Source of the DNA: an uncultured SAR116 cluster alpha proteobacterium
Lineage (GTDB): Bacteria > Pseudomonadota > Alphaproteobacteria > Puniceispirillales > Marisalimonadaceae
Length of the DNA: 64,000 bases
Direction: 5' to 3'
Assembly: GCA_902622875.1 (NCBI GenBank)
Contig: CACNRW010000005.1
Span: 1 to 64,000 of the forward strand
This document shows positions 1 through 64,000 of the stretch, one piece after another (the stretch's first letter is position 1; each line of letters opens with the position of its first letter). The position numbers and the translations under genes are program-made. The notes below the pieces were generated by a model. It saw only the letters and a list, made by a program, of their open reading frames with translations, was not told the origin of the DNA and searched no databases.

Positions 1-2
1 GT

Positions 3-254
3 TCAAAGTCTAGATTAATTGTTTTAACAGAGCTGGTTAAAGTTGGTTCAAATGGACTAACAATTGGAGAAATTCAAGAATTAGTTAACATCCCCCTTTC
101 AACTCTGGCTCATCATCTCGATCATCTAAAAAAAGCAAATCTTATTCACCAAGAAAAAAAAGGGAGATCAACTTATAACTTTGCACAATTCAACCATATT
201 CAACAATTGACAGACTACCTTCTTAAAGAATGCTGTGTAAATGAGAGAAAATAA
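3..254 (+). CDS. ArsR-family winged-helix regulator, 3' part only
   Basis: The window opens inside this gene; the frame from base 3 is open to the TAA at 252-254 (83 codons). The product contains a typical ArsR/SmtB winged helix: a helix-turn-helix that reads IGEIQELVNIPLSTLAHHL, then DHLKKANLI and a wing with KKGRSTYNF. The C-terminus carries a vicinal cysteine pair (KECCVN). Paired C-terminal cysteines sense As(III) in some ArsR proteins, so metalloid sensing is plausible but inferred. The stop overlaps the next start (TAATG), so the permease is translationally coupled and is the likely regulatory target. Confidence 0.85.
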   Translation, partial: SKSRLIVLTELVKVGSNGLTIGEIQELVNIPLSTLAHHLDHLKKANLIHQEKKGRSTYNFAQFNHIQQLTDYLLKECCVNERK

Positions 255-1294
255 TGAAAGCTCTAATTTTAAAAAATATCAACATAGAAAATTTTAATTT
301 TAAATCAGTTTGGACTATAGTTTTGTTAATACCATTATTGGTATTCATTTTGATTCCAGAGGATTTTAGCCCAATTATTACTTTTGCATCGAAAGCTTTG
401 ATGGGAACTATCCCTTTTATATTATTTGCAGTTAGTTTGGTAGCTTATTTAAAAGCAAGTGGTGCTGAAAGTTTAGTTTCAAAAGCTTTTAAAGGTAAAG
501 AAGTTAGAACTATTTTTATTGCAACTCTTGTTGGTGGACTTGCTCCTTTTTGTTCATGTGAAGTTATCCCATTTATAGCAAGTATGCTTGCTTTAGGTGT
601 CCCACTTTCAGCTGTAATGGCTTTCTGGTTGTCATCTCCATTAATTGATCCTCCAGCATTATTAATCACTGCAAGTGCATTAAGTTGGGATTATGCTATT
701 GCAAAAACACTTTCTGCTTTGGCAATTGGATTAATTGGTGGTTTTGGTATTTATTTTTTATCAAAATTTGGAATGTTCTCTAATCCATTAAAACAGCAAA
801 ACAAAAATAGTTGTGGATATTGTTGTGGTACTACAGACCCTTTTAACCAAGATCTTGAATTAAAATTTTGGAATAAAACTGAAAGAATAAATATATTTAA
901 AGAAGAATTCACATCAAATGGATTATTTCTATTGAAATGGCTATCTCTGGCTTATCTAATTGAAGCATTAATGGTTCAATACCTATCAGCACAAGTTATA
1001 GGAAATTTCTTGTCTGGTGACGGATTCTCTTCAATTATAATTGGTGCGTTTGCTGGGGTACCAGCTTATTTAAATTCATATGCAGCCCCTGCAATTGTAT
1101 CTGGACTAATCGAACAAGGGTTAAGTTCAGGAGGTGCTATGGCATTCTTAGTTGGTGGCGCAATCAGTTCTATTCCTGCAATGACTGCCGTTTGGTCTTT
1201 AGTTAACCGTTCAACATTTATTGCTTATCTTGTATTTGGTTTTGGTGGGGCTATTTTATGTGGAATAGCTTTTCAAAGTTATATGAATATTTAA
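254..1294 (+). CDS. ArsP-like permease (COG0701/DUF318)
   Basis: This is a 346-residue polytopic membrane protein with about eight hydrophobic segments. It has the family signature CSCEVIPF at residues 100-107 and the SSPLIDPPALL segment near 127-137. A loop at 187-191 reads CGYCC, a possible thiolate metal or metalloid site. COG0701 members include ArsP, which exports trivalent organoarsenicals, and Cu/Zn efflux relatives. The preceding ArsR-type gene overlaps it by one base, which supports a metal- or metalloid-induced efflux role. The exact substrate cannot be read from the sequence. A weak terminator-like hairpin follows the stop. Confidence 0.75.
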   Translation: MKALILKNINIENFNFKSVWTIVLLIPLLVFILIPEDFSPIITFASKALMGTIPFILFAVSLVAYLKASGAESLVSKAFKGKEVRTIFIATLVGGLAPFCSCEVIPFIASMLALGVPLSAVMAFWLSSPLIDPPALLITASALSWDYAIAKTLSALAIGLIGGFGIYFLSKFGMFSNPLKQQNKNSCGYCCGTTDPFNQDLELKFWNKTERINIFKEEFTSNGLFLLKWLSLAYLIEALMVQYLSAQVIGNFLSGDGFSSIIIGAFAGVPAYLNSYAAPAIVSGLIEQGLSSGGAMAFLVGGAISSIPAMTAVWSLVNRSTFIAYLVFGFGGAILCGIAFQSYMNI

Positions 1295-1317
1295 ATACTA
1301 TTTTTAGTATTTTTTTT
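1293..1317 (+). terminator. Weak rho-independent terminator after the permease
   Basis: The arms AAATACTA (1293-1300) and TAGTATTT (1305-1312) form an 8-bp stem with a TTTT loop, followed by a run of T to 1317. The stem is almost all A/T, so its strength is doubtful. The rest of 1318-1613 is A/T-rich intergenic DNA in which I see no gene; a 67-codon open frame there is not supported. Confidence 0.5.
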
Positions 1318-1613
1318 GATGAAAGATACGAAATTATTGCAAATATATATGGTAAAAAAAAAGTTGAAATTTATCACAACAAACCATTAGCAATAATTCA
1401 AATTTTACATCAAAATTTTGAAAATTTTCACATTCTTGTAACACTTATACGTATAATATAAATTAATAATCTTTATAAATTAAATGGGTTGATTTTAAGT
1501 AAATATTTTAAGTAATTTAATTGAGTGATAAATATTTATATTGAACAATTTTTTACCTTATACATAATCATAGAATGAAGTATTATATTTAAGTTATTTT
1601 GAAAGGTGTTTTT

Positions 1614-2435
1614 ATGGAACTTGCTCCAGTACCATTTAACGAAAATGAAAGAGTCAAAACCGTTATTAAAACTGGATTAATTGACTCTCCTAACTCAGAG
1701 ATGTTTCAAGTTTACTGCGATCTAGCTAAAGATTTGACTGGTTTCCAAAGTGCTACATTCAGTCTGTATGATGGAAATAATCAATGTAGTATTTCTTCAT
1801 CCGGTAGAGATGAATTTGTATCGGGTTCAATAAGTGACAAGGGCGTAAATAATATTTGTGCTTACGTGTTGCTTGATACCGAACCACTTTTAATGCCTGA
1901 CCTTAGAAAGGATCCTATTTGGAAGAATCATCCAAAAATCTTAAATGGCACAGCCACAACGCTAGGATATGCTGGTTTTCCTGTAATAAATAAAGATAAT
2001 TATGCACTAGGGACATTATGTATGAAACATCCCAAGCCTAGAGAATTATCTCAAAAACAAATAGAGTTGGTAAAAAAGATCACTTCAAATATGGCTCATT
2101 TACTTGACTTACATATTGAGCAAAAGGAACTTACATCAAATAAAGTTTTAGAAATAATAAATATTTTTAAACAAAAATTTCCAGGTTTTACAATTAGTGA
2201 TCTTGAGGCATTTTTATCTTTGGCAGCAAACCTTGATATTTTAGAAATCAATGCTTCTAATTTATTGAGATATAATTTATGTAAAAAAAACACAAATAGT
2301 TCTTTTAGTTTATCTCATTTAGGAAGAAAACTATTAGAAGATATGGAGCTTAAACCCAAAAATATGAAAAAAATCAAAATTAAAGGTCGTGAAGCTGATA
2401 ATAAAATTGAAGAATTATTGTCTGAGATTAACTAA
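1614..2435 (+). CDS. GAF-domain sensor/regulatory protein
   Basis: The 273-residue product has a GAF domain over about residues 20-165, with characteristic segments such as VYCDLAKDLTGFQSATFSLYD and AGFPVINKDNYALGTLCM. A helical C-terminal part (about 180-273) resembles a small DNA- or protein-binding module but I do not recognise it. No kinase, cyclase or GGDEF output domain is present. ATG at 1614 is preferred over the in-frame TTG at 1599 because AAGG lies 8 nt upstream of the ATG. The ligand is unknown. The next gene begins on the base after the stop, so the two are co-transcribed. Confidence 0.7.
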   Translation: MELAPVPFNENERVKTVIKTGLIDSPNSEMFQVYCDLAKDLTGFQSATFSLYDGNNQCSISSSGRDEFVSGSISDKGVNNICAYVLLDTEPLLMPDLRKDPIWKNHPKILNGTATTLGYAGFPVINKDNYALGTLCMKHPKPRELSQKQIELVKKITSNMAHLLDLHIEQKELTSNKVLEIINIFKQKFPGFTISDLEAFLSLAANLDILEINASNLLRYNLCKKNTNSSFSLSHLGRKLLEDMELKPKNMKKIKIKGREADNKIEELLSEIN

Positions 2436-2765
2436 ATGTTTGCAAAAATATATAATTTAAAGTTTTCTGGTGTATCTGAAGCGAAGGTCGCTTCTTCTTT
2501 TTGTTCCGATAATCTGGGCAAAAGAATTTCTAAATACAATATTAGATCGCTAAACATTTCTATTGGTTCATGTGGTAGTTTATCAATAAGTATTAGATTT
2601 CAAACAGGTGCTGACTTAAATAAATTTGATAATGACGCTACATCAATTTTTAAAGATTTAAAAGCCTCATTTACATTCAAAGAAAATCAATACTCGGGTG
2701 TTTTTGTTTACAATTATGAGTCAGAGCCAATATCAGCTGAAATTTCAGTTAATTCTAAGATGTAA
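2436..2765 (+). CDS. Hypothetical protein paired with the GAF protein
   Basis: A 109-residue protein that I do not recognise. Its ATG follows the GAF gene's TAA directly (TAAATG), implying translational coupling and a shared task. It is soluble, rich in serine and beta-branched residues, has no signal peptide, and contains two cysteines (SFCSDN, GSCGS). The sequence looks like a small alpha/beta domain. The gap 2766-2915 after it holds nothing I can identify. Confidence 0.6.
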   Translation: MFAKIYNLKFSGVSEAKVASSFCSDNLGKRISKYNIRSLNISIGSCGSLSISIRFQTGADLNKFDNDATSIFKDLKASFTFKENQYSGVFVYNYESEPISAEISVNSKM

Positions 2766-2915
2766 GATAGCTACACTTTAGAGTAATGCTATGTTAGTAA
2801 AAATAATAAGAATGAGAGGCTAGAATTATATTTTTGCATAAATGCGATATTTTTGTATGATTTATTATAATTTCGAAAACGGTATTTATAAATTTCAAAT
2901 CTAAACAAAAAATCT

Positions 2916-4127
2916 TTGTCATTTATGTTATTTGATTGGGCTACCTCTCCAATACCAACTATTCATACCACTTTTATTTTTTCTGTGTACTTTGTAAATT
3001 CAATTGCAGATAACTCTGGAAGTTTTTATTGGGGACTTATTATTGGTATTGCTGGTGTTTTAACAGCTTTTCTTGGTCCTTTATTAGGAAGTTTTTCAGA
3101 TAAAAAAGGGATTAGAAAAAAAACTCTATTTATTTTGGTTTTAATAGGTTTTTTAGCTACTAGCCTTTTATGGTTTGCAAAACCAAACGAAAAATATTTT
3201 CTATACGCAATAGTTTTTTCATTTTTATCTATCTTATCGATGGAATTAATTTTTGTCTCATATAATTCACTATTAAAAAAGGTTTCAGATAAAAATGATT
3301 ATGGAAAAATTTCAGGTTTATCATGGTGTTCAGGCTATATTGGGGGCATCTCAGCTTTAATTATTTGTTTAGTTTTATTCATATTCCCTAATGAACTACC
3401 TTTTAATATCTCAAAAGATCAAGGTGGTGATGTTAGAAGTTGTATGGTTTTTATTTCAATTTGGTTAGTCATATTTAGTATACCTATTTTTTTATATGTA
3501 GAAGAGCCAAAAAAAAATGTGACTCAAAAAAATACTATAAATTATTTAATTGAAGGATTTAAGATTATAGTTAAGAACAAAACACTACTTAGGTATTTCG
3601 TTGCAAGAGTTTTTTATTTTGATGCATTAGTAACAATTTTTGCCTTTGGCGGTATCTACGCATCTAAGGTATTTAATTTCTCTCAAACTGAAATATTATA
3701 TTTTGCAATTTTAATTAATATTTCTGCTGCCCTAGGAGCTTTTTTAGGTGGGTTTTTTGATGATAAATTCAGTCCTTTTAAAGTAATAAAGATTTCAATT
3801 TTAGGGATTATTTTTTCTGGTATTATTCTACTTTTAATTAATGATAAAAATTTATTTTGGCTGGTAAGCTTTTTATTGGGAATTTTTATTGGTCCATTAC
3901 AATCATCGAGTAGGGTGCTATTAACAAAAATAATACCTGAAGAAAGGGGAGGCCAATTTTTTGGGTTTGCAATCTTTTCAGGTAAAGTAACTAGTTTTTT
4001 AGGTCCTTTAATTTATGGAATTATCGCCACATCATTAAATAGTCAAAAATCTGCAATGACATTCGTCATTCTACTCTTCATAATTTCAATTGTTTTAATT
4101 GGAAATAAAGAACCTGATAAGATTTAA
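2916..4127 (+). CDS. MFS transporter, Atg22/UMF1-like
   Basis: A protein of about 403 residues with roughly twelve membrane segments. The N-terminus LFDWATSPIPTIHTTFIFSVYF matches the YDWANSPFPT-type start of the UMF1 (Atg22-like) MFS branch, and the loop GSFSDKKGIRKK is the MFS loop 2-3 motif. Substrates of bacterial members are mostly unknown. The start is uncertain: TTG 2916 and ATG 2925 are possible, yet the open frame runs back to 2892, where the codons encode NLNKKSLS, similar to the usual family N-terminus, with only an ATT available. No clear ribosome binding site marks any of these. Confidence 0.75.
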   Translation: MSFMLFDWATSPIPTIHTTFIFSVYFVNSIADNSGSFYWGLIIGIAGVLTAFLGPLLGSFSDKKGIRKKTLFILVLIGFLATSLLWFAKPNEKYFLYAIVFSFLSILSMELIFVSYNSLLKKVSDKNDYGKISGLSWCSGYIGGISALIICLVLFIFPNELPFNISKDQGGDVRSCMVFISIWLVIFSIPIFLYVEEPKKNVTQKNTINYLIEGFKIIVKNKTLLRYFVARVFYFDALVTIFAFGGIYASKVFNFSQTEILYFAILINISAALGAFLGGFFDDKFSPFKVIKISILGIIFSGIILLLINDKNLFWLVSFLLGIFIGPLQSSSRVLLTKIIPEERGGQFFGFAIFSGKVTSFLGPLIYGIIATSLNSQKSAMTFVILLFIISIVLIGNKEPDKI

Positions 4128-4553
4128 GCCAAAAATTGGATTAAATATAATGGTGAAATACTAACGATTGTCGATCTTATTTTGAGCACCAACGCCACCA
4201 AACCATCCTTGAACCCTGGTCCGTGTTCAATGGACTACGGTCAATGGGCAGACCACCCCTTGACCATTTACTAATGTTGATTGAGGAAAGGGTGCAGTAA
4301 CCCCGGACCCATGGGCTGCGTCTACTGTAGACAAGGTTGTAGACAAGCTTTTTATCATTGACGGACTCACTGTATTTGCTAAGCTATTGATATTGTTGGA
4401 GTTTAGATAAAACCATTGCTCTGGTTAGGCATCACACCTCATCTCGAGCGCACCACAATTTGGCTTCCAACGTCAAAAACGAAAACTCTTATTTCAATAT
4501 TGGTTGAAAAAAAGCAAAAAGACTTACGATAATGCTTCAAATGGAGTATTTTC
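4128..4553. other. Unexplained G+C-richer segment with hairpins and a short tandem repeat
   Basis: No convincing gene lies here. The segment is visibly richer in G+C than the chromosome on either side. It contains a 6-bp inverted repeat TTGAAC/GTTCAA (4209-4214, 4225-4230), a 10-bp inverted repeat with one mismatch (4239-4248, 4256-4265), and a direct repeat TGTAGACAAG at 4326-4335 and 4338-4347. It could be a structured RNA or decayed mobile DNA. I could not match it to a known family. Confidence 0.4.
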
Positions 4554-5210
4554 ATGAGACATTTAATGCGAATAATTTCCAAAGAATTTGGATTGTTAAT
4601 CGTCGAGGTCAAATCGGAGGTAAATAATTTCAAAATTTGTTTTAAGAAAGAAACCCCACCAGTCCAGAAACTAGGAATGGGTCTGACAATCATTAGAGGT
4701 TTTTCTTTAAAACTAAAATTATTGATTTTGACTTCAGTTGTTATATTATTAAGTATTGTTTCAAGCAGTTGGAATTCTGAGATTCCTTCTAAAAAAGCTA
4801 CGTTTACATCACCTAAAAAAGATGTATCAACAAGCTCAAATGTTTCCACTCAACCTTCAAAAAGGCAAATTATCCCCTTGACAGAAAAAAGATGTAAAAG
4901 CCTTAATTCAGCGAATGGAATTTCAACTATTACTGTTGAATATGTTGCGAAAAAGGCGGGGGTTTCACTACGTAGTGTTAGTCTTTGGAAAGCGCGATAT
5001 TCCAAACAAATAGGGGGGGTGTGCTACTTCACTTTTGACACTCCCAAAGGTCCCAAGACGTGCTGGTCTTCTACGGCAAAATCTGAAAATGAAAAAGTAG
5101 CTTATTTTATGGGTGCACCTAATATACCTGTGCTAGTTCAAGATCCCGGTAAAACGCCTTTTCTCGTTGTGGGTCATTGCAATGATTTCAGACCAAAGAC
5201 TAGAAATTAA
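4554..5210 (+). CDS. Hypothetical membrane-anchored protein of the accessory region
   Basis: A 218-residue open frame of unknown function. GGAG at 4543-4546 sits 7 nt before the ATG at 4554. A hydrophobic segment at about residues 50-70 (LKLLILTSVVILLSIVSS) would anchor or export the remainder, which holds several cysteines. An internal ATG at 4677 would instead give a standard signal peptide. The frame passes through a G7 run at about 5012-5018, a site prone to slippage. Base composition differs from the neighbouring conserved genes, and nothing recognisable lies beside it. It may be a degraded or foreign gene. Confidence 0.4.
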   Translation: MRHLMRIISKEFGLLIVEVKSEVNNFKICFKKETPPVQKLGMGLTIIRGFSLKLKLLILTSVVILLSIVSSSWNSEIPSKKATFTSPKKDVSTSSNVSTQPSKRQIIPLTEKRCKSLNSANGISTITVEYVAKKAGVSLRSVSLWKARYSKQIGGVCYFTFDTPKGPKTCWSSTAKSENEKVAYFMGAPNIPVLVQDPGKTPFLVVGHCNDFRPKTRN

Positions 5211-5417
5211 ACTTAAACTTACTGCACACCATCTATAGCCCATGCTTGGGGTGGGTCACGTGCTATGCCTAATTTATGCTAGACTGCAACAAGAAAGTAA
5301 TTATCTTTTGTTACTATTGAAAATGCATCATGGGTATTAGCCGTAATACCCCACTGAATGCCTGAGTGATTCTCCCGTGAGAACTACATAACTTATTTAC
5401 CTACTGCATAACTAACA
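5211..5417. repeat. Intergenic segment with a perfect 8-bp stem-loop
   Basis: The arms GGGTATTA (5332-5339) and TAATACCC (5344-5351) close a GCCG tetraloop. No T-run follows, so this is not a standard terminator. The rest of the gap shares the higher G+C of 4128-5210 and holds no gene I can support. Confidence 0.4.
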
Positions 5418-6767
5418 CTACCACCAGACATGAAAAACATTATTTTTCTTTAGAACGTGATGTTTCTTATCCTTTTTAATTTTTTCTGTTAAAGGGAAAT
5501 ATGTTTTGTCTGTGTCATAACGTTTTACTGAAATGCCTAACTTCTTAGCTAGGTCTTCAACTTTAGATATTTCGTAAAAGTTTCCTGGAAGATACAAAGT
5601 TGAAATAACTCTATACTTTGTAAAGTTATTCATCTCATTATGGAACACTACTTTGTCTAAGTTTTGTGTGTATTCGTTTCCAAATTGTCCAAATATTTCA
5701 ATTACAATATCAGTATCACCATCATTATTTAGATCACAACCACTTAAATATGGATGCCAAACCCAATCGTTTGGATCTTCTGGTTGTTCGTGAATAGTTT
5801 CTACGACATAACCTCTTCCATTAAATTCTATTCTGTCAATACTATATCCTGAATACCATTTTCTGTTATCACCTTTAAGACTGGATAACATCAGAATATC
5901 TACATTGCCGTCGTTATCAAAGTCAGTAAATTCTGCGTCCTGCATATTTCTGGTATTCAATCCATCTATTATAGTCTTGGATTTAAAATTACCTTTGCCG
6001 TCTCCCCAATATACTGCTGTCCTAGGATCACCTCCATCCAGCAACATATCAAGATTGCCATCATTATCTATATCCCATAACTGAACATTGTTGTAACGTT
6101 TTCCAGCATTTACTACTGTCTTACGTTTGAAGTTACCATTGCCGTCATTGTAGTATGCTGATATTTTTTTCTTATTTGTTACCGTAGAAACAATATCTAT
6201 ATCACCATCACCATCAATATCACCTGTTGCACCGCCATGATGTAATCCTTTTTCGTCTAGCTTAATTCTTTTATAACCATTTGGACTACTTAACATAATA
6301 ATATTAGGCTCAGGACTCCAAGGTTGAAAATCTCTTCCATGTTGAATAAAAACTACATCATCAATATGATCCCCATTAAAGTCACTTGCTAGGATATTTC
6401 TTGCCATCCAGAAGTTAAAGTTATCAGGTATTTTATAATTGTCTTTAGGACTGAATACCATATACTCACTATATCCTTGGCTTCGTTCCTTGTTTCCTTC
6501 ATGAAGCCAACTTGTACTTGAAAACATTTCATCACTGAATCCTGCAATAATTTCTAGTGTGCCATCGCCATATAGATCTGCTATGCCTAAGTTTCCTTTA
6601 TCAATACGAAAAGCATCCATTTCATTAAAGTTTGGCTTGAGATTGGGCTGCGTAGCCATTTTACAGAAATAATCTGTTCTAACTGAACGACTAGTCGTTT
6701 CGTTAATATCTGCAACGGCTGTGCCTACAAGGAAAACTAGTATTAGAATAGAAGATAGTAGTTTCAT
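5418..6767 (-). CDS. Exported FG-GAP/VCBS repeat protein
   Basis: A protein of about 449 residues with a cleavable signal peptide (MKLLSSILILVFLVGTAVA). It has at least six repeats carrying EF-hand-like calcium loops of the form DxDxDGxxD: DLYGDGTLE, DFNGDHIDD, DIDGDGDID, DIDNDGNLD, DFDNDGNVD and DLNNDGDTD. Such repeats fold as beta-propeller blades in extracellular or periplasmic proteins that bind ligands, surfaces or glycans. I prefer the ATG at 6767 because GAAAGAG lies just upstream; the ATG at 6782 has no such site. It sits in the accessory block beside a large inverted repeat. Its specific role is unknown. Confidence 0.75.
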   Translation of the reverse strand: MKLLSSILILVFLVGTAVADINETTSRSVRTDYFCKMATQPNLKPNFNEMDAFRIDKGNLGIADLYGDGTLEIIAGFSDEMFSSTSWLHEGNKERSQGYSEYMVFSPKDNYKIPDNFNFWMARNILASDFNGDHIDDVVFIQHGRDFQPWSPEPNIIMLSSPNGYKRIKLDEKGLHHGGATGDIDGDGDIDIVSTVTNKKKISAYYNDGNGNFKRKTVVNAGKRYNNVQLWDIDNDGNLDMLLDGGDPRTAVYWGDGKGNFKSKTIIDGLNTRNMQDAEFTDFDNDGNVDILMLSSLKGDNRKWYSGYSIDRIEFNGRGYVVETIHEQPEDPNDWVWHPYLSGCDLNNDGDTDIVIEIFGQFGNEYTQNLDKVVFHNEMNNFTKYRVISTLYLPGNFYEISKVEDLAKKLGISVKRYDTDKTYFPLTEKIKKDKKHHVLKKNNVFHVWW

Positions 6768-6856
6768 TTTATTCTCTTTCATTATTAATTAATTATAATA
6801 TTATTTACACTTTGCGTCTGTCCTTAATTTATGTTTCTTTGCATATCTAATTTTAG

Positions 6857-6901
6857 TAATCATTTTTATTTGATTTTCATGAAATCAAATAAAAATGATT
6901 A
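6857..6901. repeat. Perfect 20-bp inverted repeat with a 5-nt loop
   Basis: Positions 6857-6876 and 6882-6901 are exact reverse complements separated by 5 nt. The stem is strongly A/T-rich (core TCATTTTTATTTGAT). It lies between the start of the FG-GAP gene and the first att-like repeat. There is no T-run after it, so it looks more like a cruciform or recombination-related structure, or a very stable 5' hairpin, than a terminator. Confidence 0.7.
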
Positions 6902-6950
6902 TATGATTTCAATATATGAAAAATGGATTTCGTACACTTCTTAAAATATG

Positions 6951-7139
6951 GTACGAAAAATGGTACGAAAATCAACTAAACTGGCTTGACTGTGTTTACA
7001 ATACAGAATAACAATTGACTTGTAATTGGTGGAATACCCTAGAATTACTTGACTATGTTGATTATACATAAGTGTCATCAAGTAACTCAAAAACCAGTGC
7101 CGCAAGGCTTCCCGGTTCGATTCCGGGTATCCCTACCAA
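6951..7139 (+). repeat. att-like direct repeat, copy 1
   Basis: This 189-nt stretch recurs in direct orientation at 12053-12240 with roughly 90% identity and one 1-nt indel. It begins with two tandem GTACGAAAA units (6951-6959, 6963-6971); an inverted GTACGAAA lies just outside at 6928-6935. It ends in the 3' half of a tRNA. That is the architecture of an integrase attachment site: arm-type repeats plus a tRNA core. The two copies bound a segment of about 5.1 kb and would be its attachment sites, or the junctions of tandem insertions. Confidence 0.8.
7086..7138 (+). pseudogene. 3' half of a type II tRNA (probably tRNA-Leu), attachment core
   Basis: From the anticodon loop CTCAAAA (7086-7092, anticodon CAA if read as Leu) the sequence continues with ACCAG, a long variable arm (GCC-GCAA-GGC), a perfect T-arm CCCGG-TTCGATT-CCGGG (7111-7127), the acceptor strand TATCCCT, A and an encoded CCA (7136-7138). 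The matching 5' half (an acceptor AGGGATA and the D-arm) is absent upstream, so no intact tRNA can fold. Site-specific integrases often leave such 3' halves. The assignment to Leu rests on the loop and the long variable arm and is not certain; Ser is less likely. Confidence 0.7.
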
Positions 7140-7260
7140 ACTTCACAAATAAAGTTAGATAAAGATTTCAGAAGATTATTCGTAATTTTCAATTCAACCA
7201 ACATTTCTAATTTATCTAAACGTGGTACAAAATTGAGTATTTGATGACACTCAATGCTTC

Positions 7261-7353
7261 TTACTTTTTGACTTTCTTTAGATATTTGACTGAAGCTTTA
7301 GCTTTTACTTTAGCGTATCTATCCATATATGTTTTTACAGAAGCATGACCTAA
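7261..7353 (-). pseudogene. Decayed tyrosine recombinase, C-terminal fragment
   Basis: Thirty codons on the minus strand end at TAA (7261-7263) and read LGHASVKTYMDRYAKV followed by a lysine-rich tail. LGH with a tyrosine about ten residues later (MDRYAK) is the box II region and nucleophile of phage-type integrases. The codon just upstream is TGA (7354-7356) where a tryptophan would be usual, and before it LLLH is still readable before similarity fades. The rest of the gene is missing. It lies about 120 bp inside the first att-like repeat, where an element's integrase is expected. The remaining 7378-7676 is A/T-rich with no gene seen. Confidence 0.7.
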
Positions 7354-7676
7354 TCAATGTAATAACAAACTTATAATTTTATTTAATATTATGTAAATAA
7401 TTTAGTTTAAATTTTTTGATTTTATTTAGGTTTTAGGTCTTTTATATTTCTTATTTAGATAATTTATTTTCTGAATAAATTCAGTCTTAATATCAAAATT
7501 ACGTTAAAGTCAAAAGTTTAAAACCCATTTTAAATAATTTTTATTTTGCAAATATTGGTTAAAGAAATACAAATTAAAATGCTCTAAAAATCTTATAGAT
7601 TAATTACGTGTAGAAACATATTCTTTCCCATTATGCTTTAAGTAAATTTGATGATTTAAATATATTTAATTTTTTA

Positions 7677-8345
7677 ATGTTTTTACGCTATTATTCAATT
7701 ATGTTTTTAAATTCTCGATATCAATATTTACTACTAGGTTTGTGTATTGTTGCACCAAAATCTATAATTGAAGTTGGTCTAGCAAGAGGTATTAGAGCTT
7801 TTCAAATGATCCAATTAGCAAAAAAATACCATCCAGATATAAAATATACGGGTTATGACGTATTCGACACCAAAGATGCTAATTGGCATAGATTAGTAGG
7901 CAATGGGAAAAAGGTAGAAGCAAAATCAATAATTGAAAAAAATCTTAAAAGTTTATCAAATAATATAAATTTATTTGAAGGAATGACATCAGAGACATTG
8001 TGGCCTTATACAAATAAAGCTGATTATGTTTGGCTTGACGGAGACCACAGATTAGAAAGTATTAAAAAAGACTTTGAAGCTTTGAAAGAATCTAAAGTAA
8101 TAGTATTTGATGATTACTATTCAACTGGAGAACATGATGGTTTTCATATTGAAAATTATGGATGCAATAAAATTGTTGAAACTTTGAATATAAATGAAAT
8201 TTTTATTACTCCAGAAACAAAAGATCTGCCTAATATAAGAGTTGTCTTTTGGTCAAAGGATATATTTTTGATTAACAAACTTAAAAAATGTTTATCAGAT
8301 AGTAATGAAATAAAAAAAATTATAAAGTTAATTAGTCAAAATTAA
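7677..8345 (+). CDS. Class I SAM-dependent methyltransferase (Methyltransf_24-like)
   Basis: A 222-residue protein. IIEVGLARGIRAFQMIQLA near residues 30-48 is the SAM-binding motif I. YTGYDVFDT is the strand 2 acidic region, and VWLDGDHRLESIKKDF plus KVIVFDDYY are typical of Methyltransf_24 proteins, which often modify glycans or small hydroxylated molecules. The substrate is unknown. It is the only plus-strand gene inside the repeat-bounded island. No good ribosome binding site precedes ATG 7677, and ATG 7701 is an alternative start. Confidence 0.65.
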   Translation: MFLRYYSIMFLNSRYQYLLLGLCIVAPKSIIEVGLARGIRAFQMIQLAKKYHPDIKYTGYDVFDTKDANWHRLVGNGKKVEAKSIIEKNLKSLSNNINLFEGMTSETLWPYTNKADYVWLDGDHRLESIKKDFEALKESKVIVFDDYYSTGEHDGFHIENYGCNKIVETLNINEIFITPETKDLPNIRVVFWSKDIFLINKLKKCLSDSNEIKKIIKLISQN

Positions 8346-8724
8346 AATCAATTGATTAATATTTCTCTAAGCGTAACCAGTCACTGTACTTTTGTATCTT
8401 TTGAGATTTCAGAGGGAGTTTAATTGTTAAGTATTTAAATATATTCTGATAAATAATTTCATAATGTAAGAACAAAAACATTTATTGTGCATATTTTAAT
8501 CATGTATTTTTTTTTGAATTTTTAATGATTCAATTTTAATCATATTTACAAATAAATTTTTAAATGTTCTTCATTAGTTGTATTCACTTAAGGATTAATG
8601 AAATATGATTATATCACTTTCTCCCTAGTGTAGTTAAAAGAAATACCACACCCCCCCCCTCTCGTGTGGTATTTTTTTTTGGAATAACAATAATTAACAC
8701 CATTTAATCTGCGTATAATTAAAT
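8346..8724. other. Intergenic stretch inside the island
   Basis: About 380 nt of A/T-rich DNA between the methyltransferase gene and the convergent minus-strand genes. Apart from the hairpin at 8641-8680 I see no gene or repeat in it. Confidence 0.5.
8641..8680. terminator. Strong hairpin terminator with a C-run in the loop
   Basis: AAATACCACAC (8641-8651) pairs perfectly with GTGTGGTATTT (8664-8674), and a T-run follows to 8680. The loop holds a run of nine C (starting at 8651), very unusual in this A/T-rich DNA. On the minus strand the stem is followed by TTTCTTTT-like sequence, so it may end transcription from both convergent genes. Confidence 0.8.
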
Positions 8725-9183
8725 CTACCAAACGCTGCTCCCAATAGACTTTATATCGCTTACTTTCAACAAACCTTCCATACTAATGACATGGAAATGA
8801 TCTAGACATGAATCTTTAGCTTCAACTTCCCAGTAATTTTTAATTATGTTCATAGAAATTTCGTGTAGATCACCTTTTTTATTATTTGTGTAACCAATAA
8901 AATCCCAGTAATCTGAAAAGCTATGACGATCAAAAAAACTATTCCAAAGGTAATACCTGGACGGTTTTATATTAATAAAATAACTATCTGCTCTATTGTG
9001 TGCAGGTGACCACATCCATTCAACTGAAAATAAAAAAACTACCTTTTGCGGTTTTACTCTAGGTCTATTATTTTGAAGTGGTTTTTCACTATCAATATAA
9101 AGTTTATTTGAATTATTTATTGAAGGTAAATCTTTAACTTCAAAAATCTTTTGCTGAGGAAATTCATATTCATAATATGACAT
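8725..9183 (-). CDS. Hypothetical island protein (152 aa)
   Basis: I do not recognise this protein. It is soluble, aromatic-rich (many Trp, Tyr and Phe) and lacks a signal peptide. Notable segments are FSVEWMWSPAHNRADSYF, DYWDFIGYTNN and the His-containing CLDHFHVIS. GGAGG lies just before its ATG, inside the end of the preceding gene, and it overlaps that gene by one base (TAATG), so the two are coupled. It is the last gene of the minus-strand group and is followed by the strong hairpin at 8641-8680. Confidence 0.6.
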   Translation of the reverse strand: MSYYEYEFPQQKIFEVKDLPSINNSNKLYIDSEKPLQNNRPRVKPQKVVFLFSVEWMWSPAHNRADSYFINIKPSRYYLWNSFFDRHSFSDYWDFIGYTNNKKGDLHEISMNIIKNYWEVEAKDSCLDHFHVISMEGLLKVSDIKSIGSSVW

Positions 9184-9425
9184 TATTTATCCTCCTTATA
9201 AGTCCACCCATTTGCAATTAGGACATTTTTTATATTCTCTATCATTTCATCTTTAGTAGTATCCTTATCAGCAATTTTTTCTAAAAAAAGGTTCTTTTTA
9301 TTTTCAGCCTTTTCTCTTGCTTTAATATAATTTTTCAAGGACTTATTATGAGATGATACTCTAAAACCCTCTTTATAAATTGGGTCATTAATATCTAGAT
9401 ATTTTGTAGATTTGATTTTAGCCAT
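9183..9425 (-). CDS. Small hypothetical island protein (80 aa)
   Basis: A lysine-rich, largely helical protein of unknown function (KIKSTKYLDINDPIYKEGF, KAREKAENKKNLFLEKIADKD). It has a good ribosome binding site (AAGGAG) and overlaps the next gene by one base. Its start is preceded by the 51-nt leader element at 9439-9489, which it shares with the 81-residue gene upstream. An adaptor, antitoxin or DNA-binding role would fit its size and charge, but nothing in the sequence decides this. Confidence 0.6.
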   Translation of the reverse strand: MAKIKSTKYLDINDPIYKEGFRVSSHNKSLKNYIKAREKAENKKNLFLEKIADKDTTKDEMIENIKNVLIANGWTYKEDK

Positions 9426-9438
9426 TATTTTTCTCCTT

Positions 9439-9489
9439 TTTAGTACTTTTGTCTTTATGACAGGGCGTACAAGTTGGTTTATAAATACC
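9439..9489 (-). promoter_or_regulatory. Repeated leader element, copy A
   Basis: Read on the minus strand, a GGTATTTAT-type block is followed by AACCAACTTGTACGCC, 14 nt, and AAAGTACTAAA just before the Shine-Dalgarno. Copy B at 9772-9822 has the same 51-nt length and keeps both blocks exactly. The 14-nt spacer differs in sequence but can still fold: here TGTC-ATAAA-GACA, there GGC-ATCCA-GCC. An outer GTAC/GTAC pairing is possible in both. The pattern suggests a structured 5' leader or a duplicated operator. Confidence 0.6.
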
Positions 9490-9513
9490 CTTTGATTTGA
9501 TTATATAGTTTTA

Positions 9514-9759
9514 TCAGGCTCCAAATTCTTCCATCATTTGAAGTGCATCCATTGGGTCTAAACCAGGAAATTCTTTTAAACCTTCACGAATAATTGATAA
9601 TCTAAATTCACCAATCTGTTCTCTTTGTTCAGGAGTAAGTTGGTTAATTTTTTCGTCTGGGGTTAAAGTTTGTTTAAGCTTTTCTCTATTTAAACGAAGC
9701 TTAGTCGCCATTGCATTAGCAAAGTCTTGGTCTTTTTGTGAAAATGTGTTTGAAGTCAT
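9514..9759 (-). CDS. Small hypothetical island protein (81 aa)
   Basis: A helical, charged protein with no recognised domain: an N-terminal part DQDFANAMATKLRLNREKLKQ, a central LTPDEKINQLTPEQREQIGEF, and an acidic C-terminus DPMDALQMMEEFGA. It has no signal peptide or membrane segment. A GGAGG ribosome binding site precedes the ATG, and the second copy of the shared leader element lies immediately upstream. Size and position are compatible with a regulator or a partner of the membrane nuclease-like protein encoded upstream, but this is inference. Confidence 0.6.
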   Translation of the reverse strand: MTSNTFSQKDQDFANAMATKLRLNREKLKQTLTPDEKINQLTPEQREQIGEFRLSIIREGLKEFPGLDPMDALQMMEEFGA

Positions 9760-9771
9760 TTGTGCCTCCGC

Positions 9772-9822
9772 TTTAGTACTTTAGGCTGGATGCCAAGGCG
9801 TACAAGTTGGTTATTAAATACC
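9772..9822 (-). promoter_or_regulatory. Repeated leader element, copy B
   Basis: This is the second copy of the 51-nt element described at 9439-9489. GGCGTACAAGTTGGTT (plus strand, 9797-9812) and TTTAGTACTTT (9772-9782) are identical in the two copies, with a 14-nt spacer containing GGC/GCC arms at 9784-9794. It ends about 12 nt before the ATG of the 81-residue gene, so any folding would influence access to the ribosome binding site. Confidence 0.6.
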
Positions 9823-9886
9823 TTATAATTAATATATAATTATTTTATTTGGACTTCAACATGTAATTTAGTTTTAAATATTACTT

Positions 9887-11347
9887 CTAACCAAATAATA
9901 AATATTCTAAAGCTACTGCTGTTGATGCTCCAATTGTTCCTAATTTTAAACTTTCTTTAATTTTGTTTCTAAAGCTTTTAGAACCTTTTCGGTTTTTTAA
10001 AGCTGCAATGAAAAGTCCAATAGCTGCTCCTGCTTCTGCATCTGGAATTATGTCAGGGTTTTCGGGAAAAATAAATTCATTGGTTTGCTTGTTAATTTCG
10101 TCTAATGAAAAACCACTATCATTAACATTTTCAAAAATATCTTTTACTTTTGTTGCAACTTCCGTTGTTGCATAGACCTCAATGTCTGGGTATTTCTCAA
10201 AATGTTCTGCTATACTCTCGGGATTAGAAACGGCTTTGAATTGAACTTCTTTTACTACATTTCCATCTATTAAAAATTCAATATCTGACCCTGCTTGATT
10301 AGTTTCCTCAAATAGTCTTGCAGTCAAACTATCACCATCTATATTTTCTTTTTTTGCCCATAACAATTCGTGATAAATACCTTTGGCGTTTGAAATCCAT
10401 CCAGTTATTTGATTAGGTTCTAGGCTAGTTACATACTCTCTAATTTCTTCTATAGATGATTCCTCAAATCTTTTTGCAGATCTCTGGAAAGCTTCAAGTA
10501 TCAAACTTTCATTATAGTCTAAGGTCTGATTTGAAACATCTGTGTTAGATAAGATTTTATATATAAATACAGTAAAACATACTGAAGCGCTGTGAATATA
10601 TTCAACTTTATTTATGTTTTTAGATTTAAAATAGCTATATGCATTTTTAAAAGATAAATATTCATCAGGTTTTTTAACTGAAAAATCTTTTTTTATTTTG
10701 ATAGATAAATTCATGATTTTTTTATTAATATTATTAAATTCTTTTCTTGTACCTATTCTCAGATTTTCTTGAATATCATCTTGTGCATTATTAATTAAAT
10801 CTAAAAGAGGAACTAAGCCACTTTTAACAAAAGTTTCTAAATCTTTGGTGCTAGTGTTATGGTTATTTTTTTTTAGATATTCGTTTATTACATAAGATAA
10901 AGAGGAGCATAGCTCTCTAATACGAATCTCATCTGCACTTAAATCTAATGCTTTTCTTTCTTTGCCATACCAAAGATTACCTAAAGTATTTCTTAAAACA
11001 ATTCCTGCCCCAAACCCAGTTAATGCTAAAACCACTCCTCCAGCTGCCATTCCACCTCCAACCACACTTCCTATAGCTGCCATAGTAGCAGACACTTTTG
11101 CTGCGCCTGAGAGCGTTGCTATTGCCGTGCCTGTAGAAGCTGCTCCAAAGGTAGAAACACCTGTCGACAAAGCACTCATGGTAACAACCCCTGATCCTTT
11201 TGAAGAAAATATTTTAAGAAAAATACTTTTTTTCTTACTAGGTACTTGCAAGATGCAAAGCTGTAATTCTCCTAAGAGTTTTAGTAACTCATTAAGGTGT
11301 TTAATCACTATCTTTTGTTTTTTAAATGATTTGTAAATGCTGATCAT
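9887..11347 (-). CDS. Glycine-rich membrane protein with a PD-(D/E)xK-like nuclease motif
   Basis: The 486-residue protein is not recognised as a whole. Residues 52-122 form a Gly/Ala-rich hydrophobic region (glycine-zipper-like, one or two hairpins in a membrane), 140-310 are helical, and 463-485 form a second hydrophobic segment. Residues 320-371 read GIYHELLW...SDIEF...VKEVQFKA, giving E327, D355 and Q369-x-K371. This spacing resembles the E/D/(E or Q)xK core of PD-(D/E)xK nucleases. A membrane-associated nuclease in a mobile island suggests defence, a toxin or interference with other elements, but activity is inferred. No strong Shine-Dalgarno marks ATG 11347. Confidence 0.6.
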   Translation of the reverse strand: MISIYKSFKKQKIVIKHLNELLKLLGELQLCILQVPSKKKSIFLKIFSSKGSGVVTMSALSTGVSTFGAASTGTAIATLSGAAKVSATMAAIGSVVGGGMAAGGVVLALTGFGAGIVLRNTLGNLWYGKERKALDLSADEIRIRELCSSLSYVINEYLKKNNHNTSTKDLETFVKSGLVPLLDLINNAQDDIQENLRIGTRKEFNNINKKIMNLSIKIKKDFSVKKPDEYLSFKNAYSYFKSKNINKVEYIHSASVCFTVFIYKILSNTDVSNQTLDYNESLILEAFQRSAKRFEESSIEEIREYVTSLEPNQITGWISNAKGIYHELLWAKKENIDGDSLTARLFEETNQAGSDIEFLIDGNVVKEVQFKAVSNPESIAEHFEKYPDIEVYATTEVATKVKDIFENVNDSGFSLDEINKQTNEFIFPENPDIIPDAEAGAAIGLFIAALKNRKGSKSFRNKIKESLKLGTIGASTAVALEYLLFG

Positions 11348-11447
11348 TAGAATTGATGATACATCGCAATAAATATTACTGATATTATTAAATGAACAAG
11401 TATTATTGAAATTTTTAACATTTTAGAATGGTGCTATCATTAGATAA

Positions 11448-12014
11448 TTAAATTCCTCCAACAATTTCTAAAGCCTCTGCCACTTCTTTTCTTAAGGTAT
11501 GCTGATAATGTCCACTATCATCTTCGAAGGAATCACTGTTCTCTAAAGTTATTGTTGTTATCCATAAAGGGCTACCATCTTTATATTTTCCTTTAGGTGT
11601 TACATCAAGGTAATCTGCTATCATCCTACCTAAATTACCATATTGAGTGTTAGCAGCATAAAAATGTTGATAATTAGCAGCTTCTGCTAACTGGGATGAA
11701 GTTAATTTTTTTTCTGGAGCATTATAATGTGCTTTAAGCATTGCCCATTGACCATCTGACAAATTTAGAGAACTAAATGCCTTAACAAATTCTTGTGAGG
11801 TTGGTATGCCATTAACTCTATTGGATGCCATTGCTTTTTTATAAGAAGAGATTGCATTTTGTGCTGATTGGATTGCTTCGTCTCTTGTTATATTTTTGCC
11901 CTCACTAAATTTTTTCTTGTTAGAATCATATATAATATATCTACATTCAGTTTGATATTCCCCAATTTTAACTGTAAAGGGACCAATCTTTATTTCAGAG
12001 AATTTTGTTTGCAC
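11448..12014 (-). CDS. Hypothetical island protein with a C-terminal domain seen near HNH nucleases
   Basis: A 188-residue protein starting at GTG 12014. The N-terminal part (about 1-75) is a small mixed alpha/beta segment. Residues 80-188 (LSDGQWAMLKAHYNAPEKKLT, AANTQYGNLGRMIADYL, GSPLWITTI, then LRKEVAEALE) recall a domain I have seen attached to HNH or modification-dependent restriction proteins; I name no family. No HNH motif is present. It is the first gene of the minus-strand group and begins 38 bp inside the second att-like repeat, so it may be an early or regulatory gene of the element. Confidence 0.55.
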   Translation of the reverse strand: MQTKFSEIKIGPFTVKIGEYQTECRYIIYDSNKKKFSEGKNITRDEAIQSAQNAISSYKKAMASNRVNGIPTSQEFVKAFSSLNLSDGQWAMLKAHYNAPEKKLTSSQLAEAANYQHFYAANTQYGNLGRMIADYLDVTPKGKYKDGSPLWITTITLENSDSFEDDSGHYQHTLRKEVAEALEIVGGI

Positions 12015-12052
12015 AATTAATCTTATCCAAATCTATTCATTATTAAAATAGT

Positions 12053-12240
12053 GTACGAAAAATGGTACGAAAATCAACCAAACTGGCTTGACTGTGTTTA
12101 CAATACAGAATAACAATTAATTTGCAATTGAGGGAATACCTAGAATTACTTGACTATGTTGACTATACATAAGTGTCATCAAGTTACTCAATTACCAGTG
12201 CCGCAAGGCTTTCCGGTTCGATTCCGGGTATCCTTATCAA
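12053..12240 (+). repeat. att-like direct repeat, copy 2
   Basis: This is the partner of 6951-7139 in the same orientation, including the tandem GTACGAAAA units at its left end. Its tRNA-derived part (12187-12239) is more decayed: the T-stem has one non-Watson-Crick pair and the CCA is changed to TCA. It marks the cox-side boundary of the island. The remaining 12241-12958 is A/T-rich and holds no gene I can support; it must contain the cox promoter, which I cannot place with confidence. Confidence 0.8.
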
Positions 12241-12958
12241 TGTTTCACAACTAGATCGTTAAATTTAAAAATTTTCTATATTTGAAATTAATTTTGATAG
12301 AACAGAGTCAACTTCGCATACATTTTTATTGAAACAAGCTATATATTTAATCCAGCAAAAAAAACTTGATCTACTTGCTATTTCTTTACAGAAATCAGAT
12401 AAGAAAAAATCTGACTTTGGATAGCCACATAATAAAATACTAACTGGCATATTCTTTTTATCAATACCTGTGGAACAACTAACTATTGGTTCAGATAAAA
12501 CAGTCTAAGGCGCAATATATATTTCAGTTGACCAGCACTTTCTAGACCAATTGGAGCTGATTTAGGAGTGGCTAGAAAAATAAAAATATTATTCCTATCA
12601 AAAACAGAGAAAATTATATGTTTGTTTTATTAATTCTGATCTGAGGCTAGTGTAACCTTTTTTTTATTTTCAATCCTTGATTAATTATTTTTAATAATCT
12701 TTTACCAATAAGTTCTTGGATGACTTAATAAAAACTCCAAATTCTTTCCAGTTTAATAAATTATTGAACGGAACTGGTGATTTAACATTTTCTACTTTAA
12801 TGCAATTAATTTTCTGATTTTTTCCAAAAATTCTTAACTGATTAAGGTATCTATAGATTGTTAATATGTGAAATAGTTTTTGTTGGTAATTTAAAAAAAA
12901 TTATATATAAGTGTATTAGTTTAGAATGATTTTAAATTAGATTTATTGGAGGGTCTAT

Positions 12959-13813
12959 ATGATACCTAGTGCTTTCACTTTTTATAAACCAGATAATATA
13001 GATAAAGCTGTATCTCTTATGGCAGACTTTGGGGATGAGGCAAGGGTAATTGCCGGAGGTCATAGTTTGATACCAGTTATGAAACAAAGACTTACAGATA
13101 TTAAACATTTAATAGATTTGTCTGGGATTAATGAAATTAAAGGTATTGAAATTACAGATAACCAGATATCAATTGGCGCAATGACTACTCAAGTTGAATT
13201 GATAAATAATGAAGAATTATTTAAAATAGCTCCTATTATTAGAGAAGCTTCATTGCAAATTGCTGACCCCCAAGTCAGGAACCTTGGTACAATTGGGGGC
13301 AATGTGGCTAATGGTGATCCAGCGAATGATATGCCTGGCTTAATGCAACTACTTGACGCTACTTATAAATTAAGTGGTTCTAATGGTGTTCGCGATGTTA
13401 AAGCAAGAGAATTTTATGAAGGAGCTTATTTTACTGTTAGGGAAGATGATGAAATTCTTATTTCAATTTCCTTTGAAGCTCCATCAGGTGGTTATGCCTA
13501 TGAAAAACAAAAAAGAAAAATTGGTGATTACGCGACTGCAGCAGCTGGTGTAATATTAAAAGTCGAAAATAATATGTGTTCAAGTGCTTCTATAGCGTTA
13601 ACTAACTTATCAGACACTCCAGTATATTGTAATAAAGCCGTAGATATAATCCTTGGAAAAGAAATTGATAATAACATATTAACTCAAGTCATAGAAGCTT
13701 GTGTAGAACAAAGTGATCCTGTAGCTGATCAAAGAGGACCAGTTGAATTCAAGAGATACGTCGCTGGTATTGTAATTAAAAAGGCTCTTACAAGAGCTAT
13801 TGAACGAACCTAA
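12959..13813 (+). CDS. coxM: Aerobic CO dehydrogenase medium subunit (FAD)
   Basis: CoxM carries the FAD that passes electrons from the Fe-S subunit to the respiratory chain. The 284-residue protein has the two FAD-binding motifs of the family: AGGHSL at 32-37 and [14 protein letters not shown] at 111-124. Length is normal. A strong GGAGGG ribosome binding site (12948-12953) precedes the ATG. It is the first gene of coxMSLDEFG, all on one strand with gaps of 1-30 nt or overlaps. The M-S-L order is the one typical of form I CO dehydrogenases. Confidence 0.93.
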
Positions 13814-13827
13814 TTAAGGGGAAAGAT

Positions 13828-14331
13828 ATGGAAAAAATTAATGTTACTATGACTGTTAATGGTAAAGAAGAGAAATTGTCAGTTGAGCCGAGAACGCTTT
13901 TAGTTCACGCTCTCAGAGAGCACCTAGATTATACTGGTGCACATATAGGATGTTCTTCGTCTCATTGTGGTGCTTGCACCATAGATATGAATGGAAAATC
14001 AGTTAAGTCTTGTACAGTATTTGCCCCTCAAGCAGAAGGATCTGAAATTTTGACAGTTGAAGGTATAGGTTCTCCCGACAAACTTCATGCTATACAAGAA
14101 ATGTTTAAAGAGCATCATGGTTTACAATGTGGATATTGCACACCTGGAATGATTATGAGGTCATATAGGTTTTTACAAGAGAACCCTAATCCTACAGAAG
14201 AAGAGGTTAGATTTGGTATTTCGGGAAACTTATGCCGATGTACTGGATACCAAAATATTGTTAAATCAATAATGGCAGCCGCAGATAAAATAAGAGATGA
14301 AGCTAACGTTGAAAAAAAGGAAATAGCATAA
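13828..14331 (+). CDS. coxS: Aerobic CO dehydrogenase small subunit (2 x [2Fe-2S])
   Basis: The iron-sulfur subunit moves electrons from the Mo/Cu site to FAD. The 167-residue protein has the plant-type ferredoxin cluster ligands C42, C47, C50 and C62, and the second, all-helical cluster ligands C101, C104, C136 and C138 (CGYC, CRC). All eight cysteines are present. AAGGGGAAAG lies just upstream of the ATG. Its stop overlaps the coxL start (TAATG), so subunit synthesis is coupled. Confidence 0.95.
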
Positions 14332-16754
14332 TGGATGACGTAAAAACCCCATCACGAGAAGAAAGAAAAAGTGCATTAAGCGGTCTAGGTACTTCTAGAA
14401 AAAGAGTTGAAGATGCTAGATTTACGCAAGGTAAAGGTAATTATGTAGACGATATAAAGCTTAAAGGAATGCTTTTTGGTGATTTTGTAAGATCACCAGT
14501 TGCACATGCACGAGTAAAGAACGTTGATACAAGCGCAGCTCTAGCCTTACCTGGTGTTCATGCAGTACTTACAGCAGCTGATTTAGAGCCATTAGGTCTA
14601 CATTGGATGCCAACGCTCGCAGGTGACAAACAAATGGTTCTTGCAGATGGCAAAGTTCTATTCCAAGGACAAGAAGTTGCGTTTGTTGTTGGAGACGACA
14701 GATATGCTGTAGCTGACGGTGTTTCTTTGGTTGAAGTTGAATATGAGGAGTTGCCAGTAGTAACAGATCCTTTTAAAGCTGAATTAAAAGATGCACCTAT
14801 CTTAAGAGAAGACATTGCAGATCAGAAAGAAGGTGCCCATGGAGCCAGAAGACACCCAAATCACATTTTTACATGGGAAGCAGGTGAAAAGGAAGAAACT
14901 AATAAGGTATTAGAAGAAGCTGAAGTTGTTGCTGATGAGATGGTTTATTATCATAGGACACATCCATGTCCTCTTGAGACTTGCGGTTGTGTTGCTTCTA
15001 TGGATAAAGTTAATGGTAAACTTACAGTTTGGGGTACTTTTCAAGCCCCACATGCTGTAAGAACTGTAGCGTCGTTAATTTCAAGTATTCCAGAGCATAA
15101 CATTAGAATTATTTCTCCAGATATTGGTGGAGGATTTGGAAATAAAGTAGGTGTTTATCCAGGTTATGTTTGTTCAATTGTTGCATCAATTGTAACTGGT
15201 GTTCCAATAAAATGGGTTGAAGACAGAATGGATAACTTAATGGCCACTGCTTTCGCAAGAGATTATTGGATGCATGGTAAGATATCAGCAACAAAAGAAG
15301 GAAAAATTACTGGTTTATGGTGTCATACTACAGCTGATCACGGAGCATTTGATGCATGTGCTGATCCCACAAAGTTTCCAGCTGGATTTATGAATATTTG
15401 TACTGGGTCATATGATATTCCAGTTGCTTATTTAGCTGTTGATGGTGTTTACACGAATAAAGCACCTGGTGGCGTAGCATACAGGTGCTCTTTTAGAGTG
15501 ACTGAAGCCTCTTATTTTATAGAAAGAATGATTGAGGTACTTGCACAGAAACTTGGTATGGACTCTGCTGAACTACGCTCTAAGAATTTTATTAAAAAAG
15601 AGCAATTCCCTTACACATCAGCTCTTGGTTGGGAATATGACTCAGGCGATTATCATCAAGCCTGGGAAAAAGCTATGACTTCAGTAAACTATAAACAATT
15701 AAGAGAAGATCAAGCTAAACAATTACAATTATTTAAAGATGGTAAATCACGAAAGTTAATGGGCATTGGTCTTAGTCACTTCACTGAGATAGTAGGTGCT
15801 GGTCCAGTTAAAAATTGTGATATCCTTGGTTTAGGAATGTTTGATGCTTGTGAAATAAGAATTCATCCAACTGGCTCAGCTATAGCAAGATTAGGAACCA
15901 TATCACAAGGTCAAGGTCATGCCACCACATTTGCTCAAATATTAGCATCTGAAATTGGTATCCCAGCTTCTGACATTACATTAGAAGAAGGTGATACGGA
16001 TACCGCTCCTTATGGACTAGGGACTTATGGATCCCGTTCCACACCAGTTGCTGGAGCAGCAACTGCCATGGCTGGTAGAAAAATAAGAGCAAAGGCACAA
16101 ATGATTGCAGCTTATTTGCTAGAAGTTCACGACGATGATTTAGAATGGGATGTAGATAGATTTTCAGTCAAAGGTGCACCTGAAAAATTCAAAACTATGA
16201 AAGAGATTGCATTCGCTTCTTATAATCAGGCCATACCTGGTGTAGAACCCGGTTTGGAAGCCGTTAGTTATTATGATCCACCGAATATGACTTATCCAAA
16301 CGGAGCCTACGTAGTAGTCATGGAAATTGATGTAGACACCGGGGTTAGTGATATTAAACAGGTTTACGCTCTTGACGATTGTGGCACCCGAATAAATCCA
16401 ATGATTATCGAAGGTCAGGTTCACGGGGGATTAACAGAAGCTCTAGCTATATCTATGGGACAGGAAATTGCTTATGATGAGCAAGGTAATGTCATGACAG
16501 GTACTTTGATGGACTTTTTTATCCCAACTGCTTGGGAAACACCAAATTACGAGACTGATTATACTGAAACACCAAGTCCGCATCATCCTATAGGTGCAAA
16601 AGGTGTAGGTGAAAGTCCTAATGTAGGTGGGGTGTCTGCTTTTTCAAATGCAGTACATGACGCCTTTAAACCATTTGGATTAACTCAGGCACATATGCCT
16701 CATGATCATTGGAGAGTTTGGAAGATTGCTAAAGATCTTGGACTTCATAGTTAG
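14331..16754 (+). CDS. coxL: Aerobic CO dehydrogenase large subunit, form I
   Basis: The 807-residue catalytic subunit binds molybdopterin cytosine dinucleotide and the Cu-S-Mo centre and oxidises CO to CO2. The active-site loop reads AYRCSFR at residues 383-389, with C386 as the copper-ligating cysteine. This AYxCSFR signature separates true form I CoxL from form II and other xanthine dehydrogenase relatives. Further conserved parts are IGGGFGNK near 265 and GAKGVGES near the C-terminus. Full length with no frameshift. Its neighbours coxDEFG supply cofactor maturation. Confidence 0.96.
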   Translation: MDDVKTPSREERKSALSGLGTSRKRVEDARFTQGKGNYVDDIKLKGMLFGDFVRSPVAHARVKNVDTSAALALPGVHAVLTAADLEPLGLHWMPTLAGDKQMVLADGKVLFQGQEVAFVVGDDRYAVADGVSLVEVEYEELPVVTDPFKAELKDAPILREDIADQKEGAHGARRHPNHIFTWEAGEKEETNKVLEEAEVVADEMVYYHRTHPCPLETCGCVASMDKVNGKLTVWGTFQAPHAVRTVASLISSIPEHNIRIISPDIGGGFGNKVGVYPGYVCSIVASIVTGVPIKWVEDRMDNLMATAFARDYWMHGKISATKEGKITGLWCHTTADHGAFDACADPTKFPAGFMNICTGSYDIPVAYLAVDGVYTNKAPGGVAYRCSFRVTEASYFIERMIEVLAQKLGMDSAELRSKNFIKKEQFPYTSALGWEYDSGDYHQAWEKAMTSVNYKQLREDQAKQLQLFKDGKSRKLMGIGLSHFTEIVGAGPVKNCDILGLGMFDACEIRIHPTGSAIARLGTISQGQGHATTFAQILASEIGIPASDITLEEGDTDTAPYGLGTYGSRSTPVAGAATAMAGRKIRAKAQMIAAYLLEVHDDDLEWDVDRFSVKGAPEKFKTMKEIAFASYNQAIPGVEPGLEAVSYYDPPNMTYPNGAYVVVMEIDVDTGVSDIKQVYALDDCGTRINPMIIEGQVHGGLTEALAISMGQEIAYDEQGNVMTGTLMDFFIPTAWETPNYETDYTETPSPHHPIGAKGVGESPNVGGVSAFSNAVHDAFKPFGLTQAHMPHDHWRVWKIAKDLGLHS

Positions 16755-16772
16755 TCTAGCTGATAAACAAAA

Positions 16773-17642
16773 ATGCAATGGCAAAATATTAAGAAGTATC
16801 TATATGATTTAGATTATATAGCATCAGATGAATTAGCTATGAGTATTCACATAGCTTCAAGTCTTGGTAGACCTCTACTATTGGAAGGTGAGGCAGGTAT
16901 TGGAAAAACAGCCCTCGCCATTGCTTTATCTAAATTGCATGAAACTAGTCTTATAAGATTACAATGTTATGAAGGTCTTGATTCTACCTCAACAATTTAT
17001 GAATGGAATTATCAAAAACAATTACTTGCAATTCGTTCTCACGAAACTAAAAGTAACAATGAAATAGATATTGATAACCACATATTTTCTAGAGATTTTC
17101 TTTTGGAAAGACCTTTATTAAAGGCAATAACTCAAAAGAAATCACCTGTTCTTCTCATTGACGAAATCGACAGAGCTGACGAAGAGTTTGAAGCGTATCT
17201 TTTAGAAATTTTGTCGGAGTTTCAGGTGTCTATTCCTGAATTTGGCACAATAAAAGCTGTTTCAAAGCCAATTGTAATTATAACTTCTAACAGTACTAGA
17301 GATTTGTCTGATGCCTTAAGAAGAAGGTGCATTTATAATTATGTATACTACCCAAAAAAAGAACTTGAGCTTCAAATATTGAAAAAAAAAATGCCTAACA
17401 TTGAATTAGAATTATCAAGACAAATAGTTAGCTTTGTTCAAAATTTAAGAATGGAAGATTTAGAAAAAAAACCTGGTATAGCAGAAACTCTAGACTGGGC
17501 TGCCGCTATATCAGGATTGGGATTAAAGGATTTATCTGAAAATCATGAAATCTTACATTCAACTTTGGTCTGTTTGTTAAAAACAGAAGCTGACAAGGCA
17601 ATTATTTCTTTAGAAACAAGTCAGAAATTAGCTAAAGTATAA
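16773..17642 (+). CDS. coxD: MoxR-type AAA+ ATPase for CODH maturation
   Basis: The 289-residue AAA+ protein has Walker A GEAGIGKT (39-46), Walker B LLIDEIDRAD, and sensor region IITSNSTRDLSDALRRRC with the arginine finger. In Oligotropha, CoxD is needed to install sulfur and copper in the Mo/Cu centre. MoxR ATPases act with vWA proteins, and coxE follows one base later, which fits that pairing. It starts 18 nt after coxL. Confidence 0.92.
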   Translation: MQWQNIKKYLYDLDYIASDELAMSIHIASSLGRPLLLEGEAGIGKTALAIALSKLHETSLIRLQCYEGLDSTSTIYEWNYQKQLLAIRSHETKSNNEIDIDNHIFSRDFLLERPLLKAITQKKSPVLLIDEIDRADEEFEAYLLEILSEFQVSIPEFGTIKAVSKPIVIITSNSTRDLSDALRRRCIYNYVYYPKKELELQILKKKMPNIELELSRQIVSFVQNLRMEDLEKKPGIAETLDWAAAISGLGLKDLSENHEILHSTLVCLLKTEADKAIISLETSQKLAKV

Positions 17643-17643
17643 T

Positions 17644-18837
17644 ATGCTTAAACCTACAAAATTTCTGTTAAGGTCGTCTAAAACTTCTAGGTTGTTAGAC
17701 TTTAGTCATCACTTGTTTGCTAACGGTTTTAACACTTCCTTTGATCAGGTAACTCAGTCTCTTAATGGTTTGCAAAATATTGATTTGTCTAAAATACAAG
17801 AATGGAAAAATGCTCTTAAATCAATTTATTGTTACAACTTTGATACATATGAAAAATTTGATGAATTGTTCGATTCCTTCTGGACAAATGAAGGAAGAAA
17901 AAAAACAAATATCCAAAGACAAAATAATAATAAAAATAACGAAACAATTAATACTCGAAGTATTTTTGCCCCTCCCGAGCAAGGTACACTTGACAATGAA
18001 TCAACAAATAAATCCATGACTAATAACGAAAACGAAATGGAAGCCTCTAGTAATGCAGTGTCTAAAATAACTGCCAGTTTCATTGAAAACAAAAAGAAAA
18101 CAGATTTAAAAGAACTAATTGATTCTGATTTACAAAAAAGAATACATTCAGCTGTTTTGAAAATAGCTAAGTCAATTAAACATAAAAGATCAAGACGATT
18201 AATAGCAGATAGAAAAGGTGTTAAATTAGACTTAAGGAAAATTGTTAGTAAGTCATTAGCCTATGAAGGTTATCCTATTAAACTGTATAAAAAAAGCAAG
18301 CCCAAAAAGCCGATGAGAATAGTAAGCATATTAGATATATCGGGATCTATGAAGGTATATAGTCAGATTTTTTTAACTTTTGTTAAAGGTTTGGTAGGTG
18401 TTGATCAATCTGCAGATGTATATTTGTTTCACACTAGATTGATGAGAGTTACAGAATACCTTAAAGACAATGACACTTTAAATGCGGTTAATAGGATTTC
18501 TTTACTTACAGAGGGATTTTCGGGTGGTACTAAAATTGGAAAGTCATTAAAAGAATTTAATAATGTTTATTCAAAAAACCAAGTTAATGGTAGAACAGTT
18601 GTTATTATTATTTCCGATGGTTACGACTCAGGAAGTCCAAAAATTGTTTCGCAAGAACTTGAAAAATTAAAAAAGAGAAATTGTAAAATAATCTGGCTAA
18701 ATCCTCTTCTTGGATGGGAGAATTATGAACCAGTAGCTGCTAGCATGAAAGAAGCATCTTCGTATTTAGATTTATTTGCGCCTTGTAGTACTATCGAAGA
18801 TTTAGAAAATTTAGAAAAAGAATTATGTATGATATGA
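17644..18837 (+). CDS. coxE: von Willebrand A-domain protein for CODH maturation
   Basis: The 397-residue CoxE-family protein has a C-terminal vWA domain. The MIDAS motif DISGSM is at residues 231-236 and a conserved threonine lies in FSGGTKIG. The middle part (about 85-150) is low-complexity, rich in Asn, Lys and Glu, and is probably an unstructured linker. It is thought to work with the CoxD ATPase in cofactor assembly. The gene overlaps coxF by 13 nt. Confidence 0.9.
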   Translation: MLKPTKFLLRSSKTSRLLDFSHHLFANGFNTSFDQVTQSLNGLQNIDLSKIQEWKNALKSIYCYNFDTYEKFDELFDSFWTNEGRKKTNIQRQNNNKNNETINTRSIFAPPEQGTLDNESTNKSMTNNENEMEASSNAVSKITASFIENKKKTDLKELIDSDLQKRIHSAVLKIAKSIKHKRSRRLIADRKGVKLDLRKIVSKSLAYEGYPIKLYKKSKPKKPMRIVSILDISGSMKVYSQIFLTFVKGLVGVDQSADVYLFHTRLMRVTEYLKDNDTLNAVNRISLLTEGFSGGTKIGKSLKEFNNVYSKNQVNGRTVVIIISDGYDSGSPKIVSQELEKLKKRNCKIIWLNPLLGWENYEPVAASMKEASSYLDLFAPCSTIEDLENLEKELCMI

Positions 18838-19625
18838 TAAATAATGATGAAAAATTAAATTTTGAAAATGTTTTGAAAACTCTTGAAAATAAGGGATCTT
18901 GTTTTGTAATTGCTACTGTTATTAGAACTATGTCGTCAACTGCTGCAAAACCTGGCATGAAAGCAATAATTTCAAACAAAGGTGAAATATTATCAGGTTG
19001 GCTTGGAGGTGGATGTGTTACGAACGCTGTACGTAATACAGCTTTAGAAACATTAAATTTAAAAAAACCCAAATTAGTTGTGTTAAGTCCAGACGATATT
19101 AAAGAAGATTTGGACGAATTAAAAAGTGGTCAAACTTTTCATAAAAAAAATTATTGTCCTAGTGAAGGTTCAATGGATATTTTTGTTGAGCCTTTTTATC
19201 CTAAATCAGAATTAATAATTTATGGTAATACACCAATTGCAAATGAACTAGTTAAATTTGGCGAGAAATATAGCTTCAATGTAGTTCATGTTAGAAACTT
19301 TCAAGACGATAATAATAATAATTTAAATGAATTTTCGGAGAAATATATTGTTATAGCTACTCAGGGTAACTCAGATCTAATAGCAATAACAGAATCGCTT
19401 AAAATAAAAGCAACTTATATCGGCCTTGTCGCAAGCAAAAAAAAATATCAAGCTTTAAAAAAGAAAATAATAGATGACGGTGTTTCGCACGAAAAATTAA
19501 AAGATATAATTTGTCCTGCAGGAATTTTTATAAATGCAATTATGCCCGAGGAAGTAGCCTTATCAATTTTTGCAGAAATAATTGAGTTAAAAAGATCTGG
19601 TAAAATTGGAAGTAAAAAATTTTAA
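18825..19625 (+). CDS. coxF: XdhC/CoxF-family maturation protein
   Basis: The 266-residue protein has an N-terminal XdhC/CoxI domain (VIRTMSSTAAKPGMKAIIS, then GWLGGGCV) and a C-terminal Rossmann-type part (FVEPFYPKSELIIYG, YIGLVASKKK). XdhC-family proteins bind and sulfurate Mo cofactor for xanthine dehydrogenase-type enzymes. The cysteine in GGGCV is the usual conserved one. The start overlaps coxE; a second ATG lies 9 nt downstream. Confidence 0.88.
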   Translation: MYDMINNDEKLNFENVLKTLENKGSCFVIATVIRTMSSTAAKPGMKAIISNKGEILSGWLGGGCVTNAVRNTALETLNLKKPKLVVLSPDDIKEDLDELKSGQTFHKKNYCPSEGSMDIFVEPFYPKSELIIYGNTPIANELVKFGEKYSFNVVHVRNFQDDNNNNLNEFSEKYIVIATQGNSDLIAITESLKIKATYIGLVASKKKYQALKKKIIDDGVSHEKLKDIICPAGIFINAIMPEEVALSIFAEIIELKRSGKIGSKKF

Positions 19626-19655
19626 ATAGTAAATTTAAATAAATTGGAGAAAATC

Positions 19656-20117
19656 ATGGAACTTAACGATGAAATTACAATACCAGCAAAATTGGAATTA
19701 GTTTATAAGTCATTAAACGATCTTGAGGTATTAAAATCATGTATCCCTGGTTGTGAAGAACTTATTGAAGAAGATGATGGCAAATTATCTGCAAAGGTTA
19801 TTTTGAAAATTGGCCCTATAAAAGCTAAGTTCAAGGGAAAAGTTACTTTGGATTTATCAAATGGTCCTACAAAATATTCACTTATTGGAGAAGGAGATGG
19901 TGGTGTTGCTGGGTTTGCTAAAGGTGGAGCTGATGTTGAGTTGACCGAAGATGGTGATCAAACCATATTAAAGTATGTTGCTAAGAGTGAAGTCAAAGGA
20001 AAAATTGCTCAACTTGGGAGCCGTTTAATTTTAAGTACAGCTAAAAAATTATCTAAAACTTTTTTCGAAAATTTTAAAGTTTATATGGAAGGCGACAAAA
20101 AAGAGGTTCTTTCTTAG
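19656..20117 (+). CDS. coxG: CoxG-family SRPBCC protein
   Basis: The product of about 153 residues has the CoxG/SRPBCC fold signature: a start of DEITIPAKLELVYKSLNDLEVLKSCIPGCE, then GPIKAKFKGK and a C-terminal amphipathic helix (KKLSKTFFENFKVYM). CoxG is thought to help attach the CODH complex to the membrane and, by recent work on relatives, to bind quinones. The ATG at 19656 is preferred because GGAG (19645-19648) lies 7 nt before it. It closes the cox operon. Confidence 0.88.
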   Translation: MELNDEITIPAKLELVYKSLNDLEVLKSCIPGCEELIEEDDGKLSAKVILKIGPIKAKFKGKVTLDLSNGPTKYSLIGEGDGGVAGFAKGGADVELTEDGDQTILKYVAKSEVKGKIAQLGSRLILSTAKKLSKTFFENFKVYMEGDKKEVLS

Positions 20118-20270
20118 TTAATTTTCTTTTTTTAAATTAAAATTTTAGAGGCTGGTTAGATTATGTACTTCTTAATTATACTAGTATATCTATCAATGGT
20201 TTAGGTATTATGATCAGGGTGAAATAGCGAAATATAATAAAAACTAAAAGCAAAGTTTCAGAGTTTTTCA

Positions 20271-20822
20271 ATGCAAATTAACAATTCTAATTTGGAAAAA
20301 GAGTTACCCTTAACATCTAAAAATTTAATTAAAATATTAGATGATTGGAAAATTATTTATAAAAGCTATTCTCATGAACCAGTTATGACTGTTAAAGAAG
20401 CTAAATTCGTTCAAGAAGAAATTTTTGGTTTAGACGATAGTAACGGGCATATTAAAAACCTTTATTTAAGAGATAAAAGAAAAAATAATATATTAATAGT
20501 CGCTCATCAAGATGCCTTAATAGATTTAAAACTATTAGCAAAAATTATAAAAATGGAACGTTTAAGTTTTGGTTCCCCAAATAGACTATTTGAAAACTTA
20601 GGAGTTTTACCAGGAGCTGTGTCTCCATTTGCAATGATAAACGGTGCAAAAACAGGTGTATCTTTATTTTTAGACAATAATTTGAAGTCATTTAGTAAAA
20701 TTTACGCACACCCGTTAGAAAACGACAAAACTTTAGAAATATCAATTAAACAGTTAGAAAAATTTTTTGAAAAAATAACAGTAATCCCGAATTGGATTGA
20801 CCTTGACTCTATTGATAATTGA
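20271..20822 (+). CDS. YbaK/ProX-type aminoacyl-tRNA deacylase
   Basis: This 183-residue protein has a YbaK/ProRS-INS editing domain. Typical parts are the conserved lysine in HIKNLYLRDKRKN, IVAHQDALIDLK, and LGVLPGAVSPFAMIN near residue 108. Free-standing ProXp-type proteins hydrolyse mischarged Ala-tRNA(Pro) or Cys-tRNA(Pro); which one applies here is not decidable. It lies between the cox and sox clusters, 153 nt after coxG, and is probably functionally unrelated to both. Confidence 0.85.
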   Translation: MQINNSNLEKELPLTSKNLIKILDDWKIIYKSYSHEPVMTVKEAKFVQEEIFGLDDSNGHIKNLYLRDKRKNNILIVAHQDALIDLKLLAKIIKMERLSFGSPNRLFENLGVLPGAVSPFAMINGAKTGVSLFLDNNLKSFSKIYAHPLENDKTLEISIKQLEKFFEKITVIPNWIDLDSIDN

Positions 20823-20878
20823 AAAACATATTATCAATAATTATTGACATATCCTTTTTCATAAAACAAATTCTTTAA

Positions 20879-21259
20879 ATGACATCTATAAATTTAAAAA
20901 AAAAATATATTTATACTCCTATTATTGTTTTCCTTATCTTTATAACATCAATATTTCAATCTGTTGATGCCAAAGATACTTCTTTAATGATAATGATAAC
21001 AGACAAAAATTGTTTATATTGCATTGTGTGGGAAAAACAAATTGGTAAAATATATCCTAAGACTGAAATAGCAAAAAAATTTTCATTACATAGAATAGAA
21101 GTTAAAAACTTTGTTAATTATACTAAATATGATTTAAAAAAAACAAATATAACCCCAACATTTATTTTTATAAAAAATGACAATGAAATAGGTCGTATTG
21201 AGGGATATACAAATCCAGAAATGTTTTGGTGGCAAGTTGACGAAATTATTGATAACTAA
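20879..21259 (+). CDS. soxS: Periplasmic thioredoxin-like protein of the sox locus
   Basis: The 126-residue protein has an N-terminal signal or anchor (about 10-31) and a thioredoxin fold with the pair C45-L-Y-C48, followed by the cis-proline region NITPTFIFIKND. It matches the SoxS/SoxW type of periplasmic thioredoxins that keep the SoxY sulfur-carrier cysteine reduced. Placement just upstream of soxY (53 nt) supports that role. The symbol is given by context and size; another Sox thioredoxin (SoxW) is possible. Confidence 0.7.
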   Translation: MTSINLKKKYIYTPIIVFLIFITSIFQSVDAKDTSLMIMITDKNCLYCIVWEKQIGKIYPKTEIAKKFSLHRIEVKNFVNYTKYDLKKTNITPTFIFIKNDNEIGRIEGYTNPEMFWWQVDEIIDN

Positions 21260-21311
21260 TACAATTAATAAATTAATAAATTAATAGATTAAATGTTAAT
21301 TGGAGATATTA

Positions 21312-21776
21312 ATGAAGCAAATTAAGATGAAAATAATATCTAGAAGAAATGTTCTGTATTTATTGGGAGGAACTACCGGCTCAGTATTATTTTCAAAATA
21401 TGCACTTTCTAAACCTAACTTAGCTTTAAATAAAATTAAAGAAATAAGTAAAAATGCTAAAGTTGATGAAGTTGATCTTTTCCTTGATGTTCCAGAAATT
21501 GCAGAGAATGGAAATCAGGTCAAAGTAAGTTTTGATATTGAAAGTCCAATGACAGAAGAAGATTTCGTTAAAACTGTTTATATCTTAGCTGACGGAAATC
21601 CCGCACCAAATGTAGCTAAATTTTCTTTTACAACAGATATAGGAGCGTGCTCCGCTACAACAAGAATGAGATTATCTAAAACTCAAAATATTTACTTATT
21701 AGCAGAATATAATAACGGTAATTTTGCCATGACAAAATCAAAAGTAAAAGTTACTATTGGTGGTTGTGGTGGTTAA
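21312..21776 (+). CDS. soxY: SoxY sulfur-carrier protein
   Basis: SoxYZ carries the sulfur substrate covalently on a C-terminal cysteine while the other Sox enzymes act. The 154-residue protein begins with a Tat-type signal (SRRNVLYLLGG) and ends in GGCGG, the invariant carrier motif with its cysteine two residues from the end. ATG 21312 is chosen because TTGGAG immediately precedes it by 7 nt; a TTG at 21300 overlaps this ribosome binding site. soxZ follows after 15 nt. Confidence 0.95.
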   Translation: MKQIKMKIISRRNVLYLLGGTTGSVLFSKYALSKPNLALNKIKEISKNAKVDEVDLFLDVPEIAENGNQVKVSFDIESPMTEEDFVKTVYILADGNPAPNVAKFSFTTDIGACSATTRMRLSKTQNIYLLAEYNNGNFAMTKSKVKVTIGGCGG

Positions 21777-21791
21777 GAAGGGAGGCTTGTG

Positions 21792-22118
21792 ATGTCAAAA
21801 ATAAAACCAAGAGGAAAAGTTCCTAAAACAGCTTCAGTTGATGAAATAATTGAAATTAAAACACTTATTAGGCACCCAATGCATAGTGGTCGAATGAAGG
21901 ACAAAGATGGAAAAAAAATTCCAAAAAGAATTATTAATAAATTTTTAGTAAAATTTAATGGAAAGCAAGTTTTTGGTATGGATTTAGAGCCATCAATTTC
22001 TACTAATCCTTACATAGCATTTCCATTTAAAGCAAAAAAAACTGGAACTTTCGATTTTGAATGGACAGATGATAATGGAGATAAATATAATATGTCCAGA
22101 AAAATGACCGTATCATAA
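21792..22118 (+). CDS. soxZ: SoxZ sulfur-carrier partner
   Basis: SoxZ is the immunoglobulin-like partner of SoxY. The 108-residue protein contains the typical LIRHPMHSGRMKDKDGKKIPK segment and has no signal peptide, as expected, because it is exported with SoxY by the Tat route. GGAGG at 21781-21785 supports ATG 21792 rather than the GTG three bases earlier. Confidence 0.95.
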   Translation: MSKIKPRGKVPKTASVDEIIEIKTLIRHPMHSGRMKDKDGKKIPKRIINKFLVKFNGKQVFGMDLEPSISTNPYIAFPFKAKKTGTFDFEWTDDNGDKYNMSRKMTVS

Positions 22119-22133
22119 CTTTTAGGTATTACT

Positions 22134-23408
22134 TTGAAGAAAGATAAAAAACAAAGTTTAAAACTAAATAGAAGAGAACTCTTAGTTGGCACAGCCTCTT
22201 TAGGAGCCATGGCTGCTTCCAATTCAGTTTTTGCTAATGAAGTTTCCTCAAAAAACTTACCACCTAATGTGCCTGAGTGGACTGGTGAGCTTGGAGACGG
22301 TGTAGATGTTAATCCTTATGGAATGCCATCACAGTTTGAAGAAAATGTCATCCGTAGAAATGTAGAATGGTTAACTGCAAGTAGTCAGTCTTCAGTAAAT
22401 TTTACTCCTATTCAAGATTTAGAGGGTATAGTTACTCCTAATGGGTTGTGTTTTGAAAGACATCACGGAGGCGTATCAATAATAAATCCCAAAGATTATC
22501 GTCTCATGATTAATGGTTTAGTTGATAGAGAAATGATTTTCACTTTGGAAGATCTAAAAAGATTTCCACAAACAAATAAATTTTACTTTTTAGAGTGTGC
22601 TGCTAATGGTGGTATGGAATGGAAGGGCTCTCAGTTAAATGGATGTCAATATACTTTTGGCATGGTTCACAATGTCCAATACACTGGGGTTAAATTATCA
22701 GATTTAATTCAAGAGACTGGTTTAAAGCCAAAAGCGAAGTGGGTTTTAGCTGAAGGGAGTGATTCTTCTGGTATGACAAGGTCTATACCAATTGAAAAAT
22801 TACTTGATGACTGCATGATAGCTTGGGCAATGAATGGAGAAGCTTTGAGATCAGAACAAGGTTATCCAGCTAGGCTTGTCGTACCAGGCTGGGAAGGTAA
22901 TATGTGGGTGAAGTGGTTAAGAAGGCTTGAGTTTGGAGATATGCCTTATATGACACGTGAAGAAACTTCAAAATATACTGATTTGTTACCTGAAGGAAAG
23001 GCACGAATGTTTACTTGGGTTATGGATGCTAAATCTGTAGTTACTTCTCCTAGTCCTGAAAAACCAATTTTGAATAAAGGTGTTCATCAACTAAGAGGCC
23101 TTGCTTGGTCAGGTAGAGGTAAAATTTCACGAGTTGATGTTTCTTTGGATGGTGGAAAAAATTGGAAAACCGCAAAACTACATGATCCTGTATTGAGCAA
23201 AAGTGTAGCTCGTTTTACCTTTCCTTTTGAATGGAACGGAGAAGAGCTACTTATACAATCTAGAGCTATTGATGAAACAAATTATGTTCAACCAACTATC
23301 CAAGAGCTTCAAAAAATTAGAGGCGTAAACTCAATTTACCATAATAATTCTATTGCAACATGGCTGGTAAATTCTGATGGTAAGGTTGATAATGTTCGAC
23401 TTGGTTAA
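22134..23408 (+). CDS. soxC: Sulfane dehydrogenase molybdopterin subunit SoxC
   Basis: The 424-residue protein belongs to the sulfite oxidase family. It has a Tat signal (LNRRELLVGTASLGAMAAS), the substrate/Mo region FERHHGG, and the Mo-ligating cysteine in FLECAANGGMEWKG. The C-terminal Mo-co dimerisation domain includes SRVDVSLDGGKNWK. SoxC oxidises the sulfane sulfur on SoxY with SoxD as electron acceptor, which prevents sulfur globule formation. The start is a TTG at 22134, the only one that keeps the whole Tat signal. Confidence 0.93.
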   Translation: MKKDKKQSLKLNRRELLVGTASLGAMAASNSVFANEVSSKNLPPNVPEWTGELGDGVDVNPYGMPSQFEENVIRRNVEWLTASSQSSVNFTPIQDLEGIVTPNGLCFERHHGGVSIINPKDYRLMINGLVDREMIFTLEDLKRFPQTNKFYFLECAANGGMEWKGSQLNGCQYTFGMVHNVQYTGVKLSDLIQETGLKPKAKWVLAEGSDSSGMTRSIPIEKLLDDCMIAWAMNGEALRSEQGYPARLVVPGWEGNMWVKWLRRLEFGDMPYMTREETSKYTDLLPEGKARMFTWVMDAKSVVTSPSPEKPILNKGVHQLRGLAWSGRGKISRVDVSLDGGKNWKTAKLHDPVLSKSVARFTFPFEWNGEELLIQSRAIDETNYVQPTIQELQKIRGVNSIYHNNSIATWLVNSDGKVDNVRLG

Positions 23409-24036
23409 GCACTCAATATTATTTTCTTTTTTTATTTTTTTATCAAGTTTTGTAAATGCTGATGATAGAAAATTTAATTTAGGAAAATTAGCAACCAAAA
23501 CTGAAATTGCTGGATGGAACATTGATGTTAGACCTGATGGTAAGGGTGCTCCAAAAGGAAGTGGAGATGCAATTAAGGGTGAAGAAGTTTATGCAGAACA
23601 GTGTGCTGCCTGTCATGGGGATTTTGGTGAAGGTGTTGATAGATGGCCGGAGTTAGTTGGTGGTGAAGGTAGTCTTGATACTCACGATCCTGTAAAAACT
23701 ACTGGAAGTTACTGGCCTTATGCATCAACAATGTATGATTATATTTATCGCGCAATGCCTTTTGGTGTTGCGCAATCTCTAACGCATGATGAAACATATC
23801 AGATAGTTGCTTATCTTCTTTATATGAACGAGATCATAGAAGAAGATTTTGTTTTGTCGGAAAAAAATATTGGAAAAATAAAAATGCCAAACCAAAAAGG
23901 CTTTTTACTACCTGATCCAAGACCAGACATTGCTAACACTGATGGAAAACCATGCATGGAAAATTGTAAAGTGCCAACTAAGATCATTGGAAAAGCTAGA
24001 GATATAGACGTTACACCAGAAGAAGAAAAATCATAA
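23392..24036 (+). CDS. soxD: SoxD-type cytochrome c, single heme
   Basis: This is the electron-accepting partner of SoxC. The product of about 214 residues has a signal peptide and one heme site, CAACH, in a region matching the first domain of SoxD (GWNIDVRPDGKG, TTGSYWPYASTMYDYIYRAMPFG). The second cytochrome domain of the classical diheme SoxD is absent; the C-terminal CMENC lacks a heme histidine. The gene overlaps soxC by 17 nt. ATG 23392 is favoured by AAGG 7 nt upstream; ATG 23377 is also in frame. Confidence 0.88.
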   Translation: MFDLVKHSILFSFFIFLSSFVNADDRKFNLGKLATKTEIAGWNIDVRPDGKGAPKGSGDAIKGEEVYAEQCAACHGDFGEGVDRWPELVGGEGSLDTHDPVKTTGSYWPYASTMYDYIYRAMPFGVAQSLTHDETYQIVAYLLYMNEIIEEDFVLSEKNIGKIKMPNQKGFLLPDPRPDIANTDGKPCMENCKVPTKIIGKARDIDVTPEEEKS

Positions 24037-24051
24037 ATTAAAGGTTAATTA

Positions 24052-25740
24052 ATGCGTTCTAGACGTGAATTTATCCAATTAGCATCAGTTTCAGCAATGC
24101 TATTAGCTACAAAATCGTGGAATGCTGTAGCAGCAAAGCAAAAACTCAAAACTGAAGATCTGTTAGATTTTGACTCAAAAGGACAGGTTACACTCCTACA
24201 TTTAACTGATATGCATGGTCAATTAAAACCCATATATTTTCGACCACCATCTGAAAACTTTGGTGTTGGTAAATTTGAAGGAATACCACCTCATTTAATT
24301 GGAGAAGCATTTCTAAAACACTTTGATATATTGCCAAACACACCATTAGCTTATGCTCACACTATGGTTGATTATGTTCCATTGGCAATGGAATATGGTA
24401 AGTTAGGTGGCCTAGATCATACAACAACTTTGATAAAAGCAATTCGCTCTGAAAGAGGAGATGATAAAGTGCTTCTTCTAGATGGAGGTGATACATGGCA
24501 GGGATCCTACACTTCGCTTCAAACTCAAGGCGCTGACATGGTTGAAGTGATGAGAGCATTACGAACTGAAGCTATGGTTGGTCATTGGGAGTTTACATTT
24601 GGGCAAGATCGCTTAAAAGAATTAATTGATAAATTAGGCTATCCATTCCTAGGGGGTAATGTTTTTGATACTGAATGGGATGAGCCTGTTTTCGAAAGTA
24701 CAGCCTTTTTTGAAAAAGGGGGAGTAAGTATAGCAGTTATTGGACAGCATTTTCCATATACTCCTATCGCAAATCCAAGTTATATGGTGAAAGGTTGGTC
24801 TTTTGGTATTAGACCAGAAGTTCTTCAGAAAAATGTAAATAAGGCTAAAAAACAAGGTGCAGAAATTGTAGTTCTTTTATCTCATAACGGTTTTGATGTT
24901 GATCAAAAGTTAGCCTCTATGATTGATGGTATTGACGTAATTTTAACTGGTCATACTCATGATGCTATCCCTAAGGGTATAAGAATTAAAGACACACTTC
25001 TATTGTCATCTGGCTCACACGGTAAATATTTAGGAAGGATAGATCTTAAAGTAAAAAATGGAAAAGTTGTAGATACAAGTTCTAATTTAATTCCTGTTTT
25101 TTCAGATATTATCCCACCTGATCCCGACATGACAAAGCTCATTAATAAAATTAGGGCTCCATATCAAAGCGAGTGTAATAGGGTTATAGGTGAAACTGAA
25201 ACCCTACTTTACAGGAGAGGTAATTTTAATGGCAGTTGGGATGATGTTATTTGCAACACCATTATTAAAGAAAGAGATACAGAAATATCTTTAAGTCCTG
25301 GTTTTAGATGGGGTACAACTTTATTGCCAGGACAAAAAATAACAATTGATGATATTTACTCACAAACATCAATGAATTATCCTGAAGTTTACAGAATTGA
25401 AATGACAGGTAAAATGATTAAAGAAATACTTGAAGATGTTTGTGATAATATCTTCAATCCTGATCCTTTTTTTCAACAAGGTGGTGACATGGTTAGAGTA
25501 GGTGGCTTGACTTATACATGTCGACCCAAAAATAAAATGGGAAACAGAATTAGTAATTTAATGATTATATCATCTGACAAACCTCTAGAATCAAATAAAA
25601 ACTATGTAGTAGGTGGTTGGGGTTCAGTTAACCAAAATGTAAAAGGTCCTCCAATATATAATTTGCTAGAAAATTATATTTCAGAAAAGAAAATTATAAA
25701 AAATAATAATTTAGAAGCTGTTAAAATAGTGGGTATGTAA
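24052..25740 (+). CDS. soxB: SoxB thiosulfohydrolase
   Basis: SoxB is the di-manganese hydrolase that releases sulfate from the SoxY-bound sulfone. The 562-residue protein has a Tat signal (RSRREFIQLASVSAMLL), metal ligands D53 and H55 in LTDMHGQ, LLDGGDTWQGS, the SoxB-specific GHWEFTFG, LSHNGFD and LTGHTHD, and a 5'-nucleotidase C-terminal domain. Length is normal. It is the last gene of soxSYZCDB, 15 nt after soxD, and converges on fccB across a hairpin. Confidence 0.96.
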   Translation: MRSRREFIQLASVSAMLLATKSWNAVAAKQKLKTEDLLDFDSKGQVTLLHLTDMHGQLKPIYFRPPSENFGVGKFEGIPPHLIGEAFLKHFDILPNTPLAYAHTMVDYVPLAMEYGKLGGLDHTTTLIKAIRSERGDDKVLLLDGGDTWQGSYTSLQTQGADMVEVMRALRTEAMVGHWEFTFGQDRLKELIDKLGYPFLGGNVFDTEWDEPVFESTAFFEKGGVSIAVIGQHFPYTPIANPSYMVKGWSFGIRPEVLQKNVNKAKKQGAEIVVLLSHNGFDVDQKLASMIDGIDVILTGHTHDAIPKGIRIKDTLLLSSGSHGKYLGRIDLKVKNGKVVDTSSNLIPVFSDIIPPDPDMTKLINKIRAPYQSECNRVIGETETLLYRRGNFNGSWDDVICNTIIKERDTEISLSPGFRWGTTLLPGQKITIDDIYSQTSMNYPEVYRIEMTGKMIKEILEDVCDNIFNPDPFFQQGGDMVRVGGLTYTCRPKNKMGNRISNLMIISSDKPLESNKNYVVGGWGSVNQNVKGPPIYNLLENYISEKKIIKNNNLEAVKIVGM

Positions 25741-25743
25741 TTT

Positions 25744-25774
25744 AAGAAGGCAACCAATATGTGGTTACCTTCTT
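25744..25774. terminator. Bidirectional hairpin between soxB and fccB
   Basis: AAGAAGGCAACC (25744-25755) pairs with GGTTACCTTCTT (25763-25774) with one mismatch across a 7-nt loop. The plus-strand side is followed by a T-rich but interrupted run. The position between convergent genes supports use in both directions. Confidence 0.7.
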
Positions 25775-25786
25775 ACTATTATTTTA

Positions 25787-27052
25787 TTATGAGAACATGT
25801 CTGATGTAATACCAGAATACCACCCAATGGACTCTTCGTAGGTAGCTTTTCTTAAATTGCTATCTTCACCTGTTTTAGAAATAAAACCACTAGTCTTATT
25901 TATTTTGTCAGGTTTAGCGTCATAATTGGCACCAACTTTAATACCATCATTAGTCGCCACTAAAGACCAGCAAGTATTTGCAAAACGAGGTGTAAATACT
26001 TTACTTCCAGTTAAACTACCTCTTATATGATTTGCAGCAACCTTAGCTTGGCTGTTTGCTGAAAACCCTGACTTAGGCATAGATTTTGCGATTGATGCAT
26101 CGCCTAAAACATATATATTTTCATCAGCTTGAGATTGCATTGACGCAGGAACTATTGGACACCAATCTCCTTTATTAACACCGGCATTCATAGCAATTCG
26201 TCCTGCTTGTTGAGCGGGAATAACGCTTGCAGCATCAGCTTTGAAAGTATCTAAATCAGTTTCAAATTCCATAGTTGAAGTATTAATTTTTTTAATTCCA
26301 CCATGGGTATCAGCACTAATCCATTCAATCATTCCTGGATAATGTTTTTGCCATCCTTCCATAAAAAGACTTTGCTTAGAAAATTTATTCTTAGGATCAA
26401 GAACAACAATTTTAGCAGTAGGATTAGTCTTTTTAAATTGGTGAGCAATCATAGAAATTCTTTCATAAGGTCCAGGAGGACAGCGATATGGATTTGGTGG
26501 AGGGACCATTACGAATGTACCACCTTTTTTCATACCTTTAACCTGATTCTTAAGCAATTGAACTTGTGTTCCAGACTTCCATGCATGAGGCATTATAGAT
26601 TGTGCTTCTGGAGAATATCCATTCACACTATTAAATTTTAAATCAATACCTGGAGATATAACAAGTTTGTCATAAGAAACAGTAGCCCCAGACCCAAGAT
26701 ATACTTTCTTTTCGGCGCTATTTACTGATGATGCCCATTCATGGACCATATTTACTCCATGGTTCACTGCAAGCCCATAATAGTTGTGACCTATTGAGCC
26801 ATAGTTTCTGAAATCACCTAAGTATAGGTTTGAAAAGAAACAAGTATAATATCTTTTTGAAGCTTCGACTAAAGTAACGTCTACCGCTCCTTTAGAGTCT
26901 TTTGCAATATATTTTGCAGCTGTAGCTCCCCCTGCTCCTCCTCCAATAACAACAACTCTTGGTAGAGCTCCAAAAGCTATCGAAGGCATTGAAAGTGCCG
27001 TTGTTGATGCAGCCATAATACCAACAAAGGAACGTCTTGTTATTTTGGCCAT
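25787..27052 (-). CDS. fccB: Flavocytochrome c sulfide dehydrogenase flavoprotein (FccB/SoxF)
   Basis: The 421-residue protein has a Tat signal (ITRRSFVGIMAAS), an FAD Rossmann motif VVVIGGGAGGATAA, conserved cysteines in NPYRCPPGPYERI and FANTCWS, and a C-terminal FCSD flavin-binding domain. FccAB oxidises sulfide to sulfur or polysulfide and reduces cytochrome c. In Sox loci the homologue (SoxF) can also stimulate thiosulfate oxidation. Its cytochrome partner is encoded 69 nt upstream. The opposite orientation to sox suggests separate control. Confidence 0.92.
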   Translation of the reverse strand: MAKITRRSFVGIMAASTTALSMPSIAFGALPRVVVIGGGAGGATAAKYIAKDSKGAVDVTLVEASKRYYTCFFSNLYLGDFRNYGSIGHNYYGLAVNHGVNMVHEWASSVNSAEKKVYLGSGATVSYDKLVISPGIDLKFNSVNGYSPEAQSIMPHAWKSGTQVQLLKNQVKGMKKGGTFVMVPPPNPYRCPPGPYERISMIAHQFKKTNPTAKIVVLDPKNKFSKQSLFMEGWQKHYPGMIEWISADTHGGIKKINTSTMEFETDLDTFKADAASVIPAQQAGRIAMNAGVNKGDWCPIVPASMQSQADENIYVLGDASIAKSMPKSGFSANSQAKVAANHIRGSLTGSKVFTPRFANTCWSLVATNDGIKVGANYDAKPDKINKTSGFISKTGEDSNLRKATYEESIGWYSGITSDMFS

Positions 27053-27121
27053 TTAATCCTCCTCCAAAGTTAATAACTTGTTAAATGTTAACAACTTTTA
27101 AACTTAAGTAAAATTTTATTT

Positions 27122-27442
27122 TTATTTAGTTTTGCTTAAATAAAGTGCAAGTGAGTTAATTTCTTCTTCACCAAGTCTGTCAGCAACCATTTGCATAACA
27201 GCGTTATCTTTTTCTTTTGTTTTATATGCTAGAATTTTTTTTATAAAAACTGCAGTCTTCATTCCGGTTATTTTTGGTATACCTTGACCTAAACCAGTTG
27301 AATTGTGGCAAGTAACACATTCTCCAGATAAATGCTGACCATATTCGAAATCAGCCCCAGCTAGAGCTTTATCGTCAGCTAATATCTTGTTTGAGAACAA
27401 AAGCAAAATAATGATGGAAAAAAAAACAAATTTGGACTTCAT
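27122..27442 (-). CDS. fccA: FccA/SoxE-type monoheme cytochrome c
   Basis: A 106-residue exported cytochrome with a signal peptide (about 1-22), one heme site CVTCH and a distal methionine candidate in NAVMQMVADRL. It lies directly before fccB in the same direction and is expected to accept its electrons. Flavocytochrome c partners vary between one and two hemes; this one has one. GGGGGAGGTT-like sequence precedes the ATG. It faces away from acnB across a 192-nt gap. Confidence 0.88.
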   Translation of the reverse strand: MKSKFVFFSIIILLLFSNKILADDKALAGADFEYGQHLSGECVTCHNSTGLGQGIPKITGMKTAVFIKKILAYKTKEKDNAVMQMVADRLGEEEINSLALYLSKTK

Positions 27443-27546
27443 AACCTCCCCCAGGTTTAAAAGTAGATAAAATTTACCATTTAGCCATTGTTAAATTATT
27501 TTCATAATTAACAATTATTTATTATTTTATTTATTTATCAAGGAAT

Positions 27547-27565
27547 AATTTTCCTAGGGAAAATT
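27547..27565. promoter_or_regulatory. Perfect 8-bp palindrome between fccA and acnB
   Basis: AATTTTCC and GGAAAATT flank the 3-nt centre TAG. The site lies about 70 nt before the acnB start and about 105 nt before fccA in a divergent intergenic region, a fitting place for a dimeric repressor. The regulator is unknown. Confidence 0.45.
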
Positions 27566-27634
27566 TTCATTGTTATATGACTATTTTCAATTTAAATTAT
27601 AACTTATTATCTTTAAAAAACTGTAAGGTTAGTT

Positions 27635-30427
27635 ATGAGTTTATATACGAATTATATATCTGAAATTGAAAACAGAAAAAAAGAAGGTTTAAAGCCAAAG
27701 CCAATAGAGGATGGCACTTTATTAAAAGAAATTATTTCACAAATAAAAGACGAAAATAATATTCATAGAACCGATTCACTCAACTTTCTCATTTATAATA
27801 CTATCCCAGGCACAACTACTGCAGCAGTAGTAAAATCAAAGTTTTTAAAAGAAATTATAACAAAACAAATTGTTGTAAAAGAAATTGAACCAAAGTTCGC
27901 ATTTGAACTTTTATCTCATATGAAAGGCGGCCCATCGATTAAAGTACTTCTTGACTTAGCTTTGGGTGAAAATAAATCTGTAGCTCTAGAAGCAGCAGAA
28001 GTTCTTAAAACTCAAGTTTTTCTTTATGAGATTGATACTTCTAGATTAGAGAATGCTTACAGTAAAGGTAATAAAATTGCGGAAGATATTATTAAAAGTT
28101 ATTCAGAAGCAGAATTTTTTACTAAGCTTCCAGAAATTGAGGAAGAGATTAAAGTTGTAACATATGTTGCAGCTGAAGGAGATATTTCAACCGATTTATT
28201 ATCACCTGGGAATCAGGCTCATTCAAGATCTGACCGTGAGCTTCATGGTAAGTGTATGATATCAGAAGCAGCACAATTAGAGATTAGAAGATTGCAAAAG
28301 GAAAATCCTGACAAACGTGTGATGATAGTTTCTGAAAAAGGAACAATGGGTGTTGGTTCGTCAAGGATGTCAGGAGTTAACAATGTTGCTTTGTGGACAG
28401 GTATTCAAGCTAGTCCATATGTTCCATTTGTAAATATTGCTCCAATAGTGGCAGGAACGAATGGTATATCACCAATTTTTTTAACAACAGTGGGTGTTAC
28501 TGGGGGAATAGGAGTTGATCTAAAAAATTGGACTAAAAAGCTTGATACAGATGGAAATCCAATAATTAATAATGACGATAATCCAGTACTTGAGCAAAGA
28601 TACAGTGTTGATACTGGGACAGTATTAACCATCAATACAAAAAAACAAAAACTATATGATGAGACAGGTGACAAAGAGCTTGTAGATATGTCTTCTTCTT
28701 TTTCACCACAAAAACTTGAGTTCATGAAAGCTGGGGGTTCATATGCTATTGTATTCGGAAAAAAACTTCAGAGCTTTGCCTGTAAAGCTCTAAATATAGA
28801 ATTAAAATCTGCATTTGCACCATCAAAACAAGTTTATAATTCTGGCCAAGGTTTCACTGCTGTAGAAAAAATATTTAATGCAAATGCGGTAGGTGTTGAA
28901 GATGGTGTCAAGTTACATGCAGGATCTGATGTACGCGTAAAAGTAAATATTGTTGGGTCTCAGGACACTACAGGTTTAATGACTTCACAAGAGTTAGAAG
29001 CTATGGCTGCGACTATAATTTCTCCAAATGTTGATGGAGCTTATCAATCAGGATGTCATACTGCTTCTGTATGGGATTTTAAAGCTCAAGAAAACACGCC
29101 CCGACTTATGAAATTTATGCATAAATTTGGTCTTATTACAGCACGTGATCCAAAAGATTCTTATCATTCAATGACCGATGTTATTCACAAAGTTTTAAAT
29201 GACATAACTGTTGATGATTGGTCAATTATTATTGGTGGTGACTCCCATACCAGAATGTCAAAAGGTGTTGCATTTGGTGCTGACTCCGGAACAGTTGCGC
29301 TTGCCTTGGCAACTGGTGAAGCAACTATGCCTATACCTGAATCCGTAAAGGTTACCTTTAAAGGTAAAATGAGTGATCATATGGATTTTCGTGATGTAGT
29401 ACATGCAACTCAAGCACAGATGCTTAAACAATTCGGTGATAATGTATTTCAAGGAAAAATTATAGAAGTACATCTTGGGACACTCCTTGCAGATCAAGCC
29501 TTTACTTTTACAGATTGGACAGCTGAAATGAAGGCCAAAGCATCCATCTGTATTTCTGAGGATAATACACTTGTTAAATCATTAGAAATTGCAAGAGATA
29601 GAATACAAGTAATGGTTGATAAGGGTATGGAGAATAAAGACAAAATGCTTCATAAGTTAATAGGTATTGCAGAAAAAAGAATATCTGAAATTAAATCGGG
29701 GGAAAAACCCGCATTAAGACCTGATGCAAATGCAAAATATTCATCTGAAGTTGTTGTAGACCTTAATTTAATTGATGAGCCGATGATTGCTGATCCAGAC
29801 GTTAATAATCATGATGTCTCTAAGAGGTATACTCATGACACTATAAGACCAATTTCATATTATAACGCCGAAAAAAAGGTTGATCTTGGCTTTGTAGGCT
29901 CGTGTATGGTTCATAAAGGGGATGTTAAAATTGTTGCACAAATGTTACGTAATCTCGAAAGATCGTCAGGTAAAGTGAATTTTAAGGCTCCTCTAGTTGT
30001 AGCGGCACCAACCTACAATATAATAGATGAACTTAAAGAAGAAGGTGACTGGAGTATCTTGCAAAAATACTCTGGCTTTGAGTTTGATGATAAAAATCCA
30101 AAAAATTCAGCACGTCTAGAATATGATAATATTCTTTATCTTGAAAGACCTGGGTGTAACCTTTGTATGGGAAACCAAGAAAAAGCTGCAAAAGGGGATA
30201 CGGTTTTGGCAACTTCAACAAGATTGTTCCGAGGTAGGGTAGTAGAAGACACTGAAGAAAAAAAAGGTGAATCATTACTAGCTTCTACCCCAGTTGTAGT
30301 TCTTTCTGCAATATTAGGAAGAACACCAACAATAGAAGAGTATAAAATAGCTGTAGAAGGAATTGACCTAACTAAATTTGCTCCACCGGTGGAAAAAAAT
30401 CAGAATACCTTATCAGCACATTTTTAA
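27635..30427 (+). CDS. acnB: Aconitate hydratase B
   Basis: This TCA-cycle enzyme interconverts citrate and isocitrate. The 930-residue length is slightly over the usual AcnB length. An N-terminal HEAT-like domain is followed by the swivelling domain and the catalytic domains. The [4Fe-4S] ligands are C757 (GSCMVH), C841 and C844 (GCNLCMGNQ). GGDSHTRMSKG and DVNNHDVSKRYTHDTIRP are also typical. AcnB rather than AcnA is less common among alphaproteobacteria but occurs. It stands alone, with the cyclase gene 64 nt downstream. Confidence 0.95.
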   Translation: MSLYTNYISEIENRKKEGLKPKPIEDGTLLKEIISQIKDENNIHRTDSLNFLIYNTIPGTTTAAVVKSKFLKEIITKQIVVKEIEPKFAFELLSHMKGGPSIKVLLDLALGENKSVALEAAEVLKTQVFLYEIDTSRLENAYSKGNKIAEDIIKSYSEAEFFTKLPEIEEEIKVVTYVAAEGDISTDLLSPGNQAHSRSDRELHGKCMISEAAQLEIRRLQKENPDKRVMIVSEKGTMGVGSSRMSGVNNVALWTGIQASPYVPFVNIAPIVAGTNGISPIFLTTVGVTGGIGVDLKNWTKKLDTDGNPIINNDDNPVLEQRYSVDTGTVLTINTKKQKLYDETGDKELVDMSSSFSPQKLEFMKAGGSYAIVFGKKLQSFACKALNIELKSAFAPSKQVYNSGQGFTAVEKIFNANAVGVEDGVKLHAGSDVRVKVNIVGSQDTTGLMTSQELEAMAATIISPNVDGAYQSGCHTASVWDFKAQENTPRLMKFMHKFGLITARDPKDSYHSMTDVIHKVLNDITVDDWSIIIGGDSHTRMSKGVAFGADSGTVALALATGEATMPIPESVKVTFKGKMSDHMDFRDVVHATQAQMLKQFGDNVFQGKIIEVHLGTLLADQAFTFTDWTAEMKAKASICISEDNTLVKSLEIARDRIQVMVDKGMENKDKMLHKLIGIAEKRISEIKSGEKPALRPDANAKYSSEVVVDLNLIDEPMIADPDVNNHDVSKRYTHDTIRPISYYNAEKKVDLGFVGSCMVHKGDVKIVAQMLRNLERSSGKVNFKAPLVVAAPTYNIIDELKEEGDWSILQKYSGFEFDDKNPKNSARLEYDNILYLERPGCNLCMGNQEKAAKGDTVLATSTRLFRGRVVEDTEEKKGESLLASTPVVVLSAILGRTPTIEEYKIAVEGIDLTKFAPPVEKNQNTLSAHF

Positions 30428-30491
30428 TTTAATTGAAAAAATTAGAGCTAACTAATAAGTTACATTACAAAATAACTTGATTGGTCAGTAG

Positions 30492-32654
30492 GTGAAAATC
30501 AAAAATAAAATTTATACATTATTAAATTTATTAGGCTTTTTATTTTTTAGTTTTGAAAATGTTTTCGCAAATGTAGACAATAAAGATAATATAACTTTTA
30601 TTTTTAATACAGATGATTTTGAAACCATACCCTCAAAACATTTAGAATTTCTTGAAGGCTTTGATCAAAACACTCCTTTTGAAAAATTATTTAAATTAGA
30701 ATGGAAAAAAAAATTACAGAATGATCAATCATTCGTTGATGGTTATTGGGTTCGATTTAGTGTTCAAAATAATACGAATAAGAAAAATATTGGTGTCACT
30801 TTCAATTATAATAACGAAAAGAAAGTTTTTAGTCTAAATAATAAGACAGTCATAGAGTATCCATATTGGAATGAAAAACATGATAGATGGATTGATGATG
30901 GAAGAGTTAGAGCAAGTTATAAAGTCATAATGAATCCTTATGAAACCACCCAAGTTTATAGTTTTTTTAGAAAAAAACCATTTGACCGTTATATGGGTAG
31001 AGATAGTCTTCACCGAATGACTATTAGCTCATGGGAAAATATTAGTACTCATCAATTTGTAAAAATTGCTGCAAACTTAGCAACTTTTGCAATAGCTATA
31101 ACTTTTGCTATTTATTATTTATTCATTTTTTTAGTCTCGAAAGGTAACTATTTGTGGTTGTCATTAAGCCTTTTTCAAATCTCTTTTCTGTCCATTACAA
31201 ATTTAGTTATTGGCAGAATTATTGGGATAAATTCCTGGTTTTATGCAAGTGAATTTTCTTTGGCTTCAATATCCCTATTATTTTTACTATTACTTCAATT
31301 TTTTAGACAATCGCTTAATTTAAAAGTAAATTATCCAGTTTTTAACAAAATTTTTATTTCAACTATAATTTTTTATATTGTTATGATTTTTTTAAATTTA
31401 TATACATCTTTATCTTGGCCGAGCATAATGTATTTGGATTTAAATTTGTATCCACCTGACATGAATGGACCAGGCTTAGTTAAAGTAAAATATTTATTTG
31501 CCCCTTTTACATTTTTATTGCTAACTTCTGCTGTTATATCATTCTTACTTTGGAAAAAAGGAAGCTCCTACGCCAAATATTTATGTATATCCTTCGCGTT
31601 ACCTTTTTTATCGGCACCAATTTCGGGTTTGGCATATTTATTTTATGATTTTAATTGGATTACTTGGTTAATCATAAATTCTGCAGTAGGAATTTTATTC
31701 CTTGGTATGTTTATTACTTTTGGATTTGCTGTTGCTCAGCAATTAAATGATATGAAGTTGTTAGCTCTTCAACAACAAGTAAAATTAACAGAAGCTTACC
31801 AAAGATTTGTACCACAGCAATTACTAAAAAACCTTGGTAAAGATAGTATATTAGATGTCTCATTAGGAGACCAAGTAAATGTTGAAATGAGTATATTATT
31901 TTCTGATATAAGATCTTTTACTTCGATATCAGAAAAAATGACTCCAAAAGAAAATTTTTCATTTTTGAACTCTTATTTAAATCAAATGAGTCCAATAATT
32001 AGAGAAAATAAAGGTTATATAGATAAATTTATGGGTGACGGTGTTATGGCATTGTTTAAAACTTCAGCAAATGACTCTATTAAGGCAGCCATAGGTATGC
32101 AGAGATACTTGAAGCAATATAATTCTAACTCTTTTAAAAATAAAACACACAAAATTAATATAGGTATTGGGATCAATACTGGAGAAATGATGTTAGGAAC
32201 ATTAGGTGATGTGAATAGAATGGAGGGATCAGTAATTAGTGATGCTGTAAATTTAGCGTCTAGACTTGAGGGGTTAACCAAAATTTACAAAGTAGGTATT
32301 ATTATTTCTGAAGAAACTTACAACAATATTAAAAAAGATTTATTTAACATAAGATTTATAGATGTTGTGGCCGTTAAAGGAAAAGACAAACCTGTTAAAA
32401 TATTTGAAATTTTTGATTCAGATTTAGATAAATTAAAACATTTAAAAATTAATACTTTAGAGGATTTCAAAGAGGCAGTTAATGATTACTTTCAAAAAAA
32501 CTTTAAAAAAGCATTAAAATTATTTTTAAAAATTAATAAAATTAATCCACATGATAAGGTGACAGAAATTTATATCAATCGATGTCAAAAAATAATTAAA
32601 GGGGGGATGCCTCTCGACCTATGGGACGGAATCAACCGTTTAGATCAAAAATAA
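30492..32654 (+). CDS. 7TM receptor-type class III adenylate/guanylate cyclase
   Basis: The 720-residue protein has a signal peptide (about 1-27), a periplasmic 7TMR-DISMED2-like sensor domain (about 35-180), seven hydrophobic segments (about 195-420), a coiled linker, and a class III cyclase domain (about 460-640). Metal-binding aspartates are D472 (FSDIRSFTS) and D516 (KFMGDGVMALF), and ISDAVNLASRLEGLTK follows. The usual adenylyl cyclase specificity lysine is not evident, so cAMP versus cGMP is undecided. A helical C-terminal tail resembles a TPR. It starts with GTG. The MBL-fold lipoprotein gene follows 15 nt later. Confidence 0.82.
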   Translation: MKIKNKIYTLLNLLGFLFFSFENVFANVDNKDNITFIFNTDDFETIPSKHLEFLEGFDQNTPFEKLFKLEWKKKLQNDQSFVDGYWVRFSVQNNTNKKNIGVTFNYNNEKKVFSLNNKTVIEYPYWNEKHDRWIDDGRVRASYKVIMNPYETTQVYSFFRKKPFDRYMGRDSLHRMTISSWENISTHQFVKIAANLATFAIAITFAIYYLFIFLVSKGNYLWLSLSLFQISFLSITNLVIGRIIGINSWFYASEFSLASISLLFLLLLQFFRQSLNLKVNYPVFNKIFISTIIFYIVMIFLNLYTSLSWPSIMYLDLNLYPPDMNGPGLVKVKYLFAPFTFLLLTSAVISFLLWKKGSSYAKYLCISFALPFLSAPISGLAYLFYDFNWITWLIINSAVGILFLGMFITFGFAVAQQLNDMKLLALQQQVKLTEAYQRFVPQQLLKNLGKDSILDVSLGDQVNVEMSILFSDIRSFTSISEKMTPKENFSFLNSYLNQMSPIIRENKGYIDKFMGDGVMALFKTSANDSIKAAIGMQRYLKQYNSNSFKNKTHKINIGIGINTGEMMLGTLGDVNRMEGSVISDAVNLASRLEGLTKIYKVGIIISEETYNNIKKDLFNIRFIDVVAVKGKDKPVKIFEIFDSDLDKLKHLKINTLEDFKEAVNDYFQKNFKKALKLFLKINKINPHDKVTEIYINRCQKIIKGGMPLDLWDGINRLDQK

Positions 32655-32669
32655 TTAGTTGGAAAAATC

Positions 32670-33830
32670 TTGAAGAAATTAATTAATTTTAAAAATAAAT
32701 TCATATTAATTTTATACGTAATACTAATAAGTTTTCAACTTTCTAGTTGTGATCAGTTTGGATCAATTCCAAAAGATAATGATTATTTAAGAATGAAAAA
32801 ATCTCCTAACTACAATATTCCAAAAGATAAGTTCTTAAACCAGAATTCTAAAATTATTGAAGAAATGAAAAAAAATAGTGGATTTTGGGCAAACCCAAGA
32901 AAAAACATGGTTAATAATTTTTTCTTTAATTCTAATATTACAAAGCCAGAGACACTTTTGCCAGAAGATAAAAATTCTTTAAATGAAAATTTTGTAAAAA
33001 GTAAGAATAATATCAAATTCGCCTGGTTAGGTCATTCAAGTATCTTAATGTCAATAAATAATAAAATTATTTTAATTGATCCTGTGTTTTCGTCATCAGC
33101 TTCCCCATTCAGTTGGCTAATAAAAAGATATCAGCCACCTGTTTTTAAAATGAAGGAATTACCAAAAATTGATTTCATATTAATTTCACACGATCATTAT
33201 GATCACTTAGATATGAATACGATAAAGTTCTTTGATAAAAATAAAGATGTCTCATTTGTTGTACCTTTAGGTGTTGGATCACATTTAAAAAAATGGGGTG
33301 TTTCAAGTTCTAGGATTACAGAAATGGATTGGTGGGAAAATAAAGTAATTAAAGATATAAATTTCATTTGTACTCCTGCACAACACTTTTCAGGAAGAAA
33401 AGGTTTTGTAGAAACACAAAAATCTCTTTGGGCATCTTGGGTTGTTAAGTCAGGAAAAAGAAGTTTTTATTTTAGTGGTGATTCAGGATATTCCAAACAT
33501 TATAAAGAGATTGGCAAAAAATATGGTCCATTGGAACTAGTTTTCATGGATAGCGGACAATATAATACTCGTTGGAGGTCGGTCCATAATATGCCAGATG
33601 AAGTAATAAAGGGCTTTATAGATGTTAAGGGAGAAAATCTCATACCTATTCATTGGGGAATGTTTACTCTTGCGATGCATAATTGGTTTGATCCTCCAGT
33701 TGAGATTGAAAAAAGAGCTAAAGAACAAAACATATCTTTAATAACCCCAATTATAGGTCAAGTGATAGATATGGAAAATTTGATTGTTTCTGAAAGTTGG
33801 TGGGAAAAACTAATAGATTTAGTGAAATAG
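32670..33830 (+). CDS. MBL-fold hydrolase lipoprotein (NAPE-PLD/UlaG-like)
   Basis: The 386-residue protein has a lipoprotein signal with lipobox LSSC and a metallo-beta-lactamase fold. Conserved parts are WLGHSSILM, IDPVFSS, the metal motif HDHYDHLD, and the later FSGDSGY and PIHWGMF. The order matches the NAPE-PLD/RomA-type branch, which includes phospholipases and hydrolases of unclear role. Lipidation places it at the outer membrane or periplasm. A TTG start at 32670 has GGA 7 nt upstream. It is likely co-transcribed with the cyclase gene. Confidence 0.78.
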   Translation: MKKLINFKNKFILILYVILISFQLSSCDQFGSIPKDNDYLRMKKSPNYNIPKDKFLNQNSKIIEEMKKNSGFWANPRKNMVNNFFFNSNITKPETLLPEDKNSLNENFVKSKNNIKFAWLGHSSILMSINNKIILIDPVFSSSASPFSWLIKRYQPPVFKMKELPKIDFILISHDHYDHLDMNTIKFFDKNKDVSFVVPLGVGSHLKKWGVSSSRITEMDWWENKVIKDINFICTPAQHFSGRKGFVETQKSLWASWVVKSGKRSFYFSGDSGYSKHYKEIGKKYGPLELVFMDSGQYNTRWRSVHNMPDEVIKGFIDVKGENLIPIHWGMFTLAMHNWFDPPVEIEKRAKEQNISLITPIIGQVIDMENLIVSESWWEKLIDLVK

Positions 33831-33863
33831 CAATTTAGAAAATTGAAATAAAGCGAGTTAAAA

Positions 33864-35003
33864 ATGAAAATACAAAATTTAGAGGAATTAGATACACCAT
33901 GCTTGATTTTAGATAAATCTCTTCTAGAAAAAAATTGTTTTAAAGCAAGAAAGAAATGTCTTGAATTAAATACTATTTTAAGGCCTCATGTAAAGACACC
34001 AAAAAGCATTGAAATTGCCAAAATAGCACTTGATAATCAGGAAGGACCTATAACAGTTTCAACTCTTAACGAAGCGGAATATTTTGCCAGTGCGGGTTTC
34101 AAAGATATTTTATATGCAGTTTGTATCATTCCTAAAAAATTAAAAAGATTAAATTTCATTCAACAAAAATATAGTTGCATTATTCGCATAGTTATAGACT
34201 CAACTTATGTTGCCCAAGAAATTGAAAATTACAGCAAATTGCACAAAGCTAATTTTGAAATTCTTATAGAAATTGACTGCGGAGAGGGAAGAAGTGGTCT
34301 AAATTATCAAGACCAAATGATTAGTGAAATATCAAAAGTTTTTGAACCAAATCACCAAACAAAGCTGTTAGGTGTTTTAACTCATGCTGGACATAGTTAT
34401 TCTACCAAAGATAAAAATGAAATTATTTCAATTAGTAACATTGAACGCGAAGAGGCTGTAGCTTCTCTAAAAAACTTTTCAAATTTTGAGGATAAGTCTC
34501 AAATAATTAGTATAGGGTCTACACCAACAATGCTTTTGGCTTCAAACCTTGATGGTATTTCTGAAGTTAGGGCAGGTATTTATATGTTTTGGGATTTAGC
34601 ACAAGCTTCTAGGGGAATTTGTAAAATAGAAGACATTGCAGTAACTGTATTAGCAAGTGTCATAGGACATAATCATCAAAGAAAAAAAATAATTATTGAT
34701 GCAGGATCATTAGCATTGACAAAAGATATAAGTGCAAATAAATTTATGCATGAAGTAGGTTATGGTTTAATTTGTAATCCACATACAGCAATACCTTTTG
34801 AAGGTCTTAATATTTCAGAAGTACACCAAGAACATGGATCTATAAAGATAAAAAGCACAGATTGGTTTGATAAGTTACCTATAGGAAGTCTAGTTCGAAT
34901 ATTACCAAACCATGCATGTTTAACTTGTGCTGCTTATGAAAATTACAATGTTTTAGAAAATGGTAGTATTATAGACAATTGGTCAAGAACTAATGGTTGG
35001 TAA
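33864..35003 (+). CDS. DSD1-type PLP enzyme (D-serine dehydratase / D-threonine aldolase-like)
   Basis: The 379-residue protein has a fold-type III alanine racemase N-terminal barrel. TPCLILDKSLLEKN starts the domain, the PLP lysine lies in LRPHVKTPKS (about residue 44), and GEGRSGL follows. The C-terminal D-serine dehydratase-like domain ends with HACLTCAAYENY, where His and Cys bind zinc in eukaryotic D-serine dehydratase. The likely reaction is elimination or aldol cleavage of a D-hydroxy amino acid; the substrate is unproven. Confidence 0.85.
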   Translation: MKIQNLEELDTPCLILDKSLLEKNCFKARKKCLELNTILRPHVKTPKSIEIAKIALDNQEGPITVSTLNEAEYFASAGFKDILYAVCIIPKKLKRLNFIQQKYSCIIRIVIDSTYVAQEIENYSKLHKANFEILIEIDCGEGRSGLNYQDQMISEISKVFEPNHQTKLLGVLTHAGHSYSTKDKNEIISISNIEREEAVASLKNFSNFEDKSQIISIGSTPTMLLASNLDGISEVRAGIYMFWDLAQASRGICKIEDIAVTVLASVIGHNHQRKKIIIDAGSLALTKDISANKFMHEVGYGLICNPHTAIPFEGLNISEVHQEHGSIKIKSTDWFDKLPIGSLVRILPNHACLTCAAYENYNVLENGSIIDNWSRTNGW

Positions 35004-35095
35004 TTATAATTCAGATTTAAATAAGAGTTTAAATGCTTTTTATTTATATAAATATAATTAATATCTAACTTATTAAAAATTTGTGAGAAATAAAT

Positions 35096-35821
35096 ATGTC
35101 GATTTGGGGAAGTTTATTAGGTGGTGTTATTGGCTTTTCTTTTGGAGGTCCGTTTGGAGCTTTATTGGGGTCCTTTTTAGGTGGAAAAATTTCAAGATTA
35201 AGCTCTACTAAAACTCTTGGTAAACAACAAAATTCTCAAGAAATTTTTGCACTCTCACTCATAGTTCTCTCAGCGAAGCTTAGTAAGGCTGATGGACAGG
35301 TTAGTAAAGAAGAGTTGGTTGCTGTAAAGGATAAGTTGCAAATTCCGGATAGTGAAATTGACCAAGTGGCTAAAATTTTTAATAAGGCAAAAGACGAAAG
35401 CACTGGTTATGAACCATATGCAAAACAAATTGGTGAAATTTTTCGGGGTAATATTAATGTTTTAGAAGAGGTTATAAATATTCTATTTTATATCGCCGAG
35501 TCAGATGGTCATGTAAGTAATGAAGAAGAATCAATGATTGCGAATATTGCTTATATATTTGGTTTAACGCAAAAACAGTATGAAAGTATCAAAGAATCTA
35601 GAAAGTCATCCGATAAACTTAATCCTTATATTGTATTAGAAAGTCAACCAACTGACGATATTCAAACAATTAGAAAAAAATATATAAAACTATCTAAAGA
35701 ACATCATCCTGATTTATTAATTAGTAAAGGTGTGCCCATGGAAGTTATTAATGAAAGTAAGAATAAAATGAGGGCTATCAATGCTGCTTGGGATCAAGTA
35801 CAAAAACTTAAAAATAACTGA
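35096..35821 (+). CDS. TerB/DnaJ-domain protein (DjlA-like)
   Basis: The 241-residue protein begins with a Gly-rich hydrophobic segment (about 5-35) that probably inserts into or contacts the membrane. A TerB-like helical domain follows (about 50-165), then a C-terminal J domain with the HPD motif (KEHHPDLL). This order matches DjlA-type co-chaperones, which deliver substrates to DnaK. It is a single gene with its own ribosome binding site, 92 nt after the DSD1-type gene. Confidence 0.85.
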   Translation: MSIWGSLLGGVIGFSFGGPFGALLGSFLGGKISRLSSTKTLGKQQNSQEIFALSLIVLSAKLSKADGQVSKEELVAVKDKLQIPDSEIDQVAKIFNKAKDESTGYEPYAKQIGEIFRGNINVLEEVINILFYIAESDGHVSNEEESMIANIAYIFGLTQKQYESIKESRKSSDKLNPYIVLESQPTDDIQTIRKKYIKLSKEHHPDLLISKGVPMEVINESKNKMRAINAAWDQVQKLKNN

Positions 35822-35844
35822 AGATTTAACAATTGATTTAGACT

Positions 35845-36666
35845 TTATTTCACTCCATTTAAATCAAATTCATTTAAAAAGAAATTTTTCATATCTTTTT
35901 TGTACCACTTTTCATAATCCCAAGGTTCTTCTGATACCATGTTTTTAGTGGGCATATAGATTTGTGCATCATGATGAATTTGATCTACATTAACTTTTAC
36001 AAATTGCCTAAAGTAATTTTTTCCCTCAAATCTATCCAATTTTTTTAGTTCTTCAAAAGTTATATTTTTAATGAGCAAGCCTTTAACGACATCAACTTGA
36101 TTATTTGTATATTTTATAAGAGGATAATTTGCATTTTTAACTCTAAAGACTTTATGCTTTAACAAATAACCTAATGACATTTTGTGATTATCACTACTTT
36201 CTCCAATTACAGCTTTTCGAACTTCTAGAGATCTAAGTGTTCCATAAAAGAATAAAGAATAATTAATTTGGTATTTAGTTAAAGATTTTTTGATTTTTTT
36301 TTCATATGAAAAACAATTATTGTTATTATTAAATTTTTGGAAATATTCGTCACTTTTTCCATCTATTTCGTGGTTAAGATAATCAACACAACTTTTGATA
36401 TAATTGTTTATTAAAGTTGAGATATCATGACTATAGTTTTTAACATCAAATAAATTTGTTATAGAAATTAAATGCTTTAATTCGTCAATATTAAAATCTC
36501 TTAGAACAAAGCTTAATTGTAAATATGTATCTTCAAATCTAAAGTCATGAGGAAATTCCTCATTCCATAAATCAGTATCAAGTTTCCAGTTTTGCTTAAG
36601 ATTTTCTTTTAAAACTACCAACTTTAAGGATTTAATGTCATCATTTATATTTAAAGTTTCATCCAT
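35845..36666 (-). CDS. Gamma-glutamylcyclotransferase-like (AIG2 family) with N-terminal extension
   Basis: The 273-residue protein has a C-terminal GGCT/AIG2 fold. The nucleophilic-cavity motif FFYGTLRS is at about 139-146, LDRFEG carries the catalytic-type glutamate E214, YFRQFVKV follows, and the tail WDYEKWYKKDM resembles AIG2 family ends. The N-terminal 130 residues are a helical domain I do not recognise. GGCT-fold enzymes release 5-oxoproline from gamma-glutamyl peptides or amines. The substrate is unknown. It converges on the TerB/DnaJ gene. Confidence 0.72.
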   Translation of the reverse strand: MDETLNINDDIKSLKLVVLKENLKQNWKLDTDLWNEEFPHDFRFEDTYLQLSFVLRDFNIDELKHLISITNLFDVKNYSHDISTLINNYIKSCVDYLNHEIDGKSDEYFQKFNNNNNCFSYEKKIKKSLTKYQINYSLFFYGTLRSLEVRKAVIGESSDNHKMSLGYLLKHKVFRVKNANYPLIKYTNNQVDVVKGLLIKNITFEELKKLDRFEGKNYFRQFVKVNVDQIHHDAQIYMPTKNMVSEEPWDYEKWYKKDMKNFFLNEFDLNGVK

Positions 36667-36771
36667 TGTTTTTAATTATATTCAAATTTTTTATTTACAA
36701 ACTAGATTCCATTTTTAACATATTACTGTATGAAGATTAAACAAAAATATATTTAAAAATAAGAGATATAT

Positions 36772-37623
36772 ATGTTTACAAAGAAACTTGGAAAATCAAT
36801 TGGTATTGAAATTACAGGTTTAAATACAAAAGTAGATCTAAGTAAAAAAATAAAGAGTAAAATTTTTGATCTTTTGTCTGAATTTTCAGTAGTTGTAATT
36901 AGAAATCAAAATATAACAAACGATGAGCATATTAAATTTAGTCAGAACTTTGGTACTTTAGAAACAACTAAAGCTGGCACTGATGGCTCAGGTTCAAAAT
37001 TAATAATACTTAGAAACTTTGATGAAGATGGAAACATTGTTCCTGCTACTGATAGGCAAAGATTAAATAATTTAGCTAATCAAGAGTGGCATAGTGACAG
37101 TTCTTTCAAAGTTATTCCTTCAAAAATGTCAATTCTTTCTGCCAAAATGATACCTTCTAAAGGTGGTAATACCGAGTTCTTATCAATGAGAGCGGTTTAT
37201 AGTTCATTACCTAAAAAATTAAAATTAATAATTGAAGATAAAGTTTGTTGGCACGACTATTCTCATGGAAGATCAAAAATAGATCCAAATTTAGTTACCC
37301 CTGAAGAAAAAAAAGCACTTCCTCCTGTTAAACAAAAGTTAGTATTAAATAATGATAAGCACGGAAAATCTCTTTACCTAGGCGCACATTGTAGTTCTGT
37401 CGACGGCATGCCAAAACCTGAAAGTAAAAAGCTTTTTAGAGAGATTTATCAATATGTTGATAATGAAAGCTTTGTTTATTCTCATTCTTGGAAACTATAT
37501 GATTTAATAATGTGGGACAACAGAGCTGTTTTACATAGAGCAACACCAATAAAAGGGAAAATAGAAAAAAGATTAATGGTAAGAACAACCATTGCTGGTG
37601 AAACGTCAACTTTAAATCATTAA
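36772..37623 (+). CDS. TauD/TfdA-family alpha-ketoglutarate dioxygenase
   Basis: The 283-residue protein is an Fe(II)/2-oxoglutarate oxygenase. The HxD iron motif lies in EWHSDSSF, the distal histidine and 2-oxoglutarate arginine region in WDNRAVLHRATPI, and a C-terminal arginine in KRLMVRTT. Relatives hydroxylate taurine, 2,4-D, carnitine precursors and other substrates, so the actual one cannot be named. A GMC oxidoreductase gene follows after 19 nt; the pair may act in sequence on one compound. Confidence 0.85.
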   Translation: MFTKKLGKSIGIEITGLNTKVDLSKKIKSKIFDLLSEFSVVVIRNQNITNDEHIKFSQNFGTLETTKAGTDGSGSKLIILRNFDEDGNIVPATDRQRLNNLANQEWHSDSSFKVIPSKMSILSAKMIPSKGGNTEFLSMRAVYSSLPKKLKLIIEDKVCWHDYSHGRSKIDPNLVTPEEKKALPPVKQKLVLNNDKHGKSLYLGAHCSSVDGMPKPESKKLFREIYQYVDNESFVYSHSWKLYDLIMWDNRAVLHRATPIKGKIEKRLMVRTTIAGETSTLNH

Positions 37624-37642
37624 AAAGATTTGAGATATTAAT

Positions 37643-39235
37643 ATGGAAAAATTTGACTATATAATAGTTGGCTCAGGATCTTCAGGTTCAGTCGTTGCAA
37701 ATAGACTATCTGAAATTAATAATATAAATATATGTGTTCTTGAAGCTGGGGGTAGTAACCACCATCCATTTATAAAAATGCCAGCAGGTTTTATTAAAAC
37801 AATTAATGATAAAAGATTTAATTGGTGTTTTAAAACTGAAAGTAACGAAAACGTTAACAACAGAGAAATATTGTTCCCAAGAGGAAAAGGTTTTGGAGGC
37901 TCTAGTTCTATTAATGGACATTTGTATGTTAGAGGACAACCAGACGATTATAATCAATGGGCACAGCTTGGAAACCTTGGTTGGTCTTATGATGATGTTT
38001 TACCATATTTCAAAAAGTCAGAATTTAAAGAAAATGGAGATGAGAGGTATAGGGGTAAAAACGGTCCTTTGTTTGTTTCAGATGTTGTTGAAAAACATCC
38101 TATTTGTGAAGAATTTGTTTCTGGTTCTAAAGAGTTGGGAATATCAGTTCAAGAAGACTATAATTCAGGTGAACAAGAAGGAATCTTTTATTATCAAAGA
38201 ACAATTAAAAATGGGATGAGGTATAGTGCTTATGACGCTTTTCTAAAAACTGCAATTAAAAGAAAAAATGTAAATATAAAAAAAAATACACTTGTCTTAA
38301 AAATTATATTCAATGATCAAAAAGCTGTTGGATTAGTTTATGAGAAAAATAATAAGATTTTGGAAATTTTTGCCAATAAAGAGATTATTTTATGTGCTGG
38401 GGCAATTGGTACACCTCATTTACTTCAAGTATCTGGAATAGGTGATGGAAAACACTTGAAATCAATAGGAATTGATCCCTTATATGAAATTAAAAATGTA
38501 GGTGAAGGTTTGCAAGACCATTATGCAGTAAGAGTTGCAAACAAAATTAATCTACCAATTTCCCTTAATGAAAAGGCTCGAGGCTATAAATTATTTTTAG
38601 AAATTATGAAATGGTTTTTTTTGAAGAAAGGTCTGATATCTTATAGTCCAGCACATGTTGGAGCTTTTTTAAAATCATCATCTGAAATAGATTTTCCTGA
38701 TTTACAATTTGTTTTTACACCAGCGTCATATACTGAAGGTATGATTGGCAAATTACAAGAAGTGCCCGGAATAACTTGTGGTGTTTGGCAATCTAGGCCG
38801 ATGAGTAGAGGATTTATTAGAGCTCTATCTCAAAACATTAGAGATGCTCCAACTATTCAACCTAACTATCTAAAAGAAAAAATAGATCAAGATGTATTGG
38901 TGTCAGGTTTTAAAATGTGTAGAGCACTTCTTAAAACTTCAAATATAGATAAAATTTCTATTAGGGAGACACTTCCAGGCGATAATATTCAGACAGACGA
39001 AGAAATACTAAATTATCTCAGAAACAATGGAGCTACAGTTTACCATGCCATTGGAAGTTGTAGGATGGGGATAGATGAAAATGCAGTCGTAACACCATCC
39101 CTTAAAGTAAAAGGATTAAGTAACATTAGAATTGCTGATGCCTCAATAATGCCAACGATGCCGTCAGGAAATACAAATGCAGCAACATTAATGATTGCAG
39201 AGAAAGCTTCTGATATTATAAAGAAAGATTTATGA
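37643..39235 (+). CDS. GMC-family FAD oxidoreductase (choline dehydrogenase-like)
   Basis: The 530-residue protein starts with the dinucleotide-binding motif YIIVGSGSSGSVVANRLSE. It has the GMC signatures FPRGKGFGGSSSINGHLYVRG and GAIGTPHLLQVSGIG, and the C-terminal catalytic region YHAIGSCRMG with MPTMPSGNTNAATLMIAEKA. It oxidises an alcohol with FAD and is close to choline or alkyl-alcohol dehydrogenases; the substrate is undetermined. It is co-transcribed with the TauD-type oxygenase. Its end overlaps the convergent ChaC-like gene by 6 nt. Confidence 0.88.
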   Translation: MEKFDYIIVGSGSSGSVVANRLSEINNINICVLEAGGSNHHPFIKMPAGFIKTINDKRFNWCFKTESNENVNNREILFPRGKGFGGSSSINGHLYVRGQPDDYNQWAQLGNLGWSYDDVLPYFKKSEFKENGDERYRGKNGPLFVSDVVEKHPICEEFVSGSKELGISVQEDYNSGEQEGIFYYQRTIKNGMRYSAYDAFLKTAIKRKNVNIKKNTLVLKIIFNDQKAVGLVYEKNNKILEIFANKEIILCAGAIGTPHLLQVSGIGDGKHLKSIGIDPLYEIKNVGEGLQDHYAVRVANKINLPISLNEKARGYKLFLEIMKWFFLKKGLISYSPAHVGAFLKSSSEIDFPDLQFVFTPASYTEGMIGKLQEVPGITCGVWQSRPMSRGFIRALSQNIRDAPTIQPNYLKEKIDQDVLVSGFKMCRALLKTSNIDKISIRETLPGDNIQTDEEILNYLRNNGATVYHAIGSCRMGIDENAVVTPSLKVKGLSNIRIADASIMPTMPSGNTNAATLMIAEKASDIIKKDL

Positions 39236-39931
39236 CTTTTTATTAAACTTTTTTAAGTGACTTGATATTGCTCTCATTTCGAGGTCTTTAATAGCTAACT
39301 CCTCAAGGCTTTCTAATGTGTTATCGAAATATTCTTGGCAAGTCCCTAAAAACCCGTGTGCTTTGAAAATCATCTTAGCTTTTATAGAGGTACTTTTTTT
39401 TGCAAAATAATTTTTGTGCTTCTTATCAACTGTAAATGCAAGTGATAAAACGTTTTTATTATTATCTAATTTTGTTTTTATTAATTTTGGTTTATAGGCC
39501 CCAGTTACCATTTCTCTTTTAAACAAAATATCAATATTTTTTATTGCATCATTTTTATTTAGCCTAAATGCGGATCCTTTACATGAACCACCATTGTCTA
39601 GAGCTAACATTAAACCTGGATTTTCAAAAGATCCCCTACCTAAATTTGTCTTCATACAAAAGCTTCTATGATAACCATATACTTTCGCTAAAAATTGTTC
39701 TTCATAATCTACTGTTGGATTCCATAAAAGAGATCCATAAGCAAAAATATAAATATCTTCTCCAATTCCATCATCTGGAATAATTTTTCTACGCTCATTA
39801 ATTAATTCTTTTTGAGAAAGAACTTTATCACTTCCACTTATACTTCTGATTTTTTCACCAAGACGACCTTGAGTTATATTTTCTCTTGTTAATTTAACTG
39901 AGCCATGATTAATTTTTTTTGTAGTCGTCAT
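39230..39931 (-). CDS. ChaC-like glutathione gamma-glutamylcyclotransferase
   Basis: The 233-residue protein belongs to the ChaC family. YGSLLWNP is at residues 65-72, followed by FLAKVYGYHRSFCM, and LFKREMVTGAY contains the catalytic glutamate. ChaC enzymes split glutathione into 5-oxoproline and Cys-Gly. About 55 extra N-terminal residues precede the domain. Its start overlaps the end of the mechanosensitive channel gene by one base, so the two are transcribed together. Confidence 0.85.
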   Translation of the reverse strand: MTTTKKINHGSVKLTRENITQGRLGEKIRSISGSDKVLSQKELINERRKIIPDDGIGEDIYIFAYGSLLWNPTVDYEEQFLAKVYGYHRSFCMKTNLGRGSFENPGLMLALDNGGSCKGSAFRLNKNDAIKNIDILFKREMVTGAYKPKLIKTKLDNNKNVLSLAFTVDKKHKNYFAKKSTSIKAKMIFKAHGFLGTCQEYFDNTLESLEELAIKDLEMRAISSHLKKFNKKS

Positions 39932-40791
39932 TAAATTGTATTATTTGAAGAAATAACTCTATGTGGATATGGAATTTGAATACCTGCTTCATCAAGAGCA
40001 GGTTTGAGTTTACGCATTAAATCAGTATACAAAGCATACCAATCCTTAGTATGTGAATATAGTCTTAGTCTAACCACTATCGCGCTATCGTCATATTTCA
40101 TTACAAGGAATTGAGGTGCTTTGGGTTTGTTCTTAACTCTATCATCGTCAGCTAATTTTAATAAAACCTCTGAAGCCAATTCCAAATCGGTATCATAGTG
40201 GATACCTATGTCAACATCTATACGTCGTGTTTCGTAATGTGAGTGGTTTGTTATTGTACTATTCCAAATACTAGAATTAGGTATTGAAACATAAACATTA
40301 TCAAATGTGTCTATAATTGTAGTAAACAGACCTACTTCTCTTATAGTGCCAGAGACATTACCAGTCTCCACCCAATCACCAGTAGTAAATGGTCTAAGTA
40401 GTAATAACATAACTCCAGCCGCTACGTTTGACAGAGTTCCTTGTAATGCTAAGCCAATTGCTAAACCAGCTGCACCTAAGACAGCGATAATAGAAGTTGT
40501 TTGGACTCCAAATTGTCCTAAAACAGCTATTAATGTAATTATTATTATTCCATATCTTATAATATTCCCGATTATTGGGACAATTAAGGGATCTATTTTA
40601 TTGAAAATACTTAAGTTTTTGCGGGCAACTTTACTAAGTTTGCCTGCAAAATAAAAGCCCAGAATAAGAATAAGAGTAGCTCCTAATACCTGCCCGGCAT
40701 AGGCAACGAATATTTGTATAGAGCTATTGATTAAGTTAGAAATAATTTCTAAATTTATATTTATTTTATCACTCAAAAAATTAATCTCCAT
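39931..40791 (-). CDS. mscS: Small-conductance mechanosensitive channel
   Basis: The 286-residue protein has three N-terminal hydrophobic segments. The pore helix region GAAGLAIGLALQGTLSNVAAGVMLLLLRPF is clear, and the beta-domain has GTIREVGLFTTIIDTFDNVYVSIPN. The size and layout are those of MscS, which opens under hypo-osmotic stress. It lies in an operon with the ChaC-like gene and diverges from ribF. Confidence 0.92.
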   Translation of the reverse strand: MEINFLSDKININLEIISNLINSSIQIFVAYAGQVLGATLILILGFYFAGKLSKVARKNLSIFNKIDPLIVPIIGNIIRYGIIIITLIAVLGQFGVQTTSIIAVLGAAGLAIGLALQGTLSNVAAGVMLLLLRPFTTGDWVETGNVSGTIREVGLFTTIIDTFDNVYVSIPNSSIWNSTITNHSHYETRRIDVDIGIHYDTDLELASEVLLKLADDDRVKNKPKAPQFLVMKYDDSAIVVRLRLYSHTKDWYALYTDLMRKLKPALDEAGIQIPYPHRVISSNNTI

Positions 40792-40933
40792 TGATGGCTA
40801 ATCAAAGTAGCTTTTTAACTTTCAATACTATTTCACATAATTCAAACATATATAACAAAAAAAGATACAAACACTTTGAAATTTATTATATATCAGCTTG
40901 AGTTTAAAATCTTAAAAAGGTTATAACAATTTT

Positions 40934-41929
40934 ATGAAAATTATTAAATGGAAATTTGGTGATATCGCTCCTAAAATTGATAAAAACATTTCAATTGCAA
41001 TTGGTAACTTCGATGGTATTCACCAAGGCCACGTAAAACTTCTAGAAACAGCTAAATTAAACGCTCTTGAGAATAACCTTGCTTTTGGTGTTGTAACTTT
41101 TGATCCTCATCCAAGAGATTTTTTTAGTTCAGGCAATTCTTCTTTTAAGCTTCTAGATGCGTTGGAAAAAGAGAACTTGTTAAGAGAGATTGGCGTTAAT
41201 TATTTAATTATAATTAGGTTTAATGAAGAATTAAAAAATTGTAGTGCAAATGACTTTTTGTCCAAAATATTAAATGAAACTTTGAGAGTAACTAAAATGT
41301 TTGCAGGATCTAATTTTAGATTTGGAAAAAATAGGGAAGGTACGATTGAAGGTAATAAAAATTTTGCTAGTAAATTAGGTTTGGAAATTATAGCTGTGGA
41401 CTTAAAACAAACGCATTCTATAAAAGGTAAAGAATTAGAAATTATAAGCTCTCAAACAATAAGAAAATTAATTCAAGATGGATATTTGAATATAGCAAAT
41501 TCTCTGCTTGGTAGAAATTGGTGCATTACAGGTGTTGTAGAACAGGGTAAGCAACAAGGTAGAGAAATTGGTTTTCCAACAGCCAACTTAGATATAAAAA
41601 ATTTTTTAAAACCGCCACTTGGAGTTTATGTAACTAGGTTGAAAGTCACAGGCCAGAAAGAATTGGAAACTTCAAATGATTGGTTGCCATCTATCTCAAA
41701 TATAGGTACAAGACCAACTGTTTTTGGAGATTCTATAAATTTGGAAACTCATATAATTGATTTAAATAATGAAGATCTTAATATAAATCTATATGGTAAA
41801 AGAATAAAAGTAGAACTTTTAGAGTTTTTAAGATTAGAGAAGAAATTTAATTCCTTATCCGAATTAAAAAAACAGATCGAGCTTGATACAAAAATGGCTT
41901 ATGATTTTCATAAGTTAAATACTTTATAA
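40934..41929 (+). CDS. ribF: Bifunctional riboflavin kinase / FAD synthetase
   Basis: RibF makes FMN and FAD. The 331-residue protein has the adenylyltransferase motif IAIGNFDGIHQGH, VTFDPHPRDFF, and the kinase domain (about 190-325) with GREIGFPTANLD and GVYVTRL. Length is normal. It precedes ileS and lspA in the same direction, a conserved neighbourhood in many proteobacteria. FAD supply is relevant to the flavoproteins CoxM and FccB encoded here. Confidence 0.95.
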   Translation: MKIIKWKFGDIAPKIDKNISIAIGNFDGIHQGHVKLLETAKLNALENNLAFGVVTFDPHPRDFFSSGNSSFKLLDALEKENLLREIGVNYLIIIRFNEELKNCSANDFLSKILNETLRVTKMFAGSNFRFGKNREGTIEGNKNFASKLGLEIIAVDLKQTHSIKGKELEIISSQTIRKLIQDGYLNIANSLLGRNWCITGVVEQGKQQGREIGFPTANLDIKNFLKPPLGVYVTRLKVTGQKELETSNDWLPSISNIGTRPTVFGDSINLETHIIDLNNEDLNINLYGKRIKVELLEFLRLEKKFNSLSELKKQIELDTKMAYDFHKLNTL

Positions 41930-42000
41930 TTATAAAATTTTAAAATAAACAAAAGTTATTTTAGAAGTAACAATAAATAGACTGACATAGAGAAAATTAT

Positions 42001-44769
42001 ATGACTGATTATAAGGACACCGTTTACTTACCAAAAACAGATTTTTCTATGAGGGCTGGTTTACCTAACAAGGAACCTCAAATATTAAAAATATGGGAAG
42101 ATACAAAGTTATTCAAGAAACTTAGAGAACAAAGAAAGAATTCTAAGCCATTTATACTCCATGACGGTCCACCTTATGCTAATGGTTATTTACATATTGG
42201 ACATGCCCTAAATAAAATAATCAAAGACGTAATTAATAGATCCCAATCAATGTTGGGCAAAAATGCTAATTATGTACCTGGTTGGGATTGTCATGGGTTG
42301 CCGATTGAGTGGAAAATAGAAGAAAATTACAGAAAAAAGAAAAAGAATAAAGACGATATTCCAGTTGTAGAGTTTAGAAAAGAATGTCGTGATTTTGCTG
42401 CCAAGTGGATGGATATTCAATCTGAAGAATTCCAAAGATTAGGTGTTTATGGTGATTGGGAAGACCCTTATTCAACAATGAAATATGAATCTGAAGCCAT
42501 TATTATGTCTGAAATTGGTAAGTTTCTGATGAATGGAAGTTTATATAGAGGCGTTAAACCTGTAATGTGGTCACCAGTTGAAAAAACTGCTCTTGCTGAA
42601 GCTGAAATCGAATATCATGATCATGTCAGCACTACAATATTTGCCAGATTCCCGATTAAAAAAGCCCCATTAGAAATACTAAAAGATTATGAAATTATAA
42701 TTTGGACAACAACTCCTTGGACGATGCCTGGTAATAGAGCTGTCGCTTATGGCAAGGATATAGATTACAGTCTATTAGAAGTTACTAGTGTTAATGAAAA
42801 TTCACTAGCCAAAATAGGTGATAAAATAGTAGTTGCCACTCAATTGCTAGAAGAAGCAATAAAAGAAATTTCTATATTAGATTATAATGTTTCTAAGAAA
42901 TTAAAAGGAAGTGACTTTGAAGGATCAATTCTAGCTCATCCATTAAATGGGTATGGTTATGATCACGATGTTCTATTGCTAGAGGCTAATTTTGTTACGA
43001 CTGATCAAGGTACAGGGTTTGTTCATATTGCACCTGGACATGGGGCAGATGATTTTGAATTAGGAAAAAAACATAATTTGACAATACCTGAAACTGTTAC
43101 AGATAATGGAATTTTAAAAAATGAATTACCTTTATTAGGTGGATTACGTGTTTTGAAAGATAACGAAAAAATTGCAGATATAATGTCTGAGCATAATGCT
43201 TTGATTGGAAGAGGCATTTTGAATCATTCATATCCACATAGTTGGAGATCAAAAGCCCCTTTGGTTTTTAGAACTACACCTCAATGGTTTATTTCAATGA
43301 AAATTAATAATTTAAGAGATACTGCTCTTAAGGCCTTATCAGAAACTAATTTTTTTCCCCCTCAGGGTGAAAATAGATTAACAAAAATGATAGAGGATAG
43401 ACCTGATTGGTGTATCTCTAGACAAAGAGCGTGGGGTGTTCCATTAGCTATTTTTGTACATAAAAAAACACAAGAACCACTTAGAGATCAAGAAGTTGTT
43501 GATAGAGTTGTTGAAGCGTTCAAAAAAGATGGAGCTGATGCTTGGTTTCAAAAACCTTCTTCATACTTTCTTGGTTCAAAATATAATTCTGAAGATTATG
43601 AAGCTGTAACTGATATTGCTGATGTTTGGTTCGATTCTGGTTCAACTCATTCATTTGTCTTAGAAGAGCGAAATGATTTATTCTGGCCTGCCTCATTGTA
43701 TCTTGAAGGAACGGACCAGCATAGAGGATGGTTCCATTCTTCCTTGTTAGAAAGTTGTGGAACACGCGGAAGGGCTCCTTATGATGCTGTATTGACACAT
43801 GGATTTGTTTTAGATCAGCAAGGTCGAAAGATGTCTAAATCTTTAGGCAATATAATTGCACCTCAAAAAGTAATTAATGAATTTGGGGCTGATATATTAC
43901 GTTTGTGGGTTGTTGGATCAGATTATTATGATGATCTAAGAATTGGAAAAGAGATACTTATTAGACACTCTGATCATTATAGAAGACTTAGAAATACTCT
44001 TAGGTATCTTTTAGGTGCTTTAAATCAATTTGAAGATGACGAAAAAATTACCTTTAGTGAGATGCCTGAATTAGATCAATGGGTCCTACATAGAGTATCT
44101 GAATTAAGTAAAAAAATAGAAGAAAATACAGAAAACTTTAATTTGCATGATATTTATTTAGACATACATAATTTTTGTACAGTTGATTTGTCAGCCTTTT
44201 ATTTTGATATTCGAAAAGATACTTTATATTGCGAAGAATTAAAGGGCATTGAAAGAAGGTCTTGTAGGACTGTAATGGATATTTTATTCAAATCACTTAC
44301 TACTTGGCTTGCTCCAATTATATGTTTTACCGCTGAAGAAGCCTGGCAAAGTAGATATAAGGATCAAGATAATTCTGTTCATCTTCAAACTTACTTTAAA
44401 TCAAGTGAAGAGTGGCAAAATGATTTAATTGGTAATAAATGGTCTGAGATTAGAGAATTAAGATCGGTAGTAACAACTGCTATTGAAGAAAAAAGAAAAG
44501 AAGGGTTATTAGGATCTAGTCTTCAGGCAAAGGTCATTATTGAGGCAAATCAAAAGACCTACAATAAACTTGAAGGCGTAAACTTGCCAGAAATATTTAT
44601 TTGTTCTGATGTTGAGATTAATTTGAACAAAAATTTATTAGAATCAAAAATTAATGTTCAAGTAGAACTTGCGTCTGGGGGTAAATGTTTAAGATGTTGG
44701 AAGATCGTTAATGAGGTAAAAGACGATATTGAAGTATGCTACAGATGTACAAGTGTTTTACAAAAATAG
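42001..44769 (+). CDS. ileS: Isoleucyl-tRNA synthetase
   Basis: The 922-residue class I synthetase has HIGH at 65-68, KMSKS at 610-614, a CP1 editing domain, an anticodon-binding domain and a C-terminal zinc ribbon (CLRCW...CYRC). This is the bacterial type. lspA follows after 4 nt. Confidence 0.97.
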   Translation: MTDYKDTVYLPKTDFSMRAGLPNKEPQILKIWEDTKLFKKLREQRKNSKPFILHDGPPYANGYLHIGHALNKIIKDVINRSQSMLGKNANYVPGWDCHGLPIEWKIEENYRKKKKNKDDIPVVEFRKECRDFAAKWMDIQSEEFQRLGVYGDWEDPYSTMKYESEAIIMSEIGKFLMNGSLYRGVKPVMWSPVEKTALAEAEIEYHDHVSTTIFARFPIKKAPLEILKDYEIIIWTTTPWTMPGNRAVAYGKDIDYSLLEVTSVNENSLAKIGDKIVVATQLLEEAIKEISILDYNVSKKLKGSDFEGSILAHPLNGYGYDHDVLLLEANFVTTDQGTGFVHIAPGHGADDFELGKKHNLTIPETVTDNGILKNELPLLGGLRVLKDNEKIADIMSEHNALIGRGILNHSYPHSWRSKAPLVFRTTPQWFISMKINNLRDTALKALSETNFFPPQGENRLTKMIEDRPDWCISRQRAWGVPLAIFVHKKTQEPLRDQEVVDRVVEAFKKDGADAWFQKPSSYFLGSKYNSEDYEAVTDIADVWFDSGSTHSFVLEERNDLFWPASLYLEGTDQHRGWFHSSLLESCGTRGRAPYDAVLTHGFVLDQQGRKMSKSLGNIIAPQKVINEFGADILRLWVVGSDYYDDLRIGKEILIRHSDHYRRLRNTLRYLLGALNQFEDDEKITFSEMPELDQWVLHRVSELSKKIEENTENFNLHDIYLDIHNFCTVDLSAFYFDIRKDTLYCEELKGIERRSCRTVMDILFKSLTTWLAPIICFTAEEAWQSRYKDQDNSVHLQTYFKSSEEWQNDLIGNKWSEIRELRSVVTTAIEEKRKEGLLGSSLQAKVIIEANQKTYNKLEGVNLPEIFICSDVEINLNKNLLESKINVQVELASGGKCLRCWKIVNEVKDDIEVCYRCTSVLQK

Positions 44770-44773
44770 TTAA

Positions 44774-45262
44774 ATGAAAAAAAATATTGGTATATTTAAT
44801 CTTTTATTAATTTTGATAATCTTCGTTTTTCTGGATTATGTTACTAAAGTATGGGCGATAGAAAACCTTTTTATAAAATACCAGTCAATAAAATTAACTT
44901 CATTTCTTTCCATGACACCAGTTTGGAATAGTGGTATCTCTTTTGGTTTTTTTCAGGACTCTGGAGAGATAGGTAGATATGGTTTCACCATATTTGCTTT
45001 TTTAGTAAGTATATGGTTGATTTTTTCTTCTTTCAAAATGCCTAGATATTCTTCTTTGGGATTTATTCTAATTGCAAGTGGAGCGATTGGTAATGCAATT
45101 GATAGAATAATTTATGGTAAGGTTGTAGATTTTATAGATTTTTATATTGACGATTTACACTGGCCAGCTTTTAATCTTGCTGATACAATAATTTTTGTCG
45201 GTGCTTTTTTATTTCTTTTTAATCAATTTTTTACAGCTGAAAGTTCTTACTATGAAAAATAA
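44774..45262 (+). CDS. lspA: Lipoprotein signal peptidase
   Basis: The 162-residue membrane aspartyl protease cleaves prolipoprotein signal peptides. It has four hydrophobic segments and the two catalytic aspartate regions GNAIDRIIYGKVVDFID and FNLADTIIFVG. It overlaps the next gene by 11 nt and follows ileS directly, as is usual. The lipoproteins encoded at 32670 and 45252 are likely substrates. Confidence 0.95.
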   Translation: MKKNIGIFNLLLILIIFVFLDYVTKVWAIENLFIKYQSIKLTSFLSMTPVWNSGISFGFFQDSGEIGRYGFTIFAFLVSIWLIFSSFKMPRYSSLGFILIASGAIGNAIDRIIYGKVVDFIDFYIDDLHWPAFNLADTIIFVGAFLFLFNQFFTAESSYYEK

Positions 45263-45773
45263 ATTTTTAAAGATATTTGTTTTTTTGTTACCTATAACAA
45301 TGACATTGTCTAATTGCTCTGATTTTAGAAAAGCCGTTGGTAAAGAAAAGGTTATACCTGATGAATTCTCTGTAGCTTTGACACCATCACTTATTGTGCC
45401 GCCTGGTTATAAGATAGATCCTGAAGTTCTTAAAAACAATGATTTAGAAGAATCTAAAAATGATTTTAACCTTACTAATGAGATAAATATAGAAAATAAG
45501 AGTGAAGATAATAGTTTTAGTGATTTATTTGGTTCTAAGAATGTCCCAAAAGATATAAGGAAGATAGTTGATGAAGAGACACTGGGTATATCATTAAGTG
45601 AAAGGACTGGTTTACAAATGTTATTTGGAGATATTCCAGAAACAGGTATAGTTATTGATGCGAAAAAAGAAGCGTTAAGAATCAGAAAAAATAAGTCTTC
45701 TGGACAACAAATCAATGCAACTCCTTCTCCAGCTCTAGACATTAATTCTGGAAAGCCTTTATTGATAAAATAA
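45252..45773 (+). CDS. bamF: DUF3035 lipoprotein, BamF-like
   Basis: A 173-residue lipoprotein with signal MKNKFLKIFVFLLPITMTLS and lipobox LSNC. The mature start DFRKAVGKEKVIPDEFSV, followed by LIVPPGY, matches the alphaproteobacterial DUF3035 family, which includes BamF of the outer-membrane assembly complex. The rest is low-complexity and acidic. The ATG at 45252 lies inside the end of lspA; an upstream in-frame ATG would destroy the lipoprotein signal. The symbol rests on family resemblance. Confidence 0.75.
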   Translation: MKNKFLKIFVFLLPITMTLSNCSDFRKAVGKEKVIPDEFSVALTPSLIVPPGYKIDPEVLKNNDLEESKNDFNLTNEINIENKSEDNSFSDLFGSKNVPKDIRKIVDEETLGISLSERTGLQMLFGDIPETGIVIDAKKEALRIRKNKSSGQQINATPSPALDINSGKPLLIK

Positions 45774-45787
45774 TTAGGAAACCAGTT

Positions 45788-47566
45788 ATGGAAATAAGAA
45801 GGCTTCCTGAAAATCTTATCAATCAAATAGCTGCTGGAGAAGTTATCGAAAGACCATCCTCTGCATTAAAAGAATTAATTGAAAACTCTATAGATGCAGA
45901 CGCAACTCAAATTGATATAATCTTAGATAATGGAGGTAAAAATCTAATATCAGTTTCAGACAATGGTATTGGTATTGAAAAAAGTTTAATTCCTCTTGCT
46001 ATTGAAAGACATGCTACTTCGAAACTTCCTAATAATGATTTAAACAAAATAGATTATTTGGGTTTCAGGGGGGAAGCTCTCCCTTCTATAGCTGCAGTAA
46101 GTGAATTAAATATTCAGACAAAGTTTACCAATTCTAACCAAGCATGGTCATTAGATGTCGTGGCTGGAAGCTTTAATGAAGTTTACCCATCCTCACTTCA
46201 AACAGGAACAAGAATTTCAGTTAAAAAATTATTTTATGCAACACCAGCAAGGTTGAAATTTCTAAAATCTTCTCAGGTTGAAAAAAGCTATTGCCATCAA
46301 ATAATTTTAAAACAGGCTTTAGCAAACCCATGTATAGGATTTAAATTTCAATCAGATGGTCGAGAAATTTTTAATATCAGACCTGAAATACTGAATGATA
46401 ACTCATATATAAACAGAGTAAAAAATATAATGGGTTCAGGTTTTTCTGATGAAGCTATAAAGATTGAGAATTTTAAGCTAATAAAAGAAAATCAATCAGT
46501 AAAAATTTATGGGTTTATTGGTCTTCCTACCTTAAATAAATCGAATTATAATCAACAACATCTTTTTATAAATGGGAGGTTCATTCAAGATAAAAACTTA
46601 TCTGGAGCAATTAGAGCAGCTTATAGAGACACACTTCCAAAAGGAAGGTTTCCTGTGTTTTGTTTGTTTATAAATGTACCACCTGATTTTATCGATGTAA
46701 ATGTGCATCCTGGTAAAACAGAAGTTAGGTTTCAAGATAATGCTCTAATAAGAAGTTTGATTGTGGGTTCAATCAGCAGAGAATTAAATGTAAGTTATAG
46801 TCAAACGACTACTCATCTTTCGAGAGAGGCCTTGAAACGATTTGATAATGCAACAGAGTTAAGTTCAAATAATCAAAATAAAAGTAACCAATCTTTTTTT
46901 GAACATGGAGATATAAGTCCTTCTGTGAAGCCAGTTAGACAAGAGAAAAATCACAATGATGTTACAAAGCTCCTCTATCAGGAAGAGTTTCCATTGGGCG
47001 TTGCTTTAGCACAATTCAACAAAAATTATATAATCTCGAGAAATTCAAATGGAATTGTGATTATTGATCAACATGCTGCTCACGAAAGATTAGTTTTAGA
47101 AAGGATGAAATTAGCACGAGAAAATAAATCTGTGGATAAACAAATTTTATTGCTTCCTGAAGTAGTTAATCTTGAACCTATTCCATTAGCCATGATTACA
47201 GAAAATATTGATTTGCTAGCGGACATAGGTTTTGTAATTGAGCCGTTTGGTGATGGCATGATAATTGTTAGAGAGGTACCTGCTTTGATAGGAGAGGCTG
47301 ACATAAAACAAATCATTATTGATCTTGGTGATGATATTTCATCAGCTGGTTTACCATCTTCTTATAATGCTAAAATTGACTTAATATTAGGAAATATTGC
47401 TTGCCATAGATCAGTAAGGTCTGGGAGAACTTTAAATGAAACTGAAATGAATGAGTTGTTAAGAGAGATGGAACGTACACCAAATTCTGGACAATGCAAC
47501 CATGGCAGACCAACTTCAATAAGTCTATCATTAAAGGATATTGAAAAATTATTTAACAGAGCTTGA
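45788..47566 (+). CDS. mutL: DNA mismatch repair protein MutL, endonuclease type
   Basis: The 592-residue protein has the GHL ATPase motifs IAAGEVIERPSSALKELIEN, DNGIGI and GFRGEALPSI. The C-terminal domain contains DQHAAHERLVLE starting at residue 427, the metal-binding DQHA(x)2E(x)4E of nicking MutL proteins, plus ACHRSVR and CNHGRP (C570). It should therefore nick DNA itself, as in bacteria without MutH. It ends with an 18-nt overlap on the convergent rsmD. Confidence 0.95.
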   Translation: MEIRRLPENLINQIAAGEVIERPSSALKELIENSIDADATQIDIILDNGGKNLISVSDNGIGIEKSLIPLAIERHATSKLPNNDLNKIDYLGFRGEALPSIAAVSELNIQTKFTNSNQAWSLDVVAGSFNEVYPSSLQTGTRISVKKLFYATPARLKFLKSSQVEKSYCHQIILKQALANPCIGFKFQSDGREIFNIRPEILNDNSYINRVKNIMGSGFSDEAIKIENFKLIKENQSVKIYGFIGLPTLNKSNYNQQHLFINGRFIQDKNLSGAIRAAYRDTLPKGRFPVFCLFINVPPDFIDVNVHPGKTEVRFQDNALIRSLIVGSISRELNVSYSQTTTHLSREALKRFDNATELSSNNQNKSNQSFFEHGDISPSVKPVRQEKNHNDVTKLLYQEEFPLGVALAQFNKNYIISRNSNGIVIIDQHAAHERLVLERMKLARENKSVDKQILLLPEVVNLEPIPLAMITENIDLLADIGFVIEPFGDGMIIVREVPALIGEADIKQIIIDLGDDISSAGLPSSYNAKIDLILGNIACHRSVRSGRTLNETEMNELLREMERTPNSGQCNHGRPTSISLSLKDIEKLFNRA

Positions 47567-48130
47567 GTTAAATAACTTTAGAATAGTTAGTTTAGAGTTC
47601 CCGTAGATTTTTTTATCTAACATATCAAAGCCATTAAAATTAAAGTTTTCATTTTTGCTACTCTCAGCAAAGATATAGCTATCTAAATCAATCAAATTAT
47701 TTTGTTTTAATTTAACTAAGCACTCTTCAATTATATTTGAATTATATGGAGGATCTATTAAAACAATATCAAAATTATTTTTTATATTTTGAAGTGCTAT
47801 GTTAGCATCATCTTTTATGATTTTTATATGTGTCTCATCATTATAATCAATCTTTAACTTTGAAATATTTTTTTGCAGTACATTAATTGCTTTTGGATCC
47901 TTATCAATAAAATAGATTAATTTAGCACCTCTGGAGAATGCTTCGATGCCTAATGCTCCTGTTCCACTACAAATATCTATAACATTAGAATTTTGAATTT
48001 TTATATTATATTTATTTGATTCTAAAATTGAAAAAAGTGACTCTTTTAACCTGTCAGATGTTGGCCTTATACTAAAATCAACTGGTGGTTGAAGCTTTAA
48101 CCCTTTAAATTTACCACTTATTATTCTCAT
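47549..48130 (-). CDS. rsmD: 16S rRNA m2G966 methyltransferase
   Basis: The 193-residue methyltransferase has the SAM motif DICSGTGALGIEAFSRGA and catalytic motif IV DPPY, which marks exocyclic-amine methylation. The N-terminus MRIISGKFKGLKLQPP is typical of RsmD. It modifies G966 of 16S rRNA. It lies 7 nt after the pseudouridine synthase gene in one operon. Confidence 0.93.
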   Translation of the reverse strand: MRIISGKFKGLKLQPPVDFSIRPTSDRLKESLFSILESNKYNIKIQNSNVIDICSGTGALGIEAFSRGAKLIYFIDKDPKAINVLQKNISKLKIDYNDETHIKIIKDDANIALQNIKNNFDIVLIDPPYNSNIIEECLVKLKQNNLIDLDSYIFAESSKNENFNFNGFDMLDKKIYGNSKLTILKLFNSSSVK

Positions 48131-48137
48131 AGTTTTT

Positions 48138-48983
48138 TTATGTTTTTGTAATTATTTTATTTTTATTGTGTCTTAATTTTTCTGGTTTAGATAAACCTAA
48201 TTGATCGTTCAATACTCTGTTTTTAACTTCTTGTAATTCTCCTGAGGGGAGGTTTTTTAAATTAAAAGGTCCAAAAGATACTCTAATTAGACGGTTCACA
48301 TTATAGCCTAGATGGTTCATAACCTTTCTAACTTCCCTATTTTTTCCCTCTCTAAAACTCAATGTAAGCCAAGCATTACTTCCTTGCTGCCTATCTAAAG
48401 TAGCATCTATTCTACCATACTTTATACCATCAATTATAATTCCATTTTTCAGTCGTTCCAAATCTTTTGATATCACATAGCCATGAACTCTAACTCTATA
48501 TTTACGAAGCCACCCTGTTGAAGGTAGTTCAAGTTTTCTAGCTAAATCACCATCATTAGTGAGTAATATTAGGCCTTCTGAATCCATATCTAAACGGCCA
48601 ACAGAAATAAATCTTACCTCTATTTTATTTTTCAATTGATCGAAGATTGTTGACCTACCTTCTGGATCATAGTTAGTAACTAAATAACCTCTTTGTTTAT
48701 GATACATCCATAACTTAGTTATTACCTTATTGGGTAATGGTTTACCATTTACCTCAATGACATCTCTAGAAGTAACATTAACACCACATTCAGTTAAAAT
48801 TTTACTATTTAGTTTTACCTGACCATTAATTATCCATCGCTCAGCTTCTCTTCTAGAACATAAGCCTGACCTTGCGATAGCTTTTGCAATTCTCTCGGGT
48901 CTAGTATCAGGTACTTTTGGTTTTAAGGTTTCAGTTTTATTTAATGATATTTCTGAATTATTTTTTTTAAAAGTATTTTTCAT
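48138..48983 (-). CDS. rluB: 23S rRNA pseudouridine synthase, RsuA/RluB family
   Basis: The 281-residue protein has an S4 RNA-binding domain (about 32-85, with ARSGLCSRREAERWI) and a synthase domain with the catalytic aspartate in GRLDMDSEGLILLTNDG. RluB makes pseudouridine 2605 in 23S rRNA. The length and the pairing with rsmD suit RluB better than RsuA. About 30 extra basic residues precede the S4 domain. Confidence 0.88.
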   Translation of the reverse strand: MKNTFKKNNSEISLNKTETLKPKVPDTRPERIAKAIARSGLCSRREAERWIINGQVKLNSKILTECGVNVTSRDVIEVNGKPLPNKVITKLWMYHKQRGYLVTNYDPEGRSTIFDQLKNKIEVRFISVGRLDMDSEGLILLTNDGDLARKLELPSTGWLRKYRVRVHGYVISKDLERLKNGIIIDGIKYGRIDATLDRQQGSNAWLTLSFREGKNREVRKVMNHLGYNVNRLIRVSFGPFNLKNLPSGELQEVKNRVLNDQLGLSKPEKLRHNKNKIITKT

Positions 48984-49043
48984 TGTTTTGTATTATAGCT
49001 TTTAAGAATTATTAGCAACATAACTGACAACTAAGGATTAAAT

Positions 49044-49490
49044 TTGCCAAATCAAATTGATTATATGAGTTTAGCTATCAAAGAAGCGATTAAGGCTAAA
49101 AATAAAGATGAAGTTCCTGTTGGGGCTATAATAGTAAGCAGGTGTGGAAGTGTTATTGCTAAGGCACACAATTTAGTCGAAACAAGGAATGATCCTACTT
49201 GTCATGCTGAGAAATTAGTTATTGAAAAAGCATTAAAAATAACAGGTCAAAGATTTTTAAATAATTGTGATCTATGGGTTACATTAGAACCTTGTGTTAT
49301 GTGTTCAGGGCTTATTAAACAGACAAGAATAAGAAGGCTATATTATGGAGCTGAGGACAAAAAGGGGGGAGCCATCGAAAATGGAGTTAGAGTTTTCTCA
49401 GATAATAAAACATCAATTGAAATTTACTCAGGTTTTTCCACAACTGAATCAGAAAGACTATTAAAAGAATTTTTTCATAATATAAGGTGA
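49044..49490 (+). CDS. tadA: tRNA adenosine(34) deaminase
   Basis: The 148-residue enzyme converts A34 to inosine in tRNA-Arg(ACG). The zinc and catalytic motifs are HAEKL and PCVMC. A TTG start at 49044 is supported by AAGGA 7 nt before it and keeps the usual N-terminus; ATG 49065 is the alternative. It diverges from rluB and ends 2 nt from the convergent purD. Confidence 0.93.
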   Translation: MPNQIDYMSLAIKEAIKAKNKDEVPVGAIIVSRCGSVIAKAHNLVETRNDPTCHAEKLVIEKALKITGQRFLNNCDLWVTLEPCVMCSGLIKQTRIRRLYYGAEDKKGGAIENGVRVFSDNKTSIEIYSGFSTTESERLLKEFFHNIR

Positions 49491-49492
49491 TT

Positions 49493-50755
49493 TTAGAGTT
49501 TACCTATATCTCTTCTAAAGAAGCCATTATCCCAATTTATTTCCTCGATAGCCTTATATGCTTTTTTTCTACAGTCTTGGACATTTTCTCCAATCGCTGT
49601 CACAGATAACACTCTACCGCCACTTGAAATAAGGTTTTCATTATCATTCTTAGCAGTACCAGAATGGAAAATTAATATATCATCTTGGTTATCAAACTTA
49701 TCAAGTGAGGGTAATTCAATTCCCTTTTTAAAGGCTCCTGGATAACCTTGACTTGCTATTACAACAGTAATTGTAGTGTTATCAATAAGATCAATGAAAG
49801 TGTTTTCAAGATTGTTTGTAACAGTGTTATGAACAATTTCTACTAAATCTGTATTAAGGCGTGGAAGTACGACCTGTGTTTCTGGATCTCCAAATCTACA
49901 GTTAAATTCAATTACCTTTGGTCCTTCATCAGTAAGCATGACACCAGCATAAAGTATGCCTTGGAATGGATTACCATTGGATCTCATTCCATCAATTGTT
50001 GGCATTATAATATTATTAAAAATTTTTTCATTTAATTCTTCATTTAGTGCTGGTGCTGGAGATATAGCTCCCATGCCTCCAGTATTCGGGCCTTCGTCAT
50101 TATCATAAGCTCTCTTATGATCTTGAGCTGTAGCAAGTAAAATTGCGGTATTACCATCTGATACTGCAAACACGCTTGCCTCAATACCAGTTATTCTTTC
50201 CTCAATTAAAATTGATTTTCCAGCATCTCCAAATTTATTTTGTTCAAGCATTTGAGTAGATGCCTCAATTGCTTCATTCACTGTATCACAAACAATAACA
50301 CCTTTACCTGCTGCAAGACCATCTGCTTTTACAACACAGTATCCATTTAACAATTCTATTTGGTTTTTTGCAGTCTTTAAATCACTACAATGTTTAAAAC
50401 TTGGTTGAGGAATATTATATTTTTTACAAAAATTTCGAGAGAAGATTTTTGATCCTTCTAACATTGCAGCTTCTTTAGATGGTCCAAATGCGTTAATGCC
50501 TATCTGTGACAATTTATTTTTTAAGCCAAGCACTAACGGGATTTCTGGTCCTATGAAAACTATGTCTGCTTTCATGTCTTTTGCTAGTCTGCACTGTCCA
50601 TCAATATCGTCAGCAGCTATGGGATAACATTCAGCAAAAGTTTCAATCCCAGGGTTACCAGGTGCAACCATTAGCTTTTTTGTTAATGAAGATTTTGAAA
50701 ATGAATAAGCAATGGCATGTTCTCTGCCACCTCCACCTACAATTAAAATATTCAT
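49493..50755 (-). CDS. purD: Phosphoribosylamine-glycine ligase
   Basis: PurD catalyses the second step of purine synthesis. The 420-residue ATP-grasp protein has GGGGREHAIA at its start, DGLAAGKGV in the ATP-binding loop, GPNTGGMGAISP, and EFNCRFGDPETQ. Length is standard. It is a single gene divergent from xseA. Confidence 0.97.
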   Translation of the reverse strand: MNILIVGGGGREHAIAYSFSKSSLTKKLMVAPGNPGIETFAECYPIAADDIDGQCRLAKDMKADIVFIGPEIPLVLGLKNKLSQIGINAFGPSKEAAMLEGSKIFSRNFCKKYNIPQPSFKHCSDLKTAKNQIELLNGYCVVKADGLAAGKGVIVCDTVNEAIEASTQMLEQNKFGDAGKSILIEERITGIEASVFAVSDGNTAILLATAQDHKRAYDNDEGPNTGGMGAISPAPALNEELNEKIFNNIIMPTIDGMRSNGNPFQGILYAGVMLTDEGPKVIEFNCRFGDPETQVVLPRLNTDLVEIVHNTVTNNLENTFIDLIDNTTITVVIASQGYPGAFKKGIELPSLDKFDNQDDILIFHSGTAKNDNENLISSGGRVLSVTAIGENVQDCRKKAYKAIEEINWDNGFFRRDIGKL

Positions 50756-50840
50756 AGATTACATACTCCAAAAAGCTTTAGATTTTGTTCAATATGCCAT
50801 AGTATCGAATTATGACAAATATAAAATTTAATGAAAATTA

Positions 50841-52178
50841 ATGGAAAACTATAATAACAATCCTGTATATTCTGTAGGCGAATTTTCACAGGTTATTAAA
50901 AAATTAGTCGAGACAAATTTTAGTTATGTTCGTATAAGAGGTGAAATTTCACGTCCTTCATTTCCTGGATCAGGTCATGTATACTTTACTCTAAAAGATA
51001 CAGACGGCAGTATTGCAGCAATAATTTGGAAATATACATTACCTAGACTTTCAATAAGACCTGAAGAAGGCATGGAAGTAATTTGTAATGGAAAAATTAC
51101 TACTTTTGCAGGGCAATCAAAATATCAAATTATTGTAGATAGTATGGAAGTTGCGGGTGAGGGTGCACTTCTTAAAATGCTTGAAGATAGAAGAAAAAAA
51201 CTACTTGCTGAAGGTTTATTTAAACAAGAGCATAAAAAGCCAATACCTTACCTGCCGCAAAGAATTGGTGTGATAACAAGTCCTTCGGGGGCAGTGATAA
51301 AGGATATATTACATAGATTATCAGATCGTTTCCCTTCGCATGTTTATTTGTGGCCTGTTGCTGTTCAGGGAGAAGGTTCAGCGCAACAAATAGCGAATGC
51401 AATAGAAAAGTTTAATTTATTCACAGACCAAACAAATATGAAGAAACCAGATCTACTTATTGTTGCAAGAGGTGGAGGCAGTTTAGAAGATCTATGGTCT
51501 TTTAATGAAGAGGTAGTAGTTAGAGCAGTTTTTAATAGCATAATACCAGTTATTTCAGCAGTAGGACATGAAACTGATACAACATTGATTGATTTTGTCT
51601 CTGATTTAAGAGCTCCAACACCTACTGGAGCTGCAGAAAAGTCAGTTCCGGTAAGAGATGAATTGATAGCCAGAATTGGTGAACTAAATTTAAGACTTAA
51701 AACTTCATTTACTAATAAATTAAATAACAATAAAGATCGACTTAATAATCTTATTAGACTTTTAGGTAAACCTGATCAGATATACGATAATAAAAGCCAA
51801 ACATTAGATTTCATTTACAAAGATATTGAAAACTTGTTTAGTAATATTTTTATACAACAGAAAAACAAAATTACTCAATTTTCTCAAAGATTAGTACCAC
51901 CTAAAGTATTAATAAGTAATTTAGATGCAAAACAACAAATATTAGATACAAAATTCAAAAATTATTTAGAAAATATTTTAAAAAACAAAGAAACAAAATT
52001 AGATTCACTCAAACAACTATTAGAAGCATCTAGTTTTAAAAGTGTAATTGATAGAGGTTTTACGCTTGTAATGGACATTCATGGCAAACCAATTAAATTA
52101 AGTAATGATGCCCCAAAAAATGCAAAAGTTAAAATAAAGTTTTCAGATGATACTCGATCAGCACAATTAGATAAATGA
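50841..52178 (+). CDS. xseA: Exodeoxyribonuclease VII large subunit
   Basis: The 445-residue protein has an N-terminal OB fold (YVRIRGEISRPSFPGSGHVYFTLKD) and the catalytic region RIGVITSPSGAVIKDILHRL, ARGGGSLEDLWSFNEE, AVGHETDTTLIDFVSDLRAPTPTGAAE. A long coiled coil follows. The XseB small subunit is not encoded in this window. It is next to purD, as in several alphaproteobacteria. Confidence 0.95.
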   Translation: MENYNNNPVYSVGEFSQVIKKLVETNFSYVRIRGEISRPSFPGSGHVYFTLKDTDGSIAAIIWKYTLPRLSIRPEEGMEVICNGKITTFAGQSKYQIIVDSMEVAGEGALLKMLEDRRKKLLAEGLFKQEHKKPIPYLPQRIGVITSPSGAVIKDILHRLSDRFPSHVYLWPVAVQGEGSAQQIANAIEKFNLFTDQTNMKKPDLLIVARGGGSLEDLWSFNEEVVVRAVFNSIIPVISAVGHETDTTLIDFVSDLRAPTPTGAAEKSVPVRDELIARIGELNLRLKTSFTNKLNNNKDRLNNLIRLLGKPDQIYDNKSQTLDFIYKDIENLFSNIFIQQKNKITQFSQRLVPPKVLISNLDAKQQILDTKFKNYLENILKNKETKLDSLKQLLEASSFKSVIDRGFTLVMDIHGKPIKLSNDAPKNAKVKIKFSDDTRSAQLDK

Positions 52179-52220
52179 TTTTTAATATATACTTATCTAA
52201 CATGACAAGAAAATTTTAAT

Positions 52221-53108
52221 TTATTTACCCCATCGTCTATGAGCCCAAAGCCATTGTTCTGGTTTGTCAATAATCCATTCTTCTATTCTAGATGAGATTA
52301 ATCTAGTAATTTCATATATAGCTTTATCTTTTTCTAAATTCTTTGGCATTTTTATTTTTTTCTCTACACTCATTTTAAATTTTATTCCTTTAAAACGCTC
52401 TACTCTTACCATATATATTGGAACGTCCCATTTTAAAGCCATAACCGCCGCAGCTTGAGGAGTTGGTGTTTCTATTCCAAAAAAAGGAACCTTTATTCCC
52501 TCTCGTAAAAGTTGATCACCAGTTAAACCAATGACTTCACCACTTTTAAGTTTCCCTGCCATTCCGATAGCAGCGAGACGACCTTTCCTGTAAAAATCTG
52601 CATTTGCGTCTTTATTTCTATGAATTTGCATTTTATTTAAAATCCAATTATTAATAGGTCTAAAAACATATCCGGCTCTTCTTCCAGCAAGGTCACCAAC
52701 TCGCAAAAGAAATTCCCAATTGCCAATATGAGCTCCCACCAGAATAGCTGGGCCTTGTTTTATTTTGTCTAAACCTTCTGTTTCTAAATTGCCTAACTTT
52801 ATCAATTTATTAATATGAGGCATTTCTCCTATAGTTTGACCGAGAATAAACCAATGATGAGACGAGAGTTTATTGATTTCTTTTTTGGATTTTTTAGGAA
52901 ATGCAATCTGCATATGTTTTTTAACACGATTATTATAAAAGGTAAGTGGAGCAATTAAGTACATTAAAGTTCCACATAAATACGATGAAAGTTTGTAAGG
53001 AAGAATTTTTAGCATTAGAAAAAATGGAACAGCTAAAATTGCAGCTATTGGATCATGAATATATCTATCAAATTTTTTTTTAAGTAGAAAAATAAAATGA
53101 TTAATCAT
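52221..53108 (-). CDS. lpxL: Lipid A lauroyl/acyl-transferase (LpxL/HtrB family)
   Basis: The 295-residue membrane-bound acyltransferase has the HX4E motif in GAHIGNWEF, GDQLLREGIKVPFFG and the C-terminal PEQWLWAHRRW. It adds a secondary acyl chain to lipid A. It overlaps lpxK by 8 nt and is the last gene of the minus-strand LPS group 56112-52221. Confidence 0.88.
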   Translation of the reverse strand: MINHFIFLLKKKFDRYIHDPIAAILAVPFFLMLKILPYKLSSYLCGTLMYLIAPLTFYNNRVKKHMQIAFPKKSKKEINKLSSHHWFILGQTIGEMPHINKLIKLGNLETEGLDKIKQGPAILVGAHIGNWEFLLRVGDLAGRRAGYVFRPINNWILNKMQIHRNKDANADFYRKGRLAAIGMAGKLKSGEVIGLTGDQLLREGIKVPFFGIETPTPQAAAVMALKWDVPIYMVRVERFKGIKFKMSVEKKIKMPKNLEKDKAIYEITRLISSRIEEWIIDKPEQWLWAHRRWGK

Positions 53109-54090
53109 CTAGTTTTTCCTGTAAAAATGGCTTAAAGACAGCTTTATCTTTCATGTCTAACTCCATCTCTATTGGAAGAAAATTAATTATATTTTTATTA
53201 TTATTAATTTTAACATAATCTTTTTCTGTAGTAATTAATTTTAAGTTTTGGATATTTGCCTCTAATACCAATTTATCAATATCCTCATTTTTATATTCAT
53301 AATGATCTGGAAAGGATTTCGTATGCATAACATTAAAACCATTAACTTTAAGTGTTTCATAAAATTTAATTGCATTTGCTAGTCCACAAAAAGCTAAAAG
53401 TTTATCTTTTTTAATTTTTGGTGATTTTATAGTTTTAATTTGAGAATTAAATATAATTTTGTTATGAACATTGTAAAAGTCAGTTTCTTTATTTTCGTTT
53501 CCAGTAAGTACGATGGCATCAATTTCTAAAAGACCTTGGTTTATGGGTTCTCTTAAGGGGCCGGCAGGGATACAAAACTCATTTCCAAATTTTAAATCCT
53601 TATCCACTAATACAAATTTAATATCCTGATTTAATTGATAATTTTGAAGACCATCATCCATTATAATCACATTGAAAGCACTTTCATGGTTCTCAATTAA
53701 TTTAGCTCCAAGTGATCTATTCTTTGAGACAATTGTTGGACCAACTTTGTTCAATAATAGTGCTTCATCCCCAACTTCTTTAAATGTATGTGTGTCTTTT
53801 ACTTCAATTGGACCTTTGATCAATCCCCCATATCCTCTAGTTAAAAAAACTGGTTTATATCCTAATTTTTTTAAAAGTTTAAATGTGTAAATTGCAAATG
53901 GAGTTTTTCCTGTTCCGCCAACAGTAATATTTCCAATACAAATCACTTTTAATTTGGATTTATATTTTGTTATTAAGGCTTTTTTTAGAAATGAAATTAA
54001 AATCCATAATATTGATAAAGGAAAAAGTAGAAAACTTTGAATCTTTGAAGATAAATTATTTTTATACCAAAATTTTGGTGTCTTAATCAT
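53101..54090 (-). CDS. lpxK: Tetraacyldisaccharide 4'-kinase
   Basis: LpxK phosphorylates the lipid A precursor at the 4' position. The 329-residue protein has an N-terminal membrane helix, a Walker A motif GNITVGGTGKTPF, FLTRGYGG, and MDDGLQNYQL with the catalytic aspartates. It lies 2 nt after waaA in the LPS operon. Confidence 0.93.
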   Translation of the reverse strand: MIKTPKFWYKNNLSSKIQSFLLFPLSILWILISFLKKALITKYKSKLKVICIGNITVGGTGKTPFAIYTFKLLKKLGYKPVFLTRGYGGLIKGPIEVKDTHTFKEVGDEALLLNKVGPTIVSKNRSLGAKLIENHESAFNVIIMDDGLQNYQLNQDIKFVLVDKDLKFGNEFCIPAGPLREPINQGLLEIDAIVLTGNENKETDFYNVHNKIIFNSQIKTIKSPKIKKDKLLAFCGLANAIKFYETLKVNGFNVMHTKSFPDHYEYKNEDIDKLVLEANIQNLKLITTEKDYVKINNNKNIINFLPIEMELDMKDKAVFKPFLQEKLDD

Positions 54091-54092
54091 AT

Positions 54093-55412
54093 TTAAGCAA
54101 CATCATCGTTATTACTTTGACTTAGTAATTCAAGTAAATGAATACTTGCTTCATCAGCACGTTGTTGAGCATAACCAGATGCTATCAAGCTATTTTTTCC
54201 CATATCCTCTAAGCGTTCATTGTTACTTATCAATGTAACAATATTATTAAGAAAATTTTCATTCATCTTAGGTCCTTTTTCTATTTGTATTGCTCCTCCA
54301 GACCAAACAAGATCTCTAATTTGAGCATTACATTTTTCTGAATGAGGCCCCATTATTACTGGCTTACCAAATTGAGACGCTTCAGATGGACTATGACCTC
54401 CAACTGGAACCATTGACCCAGCTACATAAACTAAATCAGCCACTTCAATAAGAGAGCCCATTTCTCCCATAGTATCTGATAAGTAAAACTTATCATTTTT
54501 AGATGGGTAATCACCTTTACTTCTACATTTTATATCAAAACCAGCTGATTTTACTCTATTTTGTATACTAATGCTTCGTCTTATGTGACGAGGTGCAATA
54601 ATGATTAAGACATTGTCGTGGGCATTTTTTCTTAATAGATCAGCTAATTTAATCATTAATTCTTCTTCTCCTGGATGTGTGGATGAAGCTAATATAATTT
54701 TCTTTTTAGTTAGATTTTTTTTTAAATTTATTACATAATTTTGATTAATTGGTGGTTTCTCAGCAATAGATTTTAAGCTAGTTAAACTCTTAACGTTTTT
54801 AGCACCTAATTTTTTGAAAAGCGCTTCTTGTTTTGGATCTACTGCTAAAACATTTGTTACTTTTCCAAAAATTTTTTTAGCTAAAAAAAAACCTAATCCA
54901 GTCCAGAAACGGGCAGACTTATCTGACATTTGAGATGAAGCTAACACAGTTGGAATTTCAGTATTTGCGGTTAAATAAATTAAATTAGGCCAAAAATCTG
55001 ATTCTAAAAATACAGCCATGTTAGGTTTCCAGTGCCCTAAAAATTTAGATACAAATTCAGGGTGATCATAAGGGTTGTATTGGTGAATTGCAGGTAAACC
55101 TCTTTTTATTTTATTTTTAATTAGTTTTGCTGCTGAAAGTGTATTTGTTGTCAATAAGAAAAATTCTTTTTTATTAATCCCATAACCATTTTTACTCATA
55201 GAGTTAGCTAGTGCGAGAGCTGCAACTGACTCTCCAACGCTAGTGCCATGCAACCATACAAGTGTTCCGTATGGTCTATTTTTTTTTGAAATGCCAAATC
55301 TTTCATTAATTCTATGTACATCCTCCTTTCCTTTTTTTTGTCTCCTTTCTAAATAGCTGGGTAAAATAAATTTTACTATTCCCCATAAAAAATTATAAGT
55401 AGTTAGTGACAT
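54093..55412 (-). CDS. waaA: Kdo transferase
   Basis: The 439-residue GT30 glycosyltransferase moves Kdo onto the lipid A precursor. It has an N-terminal membrane anchor, the conserved WLHGTSVGES with the catalytic-type glutamate, ASSTHPGEE, IIAPRH and GSMVPVGGHSPSEA. It overlaps nothing and sits 13 nt after the LPLAT gene. Confidence 0.93.
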   Translation of the reverse strand: MSLTTYNFLWGIVKFILPSYLERRQKKGKEDVHRINERFGISKKNRPYGTLVWLHGTSVGESVAALALANSMSKNGYGINKKEFFLLTTNTLSAAKLIKNKIKRGLPAIHQYNPYDHPEFVSKFLGHWKPNMAVFLESDFWPNLIYLTANTEIPTVLASSQMSDKSARFWTGLGFFLAKKIFGKVTNVLAVDPKQEALFKKLGAKNVKSLTSLKSIAEKPPINQNYVINLKKNLTKKKIILASSTHPGEEELMIKLADLLRKNAHDNVLIIIAPRHIRRSISIQNRVKSAGFDIKCRSKGDYPSKNDKFYLSDTMGEMGSLIEVADLVYVAGSMVPVGGHSPSEASQFGKPVIMGPHSEKCNAQIRDLVWSGGAIQIEKGPKMNENFLNNIVTLISNNERLEDMGKNSLIASGYAQQRADEASIHLLELLSQSNNDDVA

Positions 55413-55425
55413 CTAATATCCTATT

Positions 55426-56112
55426 TTATTTTAAATAAATTCGATTAACTCTATTCTCTACTAATGTAGTTAGGCGTTTGATTTCATGTTCAAGAAAGAG
55501 TCTTACAGTTTCTAGTTCTTCTTGATTTATTTTTTTTTTAACATTTATTGGCTTACCAAAACTATACGCACCTTTTGAGAAAGGGTATGGTAAAACAAAA
55601 CTATCCCATGAATTAATTATTTTGAACTTATTTGTAGACCAAACAAGTGGAATTATAGAAGTGTCTGTTATTTGAGCTAATTTAATTATACCATCTTTTA
55701 CTTTTTCTTTAGGTCCTTTGGGTCCATCTGGAGTAATCGCTATACTTTCACCTAATTGTATACATTTAACCATTTTTCTGAAAGCTTGCATTCCACCTTT
55801 TTTTGAAGAACCTAAAATAACATTCATACCAAGATATTTGAATGCTACAGAAGTAACCATCCCGTCAGAATGACTGGATTGTAGAGCATTAATAATTCTG
55901 TTTCTTGGTAAAAGATGAGGTCCTAAAAATAATTTATTGTGCCAACAACAAAAAATGTATTTTTTATTACTATCAAATATATTTGATTTTTCATTTTCAA
56001 CTACATATTCCCATTTAATTGAATGCGATATTAAACTTGTTATAGAATAAAACAAAAAACCTATTAATTTTTGACCAATGTTAATTTTGCTAAAACGTTT
56101 TATAACACGCAT
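55426..56112 (-). CDS. DUF374 lysophospholipid-acyltransferase-like protein
   Basis: The 228-residue protein belongs to the DUF374/LPLAT family seen beside waaA in alphaproteobacteria. Conserved parts are WHNKLFLGPHLL, SSHSDGMVTSVAFKYLG, GSSKKGGMQAFRKM and TPDGPKGPKEKVKDG. The genome neighbourhood points to LPS or lipid A acylation; its acceptor is unknown. It is the first gene of the four-gene minus-strand LPS operon, divergent from the exporter gene. Confidence 0.82.
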   Translation of the reverse strand: MRVIKRFSKINIGQKLIGFLFYSITSLISHSIKWEYVVENEKSNIFDSNKKYIFCCWHNKLFLGPHLLPRNRIINALQSSHSDGMVTSVAFKYLGMNVILGSSKKGGMQAFRKMVKCIQLGESIAITPDGPKGPKEKVKDGIIKLAQITDTSIIPLVWSTNKFKIINSWDSFVLPYPFSKGAYSFGKPINVKKKINQEELETVRLFLEHEIKRLTTLVENRVNRIYLK

Positions 56113-56255
56113 TTATTAATCCATACTATTTATAGATAAATTTAATAAAATTTAAATTAAATTTACACAAAACAAAATAACTATCTATACATATAATTTA
56201 TATTATAAGTTATTATTAGGTTGTTATTAAAGTAGATTAATATGAAAATTATCAA

Positions 56256-57998
56256 ATGATCACTGATGTTAATAAAGTAATAATTAAAAATTTTTGGAGT
56301 GATTTTGCATCAAGATATAAATTTGACATCATTATAGCCTTTTTTTTATTAATCTTAGTTGCCGCAACTGCTTCAGTTTACCCATATTTAATACAACTTG
56401 TATTTGATGGTTTGTTAGATAATGAAAACAAAAATTGGATAATATTACCTATGATTATTGCATTTATCGCAGTAATTAGAGGAATAGTAATGTTTTTTCA
56501 AATAAAACAAGTATCTAAAATCTCTCTATCTATAGTAGTCGATATTCAAAAAAAATTAAGTAAGCATTTAATAAATACTGATCTAGTGGAACTTAATAAA
56601 TTTTCTTCGGGAAACCATGTTTCTAGAATAATGAATGACGTGATTTTAATCAGGGATGGTTTTGAGAGAAGTATAAATAATTTAATAAGAGACACTTTGA
56701 CAATAATTGCACTAATGTCTTATCTCATTTGGTTAGATTGGATTTTGTCAATGCTAGTATTTGTTATATATCCAATCGCTCTTCGACCAATTTTTAGAAT
56801 TGGAAAAAAGCAGAAAATTATAGCCACTTCTCTTCAAGAGCAAATGGAGACTGTTACTTCTACTTTAACAGAAATGTTACAAGGTATTAGAATGGTAAAA
56901 TCATATAACTTAGAAAATATGGAAATAAAAAGGTCAGAACATGTTTTAAACAATCTTTTTTCTAAAATGTTTAATCTTGTGATTGGAAGAGCAAAAATAT
57001 TGCCTATTTTAGATATTTTAGGTGGTGTTGCTGCTGCTTGTGTTATTGGTTTAGCAAGCTATAGAGTTTCTTTAGGAGAACTTTCACCAGGAAGTGTAGT
57101 AGGCTATGTTACTGCCCTACTTATGATTGCACAGCCTGCAAGAGCTTTAGGAACATTTAATACGATATTTCAAGAAGCTATTTCTGCTTTAGGAAGAATA
57201 TACCTTCAATTAAGTATCATACCTAAAGTTAATAGTCTGTCTTCTGCTCTTGATATAAAAATATCCAAAAACAAAGCTCCAACTATATCATTTAAAAACG
57301 TTAGTTTTTCTTACAATAAAAAATCAAACGTGTTAGATAATATAAATTTTTATATAAATGCTGGATCAAAAGTTGCATTAGTAGGTCAGAGTGGAGCTGG
57401 CAAATCTTCAATAATAAATCTGATTTCTAGATTTTATGATCCAATCTGTGGTGAAATTTCTATAAATGAACAAAATATTAAAAATGTAAACATAAATTCT
57501 CTCAGAAATAATATTGCACTAGTTAGCCAAGATACAATTATATATAACAAAAGCTTTCTGGATAATATTAAATTTGGAAATTTAAAAGCTCATGATAAAA
57601 AAATCAAAGAAGCTGCTAAAAATGCTGGAATTCATGATTTTATAAGCACCTCTTTGAACGGTTATGAAACTATTGTTGGGGAAGGTGGTAATAATTTATC
57701 TGGGGGGCAGAAACAGCGTATATCCATTGCAAGAGCAATACTCAAAGACGCACCAATACTATTACTGGATGAAGCGACAAGTTCTCTTGACGCTGAAACT
57801 GAAAATGAGATTAATAAAACTTTAGAAAAATTAACTAAAAATAAAACTACTATTACTGTTGCACATAAATTATCAAATATAGTTAGATCCGATAAGATAA
57901 TTTTATTTAATAAAGGTAAAGTTGTGGATATTGGTAAACATTTTGAGTTGATTGAGAGATCACAATTGTATAAAAAACTATATAACAGTAACAATTAA
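56256..57998 (+). CDS. msbA: MsbA-like ABC exporter (fused TM and ATPase)
   Basis: The 580-residue half-transporter has six N-terminal membrane helices (about 1-310) and a nucleotide-binding domain with Walker A GQSGAGKSS, signature LSGGQKQRISIARA and Walker B LLLDEATSSLD. The neighbouring LPS genes support a lipid A flippase role, though MsbA-type exporters of other lipids or drugs look alike. It is the only plus-strand gene in this section. Confidence 0.8.
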   Translation: MITDVNKVIIKNFWSDFASRYKFDIIIAFFLLILVAATASVYPYLIQLVFDGLLDNENKNWIILPMIIAFIAVIRGIVMFFQIKQVSKISLSIVVDIQKKLSKHLINTDLVELNKFSSGNHVSRIMNDVILIRDGFERSINNLIRDTLTIIALMSYLIWLDWILSMLVFVIYPIALRPIFRIGKKQKIIATSLQEQMETVTSTLTEMLQGIRMVKSYNLENMEIKRSEHVLNNLFSKMFNLVIGRAKILPILDILGGVAAACVIGLASYRVSLGELSPGSVVGYVTALLMIAQPARALGTFNTIFQEAISALGRIYLQLSIIPKVNSLSSALDIKISKNKAPTISFKNVSFSYNKKSNVLDNINFYINAGSKVALVGQSGAGKSSIINLISRFYDPICGEISINEQNIKNVNINSLRNNIALVSQDTIIYNKSFLDNIKFGNLKAHDKKIKEAAKNAGIHDFISTSLNGYETIVGEGGNNLSGGQKQRISIARAILKDAPILLLDEATSSLDAETENEINKTLEKLTKNKTTITVAHKLSNIVRSDKIILFNKGKVVDIGKHFELIERSQLYKKLYNSNN

Positions 57999-58006
57999 AT
58001 ATAAAA

Positions 58007-58669
58007 TCACTCTCTTCTTAAAATATCATCTAATAATCTATTAATCCACCACACAGATCTAAAACTGTTCTCTAATTTTTTTGGATTGTATTTATTTTTA
58101 ACCCAATCCATGAATTTAATTTTATTTTTTCTATAATCTAATGAATAGCTTTCAACAAAAGAGTCTAAAATTCCAGGTTTAGCCCATTTTATATGTAAAT
58201 ATATCCATGAAAGTTGTTTTTTAGCAAATTCAGGGTGTTGTCTTTTATAAATAAGTATATATAAAGCGCACATTATACCTGCTCTGTCAGCACCTGATTT
58301 ACAATGTATTAAAGCTGGATATTCAATATCATTAAACAATTTTTCAGCTTTTAAAATCATTTCTTTTTCAGGCGCGGCACGCGATCTTGCGCTAAAATCA
58401 ATTAAATTAATGTTATATTTGTTACAAGCTTCATTTTCCAACAGCCAACCACCATCTTTCCTAATTCCTCTTAGGTTAACAATGGTTTTAATACCAAGTT
58501 TGCTATAATCTCTTATCCTTGATGGGGTCGGCATATTGCTTCTATACAGATTCTCATCAACTTTATGAAAATTATTGTAGCAAAATCTTAAAAATCCATG
58601 ATCTTTGATAATCATGTCATACCAAGCTAAAAATCTATTAAACTTAAATTGTTTAACTTTTGCTTTCAA
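58007..58669 (-). CDS. Dual-specificity/tyrosine-type phosphatase
   Basis: The 220-residue protein contains the Cx5R active-site loop HCKSGADRAG (C123, R129) and an upstream general-acid candidate in LIDFSARSRAAP. It looks like a PTP-fold phosphatase of the kind found beside msbA and pmbA in alphaproteobacteria. A lipid phosphate such as phosphatidylglycerol phosphate, or a lipid A precursor, is a possible substrate by context; phosphoprotein substrates are not excluded. It starts 4 nt after pmbA. Confidence 0.78.
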   Translation of the reverse strand: MKAKVKQFKFNRFLAWYDMIIKDHGFLRFCYNNFHKVDENLYRSNMPTPSRIRDYSKLGIKTIVNLRGIRKDGGWLLENEACNKYNINLIDFSARSRAAPEKEMILKAEKLFNDIEYPALIHCKSGADRAGIMCALYILIYKRQHPEFAKKQLSWIYLHIKWAKPGILDSFVESYSLDYRKNKIKFMDWVKNKYNPKKLENSFRSVWWINRLLDDILRRE

Positions 58670-58673
58670 TTAA

Positions 58674-60032
58674 TTAGTTTCCTGCAATAGTCATTCCCTC
58701 AATAAGTAAAGTTGGGCAATTTATAGAATGAGAATATTCAACATCATTAGCAGGTTGAAGTGTCATGAACATTTCTTTTAAGTTACCTGCAATAGTAGCT
58801 TCAGTGATTGGGTTAGAAATTTCACCATTTTTTATCCAAAATCCACTTGCACCTCTACTATAATCTCCTGTTACCATTGATACACTGCTGCCAATCATGT
58901 CAGTTACGTAAAATCCTTCGCTTACACTCGATATTAGTTTTTCAGGAGTAACTTCACCTGGCATCAAAATTAAATTTGAAATACCTGGAGCAGGAGGGCC
59001 ACCAATACCTCGTTTTGCATTTCCTGTTGGTGACATATTTAATTGTTTTGCTGAAGATAAATCTAATAGCCATTGTTGAAGGACACCTTCATTTATTAAT
59101 AAATTTTTTGAAGACCCTAGACCTTCCCCGTCAAATAATCTGGAAGCTAAACCTCTTTTTAGAAATGGATCATCAACTAGACTAATAGATTTATTTGCTA
59201 TCTGTTGTTTTAACATATCTTTTAAAAAACTTGTTTTTCGTGCTATGGAAGATCCATTTATTGCGGAGGCAAAATGACTTGCTATAGATTTTGACACTCT
59301 AGGGTCAAATATAACCGGATATTTACCTGTTACAGGCTTTTTGGCGCCCATTCTTGCTAATGTTTTTTTTGCAGCTTCAAGACCAATTTTTTTTGAATTT
59401 GTAAGATCTTCTCCAAAGACTTTTGAAGAATAATCATAGTCTCTTTCCATTTTTCCATTTTTTTCAGCAATCACAACTACTGAGACGCTGTGATTAGATT
59501 TTTTTGAATTTCCAAAGAAACCATTAGATGTCATTAAAAGTGTTTCTCCTTCACCCCAAGAGGCGTCTGCTCCATCACTGTTAGTTATGCCTTTGACACC
59601 TAAAGCGGCGTCTTCAACTTCAGAAGCTCTATCTCTTATAATATCAATGCTTGGCTCAACTTCATCATAGCTATCAATAATAGCTTTATTATTTAACGGA
59701 AACTTATTAAGTATTTTTTTGTCAGCAATAAAACTGAATTCATCTTTTGGAGCAATTTTAGCCATTTCAACAGCTCTTTTTGCAACATCTTTAATAGCAC
59801 TCTCAGAGTCTTCATTTGTTGAAACTGAGGCAATTTTATTTTCAACAAATACTCGTAAGCCAGTATCAAAATCCTCATATCTTTCAATATTTTCATCTTT
59901 ACCCAATCTTCTTGTAAGTGAAACACCTCTGCTTCTTGATAAAACGCAATCGGCTGCCGTTGCTCCATTTGAGATAGCTGTTTCTATTAAAAGGTTCATT
60001 ATATCTTTATCATCAAGTTTTTGTGCACACAT
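58674..60032 (-). CDS. pmbA: TldD/PmbA-family metalloprotease component PmbA
   Basis: The 452-residue protein has the PmbA layout: an N-terminal region with GATAADCVLSRSRGVSL, a middle beta-sandwich with GKYPVIFDPRVSKSIASHFA, and the C-terminal GDYSRGASGFWIKNGEI. PmbA (TldE) forms a heterodimer with TldD, which carries the HExxxH metal site; PmbA lacks it, as here. The complex degrades peptides, for example CcdA and microcin precursors. tldD is not in the window. Confidence 0.9.
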   Translation of the reverse strand: MCAQKLDDKDIMNLLIETAISNGATAADCVLSRSRGVSLTRRLGKDENIERYEDFDTGLRVFVENKIASVSTNEDSESAIKDVAKRAVEMAKIAPKDEFSFIADKKILNKFPLNNKAIIDSYDEVEPSIDIIRDRASEVEDAALGVKGITNSDGADASWGEGETLLMTSNGFFGNSKKSNHSVSVVVIAEKNGKMERDYDYSSKVFGEDLTNSKKIGLEAAKKTLARMGAKKPVTGKYPVIFDPRVSKSIASHFASAINGSSIARKTSFLKDMLKQQIANKSISLVDDPFLKRGLASRLFDGEGLGSSKNLLINEGVLQQWLLDLSSAKQLNMSPTGNAKRGIGGPPAPGISNLILMPGEVTPEKLISSVSEGFYVTDMIGSSVSMVTGDYSRGASGFWIKNGEISNPITEATIAGNLKEMFMTLQPANDVEYSHSINCPTLLIEGMTIAGN

Positions 60033-60139
60033 TCAAAATAAATCCTCTAAAAAATAAAAAGTTATAAAAAAATTATTCTTGAGTTATTAATATACTGTTT
60101 AAGTTGTTGCAATGTTTATAAATATTAAAAAAGGTTAAA

Positions 60140-61084
60140 ATGAAAAAGAATATTTTTATAGATGGTGAAATTGGAACCACTGGCTTACAAGTTCACGAAA
60201 AATTAATAAAACACCCTAATGTTAATATTTTACCAATCAATCAAGATAAAAGAAAAGACTTAGATTATAAAAAAGAAATGTTCAAAGCATCAGATGTATC
60301 TTTCTTATGTTTGCCAGATGATAGTGCAATTGAAGCTGTTGAAATAGCTAATCAGCTAGGAAATAAATCCCCAATATTAATTGATGCTTCAACCGCTCAT
60401 AGAACAAATCCAGATTGGGCATATGGTCTCCCAGAACTAGGTTTAGAATTTAGAAAAAAAATATTAAACTCTAAGCGTATTGCTGCTCCTGGATGTTATT
60501 CTACAGGCGCAAATGTGATTTTAAAACCACTTTTAGAAAATAACATTATTAGTCACAAAAATCCAATCGTTATTAACGCTGTAAGTGGTTATTCAGGTGG
60601 AGGAAAGGCATTGATAAACTATTTTAAAGAAAAAGATCATGAGCCTTTTTTTAATTATGGTTTAAAATTAAATCACAAGCATCTACCCGAAATAATACAT
60701 CATAATAATTTAGAGTTAACCCCAATTTTTAGTCCTTCTGTTGGAAATTTTATTCAAGGAATGATTGTATCAATACCAATACATTTTAAATGGTTTAAAA
60801 AGAAAGTTAACACTCAATCGGTTCAGTCCTTGATGGAAGATTTTTATTCAAGCTCATATTTTATAAAAGTTTTGAAAAAGGATGAAGGAATTAGTTCTAA
60901 TGGTTATTTTAGACCAGATAATTTAGTTGGGACAAATCTCTTAGAAATAAGTATTTTTGGCAATGATGATAATAATCAATTAATAATATCATCAAGATTA
61001 GATAATCTAGGCAAGGGAGCATCTGGCGCAGCTATTCAATGTATGAATATTGCTCTTGGATTTGATGAGACTCTGGGTTTATAA
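60140..61084 (+). CDS. argC: N-acetyl-gamma-glutamyl-phosphate reductase, short (type 2)
   Basis: ArgC catalyses the NADPH-dependent third step of arginine synthesis. The 314-residue protein has an N-terminal dinucleotide-binding motif GEIGTTGLQV and the catalytic C119 in GCYSTGAN. ArgC of about 310 residues is the shorter of the two known classes. The next gene begins 22 nt later. Confidence 0.93.
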   Translation: MKKNIFIDGEIGTTGLQVHEKLIKHPNVNILPINQDKRKDLDYKKEMFKASDVSFLCLPDDSAIEAVEIANQLGNKSPILIDASTAHRTNPDWAYGLPELGLEFRKKILNSKRIAAPGCYSTGANVILKPLLENNIISHKNPIVINAVSGYSGGGKALINYFKEKDHEPFFNYGLKLNHKHLPEIIHHNNLELTPIFSPSVGNFIQGMIVSIPIHFKWFKKKVNTQSVQSLMEDFYSSSYFIKVLKKDEGISSNGYFRPDNLVGTNLLEISIFGNDDNNQLIISSRLDNLGKGASGAAIQCMNIALGFDETLGL

Positions 61085-61106
61085 ATTTGATGGAAACATA
61101 AATAAG

Positions 61107-61883
61107 ATGGGAAAAGAAAACATAAATGAAAATAATCAATTATTTCCTAATTTATCTTTTTATAATAGAGCTATAAGATACCCATACTTTGCCCCAAATT
61201 ATTCTTTTTCCTTTTATAAAGGACAATTTGTAAAAGAAATATGTTTTGATTTAAATAAAAGAATACCTATTTTGTCTGTTGGATCAAATAGGTCACCATA
61301 TCAATTAAAAAGAAAGTTTTCTTTGAACCAAGATATTTGCGTTACTCCAGCTACATTGTATGACTCTGATATAGTGTATGCAGCGTCTTTATCAGCTTAT
61401 GGATCAATTCCTGCTACCCAATGGCCTTGTGAAGGGGCAAAAGTGGAACTTAATGTATTATGGTTGAACGAAATTCAATTAAATATAATGCACTTAAGTG
61501 AGGCCTTGGGAGTAGCTTATAACTTTGTAAAACTGAAACTAGGGACTGTAAAAATTAGAGAGTTTGAATGGCAAAAAGAAATATATGGGTATGTTTCAAT
61601 ACCTGGTGCATTTTTCTTTAATGAAAATAAACCAAAAAGGCTATTGGCTCTAAATGCGCTAAACTCAAATTTAAAAGGAATTTATGAAAGTGAAGCACTG
61701 ATTTATCTCAAAAATTATTTAGATGTTAAAGATAAAAATTTATCACAGTGGCTTGGGGATGTAATACACGACAAGAATTACAGGCTTGGCATTCACAAGA
61801 TACTTAAAACTAAAGCTATAAAACCTCAAAATCCTAATTGGGAAATACTTGAAGCAAATTTAAAAGGTGAATTAATTATTTAA
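61107..61883 (+). CDS. Conserved hypothetical protein, possibly gamma-glutamylcyclotransferase-like
   Basis: A 258-residue soluble protein without a named function. The segment ILSVGSNRSPYQLKRKF, followed by YAASLSAYGSIPATQ, faintly recalls the YGSN loop of the GGCT fold, and ELNVLWLNEIQLNIMHLSEALG looks like its second half. The similarity is weak. ATG 61107 is chosen because the longer open frame from 61050 overlaps argC and lacks a ribosome binding site. It probably shares a transcript with argC. Confidence 0.6.
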   Translation: MGKENINENNQLFPNLSFYNRAIRYPYFAPNYSFSFYKGQFVKEICFDLNKRIPILSVGSNRSPYQLKRKFSLNQDICVTPATLYDSDIVYAASLSAYGSIPATQWPCEGAKVELNVLWLNEIQLNIMHLSEALGVAYNFVKLKLGTVKIREFEWQKEIYGYVSIPGAFFFNENKPKRLLALNALNSNLKGIYESEALIYLKNYLDVKDKNLSQWLGDVIHDKNYRLGIHKILKTKAIKPQNPNWEILEANLKGELII

Positions 61884-62230
61884 TCATATATCAAATAATC
61901 ACTTTTATGCCATTTTAATATTAAAATTATTAAAATGATCATTAAACTTAGAGTTAAATAGTAAAGTTTACTTTTATTCTAAAAGATTATTGAATTATAC
62001 ATTATCTTTTTGATTTTTAAATACACAAACCAATTAAAAATTAGGAAATATATACTGCTTATCAGCACGATTTCCATAAAATAAAGCATTTTTTAGATTA
62101 TAGTGATAATTATTATCAATAATTAAACCTATTAAAATCAATATGTTAGCAAAAAAGGTAGAAAAAAAATATATTTTATTAACTTTTATTTGTTGCCTAA
62201 CTTTAAATTCCAATTTATTGTTTTGCTAAT
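61884..62230. other. A/T-rich intergenic region before proteorhodopsin
   Basis: About 350 nt of very A/T-rich DNA with a 16-bp A/T palindrome near 61912-61927. A 36-codon open frame with hydrophobic residues exists on the minus strand near 62080, but it has no supporting ribosome binding site. I see no gene or RNA that I can support. Confidence 0.4.
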
Positions 62231-62293
62231 TATGCTAAATTTGCATAGAATCTAGCAGTTGCTAGAAATTAAACATGACAAGTATAAGGGGAG
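62231..62293 (+). promoter_or_regulatory. Double palindrome and ribosome binding site upstream of proteorhodopsin
   Basis: TATGCTAAATTTGCATA (62231-62247) is a 17-bp palindrome with one mismatched pair. TCTAGCA/TGCTAGA (62251-62257, 62260-62266) is a perfect 7-bp inverted repeat around GT. A TTGCAT (62241-62246) with TAGAAA (62263-62268) at 16-nt spacing could be a promoter overlapping both sites, which would make them operators. A strong AAGGGGAG ribosome binding site is at 62286-62293. Promoter placement is inference. Confidence 0.5.
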
Positions 62294-62300
62294 TTTATAA

Positions 62301-63068
62301 ATGTCTTTTTTAAAATATTTAATACCGACTACATTATTAGCTGGACTTCCAGCACTTGCTTATGCAGGATCCCACGCTAGTGGTAACCTGGATCCAAGCG
62401 ATGGTGTTGGTATAAGTTTTTGGATAATATCTATTGCCATGGTTGCAGCAACTGTTTTTTTCTTAATGGAATCATTGAGAGTTAAAGGCAAGTGGAGAAC
62501 ATCTCTAGTTGTTGGTGCTCTAGTTACTTTAGTTGCAGCAGTTCACTATTTTTACATGAGAGATGTATGGGTATCTACTGGTGCATCACCTACAGTATTT
62601 AGATATGTTGACTGGATAATCACAGTTCCATTACAAATGATTGAATTCTATTTAATCCTAGCTGCTTGTACAGCCATTGCTGGCGGAGTATTCTGGAGAT
62701 TATTTGTTGGTTCACTAGTAATGTTAATTGGTGGATATCTTGGTGAGGCTGGTTTTATCAACGCCACACTAGGTTTTGTTATCGGAATGGCTGGTTGGAT
62801 ATTCATTCTTTATGAAATCTTTGCTGGTGAAGCAAGTAAAGTTAATGCTGCTGAAGCTCCAGATTCTGTAAAAACAGCTTATAATACTATGAAATGGATT
62901 GTTACAATTGGATGGGCGATTTATCCAATAGGTTATTTTATGGGTTATATGGCTGGTGGTGCAGACGCAAACAGCTTAAACATTATTTATAACTTAGCTG
63001 ACGTAGTTAACAAAATAGCTTTCTGTTTAGCTATATGGGCAGCGGCTGTTACAGAATCAGACGCATAA
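62301..63068 (+). CDS. Proteorhodopsin, proton pump with blue-tuning glutamine
   Basis: The 255-residue protein is a light-driven proton pump with a signal peptide (about 1-22) and seven helices. The helix C motif RYVDWIITVPLQMIEFY gives acceptor D104, T108 and donor E115 (the DTE type of proton pumps). The tuning position between them is Q112, as in blue-absorbing proteorhodopsins. H82 is the partner of the acceptor, and the retinal Schiff-base lysine is K238 in NLADVVNKIAF. It has its own terminator, and crtI for retinal precursor synthesis follows. Confidence 0.96.
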   Translation: MSFLKYLIPTTLLAGLPALAYAGSHASGNLDPSDGVGISFWIISIAMVAATVFFLMESLRVKGKWRTSLVVGALVTLVAAVHYFYMRDVWVSTGASPTVFRYVDWIITVPLQMIEFYLILAACTAIAGGVFWRLFVGSLVMLIGGYLGEAGFINATLGFVIGMAGWIFILYEIFAGEASKVNAAEAPDSVKTAYNTMKWIVTIGWAIYPIGYFMGYMAGGADANSLNIIYNLADVVNKIAFCLAIWAAAVTESDA

Positions 63069-63090
63069 ATCTTAACTTATTATAACTAAA

Positions 63091-63123
63091 AGCCTGTAGG
63101 TTAAAACTACAGGCTTTTTTTTT
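63091..63123 (+). terminator. Strong rho-independent terminator after proteorhodopsin
   Basis: AGCCTGTAG (63091-63099) pairs perfectly with CTACAGGCT (63107-63115) around a 7-nt loop, followed by eight further T. It should end most proteorhodopsin transcripts before crtI, allowing the opsin to be expressed far above the carotenoid enzyme. Confidence 0.92.
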
Positions 63124-63159
63124 AGTATTTTAATTAATTTTAAGAAATTCAAGAGAATT

Positions 63160-64000
63160 ATGGACGGATCAGCAAAAGTAAAAAATAAAGTAAAGAGTAT
63201 AGTAATTGGTGGTGGTTTTGGAGGTATAGCAATAGCCTTAAGATTAAGAGCTCTTGGTCACCAAGTTACTTTATTAGAAAAGTTAAATTGCCTAGGTGGT
63301 AGAGCACAAGTTTTCGAGAAAAATGGATTTAAACATGATGCTGGTCCAACAGTAATTACTGCTCCTTTCTTGTTCGATGAACTTTTTGAATTATTTGGTG
63401 AAAACAGGAAGGACTATGTGGAATTTAAACCATTAGATCCATGGTATAGATTTCATTTTCATGATGGTCAAACATTTGACTATTCTCAAACTATTGAAAA
63501 AACCAAAAAAGAAATGAAAAAATTTTCTGTTGAAGATGCAAATAATTATGAAGGTTTATTAAAAGCGTCAAAATCTATTTTTGATGTTGGCTTTACAGAG
63601 CTTGCAGATAAACCATTTAATTCTTTCTTTTTTATGTTGAAACAAATTCCTTCTCTTCTTAAATTAAAAAGTTATTTGACTGTTTCTCAATTGGTAAATA
63701 AATATATTAAAAATCCAAATCTTAGAGCAGCATTCTCAATACATCCACTATTAGTGGGAGGCAACCCGTTTTCAACTACTTCTATTTACGCTTTAATTCA
63801 CTTTTTAGAAAGAAATTGGGGTGTGTATTTCTGTATGGGCGGAACTGGAAAACTAGTAGAAGAATTAACAAAACTACTTAAGCGTTCTGGTGTAGAAGTG
63901 AAGTATAATGCAGATATTAAAACTGCATACCAAAAAAATGGTAAAATTGAAAAATTGGAGAGCATGGATGGAGATGTTTTTTTCCCGGACAATATCGTTT
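63160..64000 (+). CDS. crtI: Phytoene desaturase, 5' part
   Basis: The window ends inside this gene; 280 codons are visible without a stop. The N-terminus SIVIGGGFGGIAIALRLRALGH is the FAD-binding motif, then LLEKLNCLGGRAQVF and HDAGPTVITAPFLFDELF are characteristic of CrtI, as is PLLVGGNPFSTTSIYALIHFLE. CrtI converts phytoene to lycopene, on the path to beta-carotene and retinal. Its place after proteorhodopsin supports a retinal biosynthesis cluster continuing beyond the window. AAGAGA precedes the ATG. Confidence 0.93.
   Translation, partial: MDGSAKVKNKVKSIVIGGGFGGIAIALRLRALGHQVTLLEKLNCLGGRAQVFEKNGFKHDAGPTVITAPFLFDELFELFGENRKDYVEFKPLDPWYRFHFHDGQTFDYSQTIEKTKKEMKKFSVEDANNYEGLLKASKSIFDVGFTELADKPFNSFFFMLKQIPSLLKLKSYLTVSQLVNKYIKNPNLRAAFSIHPLLVGGNPFSTTSIYALIHFLERNWGVYFCMGGTGKLVEELTKLLKRSGVEVKYNADIKTAYQKNGKIEKLESMDGDVFFPDNIV

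Follow-up and report, generated by a model that had tools for sequence, protein, structure and literature searches.

What do two matching leaders do in front of two small genes without a nameable family, and do they act as RNA or as a DNA site? The question is raised by the window, a stretch of 64,000 nucleotides from an uncultured SAR116 cluster alphaproteobacterium (contig CACNRW010000005.1), in which the leaders precede genes for proteins of 80 and 81 residues. The initial annotation, made from the sequence, had proposed a structured cis-regulatory RNA or a duplicated operator, specific to the element and perhaps undescribed. Our analysis supports a structured cis-regulatory RNA with compensating changes, adjoining the ribosome-binding site and lying in an island. 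Given the observed family membership, covariation, link between RNA and genes, and island setting, we consider it very probable that the leaders are SAM-V switches on the cargo of a mobile SAR116 island, OFF at high SAM.

A recurrent pair of leaders

Leaders A and B form a matching pair on the minus strand (Table 1). The two 51-nt blocks described initially (9439-9489 and 9772-9822) are both present with 0 mismatches. In each, AACCAACTTGTACGCC and AAAGTACTAAA flank a 14-nt spacer and are identical in A and B, exactly as listed. The shared part is longer than had been described, as GGTATTTA further upstream is also common to both leaders and provides one P1 strand and the triplex strand. The spacers differ in sequence, yet both form the hairpin that had been read in them (TGTC/GACA and GGC/GCC). 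The start codon, estimated at about 12 nt from the end of each leader, follows the shared AAAGTACTAAA after 13 nt in A and 12 nt in B.

Allowing up to three mismatches, A and B are the only two copies in the 1,958,445-base assembly (81% complete), where the reversed pattern used as a control has 0 matches. Our own covariance model, R1, likewise returns two matches in this genome, namely A and B. At the same tolerance, the leader pattern is present in 29 of 101 genomes, the window's own included, and the reversed control has 0 matches in every row of the scan. A pair of leaders spaced by 329-333 nt, as in the window, occurs at 11 other loci in 10 other genomes.

A simple local duplication of one leader, confined to this place, would explain two copies 333 nt apart. 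It is refuted by the recurrence of the leader in other genomes, both by pattern and by R1 (62 of 136 genomes), and in relatives with a leader pair, P1 and P3 distinguish the two members as they do here; we regard it as having practically no chance of being correct. Because the pattern and the spacing of the pair both recur elsewhere, A and B are not a product of chance either. Two further loci (G001:C6:60929 and G032:C11:40057) carry a SAM-V-like leader with AAAATACTAAA and have no called open gene behind it; these are apparently decaying copies.

Table 1. Positions of the two leaders, their structural elements and the neighbouring genes in the window
Feature	Position	Strand	Evidence or remark
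Predicted SAM-V riboswitch A, leader of the 80-aa gene	9430..9499	-	RF01826, 45.0 bits; R1, 82.9 bits at 9430-9494 (seed member)
P1 5' strand of A, GGGU	9487..9490	-	Pairs with GCCC 9463-9466; A4 columns 5-8/29-32
P2 5' strand of A, UUGUAC	9467..9472	-	Pairs with 9440-9446 (GUAC, bulged U, AA); A4 columns 23-28/49-55
P3 hairpin of A, UGUC-AUAAA-GACA	9450..9462	-	A4 columns 33-45
Shine-Dalgarno of the 80-aa gene, GGAG	9433..9436	-	Read from sequence
Predicted SAM-V riboswitch B, leader of the 81-aa gene	9763..9833	-	RF01826, 28.7 bits (below gathering score); R1, 89.1 bits at 9763-9827 (seed member)
P1 5' strand of B, AGGU	9820..9823	-	Pairs with GCCU 9796-9799
P2 5' strand of B, UUGUAC	9800..9805	-	Pairs with 9773-9779
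P3 hairpin of B, GGC-AUCCA-GCC	9784..9794	-	As for A
Shine-Dalgarno of the 81-aa gene, GGAG	9766..9769	-	Read from sequence
80-aa protein, behind riboswitch A	9183..9425	-	Pfam, PHROGs, NCBIfam
81-aa protein, predicted all-helical, behind riboswitch B	9514..9759	-	Family searches, AlphaFold2
152-aa protein, overlapping the stop of the 80-aa gene	8725..9183	-	Family searches
486-aa candidate defence gene, just upstream of riboswitch B	9887..11347	-	PADLOC

Both leaders match the SAM-V class

When 3 kb around the leaders were compared with all Rfam models, leader A matched SAM-V (RF01826) with 45.0 bits, above the gathering score of 41, over positions 1-66 of the 66-position model. Leader B reached 28.7 bits, below the gathering score, over the full length of the model and with the same aligned structure as A. 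A scan of the whole window at the gathering score reports A alone, and standard annotation therefore misses B, which we assigned to SAM-V through its alignment with A and with relatives above the cut-off. The R1 scores of the two leaders (Table 1) are not independent support, as both are in the seed of that model. Judged by sequence and predicted structure, A and B thus both qualify as SAM-V riboswitches. The suggestion of an undescribed RNA family does not hold, as the class has been known since 2009 (PMC2704228).

Across 121 genomes, RF01826 lists 33 matches, 11 of them, in as many genomes, above the cut-off; R1 finds a match in 62 of the 136 genomes of the order, in 12 of its 20 genera, the two counts referring to differing genome sets and thresholds. 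By these figures, many SAM-V copies of the SAR116 clade seem to escape the Rfam model, and the class looks under-annotated there.

Three covarying helices argue for RNA

The stems read initially correspond to two of the SAM-V helices: P2, with its bulged U, comprises GTAC/GTAC and the two preceding U-A pairs, and P3 is TGTC/GACA in A and GGC/GCC in B. Not included in that reading were the AUUU third strand and P1, formed by GGGU/GCCC in A and by AGGU/GCCU in B. We built an alignment, A4, of 37 distinct leaders of equal length, composed of one metY leader and 36 of the 57 distinct cargo leaders that could be parsed, one of which precedes an Mrr-type endonuclease. The 21 cargo leaders outside A4 comprise 17 of other length and four of the same length.

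Under the SAM-V pairing, 94.8% of the 592 cells of A4 are paired (87.7% in shuffles), 50 cells are changed on both sides (18.5 in shuffles) and the covariation score is 0.258 (0.111 in shuffles). None of 500 shuffles reaches the A4 values for paired cells, double-changed cells or covariation score. The number of pairs with a double change (5 versus 5.1) and the number of further pair types (12 versus 12.0) show no excess over shuffles. When the partners are slid by 1-3 columns, pairing falls to 29-57%.

All three helices contribute to this signal. P1 is paired in 98.6% of cells and two of its four pairs change on both sides; P2 is paired in 100%, with a change from A-U to G-C in 9 of the 37 leaders; P3 is paired in 81.1% of cells and has two-sided changes, its outermost pair forming in 9 of 37 only. 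The P2a pairing between the GG of the Shine-Dalgarno and the conserved CC of the aptamer is found in 98.6% of cells and carries little weight as evidence, because CC and GG hardly vary. In a wider tally, for which 151 of 168 sites could be parsed, 147 of the 151 pair TTGTGC with GCAC or TTGTAC with GTAC, and the main forms of P1 are AGGC/GCCT, AGGT/ACCT, GGGT/ACCC and AGGT/GCCT. A4 thus contains the H-type pseudoknot of SAM-V (P1 and P2 with the bulged U, plus P3), and both leaders lie beside a Shine-Dalgarno that P2a can hide.

The check originally proposed for metagenomes, whether further copies keep the pairing, was run in genomes, and P1-P3 pairing is kept. A duplicated DNA operator bound by a protein would account for the long identical blocks, but hardly for the covariation of P1, P2 and P3 in 37 leaders, which includes the pseudoknot helix P1, in which the 5' strand is found about 20 nt upstream of the strand it pairs with, nor for the match to a riboswitch family with a solved structure. 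The covariation speaks so strongly against a DNA operator that we consider it ruled out, with a residual probability that is negligible.

The leaders share P1, P2 with the bulged U, P3, the AUUU third strand and the position relative to the Shine-Dalgarno with the metY, mmuM and bhmT leaders of Candidatus Pelagibacter ubique. They differ from Pelagibacter SAM-V in a linker between P1 and P2 that is about 2 nt longer, in a C at position 18 of most leaders, in their location before small genes and an Mrr-type endonuclease in islands, and in the separate switch for each of the two window genes.

The ligand site and position 18

In the crystal structure of SAM-V, as described in PMC6061858, the bulged U47, A48 and A50 contact SAM; the bulged U contacts the adenine, and A18 pairs with A50, which holds the amino-acid end of the ligand. 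In the 37 rows of A4, the AAA, the bulged U and the second and third Us of the third strand are invariant, and the first third-strand U is conserved in at least 90%. The conserved binding-site bases (third-strand UUU, U47, A48 and A50) are therefore in place, and the one departure is the replacement of A18 by C. Among parsed leaders, C18 occurs in 21 of 24 from the 80-aa family and in all 11 from the 81-aa family.

With C18 beside the ligand-contacting A50 and unusual genes behind, the SAR116 leaders might represent a SAM-V variant with a changed ligand, a shift known for some riboswitch variants. However, C18 also occurs before metY-like genes of the same order (L003, L248, L249 and L251) and before homocysteine-methyltransferase-like genes (L030 and L036, sites not parsed in the tally), and A18 is found before some small genes (L024, L025 and L112). 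C18 hence tracks lineage and not gene. Together with the invariant or, for the first third-strand U, nearly invariant bases of the binding site, this leaves a change of ligand unsupported and, in our estimate, very improbable. SAM remains the expected ligand of the window leaders by analogy with the published class; as most parsed SAR116-type leaders have C instead of A18, affinity for it may differ from that of published SAM-V.

Genes behind and around the switches

The 80-aa protein has no Pfam family above the cut-off and no match in PHROGs or NCBIfam. PADLOC was run in addition on the 81-aa and 152-aa proteins: across these four collections the former has only weak family matches, none above the curated cut-off, and the latter has no family except one PHROG at E 0.085. 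We set aside the weak matches of the small proteins, as nothing convincing about function emerged from domains. The AlphaFold2 model of the 81-aa protein (pLDDT 82) has no fold match at E 0.001 in the PDB or in a viral library, and that of the 152-aa protein (pLDDT 41) is too poor for use. A tblastn search of 50,697 phage records at E 0.01 gave no match for the 81-aa protein, the 152-aa protein or a 139-aa member of a fourth family found under the same switch. The window genes behind the switches are without a methionine-metabolism domain, which is a feature of the known SAM-V examples and not of the RNA.

Since the 152-aa gene overlaps the stop of the 80-aa gene, the two are probably on the same transcript. 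The pair of leaders resembles the tandem SAM-II/SAM-V described before bhmT (PMC9481103) in that two SAM sensors would lie close by. Unlike that case, in which both aptamers are reported within one leader, a complete gene, that of the 81-aa protein, lies between B and A.

The 486-aa protein just upstream of riboswitch B matches the PADLOC models PDC-M72B (1.8e-24, residues 281-434) and PDC-M09A (5.5e-12, residues 64-155). Also upstream of the riboswitch pair and on the same strand, a gene at 11448-12014 encodes a 188-aa protein without a family. At 8636-8680, a strong hairpin was seen by eye (AAATACCACAC...GTGTGGTATTTTTTTT, its loop region containing consecutive Cs); it looks like a terminator between the operon and a converging methyltransferase-like gene.

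Leader and proteins travel together

By leader pattern we gathered at least 168 de-duplicated sites, 150 with a called downstream gene and 18 without. Among these at least 168 sites, 65 precede metY-like and 18 homocysteine-methyltransferase-like genes (labels that are our own reading of the sequences), 27 precede relatives of the 80-aa protein, 12 relatives of the 81-aa protein and 8 a family of 125-223 aa; smaller groups make up the others. Among the matches listed, most metY-like sites (62 of 65) and most methyltransferase-like ones (16 of 18) are in Pelagibacter/SAR11 records. The small-gene sites are found in SAR116 and other marine alphaproteobacteria. The same order also has SAM-V before metY-like (L248, L249 and L251) and homocysteine-methyltransferase-like genes (L255 and L256), and contrary to what had been supposed, the leaders are accordingly not specific to this element. 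In one closed genome of 2.75 Mb (G063), one SAM-V precedes a metY-like gene (L251) and another a small-gene operon (L250).

As these sites were gathered by the RNA pattern, they are no proof of a link to the genes behind. Proof comes from a protein-led test, in which homologues in the 136 genomes of the order were compared with the 91 strongest R1 matches. In the 81-aa family, 13 of 14 matches have SAM-V directly upstream, and the one exception is at the end of a contig; in the 80-aa family the same holds for 25 of 30 matches, the five exceptions being weak (E of at least 2.7e-8). The recurrence before homologues of the two small genes, which the initial annotation had named as a check, is thereby observed. 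For the 152-aa family, SAM-V is upstream in 12 of 13 cases (5 directly, 7 within 1 kb), and the remaining gene starts at base 15 of its contig. The fourth family has it in 28 of 31 (12 directly, 16 within 1 kb), with misses at E 4.3e-16, 1.6e-4 and 4.5e-4.

The fifth family, an Mrr-type endonuclease, has SAM-V upstream in all three cases (2 directly, 1 within 1 kb); it is the only nameable one of the five (PF04471 Mrr_cat, 5.7e-6 and 5.1e-6, above the curated cut-off). Second pieces of split genes were dropped from these counts (3 of 33 rows for the 80-aa family, 1 of 32 for the fourth). Many homologues come from the seed loci; genomes outside the earlier RNA searches contribute 1, 3, 4, 7 and 2 homologues of the 81-aa, 80-aa, 152-aa, fourth and Mrr-type families, respectively, one of these genomes (G109) being itself a seed for the 152-aa family and a query for the Mrr-type family. 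With SAM-V upstream of most homologues in a search led by the proteins, leader and proteins travel together.

In two Rhodobiaceae loci (L106 and L162), SAM-V lies about 40 nt before a predicted exported protein that is rhodanese-like by eye, possibly a further sulfur-related target.

Cargo of a hypervariable island

Positions 4200-12950 of the window form a hypervariable region upstream of a coxM-like gene (window 12959). We compared 11 neighbourhoods upstream of this gene, from the 15 genomes with a match. A SAM-V operon is present in three of them, those of the window, G026 and G024 (in the last, 15 kb away). In G010, G035 and G013 the conserved flanks are only about 0.29 kb apart and the site is empty, and five of the 11 hold other contents. 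The same flanks lie 11.1 kb from each other in G026 and enclose the SAM-V operon, an SF1 helicase-nuclease and, by eye, a RecQ-like protein, with two short integrase-like fragments near the edges (also by eye). An insertion facing an empty site in relatives, which defines an integrative island, is thus observed. For the window itself we infer the insertion, since only the right, coxM-like flank is seen and the left lies outside. The distribution is patchy: the 81-aa family occurs in 12 of 136 genomes, and an R1 match is absent from some near-complete genomes of the same genus, such as G014 (99%) and G031 (100%).

Among the integrases listed (PF00589), 13 of 43 SAM-V loci have one within 10 kb, compared to 2.03 expected at random places in the same genomes with the same integrase list, and for C5 methyltransferases (PF00145) at the same distance the count is 7 of 43 loci, compared to 0.22 expected; the significance of both is overstated, as loci of one genus are counted as independent. 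Conversely, 7 of 15 C5 methyltransferase loci are near SAM-V (15 of 22 rows used, four merged as pieces and three below the cut-off left out). For 23 of the 43 SAM-V loci, the window's included, the contig has no integrase among those listed, and the window's genome has no C5 methyltransferase match. The defence setting of the window therefore rests on the 486-aa gene and on its relatives.

Near other SAM-V operons we found an NgoPII-type endonuclease with a C5 methyltransferase, McrB/McrC and a restriction helicase, as well as Nmad3, ADP-ribosylglycohydrolase, integrase, excisionase-like and terminase-small-like proteins. The surroundings of some SAM-V operons, with integrase, excisionase-like, terminase-small-like, restriction and methylation genes, resemble defence islands with restriction systems and tyrosine integrases. 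Overall, the window's operon is very probably cargo of a mobile, hypervariable SAR116 island, and related islands hold restriction and other defence genes. The ADP-ribosylglycohydrolase (L173:6831-7511; PF03747, 8.3e-18) or a relative was seen near the SAM-V operon in 8 of 20 stretches.

A switch that would respond to SAM depletion

In the published model, SAM binding closes the SAM-V structure, hides the Shine-Dalgarno and turns the gene OFF (PMC6061858). The ligand and the OFF switching of the window leaders are taken from that work by analogy. Each leader would be a complete SAM-V riboswitch, with its 3' end running into the Shine-Dalgarno of the following gene. With SAM plentiful, the pseudoknot (P1, P2 and the AUUU third strand) would close on SAM and the conserved CC would pair with the GG of GGAG, so that translation is off. 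With SAM low, the third strand would release, and the 80-aa and 81-aa genes would be translated, each from its own switch; as each gene would have its own OFF switch, its protein is expected only at low SAM. The two genes and the 152-aa gene behind them would be the cargo of a mobile SAR116 island, and on related islands the same leader would control other small genes and the Mrr-type endonuclease.

The reading that we favour is a SAM-depletion switch on the cargo of mobile islands rich in defence genes, and from this company we infer a role in defence. We tentatively propose, with somewhat less than an even chance, that the cargo comes into action under SAM scarcity and serves in defence or in the upkeep of the mobile element. 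Low SAM may plausibly stem from methionine shortage or from phage-encoded enzymes that degrade it, and there are phages that evade restriction by depriving the host of its SAM. The neighbouring restriction genes and the Mrr-type endonuclease circumstantially favour the phage enzymes. Phages are described to use enzymes that degrade SAM (PMC7877911, PMC8406200), and in Pelagibacter genes behind SAM riboswitches are reported to rise under sulfur limitation (PMC5069961).

The small genes might instead serve the sulfur or methionine economy of the host, as an ordinary SAM-V regulon that helps when methionine is scarce. The published SAM-V targets are methionine genes (metY, mmuM, bhmT and metH, as given in PMC2704228), with osmC and ordL beside bhmT in a Pelagibacter operon (PMC5069961), and SAM-V precedes metY-like genes within the same order. 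Pelagibacter likewise has a hypervariable region with SAM riboswitches, and two of its small genes rise in sulfur-starved cells (SAR11_1163 and SAR11_1164; PMC5069961); unlike here, the long region upstream of these genes is called riboswitch-like, and SAM-V is not named in that description. Against a metabolic role, the families are patchy (the 81-aa family in 12 of 136 genomes) and sit in variable islands, some near integrases and methyltransferases, the small proteins show no enzyme domain, and the same switch also precedes an Mrr-type endonuclease family. We therefore hold such a regulon to be somewhat unlikely.

A stronger version of the SAM-depletion switch would make SAM-V an alarm in SAR116 islands, in which a drop in SAM frees the small proteins and the Mrr-type endonuclease as a riboswitch-gated immunity, with a mixable set of proteins and several copies of the switch along one operon as part of the same design. 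We regard this version as quite unlikely.

The RNA itself is a known class, and what looks new is its control of small island genes and of an Mrr-type endonuclease. We found no report of riboswitch-controlled cargo in defence islands in the open-licence literature, and, in that literature apart from the founding paper (PMC2764483), none of SAM-V before small island genes, before an endonuclease or in SAR116. The reach of SAM-V is thereby widened from methionine enzymes to several uncharacterised protein families on mobile DNA, and these families gain a testable signal, low SAM. If the cargo were defensive, it would link a metabolite riboswitch directly to bacterial immunity, and would fit the reported use of SAM-degrading enzymes by phages (PMC7877911, PMC8406200).

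Chimeric genes and a leader on a phage contig

Two chimeric genes were seen by eye. One (L185:9402-9542) encodes a 47-aa protein that begins like one SAM-V family and ends like the 80-aa family; in the other (L178:9595-10092), a protein of the 82-aa type continues into an integrase-like tail. The chimeras suggest recombination among cargo genes, perhaps via the shared leader.

In viral contigs, the stricter leader pattern has 0 matches and the looser form one. On the contig of IMG/VR UViG 3300045135_001836, a SAM-V leader (L172:6138-6203) scores 73.2 bits with R1 and lies below the Rfam cut-off; it precedes a gene for a 74-aa protein without a known family. The contig is that of a phage, with a terminase large subunit (phrog_2, 5.6e-44) and small subunit (phrog_1482, 3.1e-14), and its leader is predicted to be a phage-borne SAM-V riboswitch.
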